DNA of 64,000 bases. It comes from Paracoccaceae bacterium. GTDB lineage: Bacteria; Pseudomonadota; Alphaproteobacteria; Rhodobacterales; Rhodobacteraceae. Of this stretch, positions 1-64,000 are shown piece by piece (the first letter of the stretch is position 1; each line of letters starts with the position of its first letter). The position numbers and the translations under genes are program-made. The notes under the pieces are model-generated. The model did no database searches and had not been told where the DNA came from. It saw only the letters and a program-made list of their open reading frames with translations. The DNA is taken from the NCBI GenBank assembly GCA_017854585.1, contig JAFMHK010000007.1, forward strand, positions 1 through 64,000, given 5' to 3'.

Positions 1-55
1 GAGTACCGGCCTGTCACGCCGGGGGTCGCGGGTTCGAGCCCCGTCAACCGCGCCA
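1..55 (+). tRNA. tRNA-Asp (GTC anticodon), 5' end outside the window
   Basis: Only the 3' two thirds is present. The anticodon stem CCGGC/GCCGG encloses the loop CTGTCAC, whose middle bases GTC read Asp codons. The T-arm with GGTTCGAGCC follows. The acceptor strand CAACCGC, discriminator G and an encoded CCA close the molecule at base 55. The 5' acceptor strand and D-arm lie before the window start. tRNA-Asp is the substrate of GluQ-RS, encoded about 9.4 kb downstream. Confidence 0.95.
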
Positions 56-271
56 TTTCTCCTTTCTTGATCGTCCCTGACGGGCCCCGCGGCGCGATGG
101 TGGCGCATTCGTGGTCCGGCTTTACGGTGGGGGCTGTCTGCCCCGGTCGCGCCCGAATCCGTTGCAAAAGATGCGCGCAGTGCCGGACGGTCAGGCCGTG
201 GTTCCCTCCCTTTTGACGAAGTTGATGCTCAAAACGTGGTGCGCCGGGATTGGCGTGCTACGTTATGCGGT

Positions 272-985
272 ATGCGGTGGTTGGCGATCATTCTGGGAAT
301 GTGGGCGTCTGGTGCAATGGCGCAAGACGGGCCTGCAAGGGTGTCCCCTGCCATGGTCCTGCAGTGGGCGCAGGCCCCATGGCTTGGCCGCGATGCACTG
401 CTGGATCAGTTGGCGGTTGACCTGTGGGGGTTCAGGCCAGACAGGCCGCGACTGGACGTTGGCTTGGTCCCCGAGGACCCATATTTATGGGCGATCACAG
501 GAGGTTTCGGCGCGGCGCGGACGGCAAGCGACGTGCCGGGCGGCATTCTGGCCTGTTCGCGGTATGGCACGGCAACACGGGACATCTTGACCGCGTCAAG
601 CCTGACCGACCCCGTAGCTTTTCAGTTGATGGGCGCGACAATGGCGGCCTTCGACGATGCCAGTGCATGGCCCGAAGGCGCGGTGGCGCGGATGTTTTGC
701 ATGTTGACGTGGGATGATGAAACGCGGGTCGCGATCTTGGATGAACAGCAAGTCTTGCCCCTGCTTCAGGTGCAATTCGCGGACGTGACGCGCACGGGCG
801 ACGCCGAACATTACGGCGCAAACTGGCAGGATTATGCCCCGATCTATGGCGCGCGCGGCTATCTGTTGGAGGCGCGTGCCGGGCCCCGGACCGCAGCGGT
901 TCAGGTGGACCGGATGCGCGTGGAATTGCGCGTGACCCATCAGCGGATCACGTTCCGGGCCTTCTTGATGGGTGGCGGTGTCTAG
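272..985 (+). CDS. Exported protein of unknown function
   Basis: About 237 residues. I place the start at the methionine that opens a typical signal peptide: Met-Arg-Trp, a hydrophobic stretch, then Ala-Met-Ala-Gln near residue 18. The same frame is open 12 codons further upstream, but that extension would bury the signal peptide. No clear ribosome site precedes either start. The mature part is acidic, with two cysteines (in 'LACSRYG' and 'RMFCMLTW'), and shows no motif I recognise. It is probably a periplasmic protein. It lies between tRNA-Asp and the convergent mnmA and does not appear to belong to an operon. Confidence 0.7.
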   Translation: MRWLAIILGMWASGAMAQDGPARVSPAMVLQWAQAPWLGRDALLDQLAVDLWGFRPDRPRLDVGLVPEDPYLWAITGGFGAARTASDVPGGILACSRYGTATRDILTASSLTDPVAFQLMGATMAAFDDASAWPEGAVARMFCMLTWDDETRVAILDEQQVLPLLQVQFADVTRTGDAEHYGANWQDYAPIYGARGYLLEARAGPRTAAVQVDRMRVELRVTHQRITFRAFLMGGGV

Positions 986-1040
986 GTCGGCAGGGGCGTT
1001 GGTGCGGGGCAAGTGACGTCATGGCCCCCGTGCCGTCTCA

Positions 1041-2186
1041 TCACATCCCGCGCCATATCCAGCCACCGCCAAATATGCGTGTCCCGTCAGCATCATAGAA
1101 CACGCACGCCTGACCGGGCGAAACACCGTCTTCAGGATGCAGAAGTTCCACCAGCGCTTCGGTTTCGGAGATCGGGCGCAAGATTGCCTCGCGCGGGGCG
1201 CGGGTCGACCGGATTTTCACCGCCATGGGCCATTCGGCCCGTGATGTCAGTGGCGCATCGCCCAGCCAGTTGATCTCGCGGACGGGGATGGTGCGCGTGG
1301 ACAGCGCATCTTTCGGGCCGACGATCACGTGGCGCGTGGCCGGATCGAGCCGGACCACATAAAGCGGGTCGGCCAAGCCGCCCAGACCAAGGCCCCGGCG
1401 CTGCCCGATGGTGTAATGGATCACGCCATCGTGCTGGCCCAGCACATTGCCCGCCATGTCGACGATATCGCCGGGGTCGGCGGCCTCGGGACGCAGTTTC
1501 TTGATGACCGCGGCGTAATCGCCATTGGGGACAAAGCAGATGTCCTGACTGTCGGGCTTGTCGGCAACGGGCAGCCCGTACTTGGCCGCCAACGCGCGGG
1601 TATCGCCCTTGGAGGCCAGATGACCAAGCGGGAAGCGCAGAAAGTCGAGTTGGTCCTGCGTCGTGGAGAAAAGGAAATAGGACTGATCGCGCGCGGCATC
1701 GGCGGCCTGATGCAGTTCCGCCTTGGCGGGTCCCTGCAGGCGCTGGATGTAATGGCCGGTCGCCATGCAATCGGCGTCCAGATCGCGTGCGGTGTGCAGC
1801 AGGTCCTTGAACTTCACGCGCTCGTTGCAGCGGATGCAGGGCACGGGCGTGGCACCCGCCAGATAGCTGTCTGCGAATTCGTCGATCACGGCGTCCTTGA
1901 ACACGTTTTCATAGTCCAGAACGTAATGCGGAAAACCCATGGCTTCGGCGACGCGGCGGGCGTCATGGATATCGCGGCCGGCACAGCACGCACCCTTTTT
2001 GGCCAATGCGGCACCGTGGTCATAAAGCTGCAGGGTGACCCCCACGACATCATAGCCTTCATCTGCCAGCATCGCCGCCACGACCGAGCTGTCGACTCCG
2101 CCGGACATGGCGACCACCACGCGGGTATTGGCGGGCGTTTTGGGAAGCCCAAGCGAATTCAACGTGACGGGCCGATCAAGCGCCAT
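1041..2186 (-). CDS. mnmA: tRNA-specific 2-thiouridylase MnmA
   Basis: This 381-residue enzyme puts sulfur on U34 of the tRNAs for Lys, Glu and Gln, activating the base with ATP in the cytoplasm. The PP-loop SGGVDSS is at about residues 28-34. The two expected catalytic cysteines are present: Cys120 in the CxxCN motif ([11 protein letters not shown]) and Cys217 in DSQDICF. Length matches the family. The ATG start is followed by a short N-terminal extension of about 20 residues before the first beta strand, common in this bacterial group. It is transcribed away from sciP and ctrA. Other tRNA-modification genes in the window are trmFO and gluQ. Confidence 0.96.
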
Positions 2187-2321
2187 GGGACTGCCTTGTC
2201 TTCAGGAAAGGAATTGAACCCGAATATAGGAAAATCCCCCGTATTCACAAGGCCCACGCTTACAGGACGTTAAACCTTGGCATGGCACGGCTGATCGCGA
2301 AAGACGGTGAGCGAGGACAAC

Positions 2322-2597
2322 ATGTATATTCGGCGGATACGCGGGCCCCATGCGGTGACCCTGCCTGATGGCACACAAATGACACGGGCCGATCTGCCTG
2401 ATCCGCGAACCCGGCGTTGGGTGGCCAGCCGCAAGGCCGCCGTGGTCAGGGCGGTCACCTGTGGGTTGATCACGGCAGATGAGGCAATGACCACCTATGG
2501 CCTGTCCGCAGAGGAATTGGCGGGCTGGACCGCTGCGGTATCCACCCACGGTGAAGCGGCCCTGCGGGCGACCGCAGTGCAACGGTATCGGGAATAA
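2322..2597 (+). CDS. sciP: SciP-type small transcriptional regulator (DUF1153)
   Basis: A 91-residue helix-turn-helix protein. In Caulobacter, SciP binds CtrA and blocks its activation of promoters. The family signature is visible: a GP-x-x-V-T-L-P-D-G start, then 'ADLPDPRTRRWVASRKAAVV', 'GLITADEA', 'YGLSAEEL' and a C-terminal Gln-Arg-Tyr. A GTG 15 bases upstream is in frame, but the ATG has an AGGA ribosome site 5-6 bases before it and the family usually begins Met-Tyr/Phe-Ile/Leu-Lys/Arg, so I use the ATG. ctrA begins 110 bases downstream on the same strand. The assignment to SciP is by recalled sequence pattern. Confidence 0.88.
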   Translation: MYIRRIRGPHAVTLPDGTQMTRADLPDPRTRRWVASRKAAVVRAVTCGLITADEAMTTYGLSAEELAGWTAAVSTHGEAALRATAVQRYRE

Positions 2598-2651
2598 TGA
2601 CCCGGAAATCCATAAGCAGTTCCAATACCTGTCCAAAAAGGTAACTTGTAA

Positions 2652-2695
2652 TTAACCATTTGAGTAAACGGTAGCAGCATCGTTAAGAAAGATTC
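2652..2695 (+). promoter_or_regulatory. Candidate CtrA half-site and GANTC methylation site before ctrA
   Basis: TTAACC at 2652-2657 matches one half of the CtrA consensus TTAA-N7-TTAA. The second half is degenerate (AGTA, or GTAAAC shifted by a base or two). GATTC at 2691-2695 fits the CcrM methylation motif GANTC, 12 bases before the ctrA start. Both elements are known at the Caulobacter ctrA promoter. Whether they work here is inference. Confidence 0.4.
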
Positions 2696-2707
2696 GGAGA
2701 TTACCCA

Positions 2708-3415
2708 ATGCGTGTTTTGCTTGTCGAAGACGATCCAACTACGTCGAAGAGCATCGAGATGATGTTGCGACATGCGAACCTGAACGTGTATTCCACCGAT
2801 TTGGGCGAGGAAGGCATCGATCTTGCCAAGCTCTATGATTACGACATCATCCTGCTGGACCTGAACCTGCCCGACATGAACGGGCATGACGTGCTGCGGA
2901 AACTGCGCACCGCGCGGATCACGACACCAATCCTGATCCTGTCGGGGGCAGATGACACCGACAGCAAGCTGAAGGGTTTCGGGTTCGGTGCAGATGACTA
3001 CCTGACGAAACCGTTCCACCGGGAAGAGCTGGTCGCTCGTATCCACGCAATCATCCGCCGGTCCAAGGGCCACGCGCAGGCCGTCATCCAGACCGGCAAG
3101 ATCGACGTCAATCTGGATGCGAAGACCGTCGAGGTGGGCGGGCATACCGTGCACCTGACCGGCAAGGAATATCAGATGCTGGAGTTGTTGAGCCTGCGTA
3201 AGGGCACCACTCTGACCAAGGAGATGTTTCTGAATCATCTTTACGGCGGCATGGATGAACCTGAGCTGAAGATCATTGACGTCTTCATCTGCAAGTTGCG
3301 CAAGAAACTGAACGTGGCGACCGAGGGCGACAATTACATCGAGACGGTCTGGGGGCGCGGGTATGTATTGCGTGATCCCGTTCCGGAACCGGCGGATATT
3401 GCCGCCTCTGCCTGA
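2708..3415 (+). CDS. ctrA: Response regulator CtrA
   Basis: A 235-residue OmpR-family regulator. CtrA is essential for the cell cycle in Caulobacter; in Rhodobacterales it mainly controls motility, gene transfer agents and related traits. The receiver domain has the acidic pair at Glu7/Asp8-Asp9, the phosphoacceptor Asp51 (in [11 protein letters not shown]) and Lys101 (TKPF). The C-terminal winged helix ends with the recognition segment '[13 protein letters not shown]' and '[13 protein letters not shown]', which is diagnostic for CtrA. The C-terminus reads Ala-Ala-Ser-Ala rather than the Ala-Ala that marks Caulobacter CtrA for ClpXP. It is preceded by sciP on the same strand. Confidence 0.96.
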
Positions 3416-8033
<4,618 letters not shown>

Positions 8034-8050
8034 TTAATAAATCCCTCTTT

Positions 8051-8102
8051 GTTCGCAAATGTTCTCATAAAGTTCTGGACAATACTTGGTTAATATGAGA
8101 AC
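8051..8102 (+). promoter_or_regulatory. Putative LexA (SOS) box with three GTTC half-sites and a 9-base inverted repeat
   Basis: GTTC occurs at 8051, 8061 and 8072. The second and third are spaced as GTTC-N7-GTTC (8061-8075), the exact LexA consensus known for Rhodobacter and other alphaproteobacteria. A perfect inverted repeat, GTTCTCATA at 8061-8069 and TATGAGAAC at 8094-8102, overlaps it. A TAATAT at 8091-8096 could be a -10 element. The lexA gene in this window has an equivalent GTTC array before it. Confidence 0.65.
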
Positions 8103-8134
8103 AAAGGGACAACACCAGCAACGGAGATGCCCCG

Positions 8135-8257
8135 ATGACCCGTCAAATCACCACCATCCTCAGCAAGTCGCGCGATACATTGCTGGCTGATCTGGCGGGT
8201 GTATTTGCCCTTGCGGCGATGACCGTCGGGTTTCTGCATTTGCCCGGTCTGATCTGA
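8135..8257 (+). CDS. Small single-pass membrane peptide (40 aa), putatively SOS-controlled
   Basis: ATG is preceded by GGAG with 8 bases of spacing. The product has a basic/polar N-terminus with Arg, Lys and Asp (MTRQITTILSKSRDTLLADL), then about 18 hydrophobic residues rich in Ala, Val and Phe, ending Leu-Pro-Gly-Leu-Ile. This fits one inner-membrane helix. No family is certain; I recall similar short unannotated frames in roseobacters. A LexA-type box lies 60 bases upstream and a strong terminator downstream, so it looks like a separate transcription unit after recG. In size, topology and control it resembles Caulobacter SidA, a 29-residue SOS-induced division inhibitor, but no sequence identity is claimed. 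Confidence 0.6.
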   Translation: MTRQITTILSKSRDTLLADLAGVFALAAMTVGFLHLPGLI

Positions 8258-8390
8258 GTTACTGCCTGCGGTCCTGCTTGGGTCACTCGGCGCGGCATTG
8301 TCCCCAATGCGTTTGCGCCGATTACTGCCTCAAGGGTTGAGATACTGCCCCGTATCATCGCCCGCCCAAGCCCTGAAAGACACGCATACT

Positions 8391-8429
8391 CCGCCGCCAT
8401 CCGTCCCCGGATGCGCGGCGGTTTTTTTT
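8391..8429 (+). terminator. Rho-independent terminator
   Basis: CCGCCG and CATCCG pair with CGGATG and CGGCGG (one small bulge, loop TCCC), followed directly by eight T. It closes the transcription unit of the 40-residue peptide and possibly recG. It also lies beyond the end of the convergent SufU-like gene. Confidence 0.85.
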
Positions 8430-8479
8430 GAAACAAGGGGGCCTGAAATCGGCCACAGGTCTTGGGACGGTGTCGCGCG

Positions 8480-8932
8480 TCAGGCGCAGGCGGATTGTTC
8501 CGCTTCGCCCATGGCTTGGGCAGTCGCCTCGAGCGACAGCAAGATCGAGGCGTGGCGATTGCGATATTCGCGTGCAGGCTCCAACACGTCAAAACCCGTG
8601 AATGGGGCGTCGGGGGGCGGCGCGCCATCCTTGAGCATGGCGCGCAGTTGGTCACGCGCGGTTTCCACCTCGGCACGTGTGCGTCCGATGATGTTCTGCC
8701 CCATCAATGCGGCACTGGCCTGACCAAGCGCACAGGCCTTCACATCTTGCGCAAAGCGGGTGATGCGGCCATCGGCCATGTCCAGATCGACCGTCACGTT
8801 GGACCCACACAACGGCGCACGTTTCTTGACACTGGCCTGCGGGCTGTCCAGTCGGCCCCGATGGGGCATGTCGGTGGTCAGCGCCAGAATGCGCTGTGAA
8901 TAAAGCTTGATCAGGTCGGTTTCGGCGGTCAT
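8480..8932 (-). CDS. SufU/IscU-like iron-sulfur scaffold protein, degenerate ligands
   Basis: A 150-residue protein of the NifU N-terminal fold. Two of the usual ligand positions are seen: Cys42 in LCGSNV and Cys67 in KACALGQAS. The Asp that normally follows the first Cys-Gly is Ser44. The third ligand, normally Cys in an Arg-x-x-Cys context, appears as His127 (YRNRHASILL). One more cysteine is at 149. It may therefore be a modified scaffold or a sulfur-transfer protein rather than a classic cluster carrier. An AAAGG ribosome site precedes the ATG. It is divergent from hisI and alone on its strand. No suf or isc partner is in the window. Confidence 0.8.
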   Translation of the reverse strand: MTAETDLIKLYSQRILALTTDMPHRGRLDSPQASVKKRAPLCGSNVTVDLDMADGRITRFAQDVKACALGQASAALMGQNIIGRTRAEVETARDQLRAMLKDGAPPPDAPFTGFDVLEPAREYRNRHASILLSLEATAQAMGEAEQSACA

Positions 8933-8999
8933 GGCTTTGCCTTTCGGGCGCTTGGCCTATAGGTAGCGGCGCGGAGACGATTTGCAAAGAGGCGCGCCG

Positions 9000-9362
9000 A
9001 TGACCTTTGACCCCACGACCCTGCGTTACAACGACGCCGGATTGATCCCCGTGATTGCGCAAGACGTGGCCTCGGGCGCGGTATTGATGCTGGCGTGGAT
9101 GAACGGTGATGCCGTGGCGCGCACGTTGGAGACGGGGCGCGTGACGTATTGGTCCCGCTCGCGGCAGGCCTTCTGGGTCAAGGGCGAAACAAGCGGTCAC
9201 GTTCAGGAACTGGTGGATTTGCGCATTGATTGCGACCGCGACAGCCTGCTGGCCGTGGTGCGCCAGACCGGCCCGGCCTGTCACACCAACCGCGCCGTCT
9301 GTTTCTACACGGCCGTGCGCGACGGTGCCGAAGTGGAATTGATGGCCCCCGAAGCGCCCTGA
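9000..9362 (+). CDS. hisI: Phosphoribosyl-AMP cyclohydrolase HisI
   Basis: Third step of histidine synthesis: opens the purine ring of phosphoribosyl-AMP. 120 residues, the single-domain form without a fused HisE. Metal-binding motif D77-C78-D79-R80-D81 and zinc cysteines Cys94 (GPACHTNR) and Cys101 (AVCFYT) are all present, as is the substrate segment YWSRSR. The start is the ATG with AGAGG 8 bases upstream, not a TTG 18 bases earlier. No other his genes are nearby. Confidence 0.96.
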   Translation: MTFDPTTLRYNDAGLIPVIAQDVASGAVLMLAWMNGDAVARTLETGRVTYWSRSRQAFWVKGETSGHVQELVDLRIDCDRDSLLAVVRQTGPACHTNRAVCFYTAVRDGAEVELMAPEAP

Positions 9363-9368
9363 GGGGCG

Positions 9369-9381
9369 CCGCCTCCGGCGG
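9369..9381. terminator. Short GC hairpin between convergent hisI and gluQ
   Basis: CCGCC-TCC-GGCGG forms a 5-base-pair hairpin just after the hisI stop, without a clear T-run. Similar short hairpins are common between roseobacter genes. Its function is uncertain. Confidence 0.35.
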
Positions 9382-9407
9382 ACATATTTCAGAAGCAAAG
9401 AGGGGTC

Positions 9408-10250
9408 TCAGAGCCCAAGCATCGCGCGGATGTCTTGCGGTGTAGCGCCCGCCTGACGATAGGTGCGGATGCCGCGGGCATCGTCGCGCTTGGCCAGACG
9501 CCTGCCTTGATCGTCGCGGATCAGGCGATGGTGGTGATAGATCGGTGGCGAAAGCCCCAGTTCCCCTTGCAAGAAGCGTTGCAGGAAGGTCGCTTCGAAC
9601 AGGTCTTCGCCGCGGATGACATGGGTGACGTGCGTTTCCGCATCGTCGATCACGACGGCGAATTGATAGCTTGCCGCCATCTTGGGCCGCGCCAGCACCG
9701 GATCGCCCACATGGGTCAGAAGGTAATCGGCCGTCACCTCGTGTTCGCCGGCATGGGCGGGGCCGGTTTCGGTGAAGGCAGGCATCGCATGGGGCGGGCC
9801 AACGGTTTTGGACAGATCATAGCGCAGCGCGTCGGTCGGTTGTCGGTCGTCATAGGGGCGCCCGCGGCAGGTGCCGGGATAGATGCGCCCGTCCGGGCCG
9901 ATATCCGGCACGCCTTCTTGCGGTGCCGAGGCGGCGGCGTCGATGTCGCGGCGCGTGCAGCGGCAGGGGTAGACCGCGCCTTGCCGGGCCAAGCTGTCCA
10001 GCGCGTTGCGATAATCGTCGAAATGATCGGATTGGCGCCGCACCGGTCCGTCCCATGTGAGCCCGAGCCACTGCAGATCCTCGAAGATCAGCTCCTCCCA
10101 TTCGGGGCGCGCGCGCGTCTGGTCCAGATCGTCAATCCTGAGCAGGAACTGACCGCCGACCGCGCGGGCCATGTCGTGGGCCAAGATCGCCGAATAGGCA
10201 TGGCCCAGATGCAGCGGCCCGGTGGGCGACGGCGCAAAGCGGGTAATCAC
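9408..10250 (-). CDS. gluQ: Glutamyl-Q tRNA(Asp) synthetase
   Basis: A truncated glutamyl-tRNA synthetase paralogue (280 residues) that attaches glutamate to queuosine-34 of tRNA-Asp instead of charging a tRNA end. It has the HIGH motif as HLGH (14-17), the zinc site Cys96-x-Cys98...Tyr124-x3-Cys128, and the KMSKS equivalent RLAKRD near 250. It lacks the anticodon-binding domain, in contrast to the full-length GltX of this window. The start is GTG and overlaps the TGA of the upstream methyltransferase (GTGA), indicating coupling. It is the last gene of the trmFO operon. Confidence 0.95.
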   Translation of the reverse strand: MITRFAPSPTGPLHLGHAYSAILAHDMARAVGGQFLLRIDDLDQTRARPEWEELIFEDLQWLGLTWDGPVRRQSDHFDDYRNALDSLARQGAVYPCRCTRRDIDAAASAPQEGVPDIGPDGRIYPGTCRGRPYDDRQPTDALRYDLSKTVGPPHAMPAFTETGPAHAGEHEVTADYLLTHVGDPVLARPKMAASYQFAVVIDDAETHVTHVIRGEDLFEATFLQRFLQGELGLSPPIYHHHRLIRDDQGRRLAKRDDARGIRTYRQAGATPQDIRAMLGL

Positions 10251-10858
10251 GGACGGCGCAGCGTATAGACCCAGGCGTTCATCCCCATGGCGGGCAGGTG
10301 CAGCCCGTGCTGCTTGTCAAGAAGTCTGGCGCGGCCGTCGTCTTGCACCGCTTGCAGGGCGGCCGGGTATTGCGGATCGTCAAGCGCATGGTCGTTGAAG
10401 GAGAACACCATCAAGCCACCGGGCCGCAGGGCATCGATGCATTGGCCCAAAAGGCTGGCGGGCGCGGCGCCTGTGCCAATCACGCCCACGGCGGCAATCG
10501 CGTCATAAACGGGGGGGATCCGCGGCGGGTGATCCGGGTCACCCAGCCACAGGTTTCGGTACACACCCCGCCTGCGGGCCTGATCCAACATGCCTTGCGA
10601 CACATCGGTGCCATCAACATGAGCGAACCCCGCGGCCGCCAGTGCCTGACCGGCCAAGCCGGTGCCGCAGCCGACGTCAAGTACCTGCGCATCCGATGGC
10701 AGACCGGCCTTGATCAGGGCTTGGGCGCAGCGGGCCGGTGTCACGTAGCCGTTTTCGGATACTTCCGCATCATAGCTGGCGGCCCATTCATCATAGTATC
10801 TGCGCCGTGCGTCGGCATCGCCGATGGTATAGACAGTCTTGAGATAAGATTTTGTCAT
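10247..10858 (-). CDS. Class I SAM-dependent methyltransferase, substrate unknown
   Basis: 203 residues. The SAM-binding motif I VLDVGCGTG is clear, followed by 'HVDGTDVSQGMLDQAR' (motif with the acidic residue for the ribose) and 'LRPGGLMVFSFND'. The N-terminal part 'YYDEWAASYDAEV' is typical of small-molecule methyltransferases of this type. I start at the ATG; a TTG six bases upstream is in frame. It sits between trmFO and gluQ with a 4-base overlap into gluQ, so a role linked to tRNA modification is possible but not shown. Confidence 0.85.
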   Translation of the reverse strand: MTKSYLKTVYTIGDADARRRYYDEWAASYDAEVSENGYVTPARCAQALIKAGLPSDAQVLDVGCGTGLAGQALAAAGFAHVDGTDVSQGMLDQARRRGVYRNLWLGDPDHPPRIPPVYDAIAAVGVIGTGAAPASLLGQCIDALRPGGLMVFSFNDHALDDPQYPAALQAVQDDGRARLLDKQHGLHLPAMGMNAWVYTLRRP

Positions 10859-10880
10859 GCCCAAATGCTAGCGCGACACA

Positions 10881-12236
10881 TCATTGCGCAGCAAGAGCCG
10901 TGTGTCTCAACCAGTCTTGCCACGCATCCTTGGCGCGGTCGGTATAGGCTTTGTAGCGGTCCTTGCGCCCACGGCGACCCGACTTCAGGCCGTCCACGGG
11001 TGGGAAAAGGCCGAAGTTCACATTCATCGGCTGAAATGTCTTGGCTTCTGCCCCGCCGGTGATGTGGTGGATCAATGCCCCCATGGCGGTGACCTGAGGC
11101 ACGGGTTGCAGAGGCTCACCAAGGATATCGCTGGCCGCCATGCGGCCGGCAAGAAGCCCCATCGCCGCAGATTCGACATAGCCCTCAACGCCGGTGATCT
11201 GTCCCGCAAATCGGATGTGCGGGCGGGATCGCAGGCGCATCTGGTCGTCCAGCAATGTTGGCGAATTCAGGAACGTGTTTCGGTGAATGCCGCCAAGCCG
11301 GGCAAAGCTTGCATCTTCGAGGCCGGGGATCATTTTAAAAACAGACGTTTGCGAGCCGTACTTCATCTTGGTCTGGAAGCCGACGATATTGTACAACGTG
11401 CCCAGCTTGTTGTCGCGGCGCAGTTGAACGACGGCGTGGGCCTTCACGTCGGGTTGGTGCGGGTTGGTCAGACCGACGGGTTTCATCGGACCAAAACGCA
11501 GCGTTTCGCGCCCGCGTTCGGCCATCACCTCGATGGGCAGGCAGCCGTCGAAATATCCAGCGGTCTCGTCGGGCTTGAACGCTGTTTTCTCGGACGCAAG
11601 CAAGGCGTCGATGAAGGCTTCGTAGGTCTCGCGGTCCATCGGGCAATTAAGATAGGCTGTCCGCTCTTCCTCGGTCTCGCCCTTGTCATAGCGTGACTGC
11701 ATCCACGCCTTGGACATATCGATGCTGTCGGCATAGACGATCGGCGCAATGGCATCGAAAAAGGCCAGTGCGTCCTGACCGGTTTCCGCCGCGATGGCTT
11801 GGGCCATAGTGCCGGAGGTCAGGGGCCCGGTCGCGATGATCCAATCACCGTCAACCGGCAGGGCCGTAATTTCGCCGGGCACCACCGTGATCAGGGGGTG
11901 GGCGTGCAGTCGTTCGGTGACCGCGCGGGCAAATTGTTCCCGATCAACGGCAAGTGCGCCGCCTGCGGGCAGTTTGTGGCGATCGGCCATTTCCATGATG
12001 ATTCCGCCCGCAGCCCGCATTTCCCAATGCAAAAGACCGACTGCGTTCTGTTCGTCATCGTCCGAACGGAACGAATTGGAGCAGACCATCTCGGCCAGGT
12101 CGCCTGATTGGTGGGCGAATGTTCCCACATGGGGGCGCATTTCGTGAATCGTGACGGGGACGCCCATCTGGGCGGCCTGCCATGCGGCCTCGGACCCGGC
12201 CATGCCGCCGCCGATGATATTGAGTGTGCGTGTCAT
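10881..12236 (-). CDS. trmFO: Methylenetetrahydrofolate-tRNA-(uracil-5-)-methyltransferase TrmFO
   Basis: A folate- and FAD-dependent enzyme making m5U54 in the tRNA T-loop. 451 residues, normal for the family. The FAD-binding dinucleotide motif [10 protein letters not shown] lies at residues 9-18. The conserved '[12 protein letters not shown]' with the likely nucleophile Cys52 follows. Further in are '[14 protein letters not shown]' and '[11 protein letters not shown]'. The frame extends seven codons upstream, but [11 protein letters not shown] is the usual start. Sixteen to twenty bases separate it from the methyltransferase gene, so trmFO, the methyltransferase and gluQ likely form one operon. 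Confidence 0.95.
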
Positions 12237-12283
12237 GCATGGCGATGTAGCCGCCATGCACCGTGTTGTGAAGGGGGTTCCGG

Positions 12284-12859
12284 TCAGGCCGTCAGCGCCT
12301 GATCATCTGGATCGTCGGCAAAGATATTTGTGACCATCATAAACTCGGGCGGCGTGGCGATCGGTGCCAGTGCGGCCGGGGTTGCGGCGTCCTCGGCTGC
12401 GATTCGCGTCCGGCGATTGGTCGGGGTCAGGACCACGCGGCGGGGTTGGACGCTGTGCCGAAATGCTTTGCGCATCCGGATGTCGCGGTTTTCCGGTTCG
12501 GCATAGGTCAGCATCAGCGCAGCAATCAGTGCCAGATCACGCCAAAAACCGCCCAATTCCTCCTCCAGCCCCAGCTGAAGCATCGTCAGGTAAGACGCAA
12601 AGAATGTCAGAAGCCCGAGGATAAGGGCCGCGCCGCGCATCCACACGCCGATCATCACCAGAAAGCTCAGGCAGAAGACAACGCATTTTGCGATGATCTC
12701 CGCCAACAGCGGCGGGGCAATCTGTGATGTGAGCACCGTCAGGTTAGTGCCGGGAATAATCTGGAGCGCGACCGCAAGGAAATAGGACGCTATCAGAATG
12801 CGCAGGGCATTCTGGGCCGCAACACCAATAATGATCCGGTCAACGGACGGGTTCGTCAT
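12284..12859 (-). CDS. Membrane protein of unknown function
   Basis: 191 residues. Three to four hydrophobic helices span about 10-120. The first half contains '[14 protein letters not shown]', '[15 protein letters not shown]' and '[17 protein letters not shown]'. The C-terminal 70 residues are Ala/Pro/Arg-rich and probably cytoplasmic. The topology reminds me of DoxX-like proteins but I see no secure motif. GAGGAG lies 8-9 bases before the ATG. It lies between gyrA and trmFO on the same strand (47 bases before trmFO) and may be the first gene of that operon. Confidence 0.75.
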
Positions 12860-13007
12860 GATCTTCGCTCCTCAAGCCTGCCGGACGCGATGGTCAAATC
12901 CGGCAACACACTGTTTCGAAAATCATGATTGTTGCTAAATGCGGCAGGGATGTGGATGAATTGTGTCTTCTATCCGCAATTATCGCTCCGTGACCAAGCT
13001 ATTGTGT

Positions 13008-13041
13008 ATTTTCCCGAACCAATCGTGCGGCTCGGGAAAAT
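13008..13041 (-). terminator. Inverted repeat just after gyrA
   Basis: A perfect 10-base repeat, ATTTTCCCGA and TCGGGAAAAT, separated by 14 bases, begins two bases past the gyrA stop. No T-run follows, so it may act as an mRNA-stabilising or weak termination structure. Confidence 0.5.
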
Positions 13042-13042
13042 G

Positions 13043-15793
13043 TTACTCGGATTCGTCCGCCTTCGGGCTGTCGTCGTCTTCGCCCTGATCGGCGATCCAT
13101 GCGACGGATACCACGACTTCACCCTTGCCGGTGTTGAACACCTTGACCCCACCGGCACTGCGCGAACGGAATGAAATCCCTTCGACCGGCACCCGGATGG
13201 ATTGGCCCTTGGATGTGGCAAGCATGATCTGATCGTCCATCTCGACCGGGAAGGCGGCCACGATTTCGCCACCGCGCATCGCCTTGTCGATGGCATTCAC
13301 ACCCATCCCGCCGCGTCCCCGGACAGGGTAATCATGGCTTGAGCTGAGCTTGCCCAGACCAAGTGCCGTAATCGTCAAGATCAGATCCTCGGCTGCCGAC
13401 ATCTCCACATAGCGTTCGTTGGAGAAGTTGGGATCGGCGGGCGCGTCCTCATCTTCGGTGTCGGCATCATCGGCCAAACCGGCCATGGCGCGCCGCATTT
13501 TCAGATAGGCGGTGCGTTCTTCGGCAGATGCCTCGAAGTGGCGGATCACGGCCATCGACACGACGCGGTCATCGCCAGACAACCGGATGCCCCGCACCCC
13601 GGTGCTGTCGCGGCCCTTGAACACGCGGACGTCGGTGGTTGGGAAACGGATGGCCCGGCCGGAATTGGTGACCAGCATTACATCATCATCTTCCGAACAG
13701 ATCCGCGCATTGACCAATTCGACCGTGCCATCTTCGGGCAGCTTCATGGCGATCTTGCCATTGCGCATGACGTTTGTGAAATCCGACAACGCGTTGCGAC
13801 GGACATCCCCGGCACTGGTGGCGAACACGATCTGCAGTTCGTCCCAGTGATCCTCGTCCCGGTCCACGGGCATCACCGCGGCAATGCCCACCCCGGCGGG
13901 GATCGGCAGAATGTTCACAATCGCCTTGCCCTTGGATGTGCGCGATCCCTGCGGAAGGCGCCATGTCTTCAGCTTGTAGACCATGCCTTCGGTCGTGAAG
14001 ACCAAAAGCGGCGTGTGCGTGTTGGCGACAAAAAGCGAGGTGACGACATCGTCTTCCTTCAACTCGCCGCCCGACAGGCCCTTGCCACCACGTTTTTGCG
14101 ACCGGAAATCCACCAAAGGCGTGCGTTTGATGTAACCGCCCTGCGTGATCGTGACGACCATATCCTCACGCTCGATCAGGTCTTCGTCGTCCATATCGCC
14201 GGACCACTCGACAATCTCGGTGCGGCGCGGCACGGCGAATTGGTCTTTCACTTCGGCCAGTTCCGCCGAGATGATGGCCATGATCCGTTCCCGAGAGGCA
14301 AGGATCGCAAGGAAATCCTTGATCTTTTCAGCCAGTTCAACCAGCTCGTCGGTCACTTCCTTGACGCCGATCTGGGTCAGGCGCTGCAGCCGCAGGTCCA
14401 AGATGGCGCGGGCTTGTGTTTCGGACAGGTTATAGGTGCCATCATCATTCATCTTGTGGGTCGGATCGTCGATCAGCTTGATGTAGGGCGCGATATCGCC
14501 CGCAGGCCAGCGGCGGGTCATCAAGGCCAAACGCGCGGAGGCGGCATCGGCGGACTGCCGGATTGTGGCGACGACCTCATCGACATTGGAAACAGCAACG
14601 GCAAGCCCGCAAAGCACATGGGACCGTTCGCGCGCCTTGTTCAGCTCAAAGGCGGTGCGGCGGGCCACGACCTCTTCCCGGAAATCAAGGAACGCCGTCA
14701 GGAACCCGCGCAGCGTCAACTGTTCAGGCCGCCCGCCATTCAGGGCCAGCATGTTACAGCCAAAACTGGTTTGCATCTGGGTAAAGCGGAACAACTGGTT
14801 CAACACGACCTCGGCGGTCGCATCCCGTTTCAATTCGATCACCACACGCACACCGATCCGATCGGATTCGTCTTGCACTGCGGAGATGCCCTCGATCTTC
14901 TTTTCGCGCACCAGATCGGCGATCTTTTCGATCATGCTGGCCTTGTTCACCTGATACGGAATCTCGTCCAGAACAATCGCGTAGCGATCCTTGCGGATTT
15001 CCTCGAACCGGGTCTTGGCGCGGATAATGACGCTGCCGCGCCCTTCCAGATAGGCCTTGCGCGCGCCCGCCCGACCAAGGATCAAGCCGCCCGTCGGGAA
15101 ATCGGGGGCCGGAATATACGCGATCAATTCCTCGCTGCTCAGGTCGGGCTTTTCGATCAGCGCCTGACAGGCATCGATCACCTCACCCAGATTGTGCGGC
15201 GGAATGTTGGTGGCCATGCCAACGGCAATGCCGCCCGCACCATTGACCAGCATGTTCGGAAAGCGTGCAGGCAGAACCGTCGGTTCCTTCTGCTTGCCGT
15301 CATAGTTATCCTGAAAATCGACGGTGTCCTTGTCGATATCCGCCAACAGATAACCAGCCGGCTTATCCATCCGCACTTCGGTATACCGCATGGCGGCGGG
15401 GTTATCGCCATCCATGGAGCCAAAGTTGCCCTGTCCATCCAGCAAGGGCAGCGACATGGAGAAATCTTGCGCCATCCGCACCAATGCGTCGTAGATCGCG
15501 CTGTCGCCGTGGGGGTGGTATTGTCCCATCACATCGCCCACCGGGCGGGCGGACTTGCGATAGGATTTGTCGAACGTGTTGCCCGTTTCGTGCATCGCGA
15601 ACAAAATGCGGCGATGCACCGGTTTCAACCCGTCGCGCAGGTCGGGAATGGCGCGCGAAATGATGACGGACATGGCATAGTCGATGAAGGACGTCTTCAT
15701 CTCATCCGTGATGTCGATCGACGGCCCACCGTAAACGGGCCGCTCGGGCGTGGATTCGTCCATGTTTTCAGGAGTTTCTGGCGTATCGGTCAA
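13043..15793 (-). CDS. gyrA: DNA gyrase subunit A
   Basis: The cleavage/rejoining subunit of the enzyme that introduces negative supercoils. 916 residues. Breakage domain with catalytic Tyr137 in [10 protein letters not shown]. Quinolone-determining positions read Ser98 and Asp102 ([10 protein letters not shown]), the susceptible residues. The GyrA box QKRGGKG is present, showing this is gyrase rather than topoisomerase IV. The C-terminal beta-pinwheel ends in an acidic tail ([15 protein letters not shown]). The start is a TTG giving [10 protein letters not shown], which matches the group; an ATG 30 bases downstream is the alternative and has no better ribosome site. Confidence 0.97.
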
Positions 15794-15986
15794 ACTGGAG
15801 CCTGTCTGCTGTCGCGGATCTATATGTTGTTGTGAAGTAGTATAGAGGGCCGGGATATGGGGTGCAATGCCCCCGGCGCCCCACGGTTGGCAGCCGTCCG
15901 ATCAAAGTGACAACATACTGTTTTTGTTGATTTTAAATCAGCCCGTGTCAAACTCACGTGCAAGACGTCAAGACAAGGAGCGGCCG

Positions 15987-16256
15987 ATGGCAAGAACCGA
16001 GACTGAATTGATGCTGAAGGGGTACGGGCTGACCACGGCCGAAATGACCTATCGGATGCCCGATTTCCGAAATGTTCTCAACACCTTCGTCTGGCAGGAC
16101 TATGACCTTGCGCCGGACTATCCCAAGCTGTTCGGGTTCATCGAATATTGGCACGATCAGATCGAGGGGCCGCTGCATTCCGTCCGGTTTGTCCACCGCA
16201 AGATGATTTCACCCGGCGAATGGCGCAATGTGACGGGGGAATTCAGCTATCACTAA
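15987..16256 (+). CDS. usg: Usg family protein
   Basis: 89 residues. The family is restricted largely to alphaproteobacteria and its biochemical role is not established; the name came from its position upstream of other genes. Recognisable features are 'ELMLKGYGLTTAEMTYRMPD', 'FVWQDYDLAPDYPKL', 'FIEYWHDQIEGPLHSV' and the ending 'GEWRNVTGEFSYH'. A good AAGGAG ribosome site lies 6 bases before the ATG. It is divergent from gyrA with about 190 bases between them, where I see only an AT-rich GATTTTAAATC palindrome. Confidence 0.9.
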   Translation: MARTETELMLKGYGLTTAEMTYRMPDFRNVLNTFVWQDYDLAPDYPKLFGFIEYWHDQIEGPLHSVRFVHRKMISPGEWRNVTGEFSYH

Positions 16257-16274
16257 GGCCGGTGCCCGCAAGAA

Positions 16275-16318
16275 ATAGGTTACAAGAATCCGCGATTTGC
16301 CGATTTTTTGTAACCTAT
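16275..16318. repeat. 11-base inverted repeat between convergent usg and ocd
   Basis: ATAGGTTACAA (16275-16285) and TTGTAACCTAT (16308-16318) are perfect complements separated by 22 bases. The spacer includes a T6 run. The repeat lies after both stop codons, so a bidirectional terminator is the simple reading, but the stem is unusually AT-rich for this genome. Confidence 0.6.
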
Positions 16319-16325
16319 CTTGGGA

Positions 16326-17381
16326 TCAATCGGGCGTGGCGCGTGCCAGCATTCCGAACAGATCGCGGGGGTCGTCGGGATCGGCCAGCAGGTCAAGCCT
16401 GTCGAACAGGTCGGTCGCCTCCAACTTGTCGCGGACATAACGCAGGGCCGAGAAGTCCTCCACCGCGAAGCCGACGCTATCGAAAAGCGTGATCTGCCGA
16501 TCGGACGTGCGGCCGGGTTTGTCGCCAAGGATGACCTGCCACAATTCGGTGACAGGGTGGTCCGCAGGAAGTTGTTGGATTTCCCCTTCCACCCGTGTCT
16601 GGGGCGGGAATTCCACGAAGATATCGGAGCGCAGCAAGATATCGGGGTGGAGTTCCGTCTTGCCGGGGCAATCGCCGCCGATGGCGTTGATGTGCTGACC
16701 CGCGCCGACCATGTTGTCGGTCAGGATTGTCGCAAGTTGTTTGTCGGCTGTGCACGTGGTGATGATCTGCGCACCCTCGCAGGCGTCTTGCGCACTGTCG
16801 CAAGCGATCAATGTCAGCCCGTGACCTTGCAGGTTTTTCATGGCCTTTGCAGTGGCTTGGGGGTCAATGTCGAACATGCGCACAGTATCGACACCACAAA
16901 TGGCCTTGAAGGCGAGACATTGAAATTCGGATTGGGCGCCATTGCCGATCATCGCCATGACGCGCGCATCCCGTGGGGCCAGATGGCGGGCCACCATGGC
17001 GGATGTCGCAGCGGTCCGCATCGCTGTCAGAACAGTCATTTCTGATAACAACATCGGGTAACCCGTTGCCACATCAGAAAAAAGCCCAAAGGCCGTTACG
17101 GTCTGCAACCCCTCGGCGGTGTTCTTGGGATGACCGTTCACATACTTGAACGCATAGTGTTCCCCATCCGAAGTCGGCATCAGTTCGATAACCCCTTCGG
17201 TGGAATGGGAGGCAACGCGCGGCGTCTTGTCAAACTGCGGCCAGCGGCGAAAGTCAGCCTCGATATAGTCGGCCAGTTCGCCCAGCATCTGTTCAAGTCC
17301 AACATGATGAATAAGCGCCATCATGTTGGCCACGCTTACAAAAGGCACGAATGCGCGAGCAGAGGGGGCGGGCAAGCTCAT
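16326..17381 (-). CDS. ocd: Ornithine cyclodeaminase
   Basis: Converts L-ornithine to L-proline and ammonia with bound NAD+. 351 residues, the longer type of the mu-crystallin fold. Substrate-binding segments 'TPRVASHSTEGVIELMPTSD', 'YAFKYVNGHPKN' and 'LTAMRTAATSAMVARHLA' and the nucleotide-binding 'AMIGNGAQSEFQ' are visible; the catalytic Asp is expected in 'NAIGGDCPGKTEL'. Its ATG overlaps the stop of the arginase gene (ATGA), so arginine to ornithine to proline is encoded as one coupled unit. Confidence 0.93.
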   Translation of the reverse strand: MSLPAPSARAFVPFVSVANMMALIHHVGLEQMLGELADYIEADFRRWPQFDKTPRVASHSTEGVIELMPTSDGEHYAFKYVNGHPKNTAEGLQTVTAFGLFSDVATGYPMLLSEMTVLTAMRTAATSAMVARHLAPRDARVMAMIGNGAQSEFQCLAFKAICGVDTVRMFDIDPQATAKAMKNLQGHGLTLIACDSAQDACEGAQIITTCTADKQLATILTDNMVGAGQHINAIGGDCPGKTELHPDILLRSDIFVEFPPQTRVEGEIQQLPADHPVTELWQVILGDKPGRTSDRQITLFDSVGFAVEDFSALRYVRDKLEATDLFDRLDLLADPDDPRDLFGMLARATPD

Positions 17382-18304
17382 GCTGAAAAGCTCCGTGTGG
17401 GGCGGTCAAAGACGCGGCGGCCCATAAGGGATGCGGTCAGATCGACCATCAAAGATGCGGTGCGACCCCGATCATCAAGGAAGGGGTTCAGTTCGACGAG
17501 ATCAAGGGAGCTGACAAGACCGTAGTCATGCAAGATCTCCATCACCAGATGCGCCTCGCGGAAGGTCGCGCCGCCCGGGACCGTGGTGCCGACCGCCGGG
17601 GCAATCGCCGGGTCAAGAAAGTCAACGTCCAGCGAGACATGGAGAAAGCCGTTCGCGGCCTCGACCTTGTCCAGGAATGCCCGCAACGGGGCGGCGATGC
17701 CGTGTTCATCGATTGCGCGCATGTCGTGGGCCGCGATGGACGTTTGCGACAACGCAGCGTTTTCCGCCGGATCAACGGATCGCAGCCCAAGGTAGCAGAC
17801 GTTTTCTTGCGGGACGACGGATGGCAGTGGCGGAAAGACATCAAAGCCATCGCGCCCGGTGACATAGGCCATAGGCGTGCCATGAAGGTTGCCCGATGTG
17901 GTCGTCAAGGGCGTGTGGAAATCAGCGTGCGCATCCAGCCAGAGCACGAATTGTGGGCGGTTCTGTTCTGCTGCATGGGCCGCGACGCCTGCCACCGTGC
18001 CGAGTGACAAGGAATGGTCGCCGCCTAGGAAGATGGGAAAGCCCTGCGCCATTGCCGCATGGGCGGCCTGCATCAGCGCCTCGGTCCAGGCGATGGTTTC
18101 GGGCAGGGCATGCAGTGCGGGGTTTGGCGTGGTCACATCGCGCAGGGCGGCCGGTGTCACATTGCCAAGGTCACGGGTGGGACGGCCAAGGCTTTCCAAT
18201 GCGTGAGCGAGGCCAGCGGTCCGAAATGCATCGGGGCCCATCAGGCATCCCGGCGTGCGCTTGCCGCTATCGACGGGCGCACCGATCAAGAGGGTGGTGG
18301 TCAT
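17378..18304 (-). CDS. rocF: Arginase
   Basis: Hydrolyses arginine to ornithine and urea with a binuclear manganese site. 308 residues. The metal-binding motifs of the ureohydrolase family are all present: GGDHSLSLG, DAHADFH and SLDVDFLDP, plus the substrate segment 'TTSGNLHG'. The C-terminus 'LDLVELNPFLDD' is typical of arginases. It is the first gene of a two-gene unit with ocd. A divergent Lrp/AsnC gene starts about 90 bases away and probably controls it. Confidence 0.95.
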   Translation of the reverse strand: MTTTLLIGAPVDSGKRTPGCLMGPDAFRTAGLAHALESLGRPTRDLGNVTPAALRDVTTPNPALHALPETIAWTEALMQAAHAAMAQGFPIFLGGDHSLSLGTVAGVAAHAAEQNRPQFVLWLDAHADFHTPLTTTSGNLHGTPMAYVTGRDGFDVFPPLPSVVPQENVCYLGLRSVDPAENAALSQTSIAAHDMRAIDEHGIAAPLRAFLDKVEAANGFLHVSLDVDFLDPAIAPAVGTTVPGGATFREAHLVMEILHDYGLVSSLDLVELNPFLDDRGRTASLMVDLTASLMGRRVFDRPTRSFSA

Positions 18305-18395
18305 GCGGTTTCCTTTCGCGTTGCGGGGACAAAACCACCGATATGTGTTAGGAGGAAGGCTTCATATTGCGCGAATGGTGCAAGGAATAATCATA

Positions 18396-18851
18396 ATGTC
18401 AGCCAAAACCACCGAAATGGACGATACAGATCAGCGTTTGCTGGCGGCCCTGAAACGCGATGGGCGCGCGCCGTTGTCCGACCTTGCGGCCGAACTGGGC
18501 GTATCGCGCGCCACAATCCGTGCCCGGATGGAGCGGATGCAGACGCGGGGCGTGATCCGTGGCTTTGCGGTGCAGACCGCGCAAGATGTGGCCGAGGCCC
18601 CGGTGCGCAGTCTGATGATGCTGGCGATATCGGGGCCGGGGGCCGAACGGATCATGCAGCGACTGACGGGTCATCCGGCGGTTCGAACGGTGCATTCCAC
18701 CAACGGCAAATGGGATCTTATCGTGGAACTGGGCGTGCAGACGCTTACCGAGTTGGATCAGGTGTTGTTCGAGTTGCGCCGCACACCCGGCGTGGACACG
18801 AGTGAGACGAGTATCTTGCTGAACACGCGGGCGGGCGCGCGGCGGCGTTAG
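18396..18851 (+). CDS. Lrp/AsnC family transcriptional regulator
   Basis: 151 residues. An N-terminal helix-turn-helix (MDDTDQRLLAALKRDGR, then 'LSDLAAELGVSRATIRARM', about 8-55) is followed by an RAM/Lrp ligand-binding domain with 'VHSTNGKWDLIVEL'. AAGGA lies about 10 bases before the ATG. The frame stays open upstream across the arginase promoter, but that part is noise. Because it is divergent from arginase-ocd it is probably their regulator, responding to arginine or ornithine; that is inference. Its last 4 bases overlap the convergent dsbB end. Confidence 0.9.
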   Translation: MSAKTTEMDDTDQRLLAALKRDGRAPLSDLAAELGVSRATIRARMERMQTRGVIRGFAVQTAQDVAEAPVRSLMMLAISGPGAERIMQRLTGHPAVRTVHSTNGKWDLIVELGVQTLTELDQVLFELRRTPGVDTSETSILLNTRAGARRR

Positions 18852-19327
18852 CCTGCCGTGCGTCTCCGGTTGGCAGCGGCGAACCAGATCAGCGCAAGCA
18901 CGACGCAGGCGATGCCGTTCCACGACGCCATGGACAGGCCGAACATCTCCCACGAGACCTGATCGCACAGCACAAGCTGGGGGCCGGTATTGGGGTTCAG
19001 AAGCTCTTCGATCGACATGTCGGTGACAGATTGCCCGCCACCCGAGGTGCAGCTGGTCGGCCCCTCCCACCAATCGCGTTCAACGCCGGTGTGATAGAGC
19101 GCAATGCCCGCATTGCCCAACATCGTCAGGCCACCAAGAAAGGCGATGAACGCCGAGGGTATCGCCGCGCCAAGTGCCCCAAGCGCAATCGCGGCCACAT
19201 GCGGCCAGCGTTGCCAGAGGCACATCGCGCAGGGCAGCAGCCCGGCCAGATATTGAAACCCGAAGGCCGCCATCAGCAGTCCGGCAGATCCAAGCCCCGC
19301 GAGAATTATCAAGGTGCGACGTGTCAT
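18848..19327 (-). CDS. dsbB: Disulfide bond formation protein DsbB
   Basis: A quinone-linked inner-membrane protein that reoxidises DsbA. 159 residues, four helices. Both redox pairs are present: Cys33-x-x-Cys36 (LLPCAMCLWQRWPH) and the periplasmic loop pair Cys93/Cys121. The start MTRRTLIILAG overlaps the stop of the upstream DedA-like gene by 4 bases. The frame continues open for about 170 codons further upstream, but that segment is the antisense-like shadow of the neighbouring gene. Confidence 0.93.
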   Translation of the reverse strand: MTRRTLIILAGLGSAGLLMAAFGFQYLAGLLPCAMCLWQRWPHVAAIALGALGAAIPSAFIAFLGGLTMLGNAGIALYHTGVERDWWEGPTSCTSGGGQSVTDMSIEELLNPNTGPQLVLCDQVSWEMFGLSMASWNGIACVVLALIWFAAANRRRTAG

Positions 19328-19902
19328 AGGAACCTTATGGCATAGAAACCGCCGCCAAGCAGAACAATGAACAAGATGAACATCAACCCCAGACGGCGTT
19401 CGATGAAATCTCGAATGGGTGCACCGAATTTCCAGAGCAGCCAGGCGACGATGAAGAACCGCAGGCCCCGCGCCACGATCGAGCTGATGATGAATGTGCC
19501 AAGCGGCAGGCCGGTCCAGCCCGACATGATCGTGATGACCTTGTAGGGAAACGGGGTCAGGCCCGCGATCAACACAGGCCAGAAGCCCAGATCGTTGAAG
19601 CGCTGGTTGAATTCGGCCATGTATTCGGCCTTGCCCAAGGTCGCGAGGATCGGCTGACCAATTGTGTCGTAGGCAAAGTAGCCGATGGCATAGCCCGCCA
19701 TGCCGCCCAGAACCGAGGACACCAGACAGACGCCCGCGATGACGAAGGCGCGCCGGGGTGCTGCCAGTATCATGGGGATCATCAAGATGTCCGGCGGGAT
19801 CGGAAAGACCGAACTTTCCACAAAACTGACAATCGCCAGCGCCCAAAGCGCGTTGGGGTGGCTGGCAAGCCCAAGTGTCCAGTCGTACAGCCGACGCAAC
19901 AT
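19324..19902 (-). CDS. YqaA/DedA-like inner membrane protein
   Basis: 192 residues with several hydrophobic helices and the SNARE-associated/DedA features 'FVESSVFPIPPDILMIPMILAAP', 'GYAIGYFAYDTIGQPIL' and 'LIAGLTPFPYKVITIMSGWTGLPLGTF' (G-x-TPFPYK is typical of the YqaA branch). These proteins are thought to move or flip lipids. A GAGGT ribosome site is 8 bases before the ATG chosen. Co-transcribed with dsbB through a 4-base overlap. Confidence 0.88.
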   Translation of the reverse strand: MLRRLYDWTLGLASHPNALWALAIVSFVESSVFPIPPDILMIPMILAAPRRAFVIAGVCLVSSVLGGMAGYAIGYFAYDTIGQPILATLGKAEYMAEFNQRFNDLGFWPVLIAGLTPFPYKVITIMSGWTGLPLGTFIISSIVARGLRFFIVAWLLWKFGAPIRDFIERRLGLMFILFIVLLGGGFYAIRFL

Positions 19903-20094
19903 CGCAATGACCTCAAAATCTATCCAGTCAACGCGATGCCCCATTGACATGGTGGGGTCAAGCTGCGGCGTTTCCCCGTTAAATTTCAGCGTGACAAAAC
20001 CAACCGCGTGGTTAACAATAATTGCGGAAGAATGGGCTGCGACGCCATTTTCTTTGTCAGAACATGGCGCAAACGCCAGTTTAGGGAGGATATC

Positions 20095-21156
20095 ATGACC
20101 ATCACGCTGAAAACGGCGGCCGTCGGGCTTGTGGCCACGGGATTGGGACTGGCGGCAATGGCGGGCGCAGCGGCTGCGCAGGCCGAAGTGACGCTTCGCT
20201 GCCAGCACTTTCTGTCGCCCATGGGATCGGTACCGCAGTTCTTCATGGAGCCGTGGGCCGCGGCGATTGAAGAGCAATCTGGCGGCCGCATCGACGTGGA
20301 GTTGTATCCCGCGATGCAACTGGGCGGGGCCCCGCCCGCGCTTTATGATCAGATCCGCGATGGCGTGATCGATTGCGGTTGGGCGCTGCCTGCCTATACG
20401 CCGGGCCGTTTCCCGGAATCGGAGGCAATGGAACTGCCATTCATGACCACGATGAGCGCCGAGGAATCAAGCCGCGCCGCGTGGGAGTTTTCGGAGCAGT
20501 ACCTGATCCCGACGCGGTTCAGCGATATCCATGTTCTCGCGGTGCATGTGCATGGTCCAGGTGTAATCCACATGACCGGTGCCGCGATCGAAAGTCTGGC
20601 CGATTTTGATGGCAAGCAGTTGCGGGGCCCGTCGCGGCAGGCAAACGCCCTGCTGGAACGTCTTGGTGCGACGCCGGTGGGCATGCCGGTTCCGGCCTTC
20701 CCCGAGGCGCTGAGCCGTGGGGTGGTTGATGGCGGCGTGATCCCGTGGGAGGTTGTTCCCAGCCTGCGTGTTGAGGAACTGGCCGAGTATCACACCCAGA
20801 TCGGTGGCGATCGCGCGCTTTATAACACCTTCTTCATCTGGGGTATGAATCAAGATACCTATAATGGGCTTCCTGATGACCTGCGGGCCATCATCGACGC
20901 CAATTCCGGGATCGAGACGTCGGCGGCTGCCGGAGCCGCGATGGACCATGGTGATGATATCGCGCTGGCGGCCATCACTGCGCGTGGCAATACCATCGTC
21001 ACGCTTGATGACGAGATCGTGGCCGAGTTGCGCGAAGTTGGCGACGAGGTGATCGCCGCGTGGATCGAAGAGATGAACGGCCTTGGGCTGGACGGCACGC
21101 AGATTGTCGCCGATGCGCGCGCCGCAATCGAACGGAACATCGGCACCGCGGACTAA
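20095..21156 (+). CDS. TRAP transporter substrate-binding protein (DctP family)
   Basis: The periplasmic receptor of TRAP transporter 1. 353 residues. Sec signal peptide of about 28 residues ending AAAAQA. The DctP fold is seen in 'GGRIDVELYPAMQLGGAPPALYDQIRDGVIDCGWALPAYTPGRFPESEAMELPFM', quoted in parts: GGRIDVELYPAMQLGG and ALPAYTPGRFPESE. 'LRGPSRQANALLERLGATPVGMP' holds the arginine that normally binds a carboxylate, and 'VVDGGVIPWEV' follows. A strong GGGAGGA ribosome site precedes the ATG. A terminator-like hairpin separates it from the hydroxylase and permease genes, which would allow higher expression of the receptor. Substrate unknown. Confidence 0.93.
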   Translation: MTITLKTAAVGLVATGLGLAAMAGAAAAQAEVTLRCQHFLSPMGSVPQFFMEPWAAAIEEQSGGRIDVELYPAMQLGGAPPALYDQIRDGVIDCGWALPAYTPGRFPESEAMELPFMTTMSAEESSRAAWEFSEQYLIPTRFSDIHVLAVHVHGPGVIHMTGAAIESLADFDGKQLRGPSRQANALLERLGATPVGMPVPAFPEALSRGVVDGGVIPWEVVPSLRVEELAEYHTQIGGDRALYNTFFIWGMNQDTYNGLPDDLRAIIDANSGIETSAAAGAAMDHGDDIALAAITARGNTIVTLDDEIVAELREVGDEVIAAWIEEMNGLGLDGTQIVADARAAIERNIGTAD

Positions 21157-21175
21157 AGCGACCTGATGTCACCGG

Positions 21176-21205
21176 GACCCGGGCGGAGGAGGAGCCGCCC
21201 GGGTC
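21176..21205 (+). terminator. Terminator or attenuating hairpin after the TRAP binding protein
   Basis: GACCCGGGCGG pairs perfectly with CCGCCCGGGTC (11 base pairs, 8-base loop), followed by a T-rich stretch (GTTTTCTTTT). The next gene starts 26 bases later on the same strand, so partial read-through probably feeds the downstream genes. Confidence 0.85.
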
Positions 21206-21231
21206 GTTTTCTTTTAAAAAGGTGCAGGCTT

Positions 21232-22479
21232 ATGACGGTCATCATCGCGGGCGCGGGGATTGGCGGGCTGACACTTGGCTTGTCGCTGCATCAGGCGGGC
21301 ATACCGTTTCGCATCGTTGAACAGGTGGCCGCGCTGAGGCCGATGGGGGTGGGCATCAACCTGCAACCCCATGCGGTGCGCGAACTCCATTCCCTTGGTC
21401 TGGCGGATGCGGTTGCGGAGATTGGCCTGCGCACCGCCGAGGTCGCTTATTTCAGCGCGCAGGGGCAGCCGATCTGGAGCGAGCCGCGCGGCTTGGCCGC
21501 GGGATACCATTGGCCGCAATATTCCATCCATCGCGGAGAGTTGCAGTTCTTGCTGCTCAACACGCTGCGTGCCCGCGCGGGCGATGTGGTACAGACGGGA
21601 CTTGCGCTGCAAGGGTGGTCCGATACCGCCCATGGGGTCGTTGTGCACCTGTCGGACAGGACGGGGGCGGCCATGGAAGACCTGCATGGCACCGTGCTGG
21701 TCGCCGCCGACGGGATCAATTCGACGTCCCGCGCCCGGCTGTTCCCCGATGAAGGGGGCGCGGTTTGGGGTGGGACCATCATGTGGCGCGGGGTGACTGA
21801 CGCGCCCGCCTTTCTGACCGGGCGCAGCATGGCGATGGCGGGTACAAAGGACCGCAAATTCGTGTGTTACCCCATTCAGGACCATGGCGATGGCACGGTG
21901 CGGATCAATTGGATCGCGGATTTGGCCAAGCCGGCGGACTATCCGTGGAACCGGCAGGATTGGACGCGGGAGGGGCGGCTGGCGGATTTTCTGCCTGCGT
22001 TCGCGGAGTGGTCATTCGATTGGCTGGATATCCCGGCGGTGATCCGCGGCGCGGCGAATATCTGGGAATACCCGATGGTGGACCGTAACCCGCTGGATCG
22101 CTGGACCCACGGGCGGATGACCCTGATGGGCGATGCCGCCCATGCGATGTATCCCATCGGGTCCAACGGCGCGTCGCAGGCCATTCTGGACGCCCGTGTG
22201 CTGACCCGCGAAATCATGCGCCACGGGATGTGCGCGGCGGCGCTTGGCGCTTACGAGGCGGATCGGCGGAACACCGTGAACGCGCTGGTGCTTGCCAATC
22301 GGGGCGACGGGCCCGACAAGGTGCTGGACGAAGTGGCGCGACGCGCACCTGATGGGTTCGCGCGCATCGAGGACGTGATGGACGCCGAGGAACTTGCCGC
22401 GATCGCCAACGGCTACAAGGCCACGGCGGGGTTCGATGTGGCGGGCCTGAACGGGCGGCCCGATCTGATGGAGTTGTAG
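21232..22479 (+). CDS. FAD-dependent aromatic-type monooxygenase
   Basis: 415 residues, class A flavoprotein hydroxylase (salicylate/p-hydroxybenzoate hydroxylase fold). The N-terminal FAD motif GAGIGG is at 7-12. The 'VLVAADGINSTSRARLFP' segment carries the DG motif. The second FAD motif 'LMGDAAHAMYPIGSNGASQAI' is near 297-317. It is located inside a TRAP transporter operon, between binding protein and small permease subunit, so it probably hydroxylates the imported compound or one derived from it. Which substrate I cannot tell. The dctQ GTG start follows its stop without a gap. Confidence 0.9.
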   Translation: MTVIIAGAGIGGLTLGLSLHQAGIPFRIVEQVAALRPMGVGINLQPHAVRELHSLGLADAVAEIGLRTAEVAYFSAQGQPIWSEPRGLAAGYHWPQYSIHRGELQFLLLNTLRARAGDVVQTGLALQGWSDTAHGVVVHLSDRTGAAMEDLHGTVLVAADGINSTSRARLFPDEGGAVWGGTIMWRGVTDAPAFLTGRSMAMAGTKDRKFVCYPIQDHGDGTVRINWIADLAKPADYPWNRQDWTREGRLADFLPAFAEWSFDWLDIPAVIRGAANIWEYPMVDRNPLDRWTHGRMTLMGDAAHAMYPIGSNGASQAILDARVLTREIMRHGMCAAALGAYEADRRNTVNALVLANRGDGPDKVLDEVARRAPDGFARIEDVMDAEELAAIANGYKATAGFDVAGLNGRPDLMEL

Positions 22480-23064
22480 GTGCTGGCACCAAGGGCTGAG
22501 GCGGCAACGGGCCGTGTGATGGAGGTGCTGGCCCGTTGGCTGGCCTATGGCGGTGGGCTGATCCTGACTGTCTTGGCGTTGATGGTCGTTGTCTCGGTGA
22601 TCGGACGACGGCTGGACGGGATCTTGTTTTTCGGACCGATCACCGGTGATTACGAACTGGTCGAGGCGGGCTGTGCGATCGCTGTGTTCGCCTTCTTGCC
22701 GTGGTGCCAGTTGAAGCGCGGGCATGTGGCGGTGGATATCGTGGTTCAGGCGTTTCCGGCACGGGTCAAGGCATTGTCGGGTCTGATCGGCGATGTGCTG
22801 TTGGCCGTGGCGGCCTATATCATCGCGTGGCGGTTGTGGTTGGGGTTCGGCGAGAAGTTTCCTTATGGCAGCGACAACCTGCGCGCGGCGCTGGACATGG
22901 GGCCGCGACCGTTTTTTCCGCAGACAAGCTATGAATTGGAAATTCCGACCTGGATCCCCTATGGGCTGTGCTTCATTGGGGCCGCGCTATTCTTGATCAC
23001 GGCGCTTTACACGGTCTGGCGGTCGTTGAACTGGACCCTGACGGGCGCGGAGGAACCGGTATGA
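22480..23064 (+). CDS. TRAP transporter small permease (DctQ family)
   Basis: 194 residues, four helices. The family signature 'YELVEAGCAIAVFAFLPWCQLKRGHVAVDI' (Glu-Leu... Gly-His-Val-x-Val-Asp) is present, given here in two parts: YELVEAGCAIAVFAF and LKRGHVAVDI. The start is GTG, immediately after the hydroxylase stop, with GGAG 6 bases upstream in the end of the hydroxylase gene. A downstream ATG (codon 14) is possible. It overlaps dctM by 4 bases. Confidence 0.9.
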   Translation: MLAPRAEAATGRVMEVLARWLAYGGGLILTVLALMVVVSVIGRRLDGILFFGPITGDYELVEAGCAIAVFAFLPWCQLKRGHVAVDIVVQAFPARVKALSGLIGDVLLAVAAYIIAWRLWLGFGEKFPYGSDNLRAALDMGPRPFFPQTSYELEIPTWIPYGLCFIGAALFLITALYTVWRSLNWTLTGAEEPV

Positions 23065-24434
23065 GCGGGCTTGATCTGGCGATGGTCGCCTTCGGGCTGA
23101 TGTTGGTGGCGATCTTTCTGCGCGTTCCCATTGGCGTGGCGATGGGGATCACGGGGTTCGTTGGCACCTGGATCGTGCTGGGACGGCCATCTGCGCCGCT
23201 GAGCCAGCTCAAATCGCTGACTTACGACACGTTTTCGAACTACAATCTGTCCATTGTTCCGCTGTTTTTGCTGATGGGGCAGTTCGCGACGAAATCGGGC
23301 ATGTCGGGTGCGCTGTTTCAGGCGGCAAGCGATTGGCTGGGGCACCGAAAGGGCGGCGTCGCGATGGCTGCGGTGGGGGCCTGCGCGGGCTTCGGCGCGG
23401 TCTGCGGGTCATCGCTGGCGACGGCATCGACCATGGGGCAGGTGGCCCTGCCCGAAATGCGTAAACGGGGCTATTCCGACAGCCTGAGCACCGGCGTTCT
23501 TGCAGCGGGCGGCACATTGGGCATCCTGATCCCGCCATCGATCATTCTGGTGATCTACGCGATTTTGGCACAGCAAAACATCGTCAAGATGTTCGTCGCG
23601 GCGTTGATCCCGGGGATTCTTGCGGCGCTTGGCTATATGTTGACCGTGGCAATCTATGTGCGGGTGCGGCCCGGATCGGCCACGCAGGCCGAACGTGTTC
23701 CCTATCGGCAGCGGTTCGTGACGCTTGGCAAGATCTGGCCGGTGATCGTGATCTTCGGGTTGGTCATGGGGGGCATATCGGCAGACTGGGACTGGGCACA
23801 AAGTGGTGTTCAGGCGCTGTTCACGCCGACCGAGGGGGCCGCAGTCGGCGCTGTGGGGACGGGGCTTTACGGCCTGTTGACCGGCGGTCTGAACTGGCGT
23901 GGATTTCTGGATTCGGTCCTGTCGACGGCACAGGCCACGGCGATGATCTTCTTCATCGTGTTGGGTGCGGCCTTGTTCAACTCGTTCCTTGCGATCACGC
24001 AGGCCCCCGCAGATCTGGTGGTCTGGATCCAGACGCAGGGCTTCGCGCCGCTGACGGTATTGGCGGTGATGCTGATCGCCTACCTGATCTTCGGCTGCGT
24101 GATGGATTCGCTGAGCATGATCTTGCTGACCATCCCGATCTTCTTTCCGATCATCGTGTCGCTGGAGTTCGTGATCTTCGGCTATGCGTTGAGCCCGGAG
24201 GAAACGGCGATCTGGTTTGGTATCCTTGCCCTAATCGTGGTTGAGGTGGGGCTGATTACACCCCCGGTCGGCATGAACCTGTTCATCATCAATTCGATGG
24301 CCAAGGATATCCCGATTGCGCGCACCTATGCCGGCGTTGCGCCCTTTGTGCTTTCCGATCTGGTTCGGGTGGTGATCTTGGTCTGTTTCCCGGTGATCAC
24401 CCTGTGGTTGGTGGGCGTGATGTTCCCGACCTGA
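23061..24434 (+). CDS. TRAP transporter large permease (DctM family)
   Basis: 457 residues, about 12-13 helices, the channel-forming subunit driven by a sodium or proton gradient. Family segments: 'LSIVPLFLLMGQFATKSGMS', 'CAGFGAVCGSSLATASTMGQ', 'GVLAAGGTLGILIPPSIILV' and 'VGLITPPVGMNLFIIN'. The start overlaps dctQ (ATGA). Normal length, unlike the enlarged DctM-type subunit near the right end of the window. Last gene of this operon; the following cupin gene runs on the other strand. Confidence 0.95.
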   Translation: MSGLDLAMVAFGLMLVAIFLRVPIGVAMGITGFVGTWIVLGRPSAPLSQLKSLTYDTFSNYNLSIVPLFLLMGQFATKSGMSGALFQAASDWLGHRKGGVAMAAVGACAGFGAVCGSSLATASTMGQVALPEMRKRGYSDSLSTGVLAAGGTLGILIPPSIILVIYAILAQQNIVKMFVAALIPGILAALGYMLTVAIYVRVRPGSATQAERVPYRQRFVTLGKIWPVIVIFGLVMGGISADWDWAQSGVQALFTPTEGAAVGAVGTGLYGLLTGGLNWRGFLDSVLSTAQATAMIFFIVLGAALFNSFLAITQAPADLVVWIQTQGFAPLTVLAVMLIAYLIFGCVMDSLSMILLTIPIFFPIIVSLEFVIFGYALSPEETAIWFGILALIVVEVGLITPPVGMNLFIINSMAKDIPIARTYAGVAPFVLSDLVRVVILVCFPVITLWLVGVMFPT

Positions 24435-24480
24435 GCTTTCGGTGGGCTTTTGCGGGACGTTGGCCTTCGTTGACCCAAGA

Positions 24481-24903
24481 TCAGCGCACTCTCGGGATGT
24501 CGAACCCTGCGGGGGCAAGGGTGAAGCCCGAGAACTGAAAACCCGGCGACACGGTGCAGGAGACGAGGGTGTAGGCCCCGGTCGTGCGGGCCGCCTGCCA
24601 ATGGTTTTCGGGGACGATGATCTGGGGTGCGCCTTGCTCAAGGTCGGGGGTCAGCAGATGATCGACCGCCGGGCCCGCATCGGTTGCACTGAGGCTGAGG
24701 GTCAGGGGCGCACCCGCATGGTAAAGCCAGATCTCGGTGGCATCGACGCGGTGCCAGTGGCTTGCCTCACCTTGTCTCAGCAGGAAATAGATGCAGGTTC
24801 CAGTTGGGCGACCTTCGTTTTCGGCCATCCAGGTCTGGCGGTAATGACCGCCCTCGGGATGTGGTTCCAGCGCGAGATGGCTTATGATCTGATCCGCAGT
24901 CAT
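24481..24903 (-). CDS. Cupin superfamily protein (DUF985)
   Basis: 140 residues, single small beta-barrel. The DUF985 pattern is clear: N-terminal 'LALEPHPEGGHYRQTW', the metal-site-like 'SHWHRVDATEIWLYHAG', and 'IIVPENHWQAARTTG', ending with 'VSPGFQFSGFTLAP'. Function of the family is not established; it is often viewed as a sugar-epimerase-like cupin. It is convergent with the TRAP operon and does not overlap neighbours. Confidence 0.9.
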   Translation of the reverse strand: MTADQIISHLALEPHPEGGHYRQTWMAENEGRPTGTCIYFLLRQGEASHWHRVDATEIWLYHAGAPLTLSLSATDAGPAVDHLLTPDLEQGAPQIIVPENHWQAARTTGAYTLVSCTVSPGFQFSGFTLAPAGFDIPRVR

Positions 24904-25000
24904 TATGGCCCTTGTCTTGATTGATGGCGGCGGTATCGGTCAGGTTGCGGGCGACCTGCGCGGGGTGGCCCGGGTCTGCGGCTGATCATGTGACGGCGGC

Positions 25001-25044
25001 CCCTGACATGCCCGAGACCTGTCAGGGACAGTGGCTCGGGCATG
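25001..25044 (-). terminator. Nested inverted repeats downstream of eno
   Basis: CATGCCCGAG (25007-25016) pairs perfectly with CTCGGGCATG (25035-25044). In addition CCCTGAC (25001-25007) can pair with GTCAGGG (25021-25027), so two alternative hairpins compete. No T-run follows on the enolase strand. Possibly a termination or mRNA 3'-end structure. Confidence 0.45.
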
Positions 25045-25081
25045 GGTAGGCGATCAAGACGGATGCGGGTCTGCCCTGTCG

Positions 25082-26389
<1,308 letters not shown>

Positions 26390-26421
26390 CTATAGCAGGG
26401 GCTTGCGACAGATCGAAGGGT

Positions 26422-27306
26422 CTAGTTTGCCGGCGTTGCCCGCGCTTGGTGGCGCAACTGCGCCTCGCGCGCAAAGCTGTAAAGGCCGGTGGCAATGACG
26501 ATTGCGGCCCCGATCAATGTCCAGAGGTCTGGCTGTTCGTCAAAGATGACCACCGCGATGATCAGCGCAAAGACAAGCCGGGAATAGCGAAACGGGGTGA
26601 CCGCACTGATATCACCCGTCCGCATGGCATTGGTAATGGCCAGAAACGCGACAAGGCCCATGACGAGCGCCGCCGCCATAACCCCCCAGATCGCCAGCGA
26701 CGGCATCGCCGCGCCGCCTGTGTATGCCAGCACCGCAAAGCCTGCGGCCATGATGGAGGCCATGGAATAGGTGGCAAGTTGCGAGGCGGAAATCGTGTTG
26801 GGGACAGGCCGCGTGGCCAGATCGCGGATGGACACGAAGATGGTGCCGAAAACCGCGAACCAGACCATGGCATCGAACCCTTCAAGACCGGGGCGGATGA
26901 TGATCAGCACCCCGGCCAGCCCGACGGCAATCGCGGTCCAGCGGCGCCAGCCCACCTTTTCACCCAAGAACAGGGCGGCCCCAAGCGTCACAATCAGGGG
27001 ATTGGCCTGCAAAATGGCCGAGAAGGTCGAGAATGGAACCAGCGCAATCGCCGAGACGATGCAGATCGTCGCGCCCATTTCGGCGACGTTGCGGAGCATG
27101 ACAGGGCGCAGCAGAAGCACCGGAGAGATCAGCCGCACACCCTGCAACTTGGCAATTATGCCGAAGATCACGGTGCCGCCAACGCCGAACATGGCAAGGA
27201 TTTGTCCCACGGGCAGCGTTTCGGCTGCAACCTTGATGAAGGCATCGGCAACGGCAAAGCCGAACATGGCGAGCGTCATCCACGCCATGCCTTTCAGATT
27301 TTCCAA
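26422..27306 (-). CDS. EamA/DMT family transporter
   Basis: 294 residues in two EamA repeats of about five helices each. The first repeat ends with 'ANPLIVTLGAALFLGEKVGWRRW', the second with 'FRYSRLVFALIIAVVIFDEQPDLWT'. The start is TTG: it has AAAGGA 8 bases upstream and matches the usual MxNLxG beginning, whereas the ATG at codon 7 is too close to any ribosome site. Substrate unknown; drug/metabolite or amino-acid export are typical for the family. Same strand as the SnoaL-like gene upstream and enolase downstream. Confidence 0.88.
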   Translation of the reverse strand: MENLKGMAWMTLAMFGFAVADAFIKVAAETLPVGQILAMFGVGGTVIFGIIAKLQGVRLISPVLLLRPVMLRNVAEMGATICIVSAIALVPFSTFSAILQANPLIVTLGAALFLGEKVGWRRWTAIAVGLAGVLIIIRPGLEGFDAMVWFAVFGTIFVSIRDLATRPVPNTISASQLATYSMASIMAAGFAVLAYTGGAAMPSLAIWGVMAAALVMGLVAFLAITNAMRTGDISAVTPFRYSRLVFALIIAVVIFDEQPDLWTLIGAAIVIATGLYSFAREAQLRHQARATPAN

Positions 27307-27354
27307 CAGAGCGTCCTTTTGTTCGCGTCGGTCCGCCCTAACGCGCCAATGCCC

Positions 27355-27765
27355 TCAGGGAAAGGGGGATCGGATGCCTGCGGCTTGTCGGGCATAATCC
27401 TCGGCGTCGAACCATCCCTTGGAGGCGGCAACCTTGCCGTCCGCGTCCATCTCCCATTCCTCCCAGCCTTTGACGGCAAGCGGATTGCCGGTTCCCGCGT
27501 GGTGTCCGGTGAACGTCCAGACATAGATGACGTGGTCACCGGCGGACCGAAGATCGTCGCACACGAGGGTCAGGTCGGGCACATCGGCGTAGAAGCCTGC
27601 GGCCATCTCGGCGACGCGGTCACGGCCTTGCCAAGGATCGCCCTTGTTGATGACGATCACACCGTCCTGCGCATAGAAGGACGCCACCGCCTGCGGATCG
27701 CCAGAGTTCCATGCTGCAGTATAATCCTTTGCGATTCGGGTCAGTTTCGACAAGTCACGTGGCAT
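27355..27765 (-). CDS. SnoaL-like (NTF2-fold) protein
   Basis: 136 residues. It has the cone-shaped NTF2 fold pattern of the SnoaL/ketosteroid-isomerase-like superfamily: 'DYTAAWNSGDPQAVASFYAQDGVIVIN', quoted in parts as DYTAAWNSGDPQAV and FYAQDGVIVIN, then 'GRDRVAEMAAGFYADVPD' and 'VYVWTFTGHHAGTGNP'-like beta strands. Members are enzymes or binding proteins and the substrate cannot be inferred. It lies 48 bases upstream of the EamA transporter gene and may share its transcript. Confidence 0.82.
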   Translation of the reverse strand: MPRDLSKLTRIAKDYTAAWNSGDPQAVASFYAQDGVIVINKGDPWQGRDRVAEMAAGFYADVPDLTLVCDDLRSAGDHVIYVWTFTGHHAGTGNPLAVKGWEEWEMDADGKVAASKGWFDAEDYARQAAGIRSPFP

Positions 27766-27883
27766 GGCTGCAAGGCCCTCCTGTTCATGGGCATGTAATC
27801 CACATCACACGCATGCATCGCAAACTTAACATCGAACCCGGCATGATTCGCATAGTAAATTTCCGCCTTTTGCCGAGGCCCGG

Positions 27884-28309
27884 TCAGCCTTTTTTCAGCG
27901 GGACACCATAAAGCTCCAACTTGTGACCCTTGAGGCGATAGCCCAGCTTTTCCGCGATTCGTTCCTGCAGCGCCTCGATCTCGGCATCGACAAACTCGAT
28001 CACCTCGCCGGAATTCATGTCGATCAGGTGATCGTGATGGTCACGCTCGGCGTCTTCATAGCGGGCGCGGCCATCGCCGAACTCCAGCCGGTCCAGAATG
28101 CCGGATTCCTCGAACAGCTTGACGGTGCGGTAGACGGTCGCGATGGAAATGTGCGGGTCACGGGCGGCGGCGCGGGCGTAAAGCTCTTCAACATCGGGGT
28201 GGTCATCGGCGGCCTCAAGCACCTGGGCGATGACCCGGCGCTGGTCGGTCATACGCAGCCCCTTGGCTTCGCAGCGCTCTTCGATCGTATCTATCATAGC
28301 TTTACCCAT
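27884..28309 (-). CDS. fur: Fur/Mur family metal-responsive regulator
   Basis: 141 residues. Winged helix ('LRMTDQRRVIAQVLEAADDH', 'ISIATVYRTVKLFEESGIL') and the metal-binding region 'DHHDHLIDMNSGEVIEFVDAEIEALQ', given as DHHDHLIDMNSGEVIEF. The usual Cys-x-x-Cys pairs are missing, as in the alphaproteobacterial Fur/Mur branch, which senses manganese or iron. It lacks the HHH heme motif of Irr. Two in-frame ATG starts lie 12 bases apart and I use the upstream one. Upstream of it is about 400 bases without a gene. Confidence 0.87.
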   Translation of the reverse strand: MGKAMIDTIEERCEAKGLRMTDQRRVIAQVLEAADDHPDVEELYARAAARDPHISIATVYRTVKLFEESGILDRLEFGDGRARYEDAERDHHDHLIDMNSGEVIEFVDAEIEALQERIAEKLGYRLKGHKLELYGVPLKKG

Positions 28310-28707
28310 CGTGGACGTGCGGGTTGGTATACGCAAAACCGCCGCTTGGGAGAAGACGCGATCGGACCTCCGCCGCCGTCGTCCCCCGATCCGCGGGTTA
28401 TGGTCGCGGGGGCAGGGTAGGCGGGGACCTCTGGCGCGCAATCGGATCGCTCGGTGCGCGGCCTGTTCCGTCCTTCACGCATCGCGCGCCGTCGATTGAG
28501 GCAAGGACGCCGGCCACTGCGGTCAAGCTCTGCGTCGGGCGGGGTCTGAAACCAATGGCCGCCCGGTTATTTCTTCAGCGTGCCAGCGTGGCAGCGCGGC
28601 AGGGACATGATGTCGGGGGGCGGTGGCGAGAGTCAGCTTTTACGAACCCGCGGCCTGTTGACACCTCTGACCCGCCCATCCACTGAGGGGAAGCCGAGGG
28701 GATCACC
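28310..28707. other. Intergenic region between fur and an EamA transporter gene
   Basis: About 400 bases between two divergent genes. It is GC-rich and contains open frames of low-complexity Arg/Pro composition that do not look like proteins. TTGACA at 28658-28663 could be a -35 element for the transporter but has no good -10 partner. GAGGGG just before the ATG at 28708 is that gene's ribosome site. I see nothing else. Confidence 0.5.
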
Positions 28708-29649
28708 ATGGATCGCAAGCCACAGATGGACGCATTTGGCGCCCTGTCATTGACCGGGTTTGCCCTGTTGCTGGCGCTTAATCAAGTTGTCATCAAGATC
28801 ACCAACGAGGGCCTGCAGCCGATCTTTTTCGCAGGGTTGCGGTCCGCAGGCGGGGCGATATGCATCCTTTTGTGGATGAAGGCCCGAGGCATCCGCATTC
28901 ACATTGCGCCGGGAACCGTTCCCGCCGGGCTGTTGATCGGGGTGGCGTTTGCGGTTGAATTCATCTTCTTGTTCGTCGCTTTGGACCTGACGACGGTCAC
29001 GCGGACCTCGATCATTTTCTACACCATGCCATTCTGGCTGGCGCTGGCGGCGCATTTCGTGTTGCCGGGAGAACGCCTGACGGGTGTCAAGCTTGCCGGT
29101 CTTGGGCTGGCGCTGGGCGGTGTGGCGTATGCCATCGCACAGCGGAGCGGCCCGGACGGGCAGGCGTCGCTGATGGGGGATCTTTGCGCGCTGGCGGCTG
29201 CGTTGGCATGGGCCGGGATCGCCCTGTGTGCGCGGGCGACAGTGCTCAAGACCGTGCGGCCAGAGGTGCAGTTGTTGTGGCAACTTACCGTGTCGGCGCC
29301 GATCTTGTTGTTGGCTGCGCTGTTGTTCGGGCCCTTGCTGCGTGATCCGACGTGGATCCATTGGGCGGGATTGGCATTTCAGATATTCTTTGTGGTCAGC
29401 GCAGGCTTCCTGTTCTGGCTTTGGCTGCTGAGCATTTATCCGGCCGCCGCCGTCGCGTCCTTCAGCTTTCTGTCGCCGATCTTTGGCGTCTTGCTGGGTT
29501 GGCTACTGCTGGGGGAGCATGTTGGCTCTGAGATCATCGTGGCGCTGGTGCTGGTGTGCGTGGGTCTTTTGTTGATCAATCGGCCAACCCGAGGTCGGCC
29601 CAGATCGGCAGATGATCCGATGCGTGGCCCGCAGCCCCGGCGCGGATAG
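28708..29649 (+). CDS. EamA/DMT family transporter
   Basis: 313 residues, ten helices in two repeats. 'LALNQVVIKITNEGLQPIFFAGLRSAGG', cited as LNQVVIKITNEGLQPIFF, 'TSIIFYTMPFWLALAAHFVLPGE' and the second-repeat 'VASFSFLSPIFGVLLGWLLLGE' are typical of this family. Substrate unknown. The last helix ends near residue 290. The remaining charged tail (Thr-Arg-Gly-Arg-Pro onwards) is encoded in the 74 bases that overlap, head-on, the end of the EEP hydrolase gene. Confidence 0.9.
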   Translation: MDRKPQMDAFGALSLTGFALLLALNQVVIKITNEGLQPIFFAGLRSAGGAICILLWMKARGIRIHIAPGTVPAGLLIGVAFAVEFIFLFVALDLTTVTRTSIIFYTMPFWLALAAHFVLPGERLTGVKLAGLGLALGGVAYAIAQRSGPDGQASLMGDLCALAAALAWAGIALCARATVLKTVRPEVQLLWQLTVSAPILLLAALLFGPLLRDPTWIHWAGLAFQIFFVVSAGFLFWLWLLSIYPAAAVASFSFLSPIFGVLLGWLLLGEHVGSEIIVALVLVCVGLLLINRPTRGRPRSADDPMRGPQPRRG

Positions 29650-30304
29650 CGCCCGCATCCAGAAGGTGCAGCCCCGGTCCTGTCGCTACTCTGTCCAGTG
29701 CCGCGATCGGCCTGCGCGATGGAAAGCTGCGGCCGGGGTTGTGCACCGTGAAGAACGGATCAAGGGGTGCAAACCCTTGGGAAGGGGACCATTCGTTCAG
29801 ATCACCCAGCAGGATGGTTGGGCGGGCGGCAAGAGACATCTGTTCGGCCATCATCAGTGTCATCTGCTGTTGTCGGTCCCGGCGCCGCAGGCCCAGATGC
29901 GTCGCCATCACGCGCAGCGGTCCGCGTGCCGAGGTTACATCGACGATGATCGCGCCGCGTGGCTCAAGCCCCGGAAGGGGCAGGCGATGCACCGCGTCAA
30001 CCTGCCAACCCGGTGCCAGCAATAGCGCATTGCCATGAAAGCCCAGACTGACCTTGGTCGGGGCGACCGCCGCAGGGAACATGTTGGTTTCGCTGCGAAT
30101 AACGTCCGGCGGCAAGGCATACCTGCGCGGCGGCAGGCGTTTGTCGGCCTCTTGCAGGGCGACGATATCGGCACCGATCTGCCGGATCACCCCGGCGATC
30201 CGATGCGGGTCACGGCGCATGTCCAACCCCACGCATTTGCGGATGTTGTAGCTGACCACACGGATTGCGTTGGCCGATTTGGGTGGTGGGACCATCATGA
30301 CCAT
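29576..30304 (-). CDS. Endonuclease/exonuclease/phosphatase (EEP) family protein
   Basis: 242 residues. All landmarks of the DNase I-like fold are there: 'IRVVSYNIRKCVG', 'DIVALQEAD' with the catalytic Glu, 'MATHLGLRRRDRQQQ', 'ILLGDLNEW' and, near the end, 'GHASDHLPIWADL' with the catalytic Asp-His. Substrate could be a nucleic acid, a phospholipid or a phosphate ester. The N-terminal Met has weak support; codons 3 or 4 are alternatives. Its 3' end, including the SDHLP motif, is antisense to the tail of the EamA gene. Confidence 0.9.
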   Translation of the reverse strand: MVMMVPPPKSANAIRVVSYNIRKCVGLDMRRDPHRIAGVIRQIGADIVALQEADKRLPPRRYALPPDVIRSETNMFPAAVAPTKVSLGFHGNALLLAPGWQVDAVHRLPLPGLEPRGAIIVDVTSARGPLRVMATHLGLRRRDRQQQMTLMMAEQMSLAARPTILLGDLNEWSPSQGFAPLDPFFTVHNPGRSFPSRRPIAALDRVATGPGLHLLDAGAIRAGAAGHASDHLPIWADLGLAD

Positions 30305-30377
30305 GAGTTTGCCCGACTGCGCGTCAGGAACAAGCCCGCCATTGAGAAAGGTGCCACAACGCGATTAACTGACTGGC

Positions 30378-31022
30378 ATGAACATCATGAAGGAACAGAA
30401 CCGCATCACCCTGATCATCTGGGCATCGTTGCTGGTGGGGGCTATCTTGGCGGGCATCGCGGGGCGGTGGCAGACGGCATTCGTGGCGCTTGCCACCATC
30501 GCGGTATCGCTGGTGCCGCTGTTGGTGGTGCCGCGGTTTGGCATCAGGCTACCGCGCGGCATGATCGCGGCCTCGACGTTCTTTATCTTTGCGACGCTTT
30601 TTCTGGGCGAAGTCTTTGATTTTTATGGACGTTATTGGTGGTGGGATATCGCCCTGCACGGCATCTCCGCGCTTGGGTTCGGCATTATCGGATTCCTGTT
30701 CGTCTTTATCTTGTTCAAGGGAGATCGCTATGCCGCCCCCGCTTGGGCACTTGGGCTGATCGCGTTCTGCGTTGCGGTGACGATTGGGGTTCTGTGGGAG
30801 ATATTCGAATTCGCCATGGACCAGATCCTTGATCTCAACATGCAAAAATCAGGATTGCTGGACACGATGGGCGACCTGATCGTGGACGTGACCGGCGCAG
30901 CCATCGGGGGGCTGGCCGGATTTTTTTATCTGAAAGGGCAATCGGTTGGCGGGTTGTCGGGACTGATTGACGAATTTATCCATCTGAACCGCGACTGGTT
31001 CAAACGGTTTCGCAACAAGTAG
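30378..31022 (+). CDS. DUF2238/YjdF-like membrane protein
   Basis: 214 residues, about six helices. The conserved pattern of the family is recognisable: 'GRYWWWDIALHGISALGFGI' (Trp-Trp-Asp...His), 'GVLWEIFEFAMDQ' (Trp-Glu-Ile...Glu) and 'DTMGDLIVDVTGAAIGG'. The charged residues embedded in helices suggest an enzyme or channel, but the role of the family is unknown. Divergent from the EEP gene; an in-frame ATG three codons later is an alternative start. Confidence 0.78.
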   Translation: MNIMKEQNRITLIIWASLLVGAILAGIAGRWQTAFVALATIAVSLVPLLVVPRFGIRLPRGMIAASTFFIFATLFLGEVFDFYGRYWWWDIALHGISALGFGIIGFLFVFILFKGDRYAAPAWALGLIAFCVAVTIGVLWEIFEFAMDQILDLNMQKSGLLDTMGDLIVDVTGAAIGGLAGFFYLKGQSVGGLSGLIDEFIHLNRDWFKRFRNK

Positions 31023-31024
31023 CG

Positions 31025-32449
31025 TCAGGTGCCGCAGAACGTGGCCTGCACCACCTCAGAGGCGTCTGGCGGGGCCTGATAGGCGGCCTGCTCGGGCTGA
31101 TCATCGAAGGGTGCCGCGAGGATGGTGTTCAACGTATGAAACGGACCCATGTCACCCGTCAGGGCGGCCTGAATGACTTCCTCCACCCTGTGATTGCGCG
31201 GGATGTAGGCGGGGTTGTTGGCCTGCATCCGGGCGACACGGTCGGGGGCGTCATCAAGACGGGCCTGATAGGTTGCGAACCACGCGTCAAATTCCGTGGG
31301 ATCGACGAAAAGTTCGCGCGCCGTTTCGGGGGATGCGCCGGACAGGGCGCGGAAGGTCAACGTAAAATCGGCCTGGTTCCGGGCCATTGCGTCAAGCAGG
31401 GCGAAGGCCAGTTGCGCATCATCTTCGCGCGCTGAGGTCAGGCCAAGTTTGCCGCGCAGGATGTCGTGCCACGCGGCATCGAAACGGTCGGAAAAACCGT
31501 TCACCATTTCGCTGAAGCGTTCGATTGCGGCATCGCGGTCCGGCATGATGGCAAGCAAGGCCGTCGCCAGCTGCGCAATATTCCAGACCGCGATTTGCGG
31601 CTGGTTGGTGTAGGCATAGCGGCCATACTGATCAATGGAGGAATAGACCGTTTCGGGGTGAAAGGCATCCATGAACGCGCAGGGTCCATAGTCGATGGTT
31701 TCGCCCGATATCGTCATGTTGTCAGTGTTCATGACCCCGTGGATGAACCCCACGCCCATCCACTTTGCAATCAGGCTTGCCTGCGCACCGATGACGGCAT
31801 CCAGCAGACCCTCGGGGCCTTGTGCGTCGGGGTAGTGGCGGGAAATCGTGTATTGGGTTAGCGCCTCCAGCCCCTCCAGATCGCGCCGGGCGGCGAAATA
31901 TTGGAACGTGCCGACGCGGATGTGGCTGGCGGCGACGCGGGTCACGATCGCGCCGGGCACGCGGGTTTCGCGCAAGATCGTGTCGCCGGTGGCCACTGCG
32001 GCAAGCGCGCGGGTGGTGGGGATGCCCAAGGCGTGCATTGCTTCGGACATGATGTATTCACGCAAAACCGGACCCAGCCATGCGCGGCCGTCGCCCATGC
32101 GGGAGTATGGCGTGCGGCCAGCGCCCTTCAATTGGATGTCGAACCGGGCGCCATCGGGGGCCACAACCTCGCCCAGCAAGATCGCGCGCCCATCGCCCAG
32201 TTGCGGCGACCAGCCGCCGAACTGATGGCCGGCATAGACCTGTGCCAGCGGCGCGGCACCATCAGGCGCGGTGTTGCCTGCAAAGATCGCCGCGAGGGTC
32301 GCCGGGTCATCGGAAAGCGACAGGCCAAGGCGGTCGGCCAAGTCACGGTTGACGGCAAGAACAGAGGGCGCCGACACCGGTTCCGGCATTTGCCGCGTGA
32401 AAAACCGGTCGGGAAGTTGAGCATAGGTATTGTCGAAGGGGAATTGCAT
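31025..32449 (-). CDS. selO: Protein adenylyltransferase SelO (YdiU)
   Basis: A pseudokinase-fold enzyme that transfers AMP to protein hydroxyls during redox stress. 474 residues, normal. '[18 protein letters not shown]', '[20 protein letters not shown]', '[16 protein letters not shown]' and the metal-binding '[13 protein letters not shown]...DYGPCAFMD' are intact. The penultimate region ends Phe-Cys-Gly-Thr; animal SelO has selenocysteine near this end, and bacteria have cysteine. AGGA lies about 8 bases before the ATG. The nucleoside hydrolase gene lies 116 bases upstream on the same strand. Confidence 0.95.
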
Positions 32450-32565
32450 GGCGCGGATCCTGATGGCTTATACCAGAGGTAGGGCGGCATGCCTTGGAAC
32501 GCCACCCCCCGCTTGCACACGTTGATCTGGCGGCAAGCGATCTTGATGCGGATTGCCGGGGTAAA

Positions 32566-33504
32566 CTAAAGCCGGGCGATCCGTTCGGTCAGCAGCGCGA
32601 AGAAACCTGCGGCATCGACATGTCCCATGAAGGTTGCATTGGCTGGGCGGTTCGTCACGCCCCACCAGTCCGCAACGGTCATACCCATCGTCAGTTCCGA
32701 TGTGGTTTCGACCTCGACGTTGATGAAACGTCCGGTGAACAGGTCGGGACGGATCAGGTAGGCGATCACGCAAGGGTCATGCAGGGGCGCGCCTTCGGAG
32801 CCGTATTTTTCCTTGTCGAAACGTTCGAAGAAATCGGTCCATTCGGCCACCATGGTGCCCACATGCGTGCCCATAGCGCGGAAGGATGCGACGCGACCGG
32901 CAGTCGTAAGCGCCTTGTGGGTCAGATCAAGCGGCATGACCGTGATTGGCGCGCCGGACCTGAACACGTTCTCGGCCGCGTGCGGGTCGACATAGATGTT
33001 GAACTCTGCGGCGGGGGTGATGTTGCCAACCTCGAAATACGCCCCGCCCATCAAGACAATGTCCTGCACGCGGGCGATGATGTCTGGCGCGCGTTGAAAG
33101 GCGGTGGCGATGTTGGTCAGCGGCCCCAACGGGCAGAGCGTCACGGTTCCCGAGGGGCGTTCGCGCAATGTCTCGATGATGAAATCAACCGCGTGCTGAT
33201 CTTGCAACGCCATGGTCGGGTCGGGCAGTTGCGGCCCATCCAGACCCGTCTTGCCGTGGACATGTTCGGCGGTGACCAGGCGGCGCGACAACGGGCGATC
33301 GCAGCCGGCGAACACCGGAACATGGGTGTGACCGGCCAGTTCGCAGATGATCCGGGCATTGCGTTGGGTCAAAGGCAAGGGAACGTTGCCAGCGACGGCC
33401 GTGACACCCAGAACGTTCAATTCCTCGGGCGAGGCAAGCGCCAGCAAAATCGCGACGGCGTCATCCTGACCGGGGTCGGTATCGATAATGATGTCGCGTG
33501 GCAT
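32566..33504 (-). CDS. Inosine/uridine-preferring nucleoside hydrolase
   Basis: Cleaves the N-glycosidic bond of ribonucleosides. 312 residues from the ATG with GGGA about 9 bases upstream (another in-frame ATG lies 15 bases earlier). The calcium-binding aspartate cluster DTDPGQDDA is at residues 8-16. 'VGNIT...EFNIYVDPHAAENVF' and 'MPLDLTHKAL' (metal-site Thr/Asp region) plus 'HDPCVIAYLI' near the C-terminus complete the active site. Close to RihB-type pyrimidine or general hydrolases; the exact substrate is uncertain. Confidence 0.92.
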   Translation of the reverse strand: MPRDIIIDTDPGQDDAVAILLALASPEELNVLGVTAVAGNVPLPLTQRNARIICELAGHTHVPVFAGCDRPLSRRLVTAEHVHGKTGLDGPQLPDPTMALQDQHAVDFIIETLRERPSGTVTLCPLGPLTNIATAFQRAPDIIARVQDIVLMGGAYFEVGNITPAAEFNIYVDPHAAENVFRSGAPITVMPLDLTHKALTTAGRVASFRAMGTHVGTMVAEWTDFFERFDKEKYGSEGAPLHDPCVIAYLIRPDLFTGRFINVEVETTSELTMGMTVADWWGVTNRPANATFMGHVDAAGFFALLTERIARL

Positions 33505-33605
33505 GACGGTCGGTCCCATGATTGATCAGTTCAGGTTTGACCCGCCCGAAAACAACATTCAATGCCCCTGATGGCGATATCCGGGGTAAGTTGACGGATG
33601 AACAT

Positions 33606-33638
33606 TGAAAAAGGCCGCCCCCAGATGGCGCGGCCTTT
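33606..33638 (-). terminator. Rho-independent terminator of gltA
   Basis: On the minus strand AAAGGCCGC pairs with GCGGCCTTT (9 base pairs, 11-base loop) and is followed by a T5 run. It starts 10 bases after the gltA stop. Confidence 0.88.
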
Positions 33639-33647
33639 GACGTATCT

Positions 33648-34940
33648 TCAGCGGTTTTCGATGTCCACGTAGTCACGCTGGGTGGGGCCGGTATACAGCT
33701 GCCGGGGGCGGCCGATCTTGCCGGTCGGATCCGCGATCATCTCTTTCCACTGTGCGATCCAGCCTACCGTGCGGCTGACCGCAAAGATCGGCGTGAACAT
33801 GGAAGTCGGGAAGCCCATCGCCTCAAGAATGATCCCGGAGTAGAAATCCACGTTCGGGAACAGTTTCTTATCGGCGAAATAGGGATCGTTGAGGGCCTGT
33901 CTTTCCAGCTCTTTCGCGACCTGAAGCACCGGATTGTTATGGATGCCCATAAGATCTAGCACTTCATCCGCGCTTTCCTTCATGACGGTCGCACGCGGGT
34001 CGAAGTTCTTGTAGACGCGGTGGCCAAAGCCCATCAGGCGGAACGGGTCGTTCTTGTCCTTGGCGCGCGCAATGTATTCGGGGATCCGGTCAACGGTTCC
34101 GATTTCCTGCAACATTTCAAGGCAAGCCTGATTGGCGCCGCCGTGTGCCGGACCCCAAAGGCAAGCGATGCCGGCGGCGATGCAGGCGAAGGGGTTGGCC
34201 CCGGAACTGCCCGCCAGACGCACCGTCGACGTCGAGGCGTTTTGTTCGTGATCCGCGTGCAGCGTAAAGATGCGGTCCATCGCGCGGCTAAGGATGGGGT
34301 CGGGCTGATATTCCTCGGCGGGCACGGCAAAGCACATCCGCAGGAAGTTTGTCGCATAGTCGCAATCGTTGCGCGGATAGACGAAAGGTTGGCCGATTGA
34401 ATATTTGTAGGCCATTGCCGCGATTGTCGGCAGCTTTGCGATCAGGCGGATCGAGGCAACCTCGCGCTGCCACGGATCGTTGATATCGGTGCTGTCGTGG
34501 TAAAACGCGCTCATCGCGCCGACGACGCCGACCATGGTGGCCATCGGGTGCGCGTCGCGACGGAAGCCACGGAAGAAGTTGTGCATCTGTTCGTGCACCA
34601 TCGTATGATGTGTCACACGATGTTCAAAGTCTTCCAGCAGCGCGGCAGACGGCAGTTCACCGTAAAGCAGCAGGTAGCACACCTCGAGATAGTGCGATTT
34701 CTTGGCAAGCTGGTCGATCGGGTAGCCCCGGTGCAGCAACTCTCCCTTGTCACCATCGATGAACGTCAGCGCGCTTTCACACGCCGAGGTGGAGGTGAAT
34801 CCCGGATCATGGGTGAAGACACCCGCCGTTGCGTAAAGCTTGGATATATCGATCACGTCGGGACCAGCGGTCGGCGCGTGGATCGGCAGATCATAGGTCA
34901 TGTTGCCGATGGTCAGGGTTGCGGTTCTGGGTTCAGCCAT
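33648..34940 (-). CDS. gltA: Citrate synthase
   Basis: Entry enzyme of the TCA cycle, joining acetyl-CoA and oxaloacetate. 430 residues, hexameric type II. The catalytic residues are seen in '[12 protein letters not shown]' (His), '[12 protein letters not shown]' (His) and 'NVDFYSGI' (Asp). N-terminal beta-strand domain as in Gram-negative GltA. The start MAEPRTATL has GAGGGA 5 bases upstream; the frame is open 10 codons further but without a ribosome site. Single-gene unit with its own terminator, downstream of gltX on the same strand. Confidence 0.98.
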
Positions 34941-35038
34941 GTCAGTCCCTCTGCGTTCGGGTCCCCGCACATGATGGCGCGGTGGACGGAATTCCGGGGG
35001 CCGAATATTGCGGCCCGCGCCTTGCTGCGCCCCCCTTG

Positions 35039-36448
35039 TCAGGTGCGAGGGGTGGCTGCGTCGGTCAGGCGGGCGATGGTTTCTTCCCGGCCGATGACGA
35101 GCATCATATCGAAAACGCTTGGCGTGACGCTCCGGCCTGCCAACGCAGCCCTGAGGGGGCCTGCCAGCTTGCCGAATTTCAACCCGTGTGCATCGGCTAC
35201 CTCGGTCAGGGTCGCTTCAAGCGCATCTCGTGTCCAGCTAACATTATGCAGGTGCGGCGTCAATTCAGTCAGTATACCACGGGATACATCGTCCAGCGCC
35301 GCAGCCGCCTTGTCATCCATAGCAAGTGGCCGATCCGCCAAGACGAAATGGCCTTTTTCCAGCAGGTCAGGCAGAGATTTCGCGCGTTCCTTGAGGCAAT
35401 ACATCGCAGTCGTCAGGCCATCATGCTGCGACTGCGAAAGCGGCGGTTGACCCGTCAGTTCAAGAAACCGTGTCACCTCGGCCACCAGTTCGGCATCGTC
35501 CATCCGGGCGATATGCCATGCGGCGACGCTATCGAGCTTCTTGAAGTCGAGTCGGGCCGGGGATTTGCCGATTCCTGACAGATCGAACCAGTCGCGGGCC
35601 TGTTCATCGGTAAACAATTCGTCGTCGCCGTGGGACCATCCCAATCGCGCCAGATAGTTGCGCATCGCGGCGGCAGGGTATCCCATGGCGGCGTATTCCT
35701 CGACCCCGAGGGCGCCGTGCCGTTTCGACAGCTTTTTTCCGTCCGGCCCGTGGATCAGCGGAATATGGGCAAATACCGGCATGTCCCATCCCATGGCGGC
35801 ATAAATCTGTGCCTGACGCGCGGCGTTGTTGAGGTGGTCGTCCCCCCGGATCACATGGGTGACGCCCATGTCATGATCATCGACCACAACCGCAAGCATA
35901 TAGGTCGGCGTCCCGTCCGAACGCAGCAGAACCATGTCGTCAAGTTGATCGTTTCCGAAGGTGACGGTGCCCTGCACCGCATCTTTGATCACGGTCTGGC
36001 CGTCGCGCGGGGCCTTGAGACGGATGACAAAGGGTGCATCGGGTTGCTGGTCCGCAGGCACATCGCGCCACGGCGACAAGAACAGGGTCGACTGACCAGC
36101 GGTCTTTGCGGCATCGCGGAAGGCCGCGATTTCATCTTGGGTGGAAAAGCATTTGTACGCGGTATCGTTGCGCAGCATCGCGTGCGCGACGTCGGCATGG
36201 CGCGGTGCCAAAGCGAACTGGCTGGTCGCTTCGCCGTCCCAATCAAGGCCCAGCCACGTCAAGCCGTTCAAGATCGCAAGTGTCGCTTCAGGTGTTGACC
36301 GGGCGCGGTCGGTGTCTTCGATCCGGAGCAGGAACTTGCCGCCGCGACCACGGGCATAGAGCCAGTTGAACAAGGCGGTGCGCGCCCCACCGATGTGCAG
36401 GAACCCCGTGGGCGAAGGGGCGAAACGGGTGACGATGGGTTGCGGCAT
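35039..36448 (-). CDS. gltX: Glutamyl-tRNA synthetase
   Basis: Charges tRNA-Glu (and possibly tRNA-Gln) with glutamate. 469 residues with full catalytic and anticodon-binding domains. HIGH motif HIGG at 18-21 in '[20 protein letters not shown]', '[12 protein letters not shown]' and KMSKS as KLSKRHG near residue 245. '[12 protein letters not shown]' and '[15 protein letters not shown]' mark the C-terminal half. The ATG with AAAGG is chosen; the open frame extends 34 codons upstream as noise. Divergent from comEC with about 100 bases between them. Many roseobacters have a second gltX. Confidence 0.96.
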
Positions 36449-36552
36449 TGTAGACCTTTCGGGGCCGTCTGCACCGCCCGCGTTAACGACTTGGAAACCA
36501 TGTCTTGGCAAGATTTGAACTGTCTTAGGCAACAGGGGCGGAGGTGACAAGG

Positions 36553-38691
36553 GTGCGCTGGTTAAGCGCCATCAACACGGTGCAGCAAGGCCAGCGCGGC
36601 GCGCTTATGCCATGGTCTGCAGTATGCGTCGGGCTGGGTGTTGCGATCTATTTCGCATTGCCCACGGAACCGGGGCTTGCGGGCTATGGCGCGACGCTGT
36701 TGCTGGCGCTGGCGGGGCTGCTGCTGGCGTGGCGGCGTCCTGATGCCTTTGGCCCGGCTGGATGGGCGATCTTCTTGATCTGCCTTGGTATCTTGCTGTC
36801 GGGGCTACGCACCCATCAGGTTGCCGGGCCGGTCGTGGGCTTTCGCTATTACGGTCCGATCGAGGGGCGGGTGGTGCTGATTGACCGGTCCGCCTCGGAT
36901 GTGCCGCGTCTTACGCTTGACCAGGTGCGGCTGGACCGGATGGCGCCTGACCGCACCCCGAACCGCGTGCGGGTGTCCTTGCATGGCGATCAGCAGTGGC
37001 TGGATCCGATGCCCGGTGACATCGTGATGATGACTGGGCATCTCTCCGGCCCGTCCGGTCCTGCGGAACCGGGCGGATTCGATTTTCAGCGTCACTCTTG
37101 GTTTCTGGGGATCGGCGCGGTGGGGTATACCCGAACCCCCGCCCTGATGCTTGAGCCGCGCCAAAGCGGTGTGGCCCTGACCCATCTGCGTCTGGCAATG
37201 TCCGCCGCCATTCAAGACCGTATTCCCGGGCAGCCGGGGGCCTTCGCCGCCGCCGTCCTGACGGGCGACAGATCGGGGCTGGAGGCCGGGCCTGTTGCAG
37301 CGATGCGCGCATCCAACATCGCGCATCTGCTGGCCATATCGGGATTGCACATGGGGCTGCTGACCGGTTTTGTGTATGCCGCCTTGCGATTTGGGTTGGC
37401 GCTGATCCCGGTCATTGCCCTGCGCCATCCGATCCGCAAGTGGGCAGCCGTGGCGGCCTTGGCTGCAGGCGCGTTCTATCTGGCGCTATCGGGCGGCAAC
37501 GTTGCCACGGAAAGGGCCTTCATTCAGGTCGCGGTCATGTTTGCCGCCGTATTGTTGGACAGGCGCGCGGTGACGTTGCGATCGGTGGCGATTGCGGCGC
37601 TGATCGTGCTGATCCACCGGCCTGAAACCTTGCTTGGTCCGGGGTTCCAGATGTCATTTGCCGCAACCGCCGCCTTGGTCGCAGGGTTCAACGCAATGCG
37701 GGACGTTGCGTGGACAAAGGCAATGCCGAAATGGTCAAAGGGCGTGCTGGCGCTGGTTGCGTCCTCTGTCATTGCGGGGGGGGCGACGGCGCCCTATTCC
37801 GCAGCGCATTTCAACCAGATCGCGGTCTATGGCCTGTTGGCCAATCTGCTGAGCGTGCCTGTGATGGGGTCCATCGTGATCCCGGCGGCCGTGATTGCCG
37901 CGCTGCTTTGGCCGCTTGGGTTGGAATGGATGGCGTTTTGGGTGATGGAGCAGGCGCTTGCATGGATATTGTTCGTGGCCGAGTGGGTTGCGGCGATGCC
38001 GGGGGCGACCCGCCCAATCGTGGCCCCGCCCGCCATCGTGCTGGGGTTGATCAGCATGGGCGGGTTGATCGTGATCTTGTGGCGGGGGCAGGGCCGATGG
38101 GCGGGGTTGGCGCCCCTTGTCGTGGCTGGCGCCCTTTGGTCAATTGCGGACCGGCCTGCCCTGTTGCTGGCCGACAGCGGTCGTTTGGCCGGCGTTTTGA
38201 CGCCTGATGGGCGCGCCTTGAACCGACCGCGCGGTGATGGGTTCGTGGCTGGCATCTGGCTGGAAAATGATGGTGACGCGGCAGATCAGGAGGGGGCGGC
38301 CACGCGCGCGGGTTGGATCGCGGTGGGTCAGGGTACGGCGCTTGTCGTGGGCAATACCAACATCTGGCACGGGGCAGGGCGCCGCGCCCTGTCCGAGGCG
38401 ACAGCGGCCTGCGCAAGCCATGATCTGGTGATCATTTCGGAACCCGTGGCCGAGGATGCGCCCGATCTGCTTGCCGCCGCGCGTGCGATGGCGGACCGCC
38501 TGACCGCGCCGCGCGCACCCATGGCGGCGCTGGCCGCTGTGGCGCCGCCGGGCAACTGCGCCGTCATCAGCGCAGAGACATTGGCTGTAACGGGTGCTTT
38601 GGCGTTGAGGATAACAGATGGCGACCTTCGCATTACAACGGCGGCAAATGCACAGGGCGATCGCCCATGGTCGGCCTACCACCGCAATTGA
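36553..38691 (+). CDS. comEC: ComEC/Rec2-type DNA uptake channel
   Basis: A polytopic inner-membrane protein needed for import of single-stranded DNA in transformation. 712 residues. DUF4131 region with an OB-like domain (about 90-180, '[20 protein letters not shown]'), then the competence domain with '[17 protein letters not shown]', '[16 protein letters not shown]' and '[12 protein letters not shown]'. The C-terminal part (about 560-700) resembles a decayed metallo-hydrolase domain without clear His-x-His motifs. I use the GTG 8 bases after GGAGG; another GTG nine bases earlier overlaps that site. Confidence 0.92.
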
Positions 38692-38813
38692 TCTTCACCT
38701 GCGATATGGAGATGCCGACAGATGTGTCAGGCGCGGCGGCCCCGCGCCCCTTGGTTTCGACGGCGTCAGGGGGGCACAGGGCTGCAGTTGCCTTTTGTCG
38801 ATCTGGTGGCCGT

Positions 38814-39497
38814 TCAATAGGTTCGGATCAACCCGACAAGACGGCCTTGGACCTTCACCTGATCATCGCGCAACATGCGCGTTTCATAGGCTGGGTTGGC
38901 CGCTTCAAGTGCGATCATGTTGCCCTTTTGGCGGAACCGTTTCAGCGTCGCCTCCTGATCTTCGACCAGTGCGACGACGATATCGCCATTCTTGGCTGTC
39001 GAGCCCTCCTCGATCACCACGATGTCGCCGTCGTTGATGCCGGCGTCGATCATGGAATCACCCTTTACCTCCAAGGCATAGTGGTTGCGCCCGGTGCTGA
39101 TCATCTGCTGCGGCACGGCGACATGGGCCGCAACCTCGGAAATCGCCTCAATCGGGGTACCGGCGGCGATGCGGCCCATGACAGGCAGTTCCATTGCGGC
39201 AAGGGCCGAAACGGGCATCGCTCCGCGTGGTGGATCGGTCCGGTCGCCTTCGATGACGCGGGGGCGGAATCCGCTCTCCATGCCCTCGGGCATCTTCACG
39301 ATCTCGATCGCGCGGGCGCGGTGGGCCAAGCGTCGGATAAACCCGCGTTCCTCTAGCGCTGTGATCAGGCGATGAATCCCGGATTTGGAGCGCAAATCCA
39401 GCGCGTCCTTCATTTCGTCAAAGCTTGGAGGTACACCGTCGCGTTGCACCCGCTTGTGAATGAATTGCAGAAGATCGCGCTGTTTGTTGGTCAGCAT
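38814..39497 (-). CDS. lexA: LexA repressor
   Basis: SOS master repressor with RecA-stimulated self-cleavage. 227 residues. N-terminal helix-turn-helix ('[20 protein letters not shown]'), Ala112-Gly113 cleavage site, catalytic Ser148 ([11 protein letters not shown]) and Lys186 (ATLKRF). The start [10 protein letters not shown] has GGAG 6 bases upstream; the frame runs 11 codons further up into the operator. Three GTTC half-sites just upstream indicate autorepression. It follows the trp-moa cluster on the same strand but has its own promoter region. Confidence 0.97.
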
Positions 39498-39530
39498 TCC
39501 TGTCTCCGTTTGTGTGACTTTTCGGGCCAT

Positions 39531-39556
39531 GTTCGGGTAACGTTCTACCCCTGTTC
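39531..39556 (-). promoter_or_regulatory. Double LexA box of lexA
   Basis: GTTC occurs at 39531, 39542 and 39553, giving two overlapping GTTC-N7-GTTC sites with an 11-base period. This matches the alphaproteobacterial LexA consensus. The array sits 33-60 bases before the lexA start, between it and the end of moeA. Confidence 0.88.
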
Positions 39557-39574
39557 CCGATCTGTGTCAACGAA

Positions 39575-40777
39575 TCACGAAACCATTGGCGCAAGCGGCA
39601 GGAATTCCACGATCGCGCCTGCGCGCAGTTCCGGATCATGTGGCGGCCGCACCAACAGGGCATTTGACCGCGACAGAACCGTCAACAGCGCGCTGTCTTG
39701 CGCGCTGAACGGGGTCAGTTCGGGGAGGTCGTTGCCGGGGGCCACCTCGGCGCGGAGATAGTGTTCGCGGGGGCCGTTCGCGGGCATATCGGCACCAAGG
39801 CGCGCGCGCAGGCGCCGCCGTTCGCCCGCAGGCAATCCCAAGAGCGCGCGCAGCATTGGAACAAGGAAAACGTGGCCACACACAAGAGAGGATACCGGGT
39901 TGCCCGGCAATCCCAGCAAGATCGCGTTGCCCAGACGCCCCGCCATCAGGGGTTTTCCCGGGCGCATTGCAACCTTGTAGAACGCGCGATCCAGTCCCAT
40001 ATCGGCAGCCACTTGGCCGACGATGTCATGATCGCCCACAGATGCGCCGCCGATTGTCACGATGATATCGGCCCCTTTGGCCAACTCCAGCACCTGTCCA
40101 AGGCTTTGGGCAGTATCACGCGCGATGGGCAAAAGGCGTGCGATCCCGCCTTCGGCTTCCACCATCGCCTTCAGACCATAGGCGTTCGATGCGATGATCT
40201 GATCGGGCGCGGGGGTGCCACCGGGGCTTACCAATTCGTCACCCGTTGCAATCAGGGCGATGATCGGCTTGCGGGTGACTTGCATGGTGGGAGCATTCAT
40301 AGCGGCGGCCAGCGCGACATCCGCAGGGCTCAGCAGGCGGGGCGCCTCGATCCGTTCGCCTTGACGGAAATCGGCGCCCGCAGGTCGAATGTGCAGTCCG
40401 GAAACCGGCATGTCACCAAGGATGACGGTGTCGCCATCGCGGATCGTGTCCTCTTGGATCACCACGCAGTCCGCCCCTGTCGGAACGGGGGCGCCGGTGA
40501 AGATGCGCACGGCCTGACCAGCCCCAAGCGTGCCCGCCCAGACATGCCCGGCGGGCGCGCTGCCCACGACCTGCAGGCGAACGCCGGGACCGGCGGCATC
40601 GGCGGCCCGCACGGCATAGCCATCCATGGCGGCGGCGGCGAATGGAGGTTGATCGCGGGTGGCAAACACGGGTGCGGATAGGACCCGCCCTGCGGCCCGT
40701 GTCAGGTGTACGGTTTCCGCAGGCAGGGGGCGTGTCAGGGCAAGGCAGGCGGCCAGCGCCTCTTCAACGGAAATCAT
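39575..40777 (-). CDS. moeA: Molybdopterin molybdenumtransferase MoeA
   Basis: Inserts molybdate into adenylylated molybdopterin. 400 residues. '[16 protein letters not shown]' and '[24 protein letters not shown]' (part of domain III), '[15 protein letters not shown]', 'IASNAYGL', '[13 protein letters not shown]' with the TIGGxS(V)GDxD motif, '[12 protein letters not shown]' and '[13 protein letters not shown]' are all standard. The C-terminal domain is complete. Its ATG overlaps the moaC stop by 4 bases. Confidence 0.96.
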
Positions 40778-41247
40778 GCCTCGAACCGGCCTGATTTGCC
40801 GCCATCCTTGAGCAGAACACGGATCCCACCGATCTCCATCGTCTTGTCGGCGGCTTTCAGCATGTCATAGACGGTTAGGGCTGCGGTGCTGACGGCGGTC
40901 AGTGCCTCCATCTCGACACCGGTCTGTCCGGTGGTCTTGACGGTGGCCACAATCCGAATGCCGGGAAGGGTGGCATCAGCCTCCAATTCGACCGCGACCT
41001 TGGTGATCGGCAACGGGTGACAAAGCGGTATAAGGGCTGCTGTCTGTTTCGCCCCCATTATTCCGGCAAGACGGGCGACGCCCAGAACATCACCTTTTTT
41101 TGCCGTCCCTTCTTGAACTAATTCAAGCGTTTGCGGATCCATCTTGATGTAGGCACCGGCCATCGCGACGCGGGACGTGACGGGTTTGTCGGAGACATCG
41201 ACCATATGCGCCTGACCCTGTGCATCGAAATGGCTGAGGCGTTTCAT
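40774..41247 (-). CDS. moaC: Cyclic pyranopterin monophosphate synthase MoaC
   Basis: Forms cyclic pyranopterin monophosphate, the first stable intermediate of molybdenum cofactor synthesis, from the MoaA product. 157 residues. Conserved '[18 protein letters not shown]', '[10 protein letters not shown]', '[21 protein letters not shown]' and the active-site 'LLKDGGKSG'. 4-base overlaps with trpC upstream and moeA downstream. moaA is not in the window. Confidence 0.97.
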
Positions 41248-42047
41248 GCGGCCACCGGGTGGGCGAGCAGCGTGCGGGTCGCAGATGTCACATCGGCTTG
41301 GCGCATCAGGCTTTCGCCGATCAGGAAGGTGCGCGCGCCGCACGCCGCCATATCGGCGAGGTCCGCCGCGGTGTTCAGGCCGCTTTCCGATATCACCATC
41401 TTGTCCGTCGGCACCCGCGCGGCAAGTTGGCGCGTGGTGTCCAGCGACGTTTCGAACGTGTTCAGGTTGCGGTTGTTGATGCCCAGAAGCGGGCTTTTCA
41501 GACGCAGGGCCCGGTCAAGTTCCGCGCCGTCATGCACCTCGATCAGGGCATCCATACCCCAATGCCGAGCGGCGTCTTCCAACTCTGCCGCCTGACTATC
41601 CTCAACGCTGGCCATGATGATCAAGATGCAATCCGCGCCCCATGCCCGCGCCTCGGCCATCTGATAGGTATCATACATGAAATCCTTGCGCAGACAGGGC
41701 AGGGACGTTGCCGCGCGCGCGCTGATCAGGAATTCGGGGGCCCCTTGAAAACTGGGGGTGTCGGTCAGCACCGATAGGCACGCGGCACCGCCTGCCTCAT
41801 AGGCCTTGGCCAACACCGGGGGATCGAAATCGGCGCGGATCAGGCCTTTCGATGGGCTGGCCTTCTTGATCTCGGCGATCAGGGCATAGCCGGTTGCGGC
41901 GGCGTTGGCCAATGCGGCACCAAACGGTCGGACAGGCGATGCCGCACGGGCTGCGCTCTCGACACTCGAGCGGGGGCGCGCGGCCTTCGCGGCGGCGATT
42001 TCCTCAAGCTTGTAGGCTTTGATCTTGTCGAGGATCGTGGGGGTCAT
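41244..42047 (-). CDS. trpC: Indole-3-glycerol phosphate synthase
   Basis: Ring closure step of tryptophan synthesis. 267 residues, a single TIM barrel not fused to TrpF. Substrate-binding '[16 protein letters not shown]', catalytic Lys in '[13 protein letters not shown]', '[14 protein letters not shown]', '[12 protein letters not shown]' and '[12 protein letters not shown]' are present. ATGA overlaps join it to trpD upstream and moaC downstream. Confidence 0.97.
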
Positions 42048-43063
42048 GTGGCCTCCGACGTGATGCGGGCAAGTGTTGTCACAGCGCGTTTCGCGGCACC
42101 ACTGTCGATGCTTTCAGACGCCATTTCAACGCCTTGGGATAAGTTGTTCGCCTTTTCGGCCACGACCAGGGCAGCGGCTGCGTTCAACAATACCGCATCG
42201 CGGTATGCATTGCGCGCCCCGTCCAGCAGCGCCGCGAAGGCCGCGCCGTTTTCTTGCGGTGTCCCGCCCATGATGTCGCGGAACGGATGCACGGGCAGTC
42301 CGGCCTCTTCTGGGTGAACTTCCCGTGCGGTAATCTTTCCGTCTTTCAAGACCGCCACCGACGTTGGCCCGGAAATGGCAATCTCGTCCGTGCCGTCCGA
42401 GCCATGAACCAGCCAAGCGGCCTCGGACCCGAGTTCTTTCAGGGTTTCTGCCATCGGAAAGATCAGATCGATCGCAAAGGCACCCGTCAGCTGTCGCTTG
42501 ACGCCTGCGGGGTTGGTCAGTGGGCCAAGGATATTGAAGATTGTCTTGCAACCAAGCTCTTGGCGCACGGGCATCACGTGCTTGATGGCGGGGTGATGCA
42601 TCGGGGCCATCATGAAACCGATCCCGGCTTCTGCCAATCCACGTTCCACCACTTCCGGCCCGACCATGACGTTGATGCCCATCTGGGCCAAGGCATCTGC
42701 CGCGCCGGATTTGGAACTGAGGTTGCGGTTGCCGTGTTTGGCCACCGGCACGCCCGCGCCAGCCACGACAAAGGCGGTCGCTGTCGATATATTCAGCGTT
42801 CCCTTGCCATCACCGCCGGTGCCGACGATGTCCATCGCGCCCTCTGGGGCCTTCACCGGCGTGCATTTTGCGCGCATCACGGCGGCGGCGGCGGCATATT
42901 CGCTGACGGCTTCGCCACGCGCGCGCAGTGCCATCAGGAAACCGCCCATCTGAGCGGGTGTCGCCGTGCCCTCGAACAGCTCGGTAAACGCCAACTCGGC
43001 CTGTGACCTGCTCAGCGGCCCTTCGGATGCGGCGTAGATCAGGGCCTTCATTGCGTCGCTCAT
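42044..43063 (-). CDS. trpD: Anthranilate phosphoribosyltransferase
   Basis: Adds phosphoribose to anthranilate. 339 residues. The phosphoribosyl diphosphate site '[24 protein letters not shown]', cited as [17 protein letters not shown], and '[18 protein letters not shown]' are intact, as are '[14 protein letters not shown]' and '[11 protein letters not shown]'. Separate from trpG. Overlaps its neighbours by 4 bases on both sides. Confidence 0.97.
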
Positions 43064-43647
43064 GCGGGTTCCACCGTCTTGGCCATATCAAGGAAATTGC
43101 GCAGCAGGGCGTGGCCATGTTCTGATCGAATGGATTCTGGGTGAAACTGCACCCCTTCAATCGGCAATGTCTTGTGGCGCAGGCCCATGATCGTTCCATC
43201 CTCCAATTCGGCGGTCACTTCAAGCACATCGGGCAGAGTGTCGCGCGCAACCACCAGAGAGTGATACCGTGTGCCCGCAAGCGGAGAGGGCAGTCCCGCG
43301 AAAACGCCTTTGCCGTGATGCACGATGCTGCCCATCTTGCCGTGGACAATTTCGGAATGTTGCACGACTTGGCCGCCAAATGCCTCTCCGATCGTCTGAT
43401 GCCCCAGACAAACACCGAAAAGTGGCACGCCCGCCCCGGCGGCGGCCCGCGTCAGGGCAAGGCAGATGCCCGCCTGCGCCGGGGCGCGGGGGCCGGGGGA
43501 CAGCACAATTGCCTCTGGCTGCATCGCAAGTGCGTCTTGCACCGTTATCGCGTCATTCCGGCAAACTTGCACGTCTGCCCCCAACTCGCCCAGATAATGA
43601 ACAAGGTTGTATGTGAAACTGTCATAGTTATCGATCAGCAGAAGCAT
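43060..43647 (-). CDS. trpG: Anthranilate synthase glutamine amidotransferase subunit
   Basis: Supplies ammonia from glutamine to TrpE. 195 residues, class I amidotransferase: oxyanion segment [12 protein letters not shown], nucleophile Cys80 in GVCLGHQ and the His-Glu pair in '[16 protein letters not shown]'. AAAGG lies about 9-12 bases before the ATG. First gene of trpG-trpD-trpC-moaC-moeA. Its partner trpE is 1.7 kb away on the same strand, separated by an oppositely oriented gene. Confidence 0.97.
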
Positions 43648-43765
43648 GGGCCGGGGCCTTTCGCGAAAGGGGGTGAAGGCGCGCCGCGCCCGCGCTATAC
43701 ATCTCCCAAAGCCGCGCGGCGGGGTCAAGGGATCCACGACCGCATCAAGCAAAGAGGATATCGAG

Positions 43766-45283
43766 ATGGGCAAAGGGTTCGTGATCGGCGTGGTCTGGGG
43801 GCTGGTGGTTGCCATTGTGGTCTTGGCGGGGATGTCGCTGAATACGCCATTGCCGGAACGCCCCTCACAACGGGCAGAGGCGGCGGATGCGGTGCCGGCG
43901 GCATTGCCCGCCCCGGACACCGCACCGGAGCCACCAGAAGACGCATTGCCCCAGCCAGCACCAGAGGAGGCGTCGCCCGCCGCCGCAGGTCAACCCGCAC
44001 CAGCCGGCAATGCACCGGCAGACACGATCTTGTTGCCGGCAGGGTCCGAGTTCAACAGGCCGCTGCCCGAAGAGGACGCAGCCCTGCCCAGTGCCGATAC
44101 CGCCCCCATCGGCACGCTGCCCACCGCCCCGGCAGTGCTCGACGAAAGCTTGGCCCCCGCTTATGATCCTGCTCCGGCCCCGCAACCGGGTATCGCGGAA
44201 ATCCCTTTGCCGCCGCAGGGCAATGACCTGTCCGACACCGCGATCGCGTTATCCCCCGGCGCCGTCGCACAGGTTCCGGGGATCGGCAGCGCGCCCACGC
44301 GCCTCAGCTTGCCGCAGGTCGAACGAGGACCGCGACCCGATCAGCAAACTGCCGATGCGCCCCAAGCGCCGATGGCGCCCGTGCCAGAAACCGACGCGGC
44401 CGCGCCTGATGTGGCCCGCGCGCCAGATGCCGAAAGTGCTGCAGTCGACGCGGAGATTGCCCCAGTTGCACCAAACTCGCGGTTATCCCTTGTCGGTGAG
44501 GGGAGCACGTTGGTTTTTGACACGCCCCGCCTTCCGACCATTGGCACCGACGACACCGCTGTTTCCCCTGCTGTTGAGGACGCGGTTGAGGATATCGGCC
44601 CCCAACCCGCCATTCTTGCCAATGCGGCGATGTTCGACACCAGCGAGAGCAGACCATTGCTGGCGATTATCCTGATTGATGCCCCTGACAGCCCCTTGGA
44701 ACGGACGGTGTTGACCCAGTTTGGCTTTCCGGTGGCCTTTGCCATCGACCCGTTGCTGCCAGATGCCGCCGCAAGGGCCACGGCCTTTCGCGATGCAGGG
44801 TTCGAAGTGGTCATGTTGGCCAGCGCGATCCCTGACGGCGCCACGCCAGCGGATGCGGAGGTCGCGCTTGCTGGCGGGTTCGCGGTAATCCCACAGGCGG
44901 TTGCGGTGCTGGACACGGCTGACAACCGCGTCCAGAGCGATAGTGCCGTGCTGCAGACGGTGGTCGACGTCCTCGCCGAGACGGGGCACGGGTTCGTGGC
45001 ATACCCGCGCGGCCTGAACGTGGCCGAGCAAAGTGCAGCGCGGCAAGATGTTCCGGCAGCCACGGTGTTCCGGGTTCTTGACGCGGATCAGGACCGGGCC
45101 ACCGTGATCACACGATATCTGGCGCGCGCGGCATTTGCGGCCGGACAGGAAGGTGCTGTCATCGTCGTCGGCCACACCTATGCCGACACAGTCACGGCGT
45201 TGTATTCATGGGCGCTTGCGGATCGGTCCGAAGCGGTGGCGATTGCGCCGCTGTCGGCCGTTTTGACCCGTCCAAGGTCATGA
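43766..45283 (+). CDS. Divergent polysaccharide deacetylase family protein
   Basis: 505 residues. An N-terminal membrane anchor (about 5-25) is followed by some 260 residues of Pro/Ala/Glu/Asp-rich, probably disordered periplasmic linker. The C-terminal domain (about 300-505) is of the divergent polysaccharide deacetylase family (DUF610/YibQ-like): '[19 protein letters not shown]', '[20 protein letters not shown]', '[17 protein letters not shown]'. It may act on the cell wall, but some active-site positions differ from true deacetylases. AGAGGA precedes the ATG. It runs opposite to the trp genes on both sides. A 12-base hairpin (45278-45318, one G-U pair) covers its stop. Confidence 0.85.
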
Positions 45284-45399
45284 TCGCCATCTGATCTGAC
45301 AAGCGCTGGCGGTCATGATAGGCTGGTCTTCCGCGCGGTCTTGCCGAACATGTATCCGGGACGCCGCAGACGGCACATCATCTGCAGTGCGGACCGGGC

Positions 45400-46911
45400 T
45401 CAGCTATTCGCCGAACCTGCGAACAGGCCGGCATCTTCTGCGGCCTTGCGGATCGCGCGGGATTTGTTGACCGTTTCCTGAAATTCGGACTCAGGGTCGC
45501 TGTCATAGACGACGCCACCACCTGCCTGAATGTACAGTTTTTCATCCTTCAGCACGGCGGTACGCAACGCGATGCACATGTCCATGTCGCCGCCAGCGCT
45601 GAAATAGCCAACGCCACCGCCGTAAACACCGCGCTTTTCGGGTTCCAGTTCGTCGATGATTTCCATCGCCCTGACTTTGGGTGCCCCTGAAACCGTGCCC
45701 GCAGGCAGGCCCGCCAAAAGCGCCGACAACGCATCGTGATCGTCGCTCAGTTCGCCAACCACGTTCGAGACGATGTGCATGACGTGGGAATACCGTTCGA
45801 CGATGAATTCCTCGGTGGGGCGAACGGTGCCGATCTTGGATACCCGGCCCGTGTCGTTGCGGCCCAGATCAAGCAGCATGAGGTGTTCGGCCAGTTCCTT
45901 TTGGTCGGCCAGCAGGTCTGCTTCCAGTGCGTTGTCCTCCTCCGGCGTCTTGCCGCGAGGCCGTGTGCCGGCAATCGGTCGAATCGTCACCTGACCGTCA
46001 AAGACACGTACGAGAATTTCGGGCGACGCGCCGATGACCTGAAACCCTCCGAAGTTGAAGAAGAACATGAACGGCGACGGGTTGGTCCGCCGGAGCGCGC
46101 GATAAAGCGCGAATGGCGGGTGCGGAAAATCCTGCGTCCAGCGTTGTGAAGGCACGACCTGAAAGATATCGCCCTTGCGGATGTAGGCCTTGGCGGTTTC
46201 CACAGCGGCAAGGTAATCGGCATGAGAAAAGTTCGATACCGGATCTGCAATGGGCGTGGCGGTTCCCATTTCGCGCGCCGTCGCACCCGGTGCGCGTTCC
46301 AGATCGCGCAGCGCGTCGCTGACCCGTTCGGCTGCTTGCGCATAGGCCGCCCGTGCCGAAAGCCCGGAACTGACCCACGCCGGAGAGACAACCGTCACCT
46401 CGCCCTTGACCCCATCCAGAACCGCGATGACCGACGGGCGGATCAGCACGGCATCGGGCAGGGCCAGCGGGTCGGGGTTGACGTTCGGCAGATGCTCCAC
46501 CAGCCGGATCATGTCATACCCAAGATAGCCAAAGAGGCCTGCCGCCGCAGCGGGCAGGTCGGGGGGCATCGCGATGGCGCTTTCCGCCAGAAGGCTGCGC
46601 AGCGCATCGAGCGGCGGCTCGTCGCAGGCGTTGAATGCATCGCGGTCATAGCGGGCAGTCCGGTTCAGGCTGCTGCTGGCGCCATTGCATTCCCAGATCA
46701 GGTCTGGCTTGAGGCCGATAATGGAATAACGCCCGCGGACTTCGCCGCCCGTAACGCTTTCCAGAATAAAGCTGTCACGGCCAGCGTCGGTCAGTTTCAT
46801 CATTACGCTGACCGGCGTGTCCAGATCTGCGGCAAGGCGGGCGTAGACGAGTTGATTTTCGCCGCGGGCCCACCCCTTTGCGAAACTGTCGAAATCGGGC
46901 GTAAGAGCCAT
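45400..46911 (-). CDS. trpE: Anthranilate synthase component I
   Basis: Converts chorismate to anthranilate. 503 residues. Chorismate-binding fold signatures: 'IFQVVPSQRWTQDFPHPPF', 'SPFMFFFNFGGFQVIGASPE', 'RPIAGTRPRGKTPEEDN', 'LDLGRNDTGRVSKIG', 'LPAGTVSGAPKVRAMEIIDELE' and 'IQAGGGVVYDSDPESEF'. The allosteric Leu-Leu-Glu-Ser-type segment appears as 'FILESVTGG'. Its ATG overlaps the ppiD stop by one base. I see no trp leader peptide, as the gene follows ppiD directly. Confidence 0.97.
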   Translation of the reverse strand: MALTPDFDSFAKGWARGENQLVYARLAADLDTPVSVMMKLTDAGRDSFILESVTGGEVRGRYSIIGLKPDLIWECNGASSSLNRTARYDRDAFNACDEPPLDALRSLLAESAIAMPPDLPAAAAGLFGYLGYDMIRLVEHLPNVNPDPLALPDAVLIRPSVIAVLDGVKGEVTVVSPAWVSSGLSARAAYAQAAERVSDALRDLERAPGATAREMGTATPIADPVSNFSHADYLAAVETAKAYIRKGDIFQVVPSQRWTQDFPHPPFALYRALRRTNPSPFMFFFNFGGFQVIGASPEILVRVFDGQVTIRPIAGTRPRGKTPEEDNALEADLLADQKELAEHLMLLDLGRNDTGRVSKIGTVRPTEEFIVERYSHVMHIVSNVVGELSDDHDALSALLAGLPAGTVSGAPKVRAMEIIDELEPEKRGVYGGGVGYFSAGGDMDMCIALRTAVLKDEKLYIQAGGGVVYDSDPESEFQETVNKSRAIRKAAEDAGLFAGSANS

Positions 46912-48764
46912 CAGGGGAAGCTTGCATTGACGGCGTTGATCACGCCTTGGTTGAGTTGAATGCCCGCATCTGCCTCAAGCGCTTGGCCAAAGGCCTCGAA
47001 AACGTCCTGCGCCATCGCTTGGGCGACGGTCGCGTCAACCAATTCGAGCAAGACCGACACGTCTGCAGCGTCACGCGCAGCAGGATTAATGACGTCGAGG
47101 CGTGCGATATAGGCAGCCTCGGCGCCGGGAATTACCACCGTGTCGCCGACGTTTTCCAATTGGAATACTTGGGAAACCATGGTTGATGGCGCGCCCGGAA
47201 CAAGATCTTGCCGCCGGATCAGCCGTTCCGAAGTAATGTCGCCCAGTTCTTCCAGTGTTGCGCCCTGAACCAGATCTGAGAGCAGGACTTGCGCGCGCGC
47301 GCTCAGTTCATCGCGCAGGATGCTCGCGCGCCAGCTTGCCGTGACATCTTCGCGGATCTCGTCAAGCGGGGGCAGGACGGGCGGGGTGACCGCATCAAGA
47401 CGAAGCGCAAAGAGACCGCCGTCGGATAACTCCAGAAGTTCGGGGAAATCGCCCTGCTGCGCGGCAAGTGCCGCATCCCGGAAGTTGTCGTAGGCGGCGA
47501 TGTCGTCGTCGACGCCGGGTCCAAACGCGATCTCGCCGAGGGTCATGATTGTCTCGTCAGCCAACTCTTCAAGGGTCGCGCCGCCGGCCAACAGGTCATC
47601 GGCATTTTCGCGAATGTCGTCGATTGTGCGGCGTGCGGCCTCGGCGGCCAGTTCGCTGGTCAGATCGTCGCGCGCCTCTTCGAAGGTGGTTTCGCTGGCC
47701 TCCAGAACCGCATTGATTCGGAAAAGGGCCGGGCCAACGCTACTGGTGACCGGGCCGACGATTTCCGGCGCATCATCGGCAAAGACGAGATCGCGGGCAG
47801 CGGCGTTCAGGTCTTCGCGGGCCACATCGCCCATGTCGACGTCCTCAAGGGTCAGGCCCCGATCGGCGACCAGCGTATCAAAATCCGTTTCGCCTGCGTC
47901 GATGGCGGCGCGCGCGGCGGCGGCGGTCGCTTCATCGGAGAAAACAAGACGCTCGACCAGACGACGCTCGGGTTGAAGATACTGCTCTAAGCGGTCGTCA
48001 TAGAGCGCGCGCAGGGCATCCTCGGCGATGATCATGTCGTCCATGATCATCGTTGGGGTGACCCATGCGTAGCTGAATGTGCGGGTTTCAGGCCGGGTGA
48101 ACGCCAGCGCGTTCGTCTCGTAATGAGTGGCCAGCTCGTCTTGGGTCGGCGCACGCAGGCCTTGGGGCAGATCGTCCTCGGTGACGCTCAGAAGTGCGAA
48201 ATCCCGCGTTTCGGCCTGAAAGGCCACGATCGTTTCCGCATAGATCGATGGCGGCTCCAGCCCCGACACAACCGCCGCCTGAAGCAGGCTACGGGCGGTA
48301 TCTTCGCGGACACGGGCCTCGAACTCTGCGACGCTCAACCCTTCTTGCTGGAGTGTGAAACGATAGGCTTCACGGTCGAACGCCCCGTCGATGCCCTGAA
48401 AGTTAGGAATCTGCCGGATCTGGTCTGCAACGGCGACATCGCCCACGCTCAACCCCATCCGCCGGGCTTCGTTGGCAAGGGCGGCACGCGCCACAAGCCC
48501 CTGCAAGATCGCCTCGTCGAGTCCCTCCGCGCGGAGCATGGCGAGGTTAACCGGCTGCCCGGTTTCGCCGATCCGCGCGCGGATCTCGTTCTGGATGGCA
48601 CGGGCATAGTCGTTGGCGGTGATCTCGATATCGCCCACGGCACCCACGCGGCTGGAGGAGCCTGTGAATGAACCGATCCCGAACCCCGCGAGAGCGATGA
48701 ACAAGAGGCCCAGAATGATCCAGACAAAGATGTTGGAGGCTTTGCGTGCCGCGCTTTTGGCCAT
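46911..48764 (-). CDS. ppiD: Peptidyl-prolyl isomerase/foldase, PpiD/SurA type
   Basis: 617 residues, anchored in the inner membrane by one N-terminal helix (about 11-32, 'NIFVWIILGLLFIALAGFGI'), with the rest periplasmic. A SurA_N-type chaperone region follows ('EITANDYARAIQNEIRARIG', 'GLVARAALANEARRMGLSVG'). The parvulin-like middle part (about 240-370) is diverged, and a second chaperone-like domain ends the protein. Involved in folding of exported proteins. Overlaps trpE by one base, an arrangement also seen in related genomes. Confidence 0.88.
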   Translation of the reverse strand: MAKSAARKASNIFVWIILGLLFIALAGFGIGSFTGSSSRVGAVGDIEITANDYARAIQNEIRARIGETGQPVNLAMLRAEGLDEAILQGLVARAALANEARRMGLSVGDVAVADQIRQIPNFQGIDGAFDREAYRFTLQQEGLSVAEFEARVREDTARSLLQAAVVSGLEPPSIYAETIVAFQAETRDFALLSVTEDDLPQGLRAPTQDELATHYETNALAFTRPETRTFSYAWVTPTMIMDDMIIAEDALRALYDDRLEQYLQPERRLVERLVFSDEATAAAARAAIDAGETDFDTLVADRGLTLEDVDMGDVAREDLNAAARDLVFADDAPEIVGPVTSSVGPALFRINAVLEASETTFEEARDDLTSELAAEAARRTIDDIRENADDLLAGGATLEELADETIMTLGEIAFGPGVDDDIAAYDNFRDAALAAQQGDFPELLELSDGGLFALRLDAVTPPVLPPLDEIREDVTASWRASILRDELSARAQVLLSDLVQGATLEELGDITSERLIRRQDLVPGAPSTMVSQVFQLENVGDTVVIPGAEAAYIARLDVINPAARDAADVSVLLELVDATVAQAMAQDVFEAFGQALEADAGIQLNQGVINAVNASFP

Positions 48765-48834
48765 GGTGTCCGTGATCCTTCAAGGTCTTTGGTGGCGGAG
48801 GTTTACGCGCCCCGCATCCGACGGGCAAGGGTGG

Positions 48835-50022
48835 TCAGGCGTGAACCGCGTTCAGCCGGGTGACGACGTCAGCCAATCCCGCGCTATCGGCGTTGGCAAA
48901 GGCAATGCGCAAGGTGGCTTCGGCCTGCCCGCTGCCGCCCTGATCGCGCGTGGGGCCAAACATCGTGCCGGGTAGAACCAGAAGATGGGCCTTCTCCACT
49001 AGCATCTTGGCAACGGCGTCGGATGGCAGGTCAAAGGGGTGGCGGACATAGGCGAAATAGGCACCACAGCCCAGCAATTGCCAATCGGGCAGGCGCGCGA
49101 ACCCCGCCACCAGCGCATCACGCCGCCGCAGGATTTCCAGACGTTCCCCGGCCAACCAGTCGCCAAGGTGCCGCATCCCCCAAAGCGCCCCGATCTGCCC
49201 GATCTGCGGCGCGCAGATGGCGACCGTATCAAGAAACTTCTCGACCTCGGCCAGCCGCGTGGGCGAGGCCATTGCCGCCCCGACCCTGTGCCCGGTGAGG
49301 CGGTAAGCCTTTGAAAACGAATACAGGTGGATCAGTACTTCATCCCAATCGGGATCTGAAAACAGATCGTGTGGTGCGCCCGCGCGCGAGTGGAAGTCGC
49401 GATAGGTTTCATCAAGGATCAGTGCAATGCCGCGCGCCTTAGCCAGATCGTAAAAGGCGCGCAGGACCTGTGGCGGATATTCCGCGCCGCAGGGGTTGTT
49501 CGGGCTGACGAGGATAATGGCGCGGGTGCGGTCGGTCACAAGGCGCGCGGCCTGTCCGGGGTCGGGGATCAGGTCGTCGCCCGTGGGCAGATACGCAGCT
49601 TCAACCCCCTCCATGTCCAGCCACATCTTGTGGTTGAAGTAGTATGGTGTCGGGATGATCACCTGATCGCCCGCGCCGGCAAGCGTTGAAAGAACAGCCG
49701 TGAAAGCCTGATTGCAGCCCGCCGTCACCGCGACCTGATCGGCGCGCACGGTGCCGCCGTAGCCCGCCGACCATTGCGCTGCCAATTCGTCGCGCAGTTC
49801 CGGCATGCCAAGAACCGGCCCATACAGATGACTTTCGGGCTGGTTGAGAAGGGCGTCTGCCATGGCCTGGCGCAGGGCGTACGGTGGCGGGTCAACCGGG
49901 GCGGCCTGACTCAGGTTGATCAAGGGCCGATCAGGCCCGAAATCCTTGCCGGCGATCCACCGGCGCGCCTCCATCACCGGGGGCGGGGACGTGGCGGCAT
50001 ATCTTGGATTGATCGGCTGCAT
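48835..50022 (-). CDS. Class I/II PLP-dependent aminotransferase
   Basis: 395 residues. 'SHLYGPVLGMPELRDELA', 'VTAGCNQAF', 'SPNNPCGAEYP', 'LILDETYRDFHSRAG' and the PLP-binding lysine in 'YSFSKAYRLTGHRVG' identify the aspartate/aromatic aminotransferase superfamily; the exact substrate is uncertain. The frame is open well upstream, but I choose the second of two adjacent ATGs, 5 bases after AGGGG. ssb ends 80 bases upstream on the same strand; ppiD starts 70 bases downstream. Confidence 0.9.
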   Translation of the reverse strand: MQPINPRYAATSPPPVMEARRWIAGKDFGPDRPLINLSQAAPVDPPPYALRQAMADALLNQPESHLYGPVLGMPELRDELAAQWSAGYGGTVRADQVAVTAGCNQAFTAVLSTLAGAGDQVIIPTPYYFNHKMWLDMEGVEAAYLPTGDDLIPDPGQAARLVTDRTRAIILVSPNNPCGAEYPPQVLRAFYDLAKARGIALILDETYRDFHSRAGAPHDLFSDPDWDEVLIHLYSFSKAYRLTGHRVGAAMASPTRLAEVEKFLDTVAICAPQIGQIGALWGMRHLGDWLAGERLEILRRRDALVAGFARLPDWQLLGCGAYFAYVRHPFDLPSDAVAKMLVEKAHLLVLPGTMFGPTRDQGGSGQAEATLRIAFANADSAGLADVVTRLNAVHA

Positions 50023-50101
50023 CATCACCCCTGTGCCGGTCGGTGCGACCGGCGTTCCCTGAAGCTGTGGAGAAAGATCTTTGTTCGACAAATTGACCGG
50101 T

Positions 50102-50611
50102 TCAGAACGGAATTTCATCGTCCATGTCGCTTGCGCCACGGCCTCCGCCGCCGCCTGATGGCCCGCTGCTGCTGCCATAGCCGCCGCTGTCGCGATCATC
50201 GGGGTAACCACCGCCGCCGCCCCCGTAATTGCCACCACCGCCACCACCGCCGCCGCCTTCGCGACCGTCGAGCATGGTCAGGACCCCGTCAAACCCCTGC
50301 AAGACAATCTCGGTGGTGTACTTGTCCGCGCCCGACTGGTCTTGCCATTTGCGGGTCTGGAGCTTGCCCTCGATGTAGACCTTCGACCCCTTCTTGAGGT
50401 ATTGCTCGGCGATCCGCACAAGCCCCTCTTGGAAGATCGCGACCGAATGCCATTCGGTGCGCTCGCGCCGCTCTCCGCTGGACTTGTCCTTCCACGTTTC
50501 TGATGTGGCGATCCGCAGGTTACACACCTTGCCGCCGTTCTGGAACGATCGCACTTCGGGATCCCGGCCCAGGTTGCCGATCAGGATGACCTTGTTGACG
50601 CTACCGGCCAT
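50102..50611 (-). CDS. ssb: Single-stranded DNA-binding protein
   Basis: 169 residues. OB fold from '[21 protein letters not shown]' (cited as [16 protein letters not shown]) to 'TTEIVLQGF', about 1-112. A glycine-rich flexible linker with runs of eight or more Gly follows. The acidic tip DMDDEIPF recruits repair and replication partners. A good GGAGGT ribosome site lies 7 bases before the ATG. No LexA-type box is evident upstream. Confidence 0.97.
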
Positions 50612-50786
50612 AATGTACCTCCACCTGTTTTTCGCTTGTCCCGAATCTGTCCGGGGTTGCGGATTTAGACCACCCATAACTGGTTAATGAAAGGCGAATA
50701 CCGAACGACGGGAGATGCAGGCACTGGAATTTTTCGCAAAACGCCGTATCATGCGACCGGATTCGCCATCATATGATCGATCGTTC

Positions 50787-51353
50787 ATGCCCTTGCACCG
50801 ACCCGTCTTGCTTGCCCTGATGCTTTGGCTTCCGGGGCCGGTCTTCGCCGACACCCTCATGGATCGACTGGACCGGGCAACCCGTGTGCTCGACACGCGT
50901 GCAGCCAGCCAATACGAGTTTTCGTCGCGCCTGCGCCCGGAAAGTGCCAATGATGCTGCGGGCATCCCCGGTTATGGCGGCAGCTATTCAGGTCCGTTTC
51001 TTGAATTGGCCCGTGCCGCTGCACGCCGCCATGGCATTCCCGAGGATCTGTTCCTGCGGCTTGTCACACAAGAAAGCGGCTGGAACCCCGGCGCTGTCAG
51101 CCATGCGGGTGCCATCGGACTGGCGCAACTGATGCCGGACACGGCCAGCCTGCTTGGTGTCGATGCCAATGATCCGACCCAGAACCTTGATGGCGGGGCG
51201 CGTTATCTTGCACAGCAATTTCGCGATTTCGGGACATGGCACCTTGCGCTTGCGGCCTACAACGCCGGGCCCGAGGCCGTCCGCCGCCACAACGGCATTC
51301 CGCCGTTCGAAGAAACGCAAACCTATGTTCAGGCAATTCTTGGCACCAGCTGA
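50787..51353 (+). CDS. Lytic transglycosylase with SLT domain
   Basis: Cleaves peptidoglycan glycan strands in the periplasm. 188 residues from the ATG opening a signal peptide ([17 protein letters not shown]...VFA). Two upstream in-frame ATGs (50715 and 50751) would hide that signal and have no better ribosome sites. The SLT domain (about 75-185) has the catalytic Glu in '[19 protein letters not shown]', cited as TQESGWNP, then '[10 protein letters not shown]', '[12 protein letters not shown]' and '[17 protein letters not shown]'. Divergent from ssb. Confidence 0.92.
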
Positions 51354-51502
51354 GGCGTCACTTGCCGACGCCTTGCGCGGGGGCGAACCCGCTGCGCCGC
51401 CAGCGTTGCGGCTTTGACGGGCGAATGACCGTTATCGCCGTGTGCCAGTTCAAGCTGCGGATCCCCGCGTATCATGCCGCACATTCCGCGGTCGGGGGCG
51501 GA

Positions 51503-51736
51503 TCAGACCGCAGGCAGCTCGGCCCCCATATCCACCAGACGGGCGCGTAGGGTGGGGGCCGCCGCTGTGCCCAGTTCAAGCGCGAAGATGTAGGCGTGAG
51601 TCAGATAAAAGGAGGCGGCGCTGCCCCCCGCCAGATCTGCCGCCCTTTGATAGAGTTCGACCAGCGCCGCGCGATCGTCGATGGCATGAGCCCGCAGCAG
51701 GGCTGCATCCAGCGCCGTCTTTTCCTGCGCGATCAC
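51503..51736 (-). CDS. Small conserved-looking protein coupled to the Rieske oxygenase
   Basis: 77 residues, start GTG overlapping the TGA of the Rieske gene (GTGA). It is mostly helical: 'ALDAALLRAHAIDDRAALVELYQRA', cited as ALLRAHAIDDRAALVELYQ, then 'SFYLTHAYIFALELG' and 'APTLRARLVDMG'. I recall similar short proteins in other Rhodobacteraceae but no function. The same frame stays open upstream inside the Rieske gene; that part is noise. The tight overlap suggests it is made together with the oxygenase. Confidence 0.72.
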   Translation of the reverse strand: MIAQEKTALDAALLRAHAIDDRAALVELYQRAADLAGGSAASFYLTHAYIFALELGTAAAPTLRARLVDMGAELPAV

Positions 51737-52884
51737 CCGGCGGCCATTGCGGCGACCCGGCTTGCGACCCAAGCATGGAAACAATGCGTCGGCCCGTCCA
51801 TCGCCGGGGAAAACCGCCCGCCGTCGAAACCCGGCGCGGCGCGCCCGCGCTGCATGCCCTCCACGACGAAGATGTCTTCGATGAACACATCTTTCCATTG
51901 ATGCGTGTTGCGGTCTCGCAGGACGGGATCGGTCGTTTCGGTCGGGTAATACAGATGCACATGTTCGCGGGTCCGGTCATGGGCCACCGGCTCCAACAAG
52001 ATCGCATAGGCATGATCGCGGTGCACACCCAGCAACACGTTGGGATAAAGCGCCACGTATTCCGCGCCGGTGTCCCAATGGGCCGACAAGCCGGGGAAAT
52101 CGGGAAAGGTGGTGCCCGCCTCATCCTTGAGTTGGCGGTAGACATAGGTTCCCTGACCCGAATACCGACCCGGTTGCTCGATGTGGTAATGATCCTCCAG
52201 CCGGGAATAGCTGTTCAGACCGGGGTGGACCCAAGGCAGGTGATAGCTTTCACAGTAATTTTCCACTGCAAGCTTCCAGTTGGTCGCAACCTCAAGCTGG
52301 AATGTGCTGTCCGCTCCGCCGTGATACATTGGCTGTTCAAATTCGGCCCACCGCTGGATCAGGTCGGCATGGATCTCCTCGAACGGGGCGGCGTCGCCGG
52401 ACAGGTTTACGAACACGACATCGCGCCAGATATGGCTTCGCACCTCCACAAGGCCCAATGTTGCGCGGTCAATGCCGGGGTGCGCGTTTTGCCCCGGTCC
52501 GCCCACATGGGGCGTAGCCACAAGCCGTCCATCCTTGGCGTAACACCACGAATGATAGGGACAGCGGATCGCGCCTTCGATCTTGCGCGGCTCACTGACA
52601 AGGATCATGCCCCGGTGCCGGCAGATGTTCTGAAAGACCCGTACCTGTCCGTTATCGTCGCGCAAAAGCAGCAAGGGTTGCCCCAGAAGCGTGATCGGCT
52701 TTGCATCGCCAACCGCCGGCACATCGGCGCCAACTGCCAGTCCCGCCCAAGTGGTTTCCAGCACGGCCCGGTTTTCGACCGCAATGGTCGCGGGGTCGGT
52801 ATAGTGACTGTTCGGAAGGCCGTGGGCCCGTTCGATCGGGGCCTGCACGTCTTCAAGACCGGAGAAGCGGATATCGTCGGCCAT
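51733..52884 (-). CDS. Rieske-type aromatic-ring/quaternary-amine oxygenase alpha subunit
   Basis: 383 residues. The N-terminal Rieske [2Fe-2S] domain has Cys88-x-His90 (NICRHRGM) and Cys108-x2-His111 (IRCPYHSW). The catalytic domain has the mononuclear iron motif 'NYCESYHLPWVHPGL' (two His) with a later acidic ligand expected near 'IEDIFVVEGMQRGR'. The pattern is closest to the GbcA/choline-monooxygenase-like branch, but the substrate is not determined. It needs a reductase, and none is nearby. AAAGGG precedes the ATG. Confidence 0.9.
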   Translation of the reverse strand: MADDIRFSGLEDVQAPIERAHGLPNSHYTDPATIAVENRAVLETTWAGLAVGADVPAVGDAKPITLLGQPLLLLRDDNGQVRVFQNICRHRGMILVSEPRKIEGAIRCPYHSWCYAKDGRLVATPHVGGPGQNAHPGIDRATLGLVEVRSHIWRDVVFVNLSGDAAPFEEIHADLIQRWAEFEQPMYHGGADSTFQLEVATNWKLAVENYCESYHLPWVHPGLNSYSRLEDHYHIEQPGRYSGQGTYVYRQLKDEAGTTFPDFPGLSAHWDTGAEYVALYPNVLLGVHRDHAYAILLEPVAHDRTREHVHLYYPTETTDPVLRDRNTHQWKDVFIEDIFVVEGMQRGRAAPGFDGGRFSPAMDGPTHCFHAWVASRVAAMAAG

Positions 52885-52991
52885 GTCTGCGCCCTTTGCT
52901 GTGATGCTGTCAGAAACCGTGGCGCGGCGGCGTTCGTGCCGTCTTGCTTGCACGCGACACTGGAAATGTCGGATTTGGGCACCGAGACGGG

Positions 52992-53546
52992 TCAGTCTTC
53001 GTTGAGCAGGTCGGTCAACGGGCTGTCGCGACCGATGCCCATGGCCGCACGGATCGCGGCCCGCCCCCGCGACAAGCGCGAAGTCACGGTGCCGAGCGGC
53101 AGGCCGGTGGTGCCGGCGATCTCGGCATAACTCATCCCGTCCAACGCCCGCAGCCTAAGCAGATGCGCCTGATCGGGGGGCAGTGCGTCCAATGCCGCCA
53201 ATGTCCGTTCGCACGTCAGCCGGTTTGCCGCGGTCGGCGGTGTCGATGGCGCGTCGGTCAATTCCTCGGTCTGGCGCGGCCTTGCGTGAACGCGGTGGCG
53301 CAGGGTGGCAAACGCATACGCGCGCAGGTCGGAGACAGGCCGGGTGCCATCGCCGTCGGATCGTTCCACGGCCATGCGGGACCACACGCGCAATAGCGTG
53401 TCCTGCACCACGTCATCTGCCTCGGTCATGTCGCGGCAAAGCCTGCGGGCGGTTCGCCGCAGATCCGGCAAAAGCGCCGCAAGTGCGCGCGCTGTCTGGG
53501 GCAGGGGCGACGGCAGATCATGTTCGGCCATGGTGTGGGTGTCCAT
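52992..53546 (-). CDS. ECF-type RNA polymerase sigma factor
   Basis: 184 residues. Sigma region 2 'LRRTARRLCRDMTEADDVVQDTLLRVW', cited as CRDMTEADDVVQDTLLRVW, and region 4 'LRLRALDGMSYAEIAGTTGL' plus 'PLGTVTSRLSRGRAAIR' are clear. Two possible starts, five codons apart, both lack a strong ribosome site. No anti-sigma factor gene is adjacent. Downstream on the same strand is the Rieske oxygenase (107 bases away) and divergently an EF-hand protein gene. Either could be a target. Confidence 0.9.
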   Translation of the reverse strand: MDTHTMAEHDLPSPLPQTARALAALLPDLRRTARRLCRDMTEADDVVQDTLLRVWSRMAVERSDGDGTRPVSDLRAYAFATLRHRVHARPRQTEELTDAPSTPPTAANRLTCERTLAALDALPPDQAHLLRLRALDGMSYAEIAGTTGLPLGTVTSRLSRGRAAIRAAMGIGRDSPLTDLLNED

Positions 53547-53834
53547 TCAAGCTGTTGCACCAAGCCTGATGCCCCGTTGGCCCGCAACGCAATCCACCGG
53601 CAAAGTTACCGGCGGCGTCTGGCCGAAAGCCCCCGGGGCTCGGCGGCGGGTCGCTTGCACCGGTTTGGACCGGCGGGTTGCGGCGGGTCATTCCCTGCGA
53701 ATTGGGCAGGGTTGTGCCGATTGTGCCCGTCAAAGGCATTCGTTTGGAAGAAAAGCCGCGCGCCGCGCTCTTCACTATCGGGTGCTGCATGATCGTGGTT
53801 CCCCGAAACAGAAATCGATCAAGGAGATCGCGTT
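53547..53834. other. Divergent region between the sigma factor and EF-hand genes
   Basis: Nearly 290 bases with no convincing gene. AAGGAG at 53821-53826 is the ribosome site of the EF-hand gene. A weak GGGCA/TGCCC hairpin starts at 53704. No clear ECF-type promoter pair stands out by eye. Confidence 0.45.
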
Positions 53835-54119
53835 ATGACCACAATCAATTCGCAACGGTCCCACCCCGAGGGCCGCATCGGCGCAGGGCTGATCATCGGG
53901 GCGTTCGTCGTGGGTGTTGTCGCCGCTGGCCATGCAATGGGTCAGGCCGAGGGGATCGATACCGATGGCGACGGGATGGTCAGCTATACCGAGTTACTCG
54001 TCGTCATGCCCGAGGTGACCGAAAACCAGTTTGCCGAGATGGATGCCGACGCAAGCGGCTTGCTGGACGCGACCGAGTTGATGGCGGCCCAAGATGCGGG
54101 GCTGCTGCCTGCAGGCTGA
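53835..54119 (+). CDS. Small EF-hand protein, membrane-anchored or exported
   Basis: 94 residues. A hydrophobic segment (about 15-33, 'IGAGLIIGAFVVGVVAAGHA') follows a short polar N-terminus and could be an anchor or signal. Two calcium-binding EF-hand loops follow: residues 42-53 (DTDGDGMVSYTE, canonical) and 70-81 (DADASGLLDATE, canonical ligands at 1, 3, 5, 9 and 12). The protein probably binds calcium in the periplasm; no partner is obvious. Good AAGGAG ribosome site. Divergent from an ECF sigma gene. Confidence 0.85.
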   Translation: MTTINSQRSHPEGRIGAGLIIGAFVVGVVAAGHAMGQAEGIDTDGDGMVSYTELLVVMPEVTENQFAEMDADASGLLDATELMAAQDAGLLPAG

Positions 54120-54188
54120 TGCAGGTCTGTTTGTGTCTTGGAGGCAATGGGCGCGGCGTCTGGCTTCAGGCGCCGCGCCGCGATCGGG

Positions 54189-54776
54189 TCAGAATGTGGG
54201 GTCGGGAATGGGAAGATAACCCGCGCTCAAGCCACGGTTCAGCCCCCAGATCGTCTGCAGATAAGGGGCGTGTCCCAGAATGACGCTATCAAGGACCGAT
54301 TGGCCTGCGGTTTCTTGGGTCGCGTCCGTCAGCGGCATCACAGTCACGAAGGAAATCACGCCCTCGGTGCCGGCGATCTCGTAACTTGTGAAGAACGCCG
54401 CGTTCTGGTCGGCAAGGCCGACACTGCCGCGATCGCCGAAAACAAGTCCGTCGGATCCGAACCGCGTGCGGATGTCATCCAGCGTCGTTTCGCCGAAGTA
54501 CATCCCGGAGATCGGGGTGGGGGCTGTGCCTTGCGTCGCCTCCCGCCAGATTTCGATATAGAGAACATCGCCGGACGCAGCCTGTGTCGTGACCGACATC
54601 AGAAGCGGCGGATCGCTTTGCCACATGCGGTAGACAAAGCCGTCTTGCTCCTGCATCCCGACCGGCGCACCCAGATCACCGGGCAATTGGTCGTTCAGTC
54701 GGACGCCGGCCATGTCCTGTGCGGCGACGGGCATGGTTGCCAGCAGCAACAGGGCCGTCGCCGCGCGGCTGATCAT
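54189..54776 (-). CDS. Exported protein of unknown function in the ilv operon
   Basis: 195 residues. Signal peptide MISRAATALLLLATMPVAAQ. The mature part is acidic and beta-rich, with segments 'LPGDLGAPVGMQEQDGFVYR' and 'ISGMYFGETTLDDIRTRFG' that suggest a compact periplasmic domain. I recognise no family. Its ATG overlaps the ilvN stop by 4 bases, so it is translated from the ilv message although its location is outside the cytoplasm. Confidence 0.78.
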   Translation of the reverse strand: MISRAATALLLLATMPVAAQDMAGVRLNDQLPGDLGAPVGMQEQDGFVYRMWQSDPPLLMSVTTQAASGDVLYIEIWREATQGTAPTPISGMYFGETTLDDIRTRFGSDGLVFGDRGSVGLADQNAAFFTSYEIAGTEGVISFVTVMPLTDATQETAGQSVLDSVILGHAPYLQTIWGLNRGLSAGYLPIPDPTF

Positions 54777-55333
54777 TTCCCCCGCGAGATCGCGGCGACG
54801 CCGGTGCGCGCCACCTCGATCAGGCCCAAGGGGCGCATAAGGTCGGCGAATGCGTCTATCTTCTCGGGCTGGCCAGTGATTTCGAAGACAAAGGATTGCA
54901 GGGTGGAATCCACCACATTCGCACGGAAGATTTCCGCGATGCGCAGGGCCTCGACCCGGGCGTCACCTTTTCCCTGCACCTTGAACAACGCCAGCTCGCG
55001 GCTGACGGCAGGGCCTTCGACCGTCAGGTCATGCACTTCGTGCACCGGGACCATGCGGTCCAACTGCGCCTTGATCTGCTGGATTACCTGCGGGGTGCCC
55101 GAGGTCACGATCGTGATGCGCGACAGGTGCCCTTCATGGTCCACTTCGGCCACCGTCAGGCTTTCGATGTTATAACCGCGTCCCGAGAACAGGCCGATGA
55201 CACGGGCAAGCACGCCCGCCTCGTTCGCGACCAGCACTGCCAGCGTATGGGTTTCGATGACATCGGACATATGCGAGCGCAGGTCGTAGGCCGAATGGCT
55301 GGACGCGCCTTGTTCGAGATTGAGGGGGGACAT
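54773..55333 (-). CDS. ilvN: Acetolactate synthase small (regulatory) subunit
   Basis: Activates IlvB and gives valine feedback inhibition. 186 residues: N-terminal ACT domain ('TLAVLVANEAGVLARVIGLFSGRGYNIESLTV', cited as NEAGVLARVIGLFSGRGYN) and C-terminal ACT-like domain ('LMRPLGLIEVARTGVAAISRG'). The start MSPLNLEQGAS is normal for the group and has AAAGG upstream. It is separated from ilvB by a lipocalin-like gene and overlaps the exported unknown downstream. Confidence 0.95.
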   Translation of the reverse strand: MSPLNLEQGASSHSAYDLRSHMSDVIETHTLAVLVANEAGVLARVIGLFSGRGYNIESLTVAEVDHEGHLSRITIVTSGTPQVIQQIKAQLDRMVPVHEVHDLTVEGPAVSRELALFKVQGKGDARVEALRIAEIFRANVVDSTLQSFVFEITGQPEKIDAFADLMRPLGLIEVARTGVAAISRGK

Positions 55334-55371
55334 GTAAAGGGCCTTTATGTGGTTGCTTTGACGGCGCGCTT

Positions 55372-55785
55372 TCATTCAAGGCGGGCGGTGACCCGATGCC
55401 CTTGAATCTGTGCACCATGGGCGGAGAGAACGAGTGTTTGATCGTCAAGTTTTTCGATGTTGCGGCGTTGCTGGGTGCCTGTCCAATTGGGAAAGGAACA
55501 GTGCGTAACGTGATGCGCGACCTCATCCCCGGAATGAATGACCCTTCCTGCATCGCTGACATGGCGCTTCATTGATGCACTGTCTTCCGCAGGCGTTCCG
55601 CCGAAAAGATCCAGTTCTTGAAACGGGGCGCGGTCTTGCGATGAGATATGAACAAACATGAATCCGTCGGGGCTGTCGTTGATATAGCCTTGTGCATCGG
55701 GGCCAAGAGGACAGATGCGCCGATCGTCCGGCATGACGGTCTTCCGGGAGACGAGCTCCCAGGTGCCGTGCAACGATTGTTTCAT
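55372..55785 (-). CDS. Lipocalin-like domain protein
   Basis: 137 residues. N-terminal 'LHGTWELVSRKTVMPDD' is the conserved lipocalin-like (Lipocalin_5) opening, followed by 'GYINDSPDGFMFVHISSQDR' and, near the end, 'HVTHCSFPNWTGTQQRRNIE'. Such proteins bind small hydrophobic molecules; the ligand is unknown. No signal peptide, so it should be cytoplasmic. It lies between ilvB and ilvN on the same strand with short gaps (58 and 38 bases). The ATG has AGGA about 9 bases upstream; the frame stays open 29 codons further up as noise. Confidence 0.8.
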   Translation of the reverse strand: MKQSLHGTWELVSRKTVMPDDRRICPLGPDAQGYINDSPDGFMFVHISSQDRAPFQELDLFGGTPAEDSASMKRHVSDAGRVIHSGDEVAHHVTHCSFPNWTGTQQRRNIEKLDDQTLVLSAHGAQIQGHRVTARLE

Positions 55786-55843
55786 CTTACCTGTCCTTGC
55801 AAGAGGATCGGAGGCGCGGGGGCTGACCGGCCCCCGCGGCAAC

Positions 55844-57598
55844 TTAGACCAATACGCCCCCGCCAGCGCCAATCGCGTTGCGGGTATCTGCCTCGCCCAA
55901 CAGCATCTCGTTATGGGCCTTTCCCGACGGAATCATCGGAAAGCAGTTTTCGTGCTTGGTGACGAGGCAATCAAAAATGACCGGACCGTCATAGTTCAGC
56001 ATTTCCATGATCGCATCATCCAGATCGGCGGGATCTTTGCACAAGATACCCTTGCAACCAAAGGCGTCGGCCAGTTTCACGAAATCTGGCAGGGATTCCG
56101 ACCAACTGTGTGAATAGCGTTCACCGTGCAGGAGTTCTTGCCACTGGCGGACCATGCCAAGCCGTTCGTTGTTCATGATGAACTGCTTGACCGGCAGGCG
56201 GTATTGCATCGCCGTTCCCATCTCTTGCATGTTCATCAGCCAGCTGGCTTCGCCGGCCACGTTGATCACCAGCGCATCGGGGTGCGCGACCTGAACACCG
56301 ATGGATGCGGGCGTGCCGTAACCCATGGTGCCCAGACCGCCGGACGTCATCCAACGGTTTGGATCCTCGAAGCCAAGGTATTGCGCGGCCCACATCTGAT
56401 GCTGGCCCACCTCGGTGCAGATATAGCGGTCATGCCCCTTGGTCAGCGCCTCAAGCCGTTCCAGTGCGTACTGCGGTTTGATGGTTGTGGTGTCGCTTTT
56501 GTATGACAGGCATTTGACGGCCCGCCATTCCTCGATGTTGCTCCACCATTTCTTCAGGGCGGCAGAGTTGGTTTTCCGCCCGCGCGCCTTCCAGATGCGC
56601 AGCATGTCTTCCAACACATGGCCGACGTCGCCGATGATCGGGAAATCCGCATGGATCACCTTGTTGATCGAGGACGGATCGATATCGACGTGGGCCTTGA
56701 GGCTGTTGGGACTGAAGTCCGCGATGCGCCCGGTGATCCGGTCATCAAAGCGTGCGCCGATATTGATCATCAGGTCACAGCCGTGCATCGCGAGGTTTGC
56801 CTCGTACAGGCCATGCATTCCCAACATGCCCAGCCAGTTATCTCCCGATGCGGGATAGCTGCCCAGACCCATAAGGGTCGAGGTGATCGGAAAGCCCGTC
56901 GCACCGACCAGTTCGCGCAGCAGTTGGCTGGCGCGGGGGCCCGAATTGATGACGCCGCCGCCGGTGTAGAATACCGGACGCTCGGCCTTTTCCATCGCCT
57001 CGACAAGTGCCGTGATGATTTCGGGGTCACCCTTCACGCGCGGCTGGTAGTGGCTGACCTTGGCCTGCGGTTTGCCAACGTATGCCCCCGTGGCGAACTG
57101 CACGTCCTTGGGAATATCGACCAGAACGGGGCCGGGGCGGCCCGAGGTACAGATGTGGAATGCCTGATGCAGCGTATCGGCCAGCGCATCGGTTTCCTTC
57201 ACCAGCCAGTTCATCTTGGTGCAGGGCCGCGTGATCCCAACGGTATCGGCTTCCTGAAACGCGTCCGAGCCGATCATGAATGTCGGAACCTGCCCGGTCA
57301 GCACGACAATCGGGATGCTGTCCATCAACGCATCGGTCAGGCCGGTGACGGCGTTTGTGGCACCTGGTCCGGATGTCACCAGGACGACACCGGGTTTGCC
57401 GGTGGCGCGGGCATAACCTTCGGCGGCGTGAACGGCACCTTGTTCATGCCGCACCAGAATGTGCCTGATATGGTTTTGCTGAAATATCTCGTCATAGATC
57501 GGCAAGACCGCGCCGCCCGGATAGCCGAACACGGTATCCACGCCCTGTTCGCGCAAAGCCTCTACCACCATCTGTGCGCCCGTCATCTGCCGTGTCAT
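55844..57598 (-). CDS. ilvB: Acetolactate synthase large subunit
   Basis: First step of valine and leucine synthesis, and second of isoleucine, using thiamine diphosphate. 584 residues. 'GVDTVFGYPGGAVLPIYDEI', 'ILVRHEQGAVHAAEGYARA' with the catalytic Glu, 'GARFDDRITG', and the thiamine-binding 'GLGTMGYGTPASIGVQ' to 'NVAGEASWLMNMQEM' (GEAS in place of the common GDxS, as usual in this group). The ATG MTRQMTGAQ is used; an upstream ATG abuts the terminator T-run and has no ribosome site. Preceded by a leader-peptide attenuator. Confidence 0.96.
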   Translation of the reverse strand: MTRQMTGAQMVVEALREQGVDTVFGYPGGAVLPIYDEIFQQNHIRHILVRHEQGAVHAAEGYARATGKPGVVLVTSGPGATNAVTGLTDALMDSIPIVVLTGQVPTFMIGSDAFQEADTVGITRPCTKMNWLVKETDALADTLHQAFHICTSGRPGPVLVDIPKDVQFATGAYVGKPQAKVSHYQPRVKGDPEIITALVEAMEKAERPVFYTGGGVINSGPRASQLLRELVGATGFPITSTLMGLGSYPASGDNWLGMLGMHGLYEANLAMHGCDLMINIGARFDDRITGRIADFSPNSLKAHVDIDPSSINKVIHADFPIIGDVGHVLEDMLRIWKARGRKTNSAALKKWWSNIEEWRAVKCLSYKSDTTTIKPQYALERLEALTKGHDRYICTEVGQHQMWAAQYLGFEDPNRWMTSGGLGTMGYGTPASIGVQVAHPDALVINVAGEASWLMNMQEMGTAMQYRLPVKQFIMNNERLGMVRQWQELLHGERYSHSWSESLPDFVKLADAFGCKGILCKDPADLDDAIMEMLNYDGPVIFDCLVTKHENCFPMIPSGKAHNEMLLGEADTRNAIGAGGGVLV

Positions 57599-57652
57599 TG
57601 CGCGTTGTCCTTTTCTTCCTTTGCGTCCCCGCCCAAGCGGGTCATCCGACAT

Positions 57653-57677
57653 AAAAAAGCCCCCGAACTTCGGGGGC
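57653..57677 (-). terminator. Attenuator terminator in the ilvB leader
   Basis: On the minus strand GCCCCCGA pairs with TCGGGGGC around a 3-base loop and is followed by six T. It lies 55 bases before the ilvB start and 27 bases after the leader-peptide stop, the position expected of a transcription attenuator. Confidence 0.88.
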
Positions 57678-57719
57678 GCATGGGTGAGGCAGATGGCTGC
57701 CGTCTACCGACCCATGCGC
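57676..57719 (-). promoter_or_regulatory. Competing leader hairpin in the ilvB attenuator
   Basis: A perfect 10-base inverted repeat, GCGCATGGGT and ACCCATGCGC. Its upstream arm (minus strand) lies over the last codons of the leader peptide, and its downstream arm touches the base of the terminator stem (2 bases shared). A ribosome reaching or stalling in the leader peptide would change which hairpin forms. Confidence 0.7.
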
Positions 57720-57751
57720 AACTTTCCTACGACTACGAGAATGCGAGGCAT
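57704..57751 (-). CDS. ilvB leader peptide (15 aa, Ile-Leu-Val-Val-Val)
   Basis: ATG with AAGGAG 7 bases upstream opens a 15-codon frame, MPRILVVVGKLRMGR, ending in TAG. Codons 4-8 are Ile, Leu, Val, Val, Val, the products of the pathway encoded downstream. It is followed by a competing hairpin and a terminator. This is the layout of a ribosome-mediated attenuator for branched-chain amino acid genes. It is too short for usual gene finders. Confidence 0.85.
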   Translation of the reverse strand: MPRILVVVGKLRMGR

Positions 57752-57780
57752 TCTACGGCTCCTTGTTGAATTATGTGGGG

Positions 57781-57808
57781 ACATTAACAGCGCTCGGAAG
57801 GGCGTCAA
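57781..57808 (-). promoter_or_regulatory. Promoter of the ilvB operon
   Basis: TTGACG (-35) and TAATGT (-10) are separated by 16 bases on the minus strand. Transcription would start near 57774, ten bases before the leader peptide ribosome site. Confidence 0.7.
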
Positions 57809-58205
57809 CCGCCAAACGGCTGAATAATCTGTCGCACGGGTGTTTTTTTGCGCAATATTGCTGCGCTCCGCACCGAATTCCTTTGCGGAACGAAAAGATG
57901 TCCCCGATTCTTGTCAGCTTGGTCCATGGCCGGGCCTCATTGCACGGCTAGTTGCAACACAAGGTCATTGTTGCTGACCTTATGTTGCGGCCCAAGATTT
58001 TTTGTTAGCGCTCTCATGCCGGATTTCCGGGCATTCGCCGAGGTTGTGGTCGATTTTGGTCAGATTTATTTACAGAAATCGACTGTTCCGGTGCTGAAAG
58101 TTGTTTTCCTGACGCGATCCCTTCGCTAACGTGCCCTCACCTTAATCAAAGGTTGCACCGGTCCGGGGAGGGCCGAAGCAACAGTCCAAATGGGGAGGAT
58201 ACCTA
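57809..58205. other. Intergenic region upstream of the TakP-like TRAP genes
   Basis: About 400 bases between the divergent ilv and TRAP operons. It holds the long inverted repeat annotated separately, several AT-rich stretches, and GGGGAGG just before the TRAP start. I see no further gene. Confidence 0.5.
57954..57988. promoter_or_regulatory. Long inverted repeat, possible operator, before the TRAP operon
   Basis: GCAACACAAGGTCA (57954-57967) and TGACCTTATGTTGC (57975-57988) are complementary at 13 of 14 positions with a 7-base spacer. No T-run follows. It lies about 220 bases before the TRAP start. It looks more like a dyad operator than a terminator. Confidence 0.5.
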
Positions 58206-59291
58206 ATGGATCGTCGTTCTTTTCTGAGAACGTCTGCACTTGGTGGCGCGGCAGCAGCTTCGACCACACTGGCAGCACCGGCTTACGCACAGGGCAACCG
58301 GACACTGACACTGGTTACGTCGGTTCCCGATGGCTTTGCCATTTTCGATGACGCGGCTCAGCAGGCTGCCGATTACATCACCGCAATGACCGATGGTGCG
58401 CTGACCATCAACAAGATGCCCGCAGGCAGCCTTGTGGGTGCGTTCGAAGTGTTCGACGCCGTGTCTTCCGGTCAGGCCGACATGTATCACTCGGCTGATT
58501 ACTACTTCCTGAACCAGCATCCTGCATTCGCATTCTTTACTGCCGTGCCTTTCGGCATGACGGCGCAGGAAGTTGCAAACTGGTATTATCGTCGTGGTGG
58601 TCATGACCAGCACAACGAACTGGCTGGCCTGTTCAACCTGCATTCGTTCCTTTGCGGCCAGACTGCGATGCAGCCCGGCGGCTGGTTCAATGCCGAAATC
58701 ACTTCGGCTGACGACCTTCAGGGTCTGCGTTTCCGTATGCCCGGTCAGGGTGGTCAGGTGCTTGGTCGTCTTGGCGCATCGGTCCAGAACATCCCCGGCG
58801 GCGAGATCTATCAGGCGCTTGCGTCCGGCCAGATCGACGGTGCGGAATGGATCGGGCCATACGCGGACGAGCGTCTCGGCTTCCAGGAAATCACCAGCAT
58901 ATACTACGCAGCTGGCTTCCACGAGCCGGGCTCGGCGCTGACCCTGTCGTTCAACCTGGACGTCTGGGAATCGCTGACCCCGTCGCAGCAGCAGATCGTG
59001 GATGCGGCCTGCCGCGCGACCCACGCCACCAACACTGCGCTGTCGCTGGCCGAAAACGGTGCCGCACTGGCCCGTCTGCAAGGCGCAGGCGTGCAGGTTC
59101 GTCAATTCCCGAATGATGTCTGGGATGCGTTCGGTCGTGCGTCGGCCGAAGTCCGTGAAGAGAACATGGGCGACCCGATGTATGCTGCGATCGCGGAAAC
59201 CTATTTCGCCTCCATGCAGGAATCGGCAAGCTGGTACGAGCAAGCCGATGGCGAATACATGCGTCAGCGTAACCGCGTTCTGGGCTACTGA
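58206..59291 (+). CDS. TRAP transporter solute-binding protein, TakP-like (2-oxoacid type)
   Basis: 361 residues. Twin-arginine signal MDRRSFLRTSALGG with cleavage near Ala-Tyr-Ala-Gln (about 28). The sequence closely follows the TakP type known from R. sphaeroides, which binds pyruvate and other 2-oxoacids through a cation. The conserved 'QGLRFRMPGQGGQVL' holds the carboxylate-binding arginines (175/177), and the Glu214-Trp215 pair (GAEWIGPY) corresponds to the cation and substrate site. GGAGG ribosome site. First gene of a takPQM-like operon. Exact substrate is inferred. Confidence 0.9.
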   Translation: MDRRSFLRTSALGGAAAASTTLAAPAYAQGNRTLTLVTSVPDGFAIFDDAAQQAADYITAMTDGALTINKMPAGSLVGAFEVFDAVSSGQADMYHSADYYFLNQHPAFAFFTAVPFGMTAQEVANWYYRRGGHDQHNELAGLFNLHSFLCGQTAMQPGGWFNAEITSADDLQGLRFRMPGQGGQVLGRLGASVQNIPGGEIYQALASGQIDGAEWIGPYADERLGFQEITSIYYAAGFHEPGSALTLSFNLDVWESLTPSQQQIVDAACRATHATNTALSLAENGAALARLQGAGVQVRQFPNDVWDAFGRASAEVREENMGDPMYAAIAETYFASMQESASWYEQADGEYMRQRNRVLGY

Positions 59292-59395
59292 TCCAAAACT
59301 TCTTATCGCCCCGTCCGGCATACGCCGGGCGGGGCTTCAGCTATATGACTGACCGCTTGGCGCGGTAGTCGTGGTCCACGCTCGGGGGAGGCCGA

Positions 59396-60292
59396 ATGAT
59401 CGACTTCATTCTCTGGATTTTACAAAGCTTTGCCCTGGCCCCTTATCATTTGGTCATGGCGATTATCAATCCGGGGGCCTGGCTCGACTGGAGCAACCCC
59501 GAATCCTTGATGCGGTTCATCTACTACGGTGGATCATCCGAGCTTTTCTTCGTCATATTCACCACATTCATCGTGATCACAGCCTTGGGCGTGGGGTGGA
59601 AGCGATCGATCCTCTGGAACGGAGTGATCGGGCTTGAAGCCATTGCCAATTTCATTGGCCGTGTTTTTGCATGGGCCGGCCTGATCATGGTCATCCAGCA
59701 AATCGTCATCGTGTTCAGCCAACGGATCTTCGCGCAGGCATCCCTGACATTCGGTTTTGGGACGCCCATCGAATTCGACATCAGTTGGTGGGCCGAAGAG
59801 CTTAAACTTTATAACGCAATGGTCGTGTGCTTGTGCGTCACATACACGTTCGTTCAGGGCGGGCATGTGCGTGTCGACCTTGTTTACTCGGCCGTCAGCC
59901 ACCGCACCAAGCGCATTATCGACATGGTCGGCAGTCTGATCTTCATGATGCCCGCCATTGTTCTGACCTATATGTACGCATGGTTCTTCATGTGGCGTCA
60001 TCTTGTGGTTCCGAACCCATCGGCCTCGGGCACGCTGGAGCGGATGATCATGCAATCGCGTGCCTTGCGCTGGAACGTTGAAACCACCGGATTCTCTCCG
60101 AACGGGTTCAGCGCCTACTTCCTTTTCAAGGTCTTGCTGGTCCTGTTTTGCGTGCTGGTGTTCTTGCAGGCGATCGCGTTCTTCTGGCGCTCCTACCTCG
60201 AATGGCTTGAGGGCGAGGAAAGTGCGGGCAAGTACCTTGATAAAGATACACTTGGCGATCCGGAGGCCGAATTGGCCGCCGCGATTCATTAA
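59396..60292 (+). CDS. TRAP transporter small permease, enlarged (TakQ-like)
   Basis: 298 residues, against about 160-200 for ordinary DctQ. Two extra N-terminal hydrophobic helices (about 1-25 and 45-65) come before the DctQ core ('VCLCVTYTFVQGGHVRVDLVYSAVSHR', cited as YTFVQGGHVRVDLVYS). A soluble loop (about 205-240) and a charged C-terminal tail follow. The ATG has AGGC/GGAGG-like bases upstream (GGGGGAGG). It lies 104 bases after the binding protein and 20 before the large permease. Confidence 0.88.
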   Translation: MIDFILWILQSFALAPYHLVMAIINPGAWLDWSNPESLMRFIYYGGSSELFFVIFTTFIVITALGVGWKRSILWNGVIGLEAIANFIGRVFAWAGLIMVIQQIVIVFSQRIFAQASLTFGFGTPIEFDISWWAEELKLYNAMVVCLCVTYTFVQGGHVRVDLVYSAVSHRTKRIIDMVGSLIFMMPAIVLTYMYAWFFMWRHLVVPNPSASGTLERMIMQSRALRWNVETTGFSPNGFSAYFLFKVLLVLFCVLVFLQAIAFFWRSYLEWLEGEESAGKYLDKDTLGDPEAELAAAIH

Positions 60293-60312
60293 AGAAAAAG
60301 GCGGGGAAAGCC

Positions 60313-62670
60313 ATGTTGTTTGGACTTGATGGAGTCGAGGTCGGCCTGATCATCGTATTCCTGTGCCTGTTTGGCGGGATCATGACGGGATTTCCGGTGG
60401 CGTTTGCCATCGGCGGTTCCGCTGTCATTTCATTCGGGATCATCGCGGCGCTTGATAGCGCAGGCATCTTGATACACGAGGCGATCGATACTTCATCCGC
60501 AGAATACGCCTCACTGGTGGCGGAAGGTGTGGTGCGGGAAAGCATCTCGCTGTTCCGATATCCCGATTTGCCCCGTATCGAGGAAGCCTTGTTCCCCGGT
60601 GGTTGGGAGCAGGCACTTGACCGAAATCTGGGCTTCATCGTCAACCGCATGAACGAGCGTGTGATTGCGGGCCAGTCCATCGAGACCCTGTTGGCTGTTC
60701 TGATGTTCGTGATGATGGGCATCACGCTGGAACGCTCCAAGATCGCCAACGATCTTTTGACGACCATGGCACGGGTTTTTGGCCCCTTGCCGGGCGGTCT
60801 GGCCGTATCGATTGTTCTGGTTGGGGCATTCTTGGCGGCATCCACCGGCATTGTCGGGGCGACGGTTGTGACAATGGGCCTGTTGGCCTTGCCCACGATG
60901 CTTCGCAACAATTACTCTCCGGAGTTGGCGACCGGCGTGATCGCGGCGTCAGGTACGTTGGGCCAGATCATCCCGCCGTCGATCGTGATTGTCTTGCTTG
61001 GAACGTTGTCTGGCGACCTTTACGCAACGGGTCAGGAAACCCGTGCGCAGTTGGCCGGGTGTCGCGATGCGCTGACCTTCCTCGGGGAACCGGCGGTCTT
61101 GTCAGTCGGAACGTTGTTTCAGGCGGCACTGCTGCCCGGTATCTTCCTTGCATTCCTCTATGGCGCCTACGCGTTCGGTTTTGCGCTTCTGAACCCGACC
61201 AAGGCGCCTGCGGTCATCATCGAGGGCGGCGAACGTGGCGAGGTCATCACCCGGAGGGAGGGCCTGACATGGTTCCTTGCGGTACCTATCTTGCTGATCG
61301 GGGCGGTTATCCTGGGCGCGAATGCCAACATTGTCGGAAGCCAGACCATCGTGGTCTCCGATTACAGCGAAGCAGGTCAGACCGCATCGCTTCGCACCAA
61401 CGTGTCCGAATCCTGTCAGGCATCGATGATCGATCTGCACGGGCAAGAAGCATGGGATGCGGCAATCGCCGAACAATCCGCCATCGAGGCGGCCGGCGGC
61501 GTGCAGCAGTCGCATATCCGGAGCGAGGAAGAACTGATCGAAGCACGTGCCGCAGCCCTTGAGGCTGCCGCGCCGATCGGTTCCGGCGTGGCAACCATGT
61601 TCGTTCTGCTCGCCTTGGTTCTGACCACGGCGCGCGGTGTGTCACCGGGTTCGGCCCCGGCACCACTTCTGGTGGGCGGGCTTGGCGTGATGCTGGCGTT
61701 TATCTTCGATATCCTTTTGGTCACACCGGAAAGCAGTTCGGGGGCGACCTTCTCGATTATGGCGGTGCCGTTCGGGATGACGCTTTATGGCTGTTGGCAC
61801 GCGTTAGGCCGCTTGTCTAAGAACGAGTTGTTGCGCGTGGTTTTCCCGCCGCTGGTGCTGATCGTTGCCGTGCTTGGGTCAATCCTTGGCGGCATCACCA
61901 ATCCGACGCCTGCAGCTGCATTGGGTGCCGGCGGCGCGATCATGCTGGCTGCGTATCGCAAACTGCGCGAGACGGACAAGTCGCCCAAGATCATCCTGCT
62001 GGCCAGCTTTTCGCTTGTCATCATGATCCTTGTGGGCATCAACTTTGACCTGCGCGTCACGCGGACAAGTGTGCCAGCCGAAGATTGGGTCGCATACCTC
62101 GTCGCGCAGGGCTGCTATCACTTCGCCTTCTTCGGGTTGTTGTTTGCCTGCTGGGTCTTGTTCAAGAACGGCGTCCTAACGCCTGTGGTCCGAGAAACCG
62201 CCAAGGTGACATCAATGGTGTTCACGATCTTGATCGGGTCTCAGGTATTGAACTTGGTGGTGATCTCGTTCGGCGGAGAACACTATATCCAGCAGTTCTT
62301 GCGGTCGTTCGACAACGAGATGGTTGTTTTCCTGATCGTGATGCTGGTGCTGTTCATCCTCGGATTTGTGCTCGACTTCCTCGAGATCATCTACATCGTG
62401 ATCCCGATTGTCGGGCCGGTCATTTACGGCGGCACGATGGATCCGAAATGGGTGACGATCATGATCGCGGTGAACCTGCAAACCTCGTTCCTGACGCCTC
62501 CGTTCGGCTTCGCGCTGTTCTACTTGCGTGGGGTTGCCCCAGCGTCGGTCACCACGGGCCACATCTACCGTGGTGTGATACCGTTCGTGATGATCCAGGT
62601 GCTTGGTCTGGCCATCTTGTGGTGGTTCCCGGGCATCGTGACGATCGTGCCGGATCTGCTGCCCAACTAA
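60313..62670 (+). CDS. TRAP transporter large permease, strongly enlarged (TakM-like)
   Basis: 785 residues, nearly twice the usual 430. DctM core segments are present ('[20 protein letters not shown]', 'FVMMGITLERSKIANDLL', 'ASTGIVGATVVTMGLLALP', 'GVIAASGTLGQIIPPSIVIV', 'FLEIIYIVIPIVGPVIYGG', 'NLQTSFLTPPFGFALFYL'). Two soluble inserts stand out: about residues 50-115, and about 350-420 rich in Glu/Ala, the latter followed by some seven extra helices before the conserved C-terminal part. GGGGAA-type ribosome site. Confidence 0.9.
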   Translation: MLFGLDGVEVGLIIVFLCLFGGIMTGFPVAFAIGGSAVISFGIIAALDSAGILIHEAIDTSSAEYASLVAEGVVRESISLFRYPDLPRIEEALFPGGWEQALDRNLGFIVNRMNERVIAGQSIETLLAVLMFVMMGITLERSKIANDLLTTMARVFGPLPGGLAVSIVLVGAFLAASTGIVGATVVTMGLLALPTMLRNNYSPELATGVIAASGTLGQIIPPSIVIVLLGTLSGDLYATGQETRAQLAGCRDALTFLGEPAVLSVGTLFQAALLPGIFLAFLYGAYAFGFALLNPTKAPAVIIEGGERGEVITRREGLTWFLAVPILLIGAVILGANANIVGSQTIVVSDYSEAGQTASLRTNVSESCQASMIDLHGQEAWDAAIAEQSAIEAAGGVQQSHIRSEEELIEARAAALEAAAPIGSGVATMFVLLALVLTTARGVSPGSAPAPLLVGGLGVMLAFIFDILLVTPESSSGATFSIMAVPFGMTLYGCWHALGRLSKNELLRVVFPPLVLIVAVLGSILGGITNPTPAAALGAGGAIMLAAYRKLRETDKSPKIILLASFSLVIMILVGINFDLRVTRTSVPAEDWVAYLVAQGCYHFAFFGLLFACWVLFKNGVLTPVVRETAKVTSMVFTILIGSQVLNLVVISFGGEHYIQQFLRSFDNEMVVFLIVMLVLFILGFVLDFLEIIYIVIPIVGPVIYGGTMDPKWVTIMIAVNLQTSFLTPPFGFALFYLRGVAPASVTTGHIYRGVIPFVMIQVLGLAILWWFPGIVTIVPDLLPN

Positions 62671-62693
62671 CGGCAGCGCCTGGCGACACACAC

Positions 62694-62730
62694 AAAAAAG
62701 GCCCCGGAAACACAGGTTTCCGGGGCCTTT
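62694..62730. terminator. Bidirectional terminator
   Basis: AAAGGCCCCGGAAAC and GTTTCCGGGGCCTTT form a perfect 15-base-pair stem with a 4-base loop. An A6 run on the left and T3 on the right serve both the TRAP operon and the convergent ABC transporter gene. Confidence 0.93.
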
Positions 62731-62750
62731 CTGTCTCTGGACCGATGCGG

Positions 62751-64000
62751 TTATTCAGCGGCGGTCTTGATCACTGGTTCCATTCCCATCAGGATATCCT
62801 CTGCGAGGTGGCATTTCACCTGATGTCCCGCAGCGAGGGTCCGCATCGGCGGAACTTCCGTATCGCACAGATTGCCGGGCACCTCGGTCTTCCAGCGGCA
62901 GCGCGTCTGGAACGGGCAACCTGACGGCGGGTTCATTGCCGAAGGAATGTCCCCCTCCAGCACGATCCGTTTTTTCTGAACGCTGGTGTCGGCGATCGGG
63001 ACGGCTGACAGCAGCGCCTCGGTATAGGGATGATAGGGGGGCGAGAATACCTGATCCGTTGTCCCGATCTCCACCACATGGCCGAGATACATCACCATCA
63101 CGCGGTCAGAAAGATAGCGCACAATACTGAGATCGTGACTGATGAAGAGCAGTGTGGTTTTCTCGGTCCGCTGGATTTCCATGAGCAAGTCAGTGACGGC
63201 GGCCTGAACGGACACGTCGAGGGCACTGACGGGTTCATCGGCAACCACGATACGTGCGCCACCCGCAAAGGCCCGGGCAATCCCGACGCGCTGTTTTTGG
63301 CCACCCGACAATTGGCGCGGCATGCGGTCCGCAAAGGCGCGAGGAAGCTTCACCAGATCCAGCAATTCCAGCATCCGGGTCCGGCGGGCGGCGTCATCAG
63401 CACCGATCTTGAACACTTCTAGCGCGCGGATGATCTGTCGACCGACGGTCATGGACGGGTTCAGCGTGTCGAATGGATTCTGGAAGACCATCTGAATGGA
63501 TGAGATGGTCTTGGTATCTCGGTTCTGAATCTCGACCTGCTCGATTGACTTGTTGTCGAGGAGGACCGAGCCCTCGGTCGCCGTTTCAAGCCCCATCAGC
63601 ACCTTGGCAAGCGTTGACTTGCCGCAGCCGGATTCGCCGACGATGGCCAGCGTCTCGGACTCGCGCGCTTCGAAACTGACGGTTTCATTCGCCTTGACGA
63701 CTTTTGTCGCCGAGCCGCCGAACATCTTGTTGGCCGAAACCTCGTAGTATTTCTTGAGGTTATCGACCTTGAGGACAACATCGCCCACGGTCGATTTCTC
63801 TTGCTTGACGGCTGCGGCAATCGGCGCGTGCCAATCAATTTCCTGAAACTTGAGGCAGCGGGTGGCGTGGCGATCATTGCCGGGCACCTGCGCCATCATG
63901 ATCGGTCCGGCATCGCAGCGACCGGCCTCGAAATAATCGCAGCGGGGGCCGAAATTGCAGCCGTTGGGCCGCTCATGGGGGAGGGGGAAGTTGCCGGGAA
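62751..64000 (-). CDS. Peptide ABC transporter ATP-binding protein, double ATPase, 5' part outside the window
   Basis: The visible 416 residues begin in the end of a first ATPase unit: the oligopeptide-transporter C-terminal motif 'NGCNFGPRCDYFEAGRC' and a later Cys. A second, complete DppF/OppF-type ATPase follows: Walker A GESGCGKST, Q-loop 'QMVFQNPFDTLNP', signature 'QLSGGQKQRVGIARAF', Walker B 'IVVADEPVSALDV' and 'FISHDLS' with the switch His. It ends with another cysteine-rich tail (GCPFQTRC...LC). Hence a fused YejF/GsiA-like subunit for dipeptide or oligopeptide uptake. An internal ATG near 63899 is not the true start. Confidence 0.92.
   Translation of the reverse strand, partial: PGNFPLPHERPNGCNFGPRCDYFEAGRCDAGPIMMAQVPGNDRHATRCLKFQEIDWHAPIAAAVKQEKSTVGDVVLKVDNLKKYYEVSANKMFGGSATKVVKANETVSFEARESETLAIVGESGCGKSTLAKVLMGLETATEGSVLLDNKSIEQVEIQNRDTKTISSIQMVFQNPFDTLNPSMTVGRQIIRALEVFKIGADDAARRTRMLELLDLVKLPRAFADRMPRQLSGGQKQRVGIARAFAGGARIVVADEPVSALDVSVQAAVTDLLMEIQRTEKTTLLFISHDLSIVRYLSDRVMVMYLGHVVEIGTTDQVFSPPYHPYTEALLSAVPIADTSVQKKRIVLEGDIPSAMNPPSGCPFQTRCRWKTEVPGNLCDTEVPPMRTLAAGHQVKCHLAEDILMGMEPVIKTAAE

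What the first reader, a model, noticed from the sequence alone, without database searches (positions are those of the whole stretch)
8051..8257. 40-residue membrane peptide behind a LexA-type box: possible SOS-induced division inhibitor
A GTTC-N7-GTTC site (8061-8075), the alphaproteobacterial LexA consensus, plus a third GTTC at 8051 and a perfect 9-base dyad, lies just upstream of a short frame with a good ribosome site and its own terminator. The product is a single hydrophobic helix with a short polar N-terminus. Caulobacter SidA is also a very short, LexA-controlled inner-membrane peptide that blocks division. I infer a functional analogue; no sequence match to SidA is claimed. lexA is in the same window with the same type of GTTC array, so the operator assignment has an internal control.
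Basis: partly seen in the sequence, partly recalled or inferred. Interest (0 to 1): 0.72.

Follow-up and report, generated by a model that had tools for sequence, protein, structure and literature searches.

The report
SOS-controlled membrane peptide with structured RNA
Behind the DNA-repair gene recG, most sampled bacteria of the Rhodobacter/Roseobacter group carry a tiny gene that looks switched on by DNA damage; its transcript encodes a 40-residue membrane peptide and ends in a conserved folded RNA not found in the RNA-family library, and what either part does is still to be tested.

Summary
GTTC-N7-GTTC alone is not unusual in this genome (122 sites against 149 for the reversed pattern); conservation decides. 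The 38-42 aa single-helix ORF was found in 256 of 295 genomes of the window's family, one match each, and in 143 of 149 of an order-wide sample. Of 97 loci read (91 distinct), 96 have GTTC-N7-GTTC upstream. recA of ten such genomes carries GAAC-N7-GAAC. Codons show purifying selection (pN/pS 0.26). LexA control and translation are thus well supported in silico. Three copies away from recG keep operator and ORF. A SidA-like division checkpoint is the likeliest role of the peptide, but inferred, not shown; SulA was found in 0 of 26 genomes.

The parts
5937..8033 (+). recG, the upstream neighbour on the same strand (698 aa)
   Evidence: NF008164 RecG, 1085.9 bits. recG lies within 900 nt upstream in 88 of 91 distinct loci and 119 of 119 pattern-selected loci.
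8051..8075 (+). Operator A: GTTC-N6-GTTC-N7-GTTC, putative LexA array
   Evidence: GTTC-N7-GTTC in 96 of 97 loci, GTTC-N6-GTTC in 88 of 97; column profile.
8076..8081 (+). TGGACA here, TTTACA in most relatives: possible -35 element abutting operator A (inference; no -10 recognised)
   Evidence: column profile +15 to +20; the promoter scan found nothing.
8060..8103 (.). 10-base perfect dyad TGTTCTCATA (8060-8069) / TATGAGAACA (8094-8103)
   Evidence: In relatives the left arm is often GTTCTTA while the right arm mostly stays ATGAGAAC, so the extended dyad is probably two copies of one half-site consensus.
8099..8113 (-). Operator B: inverted box GAAC-N7-CAAC (degenerate second LexA-type box)
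   Evidence: GAAC at exactly +38 in 85 of 90 loci with a box; GAAC-N7-nAAC in 90 of 90, GAAC-N7-GAAC in only 3 of 90. recA of 10 of 10 genomes has GAAC-N7-GAAC.
8123..8126 (+). Shine-Dalgarno-like GGAG, 8 nt before ATG
   Evidence: GGAG, GAGG or AGGA in 84 of 91 homologues.
8135..8257 (+). ORF of 40 aa; conserved single-helix membrane microprotein family (D19, G22, L34 invariant; T15, L26, L30, L36, P37 nearly so in 54 rows)
   Evidence: pN/pS 0.26; hydropathy above 1.6 in 90 of 91; AlphaFold2 one helix, residues 2-39, mean pLDDT 82.
8262..8391 (+). Conserved structured RNA in the 3' UTR: CUGCCUG single strand, long P1, hairpins P2-P4 with C/U-rich loops
   Evidence: R1 match 24.0 bits, E 0.0037, window locus not in that model; R2 match 50.3 bits, window locus in the training set; fold of 8258-8432 z -4.7; covariation. 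A whole-genome search with R1 did not return this locus.
8391..8429 (+). Rho-independent terminator (stem 8391-8421, T run 8422-8429)
   Evidence: hairpin in the predicted fold; not listed by the simple scan.
38814..39530 (-). lexA, the presumed repressor
   Evidence: TIGR00498 lexA, 194.5 bits.
39531..39556 (.). lexA operator array GTTC-N7-GTTC-N7-GTTC (internal control)

Best explanation
The locus is a compact SOS transcription unit of Rhodobacteraceae in the broad sense. (1) LexA binds two facing boxes, GTTC(-N6-GTTC)-N7-GTTC and GAAC-N7-nAAC, that probably bracket the promoter, and keeps it shut (inferred from operator conservation; binding not shown). (2) When RecA on single-stranded DNA triggers LexA cleavage, one short mRNA of about 330 nt is made (size inferred from operator and terminator). 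(3) It is translated into a 38-42 aa peptide that inserts as one inner-membrane helix, probably N-terminus in (translation supported by codon selection; topology inferred). (4) The rest of the mRNA is a folded RNA of about 130 nt whose stems covary and whose loops (CUGUCCC, CUGCCU, UGCCUC) and 5' CUGCCUG are conserved, so the loops most likely bind an RNA or a protein (structure well supported, function inferred). (5) The most likely role of the peptide is a DNA-damage checkpoint: it acts on a membrane protein, most likely of the divisome as SidA does in Caulobacter, while the RNA domain tunes the stability or output of the transcript or acts as a regulatory RNA. Steps 1-4 are covered by the confidence given here; the division target in step 5 I put at about 0.4.
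For: ORF in 256 of 295 genomes, one match each and in 143 of 149; four of those six misses keep the operator and a diverged hydrophobic ORF behind recG. Operator in 96 of 97 loci with nearly fixed five-half-site spacing. recA of 10 of 10 genomes has GAAC-N7-GAAC; a degenerate form of the peptide-operator pattern also hit the recA promoter of one genome. pN/pS 0.26 and both boxes in 35 of 35 species. RNA: 71 of 91 loci at E up to 1 (56 at E below 0.01) with a model built on 10 of them; two-sided changes 311 against 72 in shuffles; alignment-free permutation test z -19.3, 0 of 2000, and own strands pair better than composition-matched shuffles (-25.2 against -18.7). Three relocated copies keep operator and ORF; the RNA model matches all three, one only at E 0.099. 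SulA 0 of 26, control E. coli found.
Against: No expression, binding or phenotype data. No -10 element was recognised and the promoter scan found none. The GTTC-N7-GTTC word is not enriched in the genome, and 19 further sites with AT-rich spacers gave no clear set of SOS genes (not checked by family search). The second box is degenerate (GAAC-N7-GAAC in only 3 of 90). RNA alignments A4 and A6 were fitted to the structure; 3 of the 31 rows of A6 are identical or nearly so to training rows. The number of pairs with two-sided changes, 27 of 28, is also high in shuffles (20.3 and 17.9). The first RNA model missed 20 of 91 loci and 31 of 80 named ones at E up to 0.1, and whole-genome searches with it did not return the window locus or the two non-seed genomes tried. 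Nothing ties the peptide to the divisome.
Confidence: 0.78

Rival explanations
1. SOS-induced membrane toxin of the TisB/DinQ kind: the peptide depolarises the inner membrane and slows the cell, and an RNA (the 3' fold itself or an unseen antisense RNA) restrains its translation.
For: TisB (29 aa) and DinQ (27 aa) are LexA-controlled inner-membrane peptides, and the tisB mRNA has an inhibitory structure (PMC8309996, passages). Here too a hydrophobic peptide goes with a structured mRNA.
Against: One match per genome in 256 of 295 genomes, unlike what I recall of patchy toxin loci. The ribosome-site region pairs no better with its own 3' UTR than with those of other species (own -23.96, swapped -24.61), and scanning the 5' leader gave no convincing signal. 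The hydrophobic segment has a mean net charge of only -0.5. Antisense transcripts were not looked for.
Confidence: 0.25
2. The RNA is the main product: an SOS-controlled regulatory RNA whose CUGCCU/CUGUCCC loops bind mRNAs or an RNA-binding protein, the peptide being a secondary or separate function of a dual-function RNA.
For: Stems covary while loops are conserved; CUGCCU occurs 259 times in 164 UTRs against 24 in shuffles; in Paracoccus amoyensis (L183) and genus g24 the peptide is shortened or diverged while the operator is kept.
Against: The peptide is under purifying selection and widespread; no target was identified; 20 of 91 loci, e.g. L127, have the ORF but no recognised RNA.
Confidence: 0.2
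3. The peptide is an SOS membrane protein unrelated to division, for example modulating a transporter, a protease or competence/gene-transfer-agent functions.
For: In-silico LexA sites in Dinoroseobacter shibae tie LexA to gene transfer agents, pili and flagella (PMC6473078, passages).
Against: No positive evidence for any such target was found; the neighbourhood in the window is DNA repair (ligA, recG), which is a weak argument since the unit can sit elsewhere.
Confidence: 0.3
4. The 3' RNA is the precursor of the known Rhodobacter sphaeroides sRNA UdsC (3' UTR of RSP_7527).
For: RSP_7527 is also a small protein on a 300-nt mRNA whose 3' UTR is processed by RNase E to about 70 nt (PMC6238624, passages; PMC8625941, passages).
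Against: The RSP_7527-udsC promoter is reported as RpoHII-dependent and the mRNA as heat-induced (PMC9779115 and PMC6238624, passages); recG does not occur in the main text of these papers, nor LexA in PMC9779115. The sequence of RSP_7527 was not available to me, so identity is unresolved.
Confidence: 0.1

Closest known systems
Caulobacter SidA (SOS division inhibitor)
   Same: Small, LexA-controlled, membrane-anchored protein; alphaproteobacterial GTTC-N7-GTTC box (PMC12700426, PMC6851548, passages).
TisB and DinQ (E. coli SOS type I toxins)
   Same: LexA-controlled inner-membrane peptides of 29 and 27 aa; the tisB mRNA is structured (PMC8309996, passages).
   Different: No antitoxin RNA known here; one match per genome across a whole family; hydrophobic segment nearly uncharged.
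SosA / YneA (Gram-positive SOS division inhibitors)
   Same: Single membrane span, SOS-induced (PMC6851548, passages).
   Different: Those have an outer C-terminal part that SosA needs for activity; this peptide ends right after the helix.
UdsC / RSP_7527 and Pos19 (R. sphaeroides small coding RNAs)
   Same: Small protein plus RNA on one short transcript (PMC9779115, passages; Pos19 from the start of its abstract in the listing).
   Different: Those are assigned to RpoHII and RpoE, not LexA; identity of UdsC with this RNA is unresolved.

Membership tests
LexA regulon (SOS gene) | LexA box in the promoter, conserved among relatives | tested here: met
   96 of 97 loci; 35 of 35 species of four genera; boxes at lexA in this genome and at recA in 10 of 10 genomes.
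LexA regulon (SOS gene) | LexA binding, and induction by DNA damage that needs RecA | not testable with these tools
   needs ChIP/EMSA and mitomycin C transcript data.
SidA | very short single-span membrane peptide under LexA | tested here: met
   in silico only.
SidA | sequence homology to SidA | not tested
   no SidA sequence was available; in a class-wide sample of 385 genomes the family model matched 9, five of the window's family and four weakly inside long frames.
SidA | blocks division through late divisome proteins (FtsW/FtsN) | not testable with these tools
   experiment needed.
Type I toxin-antitoxin (TisB/DinQ) | antitoxin RNA that pairs with the toxin mRNA near the ribosome site | tested here: inconclusive
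   own 3' UTR pairs no better than swapped ones and the leader scan was weak; antisense or trans RNAs were not looked for.
Type I toxin-antitoxin (TisB/DinQ) | toxic to the membrane when overproduced | not testable with these tools
   experiment needed.
SulA | match to the SulA family | tested here: not met
   0 of 26 genomes (16 of the window's family, including this one, and 10 of the class); control E. coli found. The peptide itself has no Pfam match.
Any Rfam 15 RNA family | covariance-model match | tested here: not met
   0 matches at E up to 5 in window 7900-8600; in 10 loci at E up to 1 only four sub-threshold Ysr141 matches, all outside the element.
UdsC (RSP_7527 3' UTR sRNA) | same gene as the one behind recG | not tested
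   no R. sphaeroides sequence to compare; the reported promoter is RpoHII-dependent.
Pfam / NCBIfam protein families | family match of the peptide | tested here: not met
   0 families for 54 members at E up to 0.05 in Pfam; at E up to 1, 1 of 3 proteins had one ComX match far below its cut-off (E 0.14); 0 of 3 in NCBIfam at E up to 1.

The most novel reading that the evidence does not exclude
A dual-function SOS transcript: one LexA-controlled mRNA carries both a membrane checkpoint peptide and a loop-displaying regulatory RNA of a new family (repeated CUGCCU/CUGUCCC loops that capture a protein or mRNAs), so that DNA damage acts at the membrane and after transcription from a single promoter in a whole bacterial family.
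Probability: 0.4. Interest if true: 0.85.

Novelty: new variant of a known kind. Interest (0 to 1): 0.72.

Why it matters
Rhodobacteraceae in the broad sense (Roseobacter, Ruegeria, Rhodobacter, Paracoccus relatives) are abundant marine and model bacteria. SulA was not found in the 26 genomes searched, and my paper searches listed no described SOS division checkpoint for them (an open-access library only). A microprotein with one match per genome, tied to its operator, is a direct candidate and can be tested with one deletion and one overexpression. The attached RNA would be a new conserved RNA family; an SOS-controlled dual-function RNA was not listed for this group by the searches.

Tried and rejected
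Chance box: considered, because GTTC-N7-GTTC is not enriched in the genome; rejected on conservation. Chance ORF: rejected on conservation and codon selection. Expression only as a tail of recG: unlikely, because three relocated copies keep the operator and ORF. Pairing of the ribosome-site region with the 3' RNA: no support. Pairing of the 5' leader with the 3' RNA: an association of GGTCAAC leaders with TGACCTGCC in the UTR (11 of 20 against 1 of 31 GGCAAC leaders) is probably shared ancestry, since the energy scan was weak at best (t -1.7) and of the wrong sign further down the leader. A plain MAFFT alignment of 65 UTRs gave little beyond the terminator, so a structure drawn by hand on 10 seeds was used. 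Other copies of the RNA: in the own genome only one weak match elsewhere (E 0.59), the window locus itself not being returned; one per genome in 8 of 10 genomes, all 8 being seed genomes and the two non-seed ones giving none; in the window one further chance-level match (E 0.36). Homologues elsewhere in the class: only four weak matches inside long frames. Other SOS genes from 19 AT-rich-spacer sites, chosen by eye from the roughly 100 of 122 listed: little gained. Rfam, Pfam and NCBIfam: no family. Papers: searches listed no description of this gene or RNA; supplements could not be read and most subscription papers are not held. Dropped rows: 6 of the 97 loci repeat another; 39 of 164 UTRs were left out of the pairing test because the 5' motif or terminator was not recognised; 12 of 149 species pairs of unequal length were left out of pN/pS; 5 of 91 unnamed and 31 of 117 named UTRs had no recognised end.

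Full report
What is there. Window 8051-8429 holds, in order, three GTTC half-sites (8051, 8061, 8072), an inverted GAAC-N7-CAAC (8099-8113), GGAG, a 40-codon ORF (8135-8257), and a 3' part ending in a terminator (8391-8429). It follows recG, whose frame overlaps that of ligA upstream, and faces a SufU-like gene whose score is below its family cut-off. lexA lies in the same window with its own GTTC array.

On names. Most genomes here are unnamed; 'family' and 'order' are those of the search tool.

Is it more than chance? The box alone is not: the genome has 122 GTTC-N7-GTTC sites against 149 for the reversed control pattern. Conservation is decisive. A profile of 11 homologues found the ORF in 256 of 295 family genomes, one match each. 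A 54-row profile found it in 143 of 149 genomes of the order sample, in three of these with a second weak match. In a class-wide sample of 385 genomes it matched 9: five of the family and four weakly inside long frames. I read 97 loci (91 distinct); 96 have GTTC-N7-GTTC within 220 nt upstream of the start, 88 GTTC-N6-GTTC, other spacings 0-5. Anchored on the box, the 90 distinct loci that have it share the layout GTTC(-10) GTTC(0) GTTC(+11) TTTACA - about 12 variable bases - AWATGAGAACAAA (GAAC at exactly +38 in 85 of 90) and nAAC 11 bases further (90 of 90).

Other routes to the same unit. These genomes overlap in part with the unnamed set (shared contig lengths), so the two sets are not independent. 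Of 23 genomes in which a profile had failed (the six misses and 17 further of the 39 misses), eight matched a looser operator pattern with up to two mismatches: seven behind recG with a diverged hydrophobic ORF of 31-46 aa, and one at the promoter of recA; fifteen gave nothing. In 10 of 10 genomes recA has GAAC-N7-GAAC about 70-96 nt before its start, depending on the start codon chosen. In three of 91 loci recG is not within 900 nt upstream, but operator and ORF are kept; the RNA model matches two of these well and one weakly (E 0.099). So this is an autonomous unit with a LexA-type operator.

Is the ORF translated? In four genera with 35 species, pN/pS is 0.23-0.36, pooled 0.26 over 137 of 149 pairs; all 35 have both boxes. 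With starts chosen near the model's first position and ATG preferred, all 91 distinct homologues have an ATG start; 84 have a ribosome-site-like motif, 90 a 19-residue segment with mean hydropathy above 1.6, and the part before it is on average slightly positive (+0.7), which suggests N-in topology. AlphaFold2 gives one helix, residues 2-39, mean pLDDT 82, pTM 0.42. D19, G22 and L34 are invariant and T15, L26, L30, L36, P37 nearly so in 54 rows. No Pfam or NCBIfam family was matched beyond one sub-threshold ComX match.

The 3' RNA. The 3' UTRs share CUGCCUG after the stop, hairpins with C/U-rich loops, a long-range stem and a terminator. CUGCCU occurs 259 times in 164 UTRs against 24 in mononucleotide shuffles. 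The window stretch 8258-8432 folds at z -4.7. From 10 seeds with a hand-drawn 28-pair structure, a covariance model matched 71 of 91 loci at E up to 1 (56 at E below 0.01), that is 61 of 81 non-seeds; by inspection of the table every match lies 3' of the ORF on its strand. The window locus scored 24.0 bits, E 0.0037. The model matched 49 of 80 named loci at E up to 0.1, all 49 at 196-310 nt after the operator start on the same strand; 4 of these 49 are identical to rows of the first set. A second model, trained on the 71, matched 31 of the 39 remaining named loci, three of them identical or nearly so to training rows. On the 71-row alignment 27 of 28 pairs have two-sided changes (20.3 in shuffles), 311 cells change on both sides (72 in shuffles) and 90.8% of cells pair (71.9% in shuffles; 33-50% when slid); on the 31-row one 27 of 28 (17.9), 161 (39) and 90.5% (68.5%). 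Both alignments were fitted to the structure. A test without any alignment agrees: the pairing energy of each 5' P1 strand with its own 3' strand is -25.3 kcal/mol on average, with strands of other loci -19.6; 0 of 2000 permutations reach it (n = 125 of 164 UTRs), and with own strands shuffled, which keeps composition, it is -18.7. The loops CUGUCCC, CUGCCU and UGCCUC are conserved where stems vary, although stem columns carry on average more information (0.89 bits) than unpaired ones (0.65), because much of the unpaired part is variable. Rfam 15 has no match.

How it most likely works. DNA damage removes LexA from two facing boxes around the promoter; a short mRNA is made; the peptide enters the inner membrane; the RNA domain remains as a folded 3' end or a processed RNA. 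I judge LexA control and translation nearly certain from conservation, a functional RNA fold very likely, a SidA-like division checkpoint possible (about 0.4), with a membrane toxin or another membrane target as rivals. SulA was found in 0 of 26 genomes examined, 16 of them of the family. Tests for pairing between the ribosome site or leader and the RNA were negative or weak.

Literature. LexA box and SidA facts were read as passages (PMC12700426; PMC6851548; PMC13384398); TisB/DinQ as passages (PMC8309996). In-silico LexA sites in Dinoroseobacter shibae (PMC6473078, passages): recG does not occur in its main text. UdsC/RSP_7527 of R. sphaeroides (PMC9779115, outline, part of the methods and passages; PMC8625941 and PMC6238624, passages) is a similar arrangement with a reported RpoHII promoter; whether it is this locus could not be settled. 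sRNA surveys in Ruegeria pomeroyi (PMC4809877) and Paracoccus (PMC5107571) do not mention recG in the main text. The searches listed no description of this unit; only titles and starts of abstracts were seen there.

Noticed in passing
TGAGAAC), so recA and the peptide gene may share one operator architecture.
   Followed up: partly
L273 1201-1215: GTTCTTTTTTTGTTC 13 bp upstream of a 360-codon ORF that looks like a PA0069-type radical SAM protein (name recalled, not searched): a further candidate LexA target in this genome.
   Followed up: no
L099, L102, L104: Three genomes carry the operator-peptide unit away from recG; upstream divergent frames in L102 and L104 look like purL and purC (recalled from sequence, not searched).
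   Followed up: partly
L337, L338, L339 (genus g24) and L183 (Paracoccus amoyensis): The operator is kept but the peptide is shortened or diverged (about 31-46 aa), which may show the minimal core: D/G near the membrane entry, one helix, LP near the end.
   Followed up: partly
window 3452-8033: The frames of ligA and recG overlap (3452-5944 and 5937-8033), so the unit follows a DNA-repair gene pair.
   Followed up: no
L037 18-272 (-), L008 2756-2987 (+), L013 69-313 (-), L023 176-215 (-): Sub-threshold Rfam Ysr141 matches (18-29 bits, gathering score 196) in the flanks of four of ten loci, outside the described element; probably coding-sequence resemblance.
   Followed up: no
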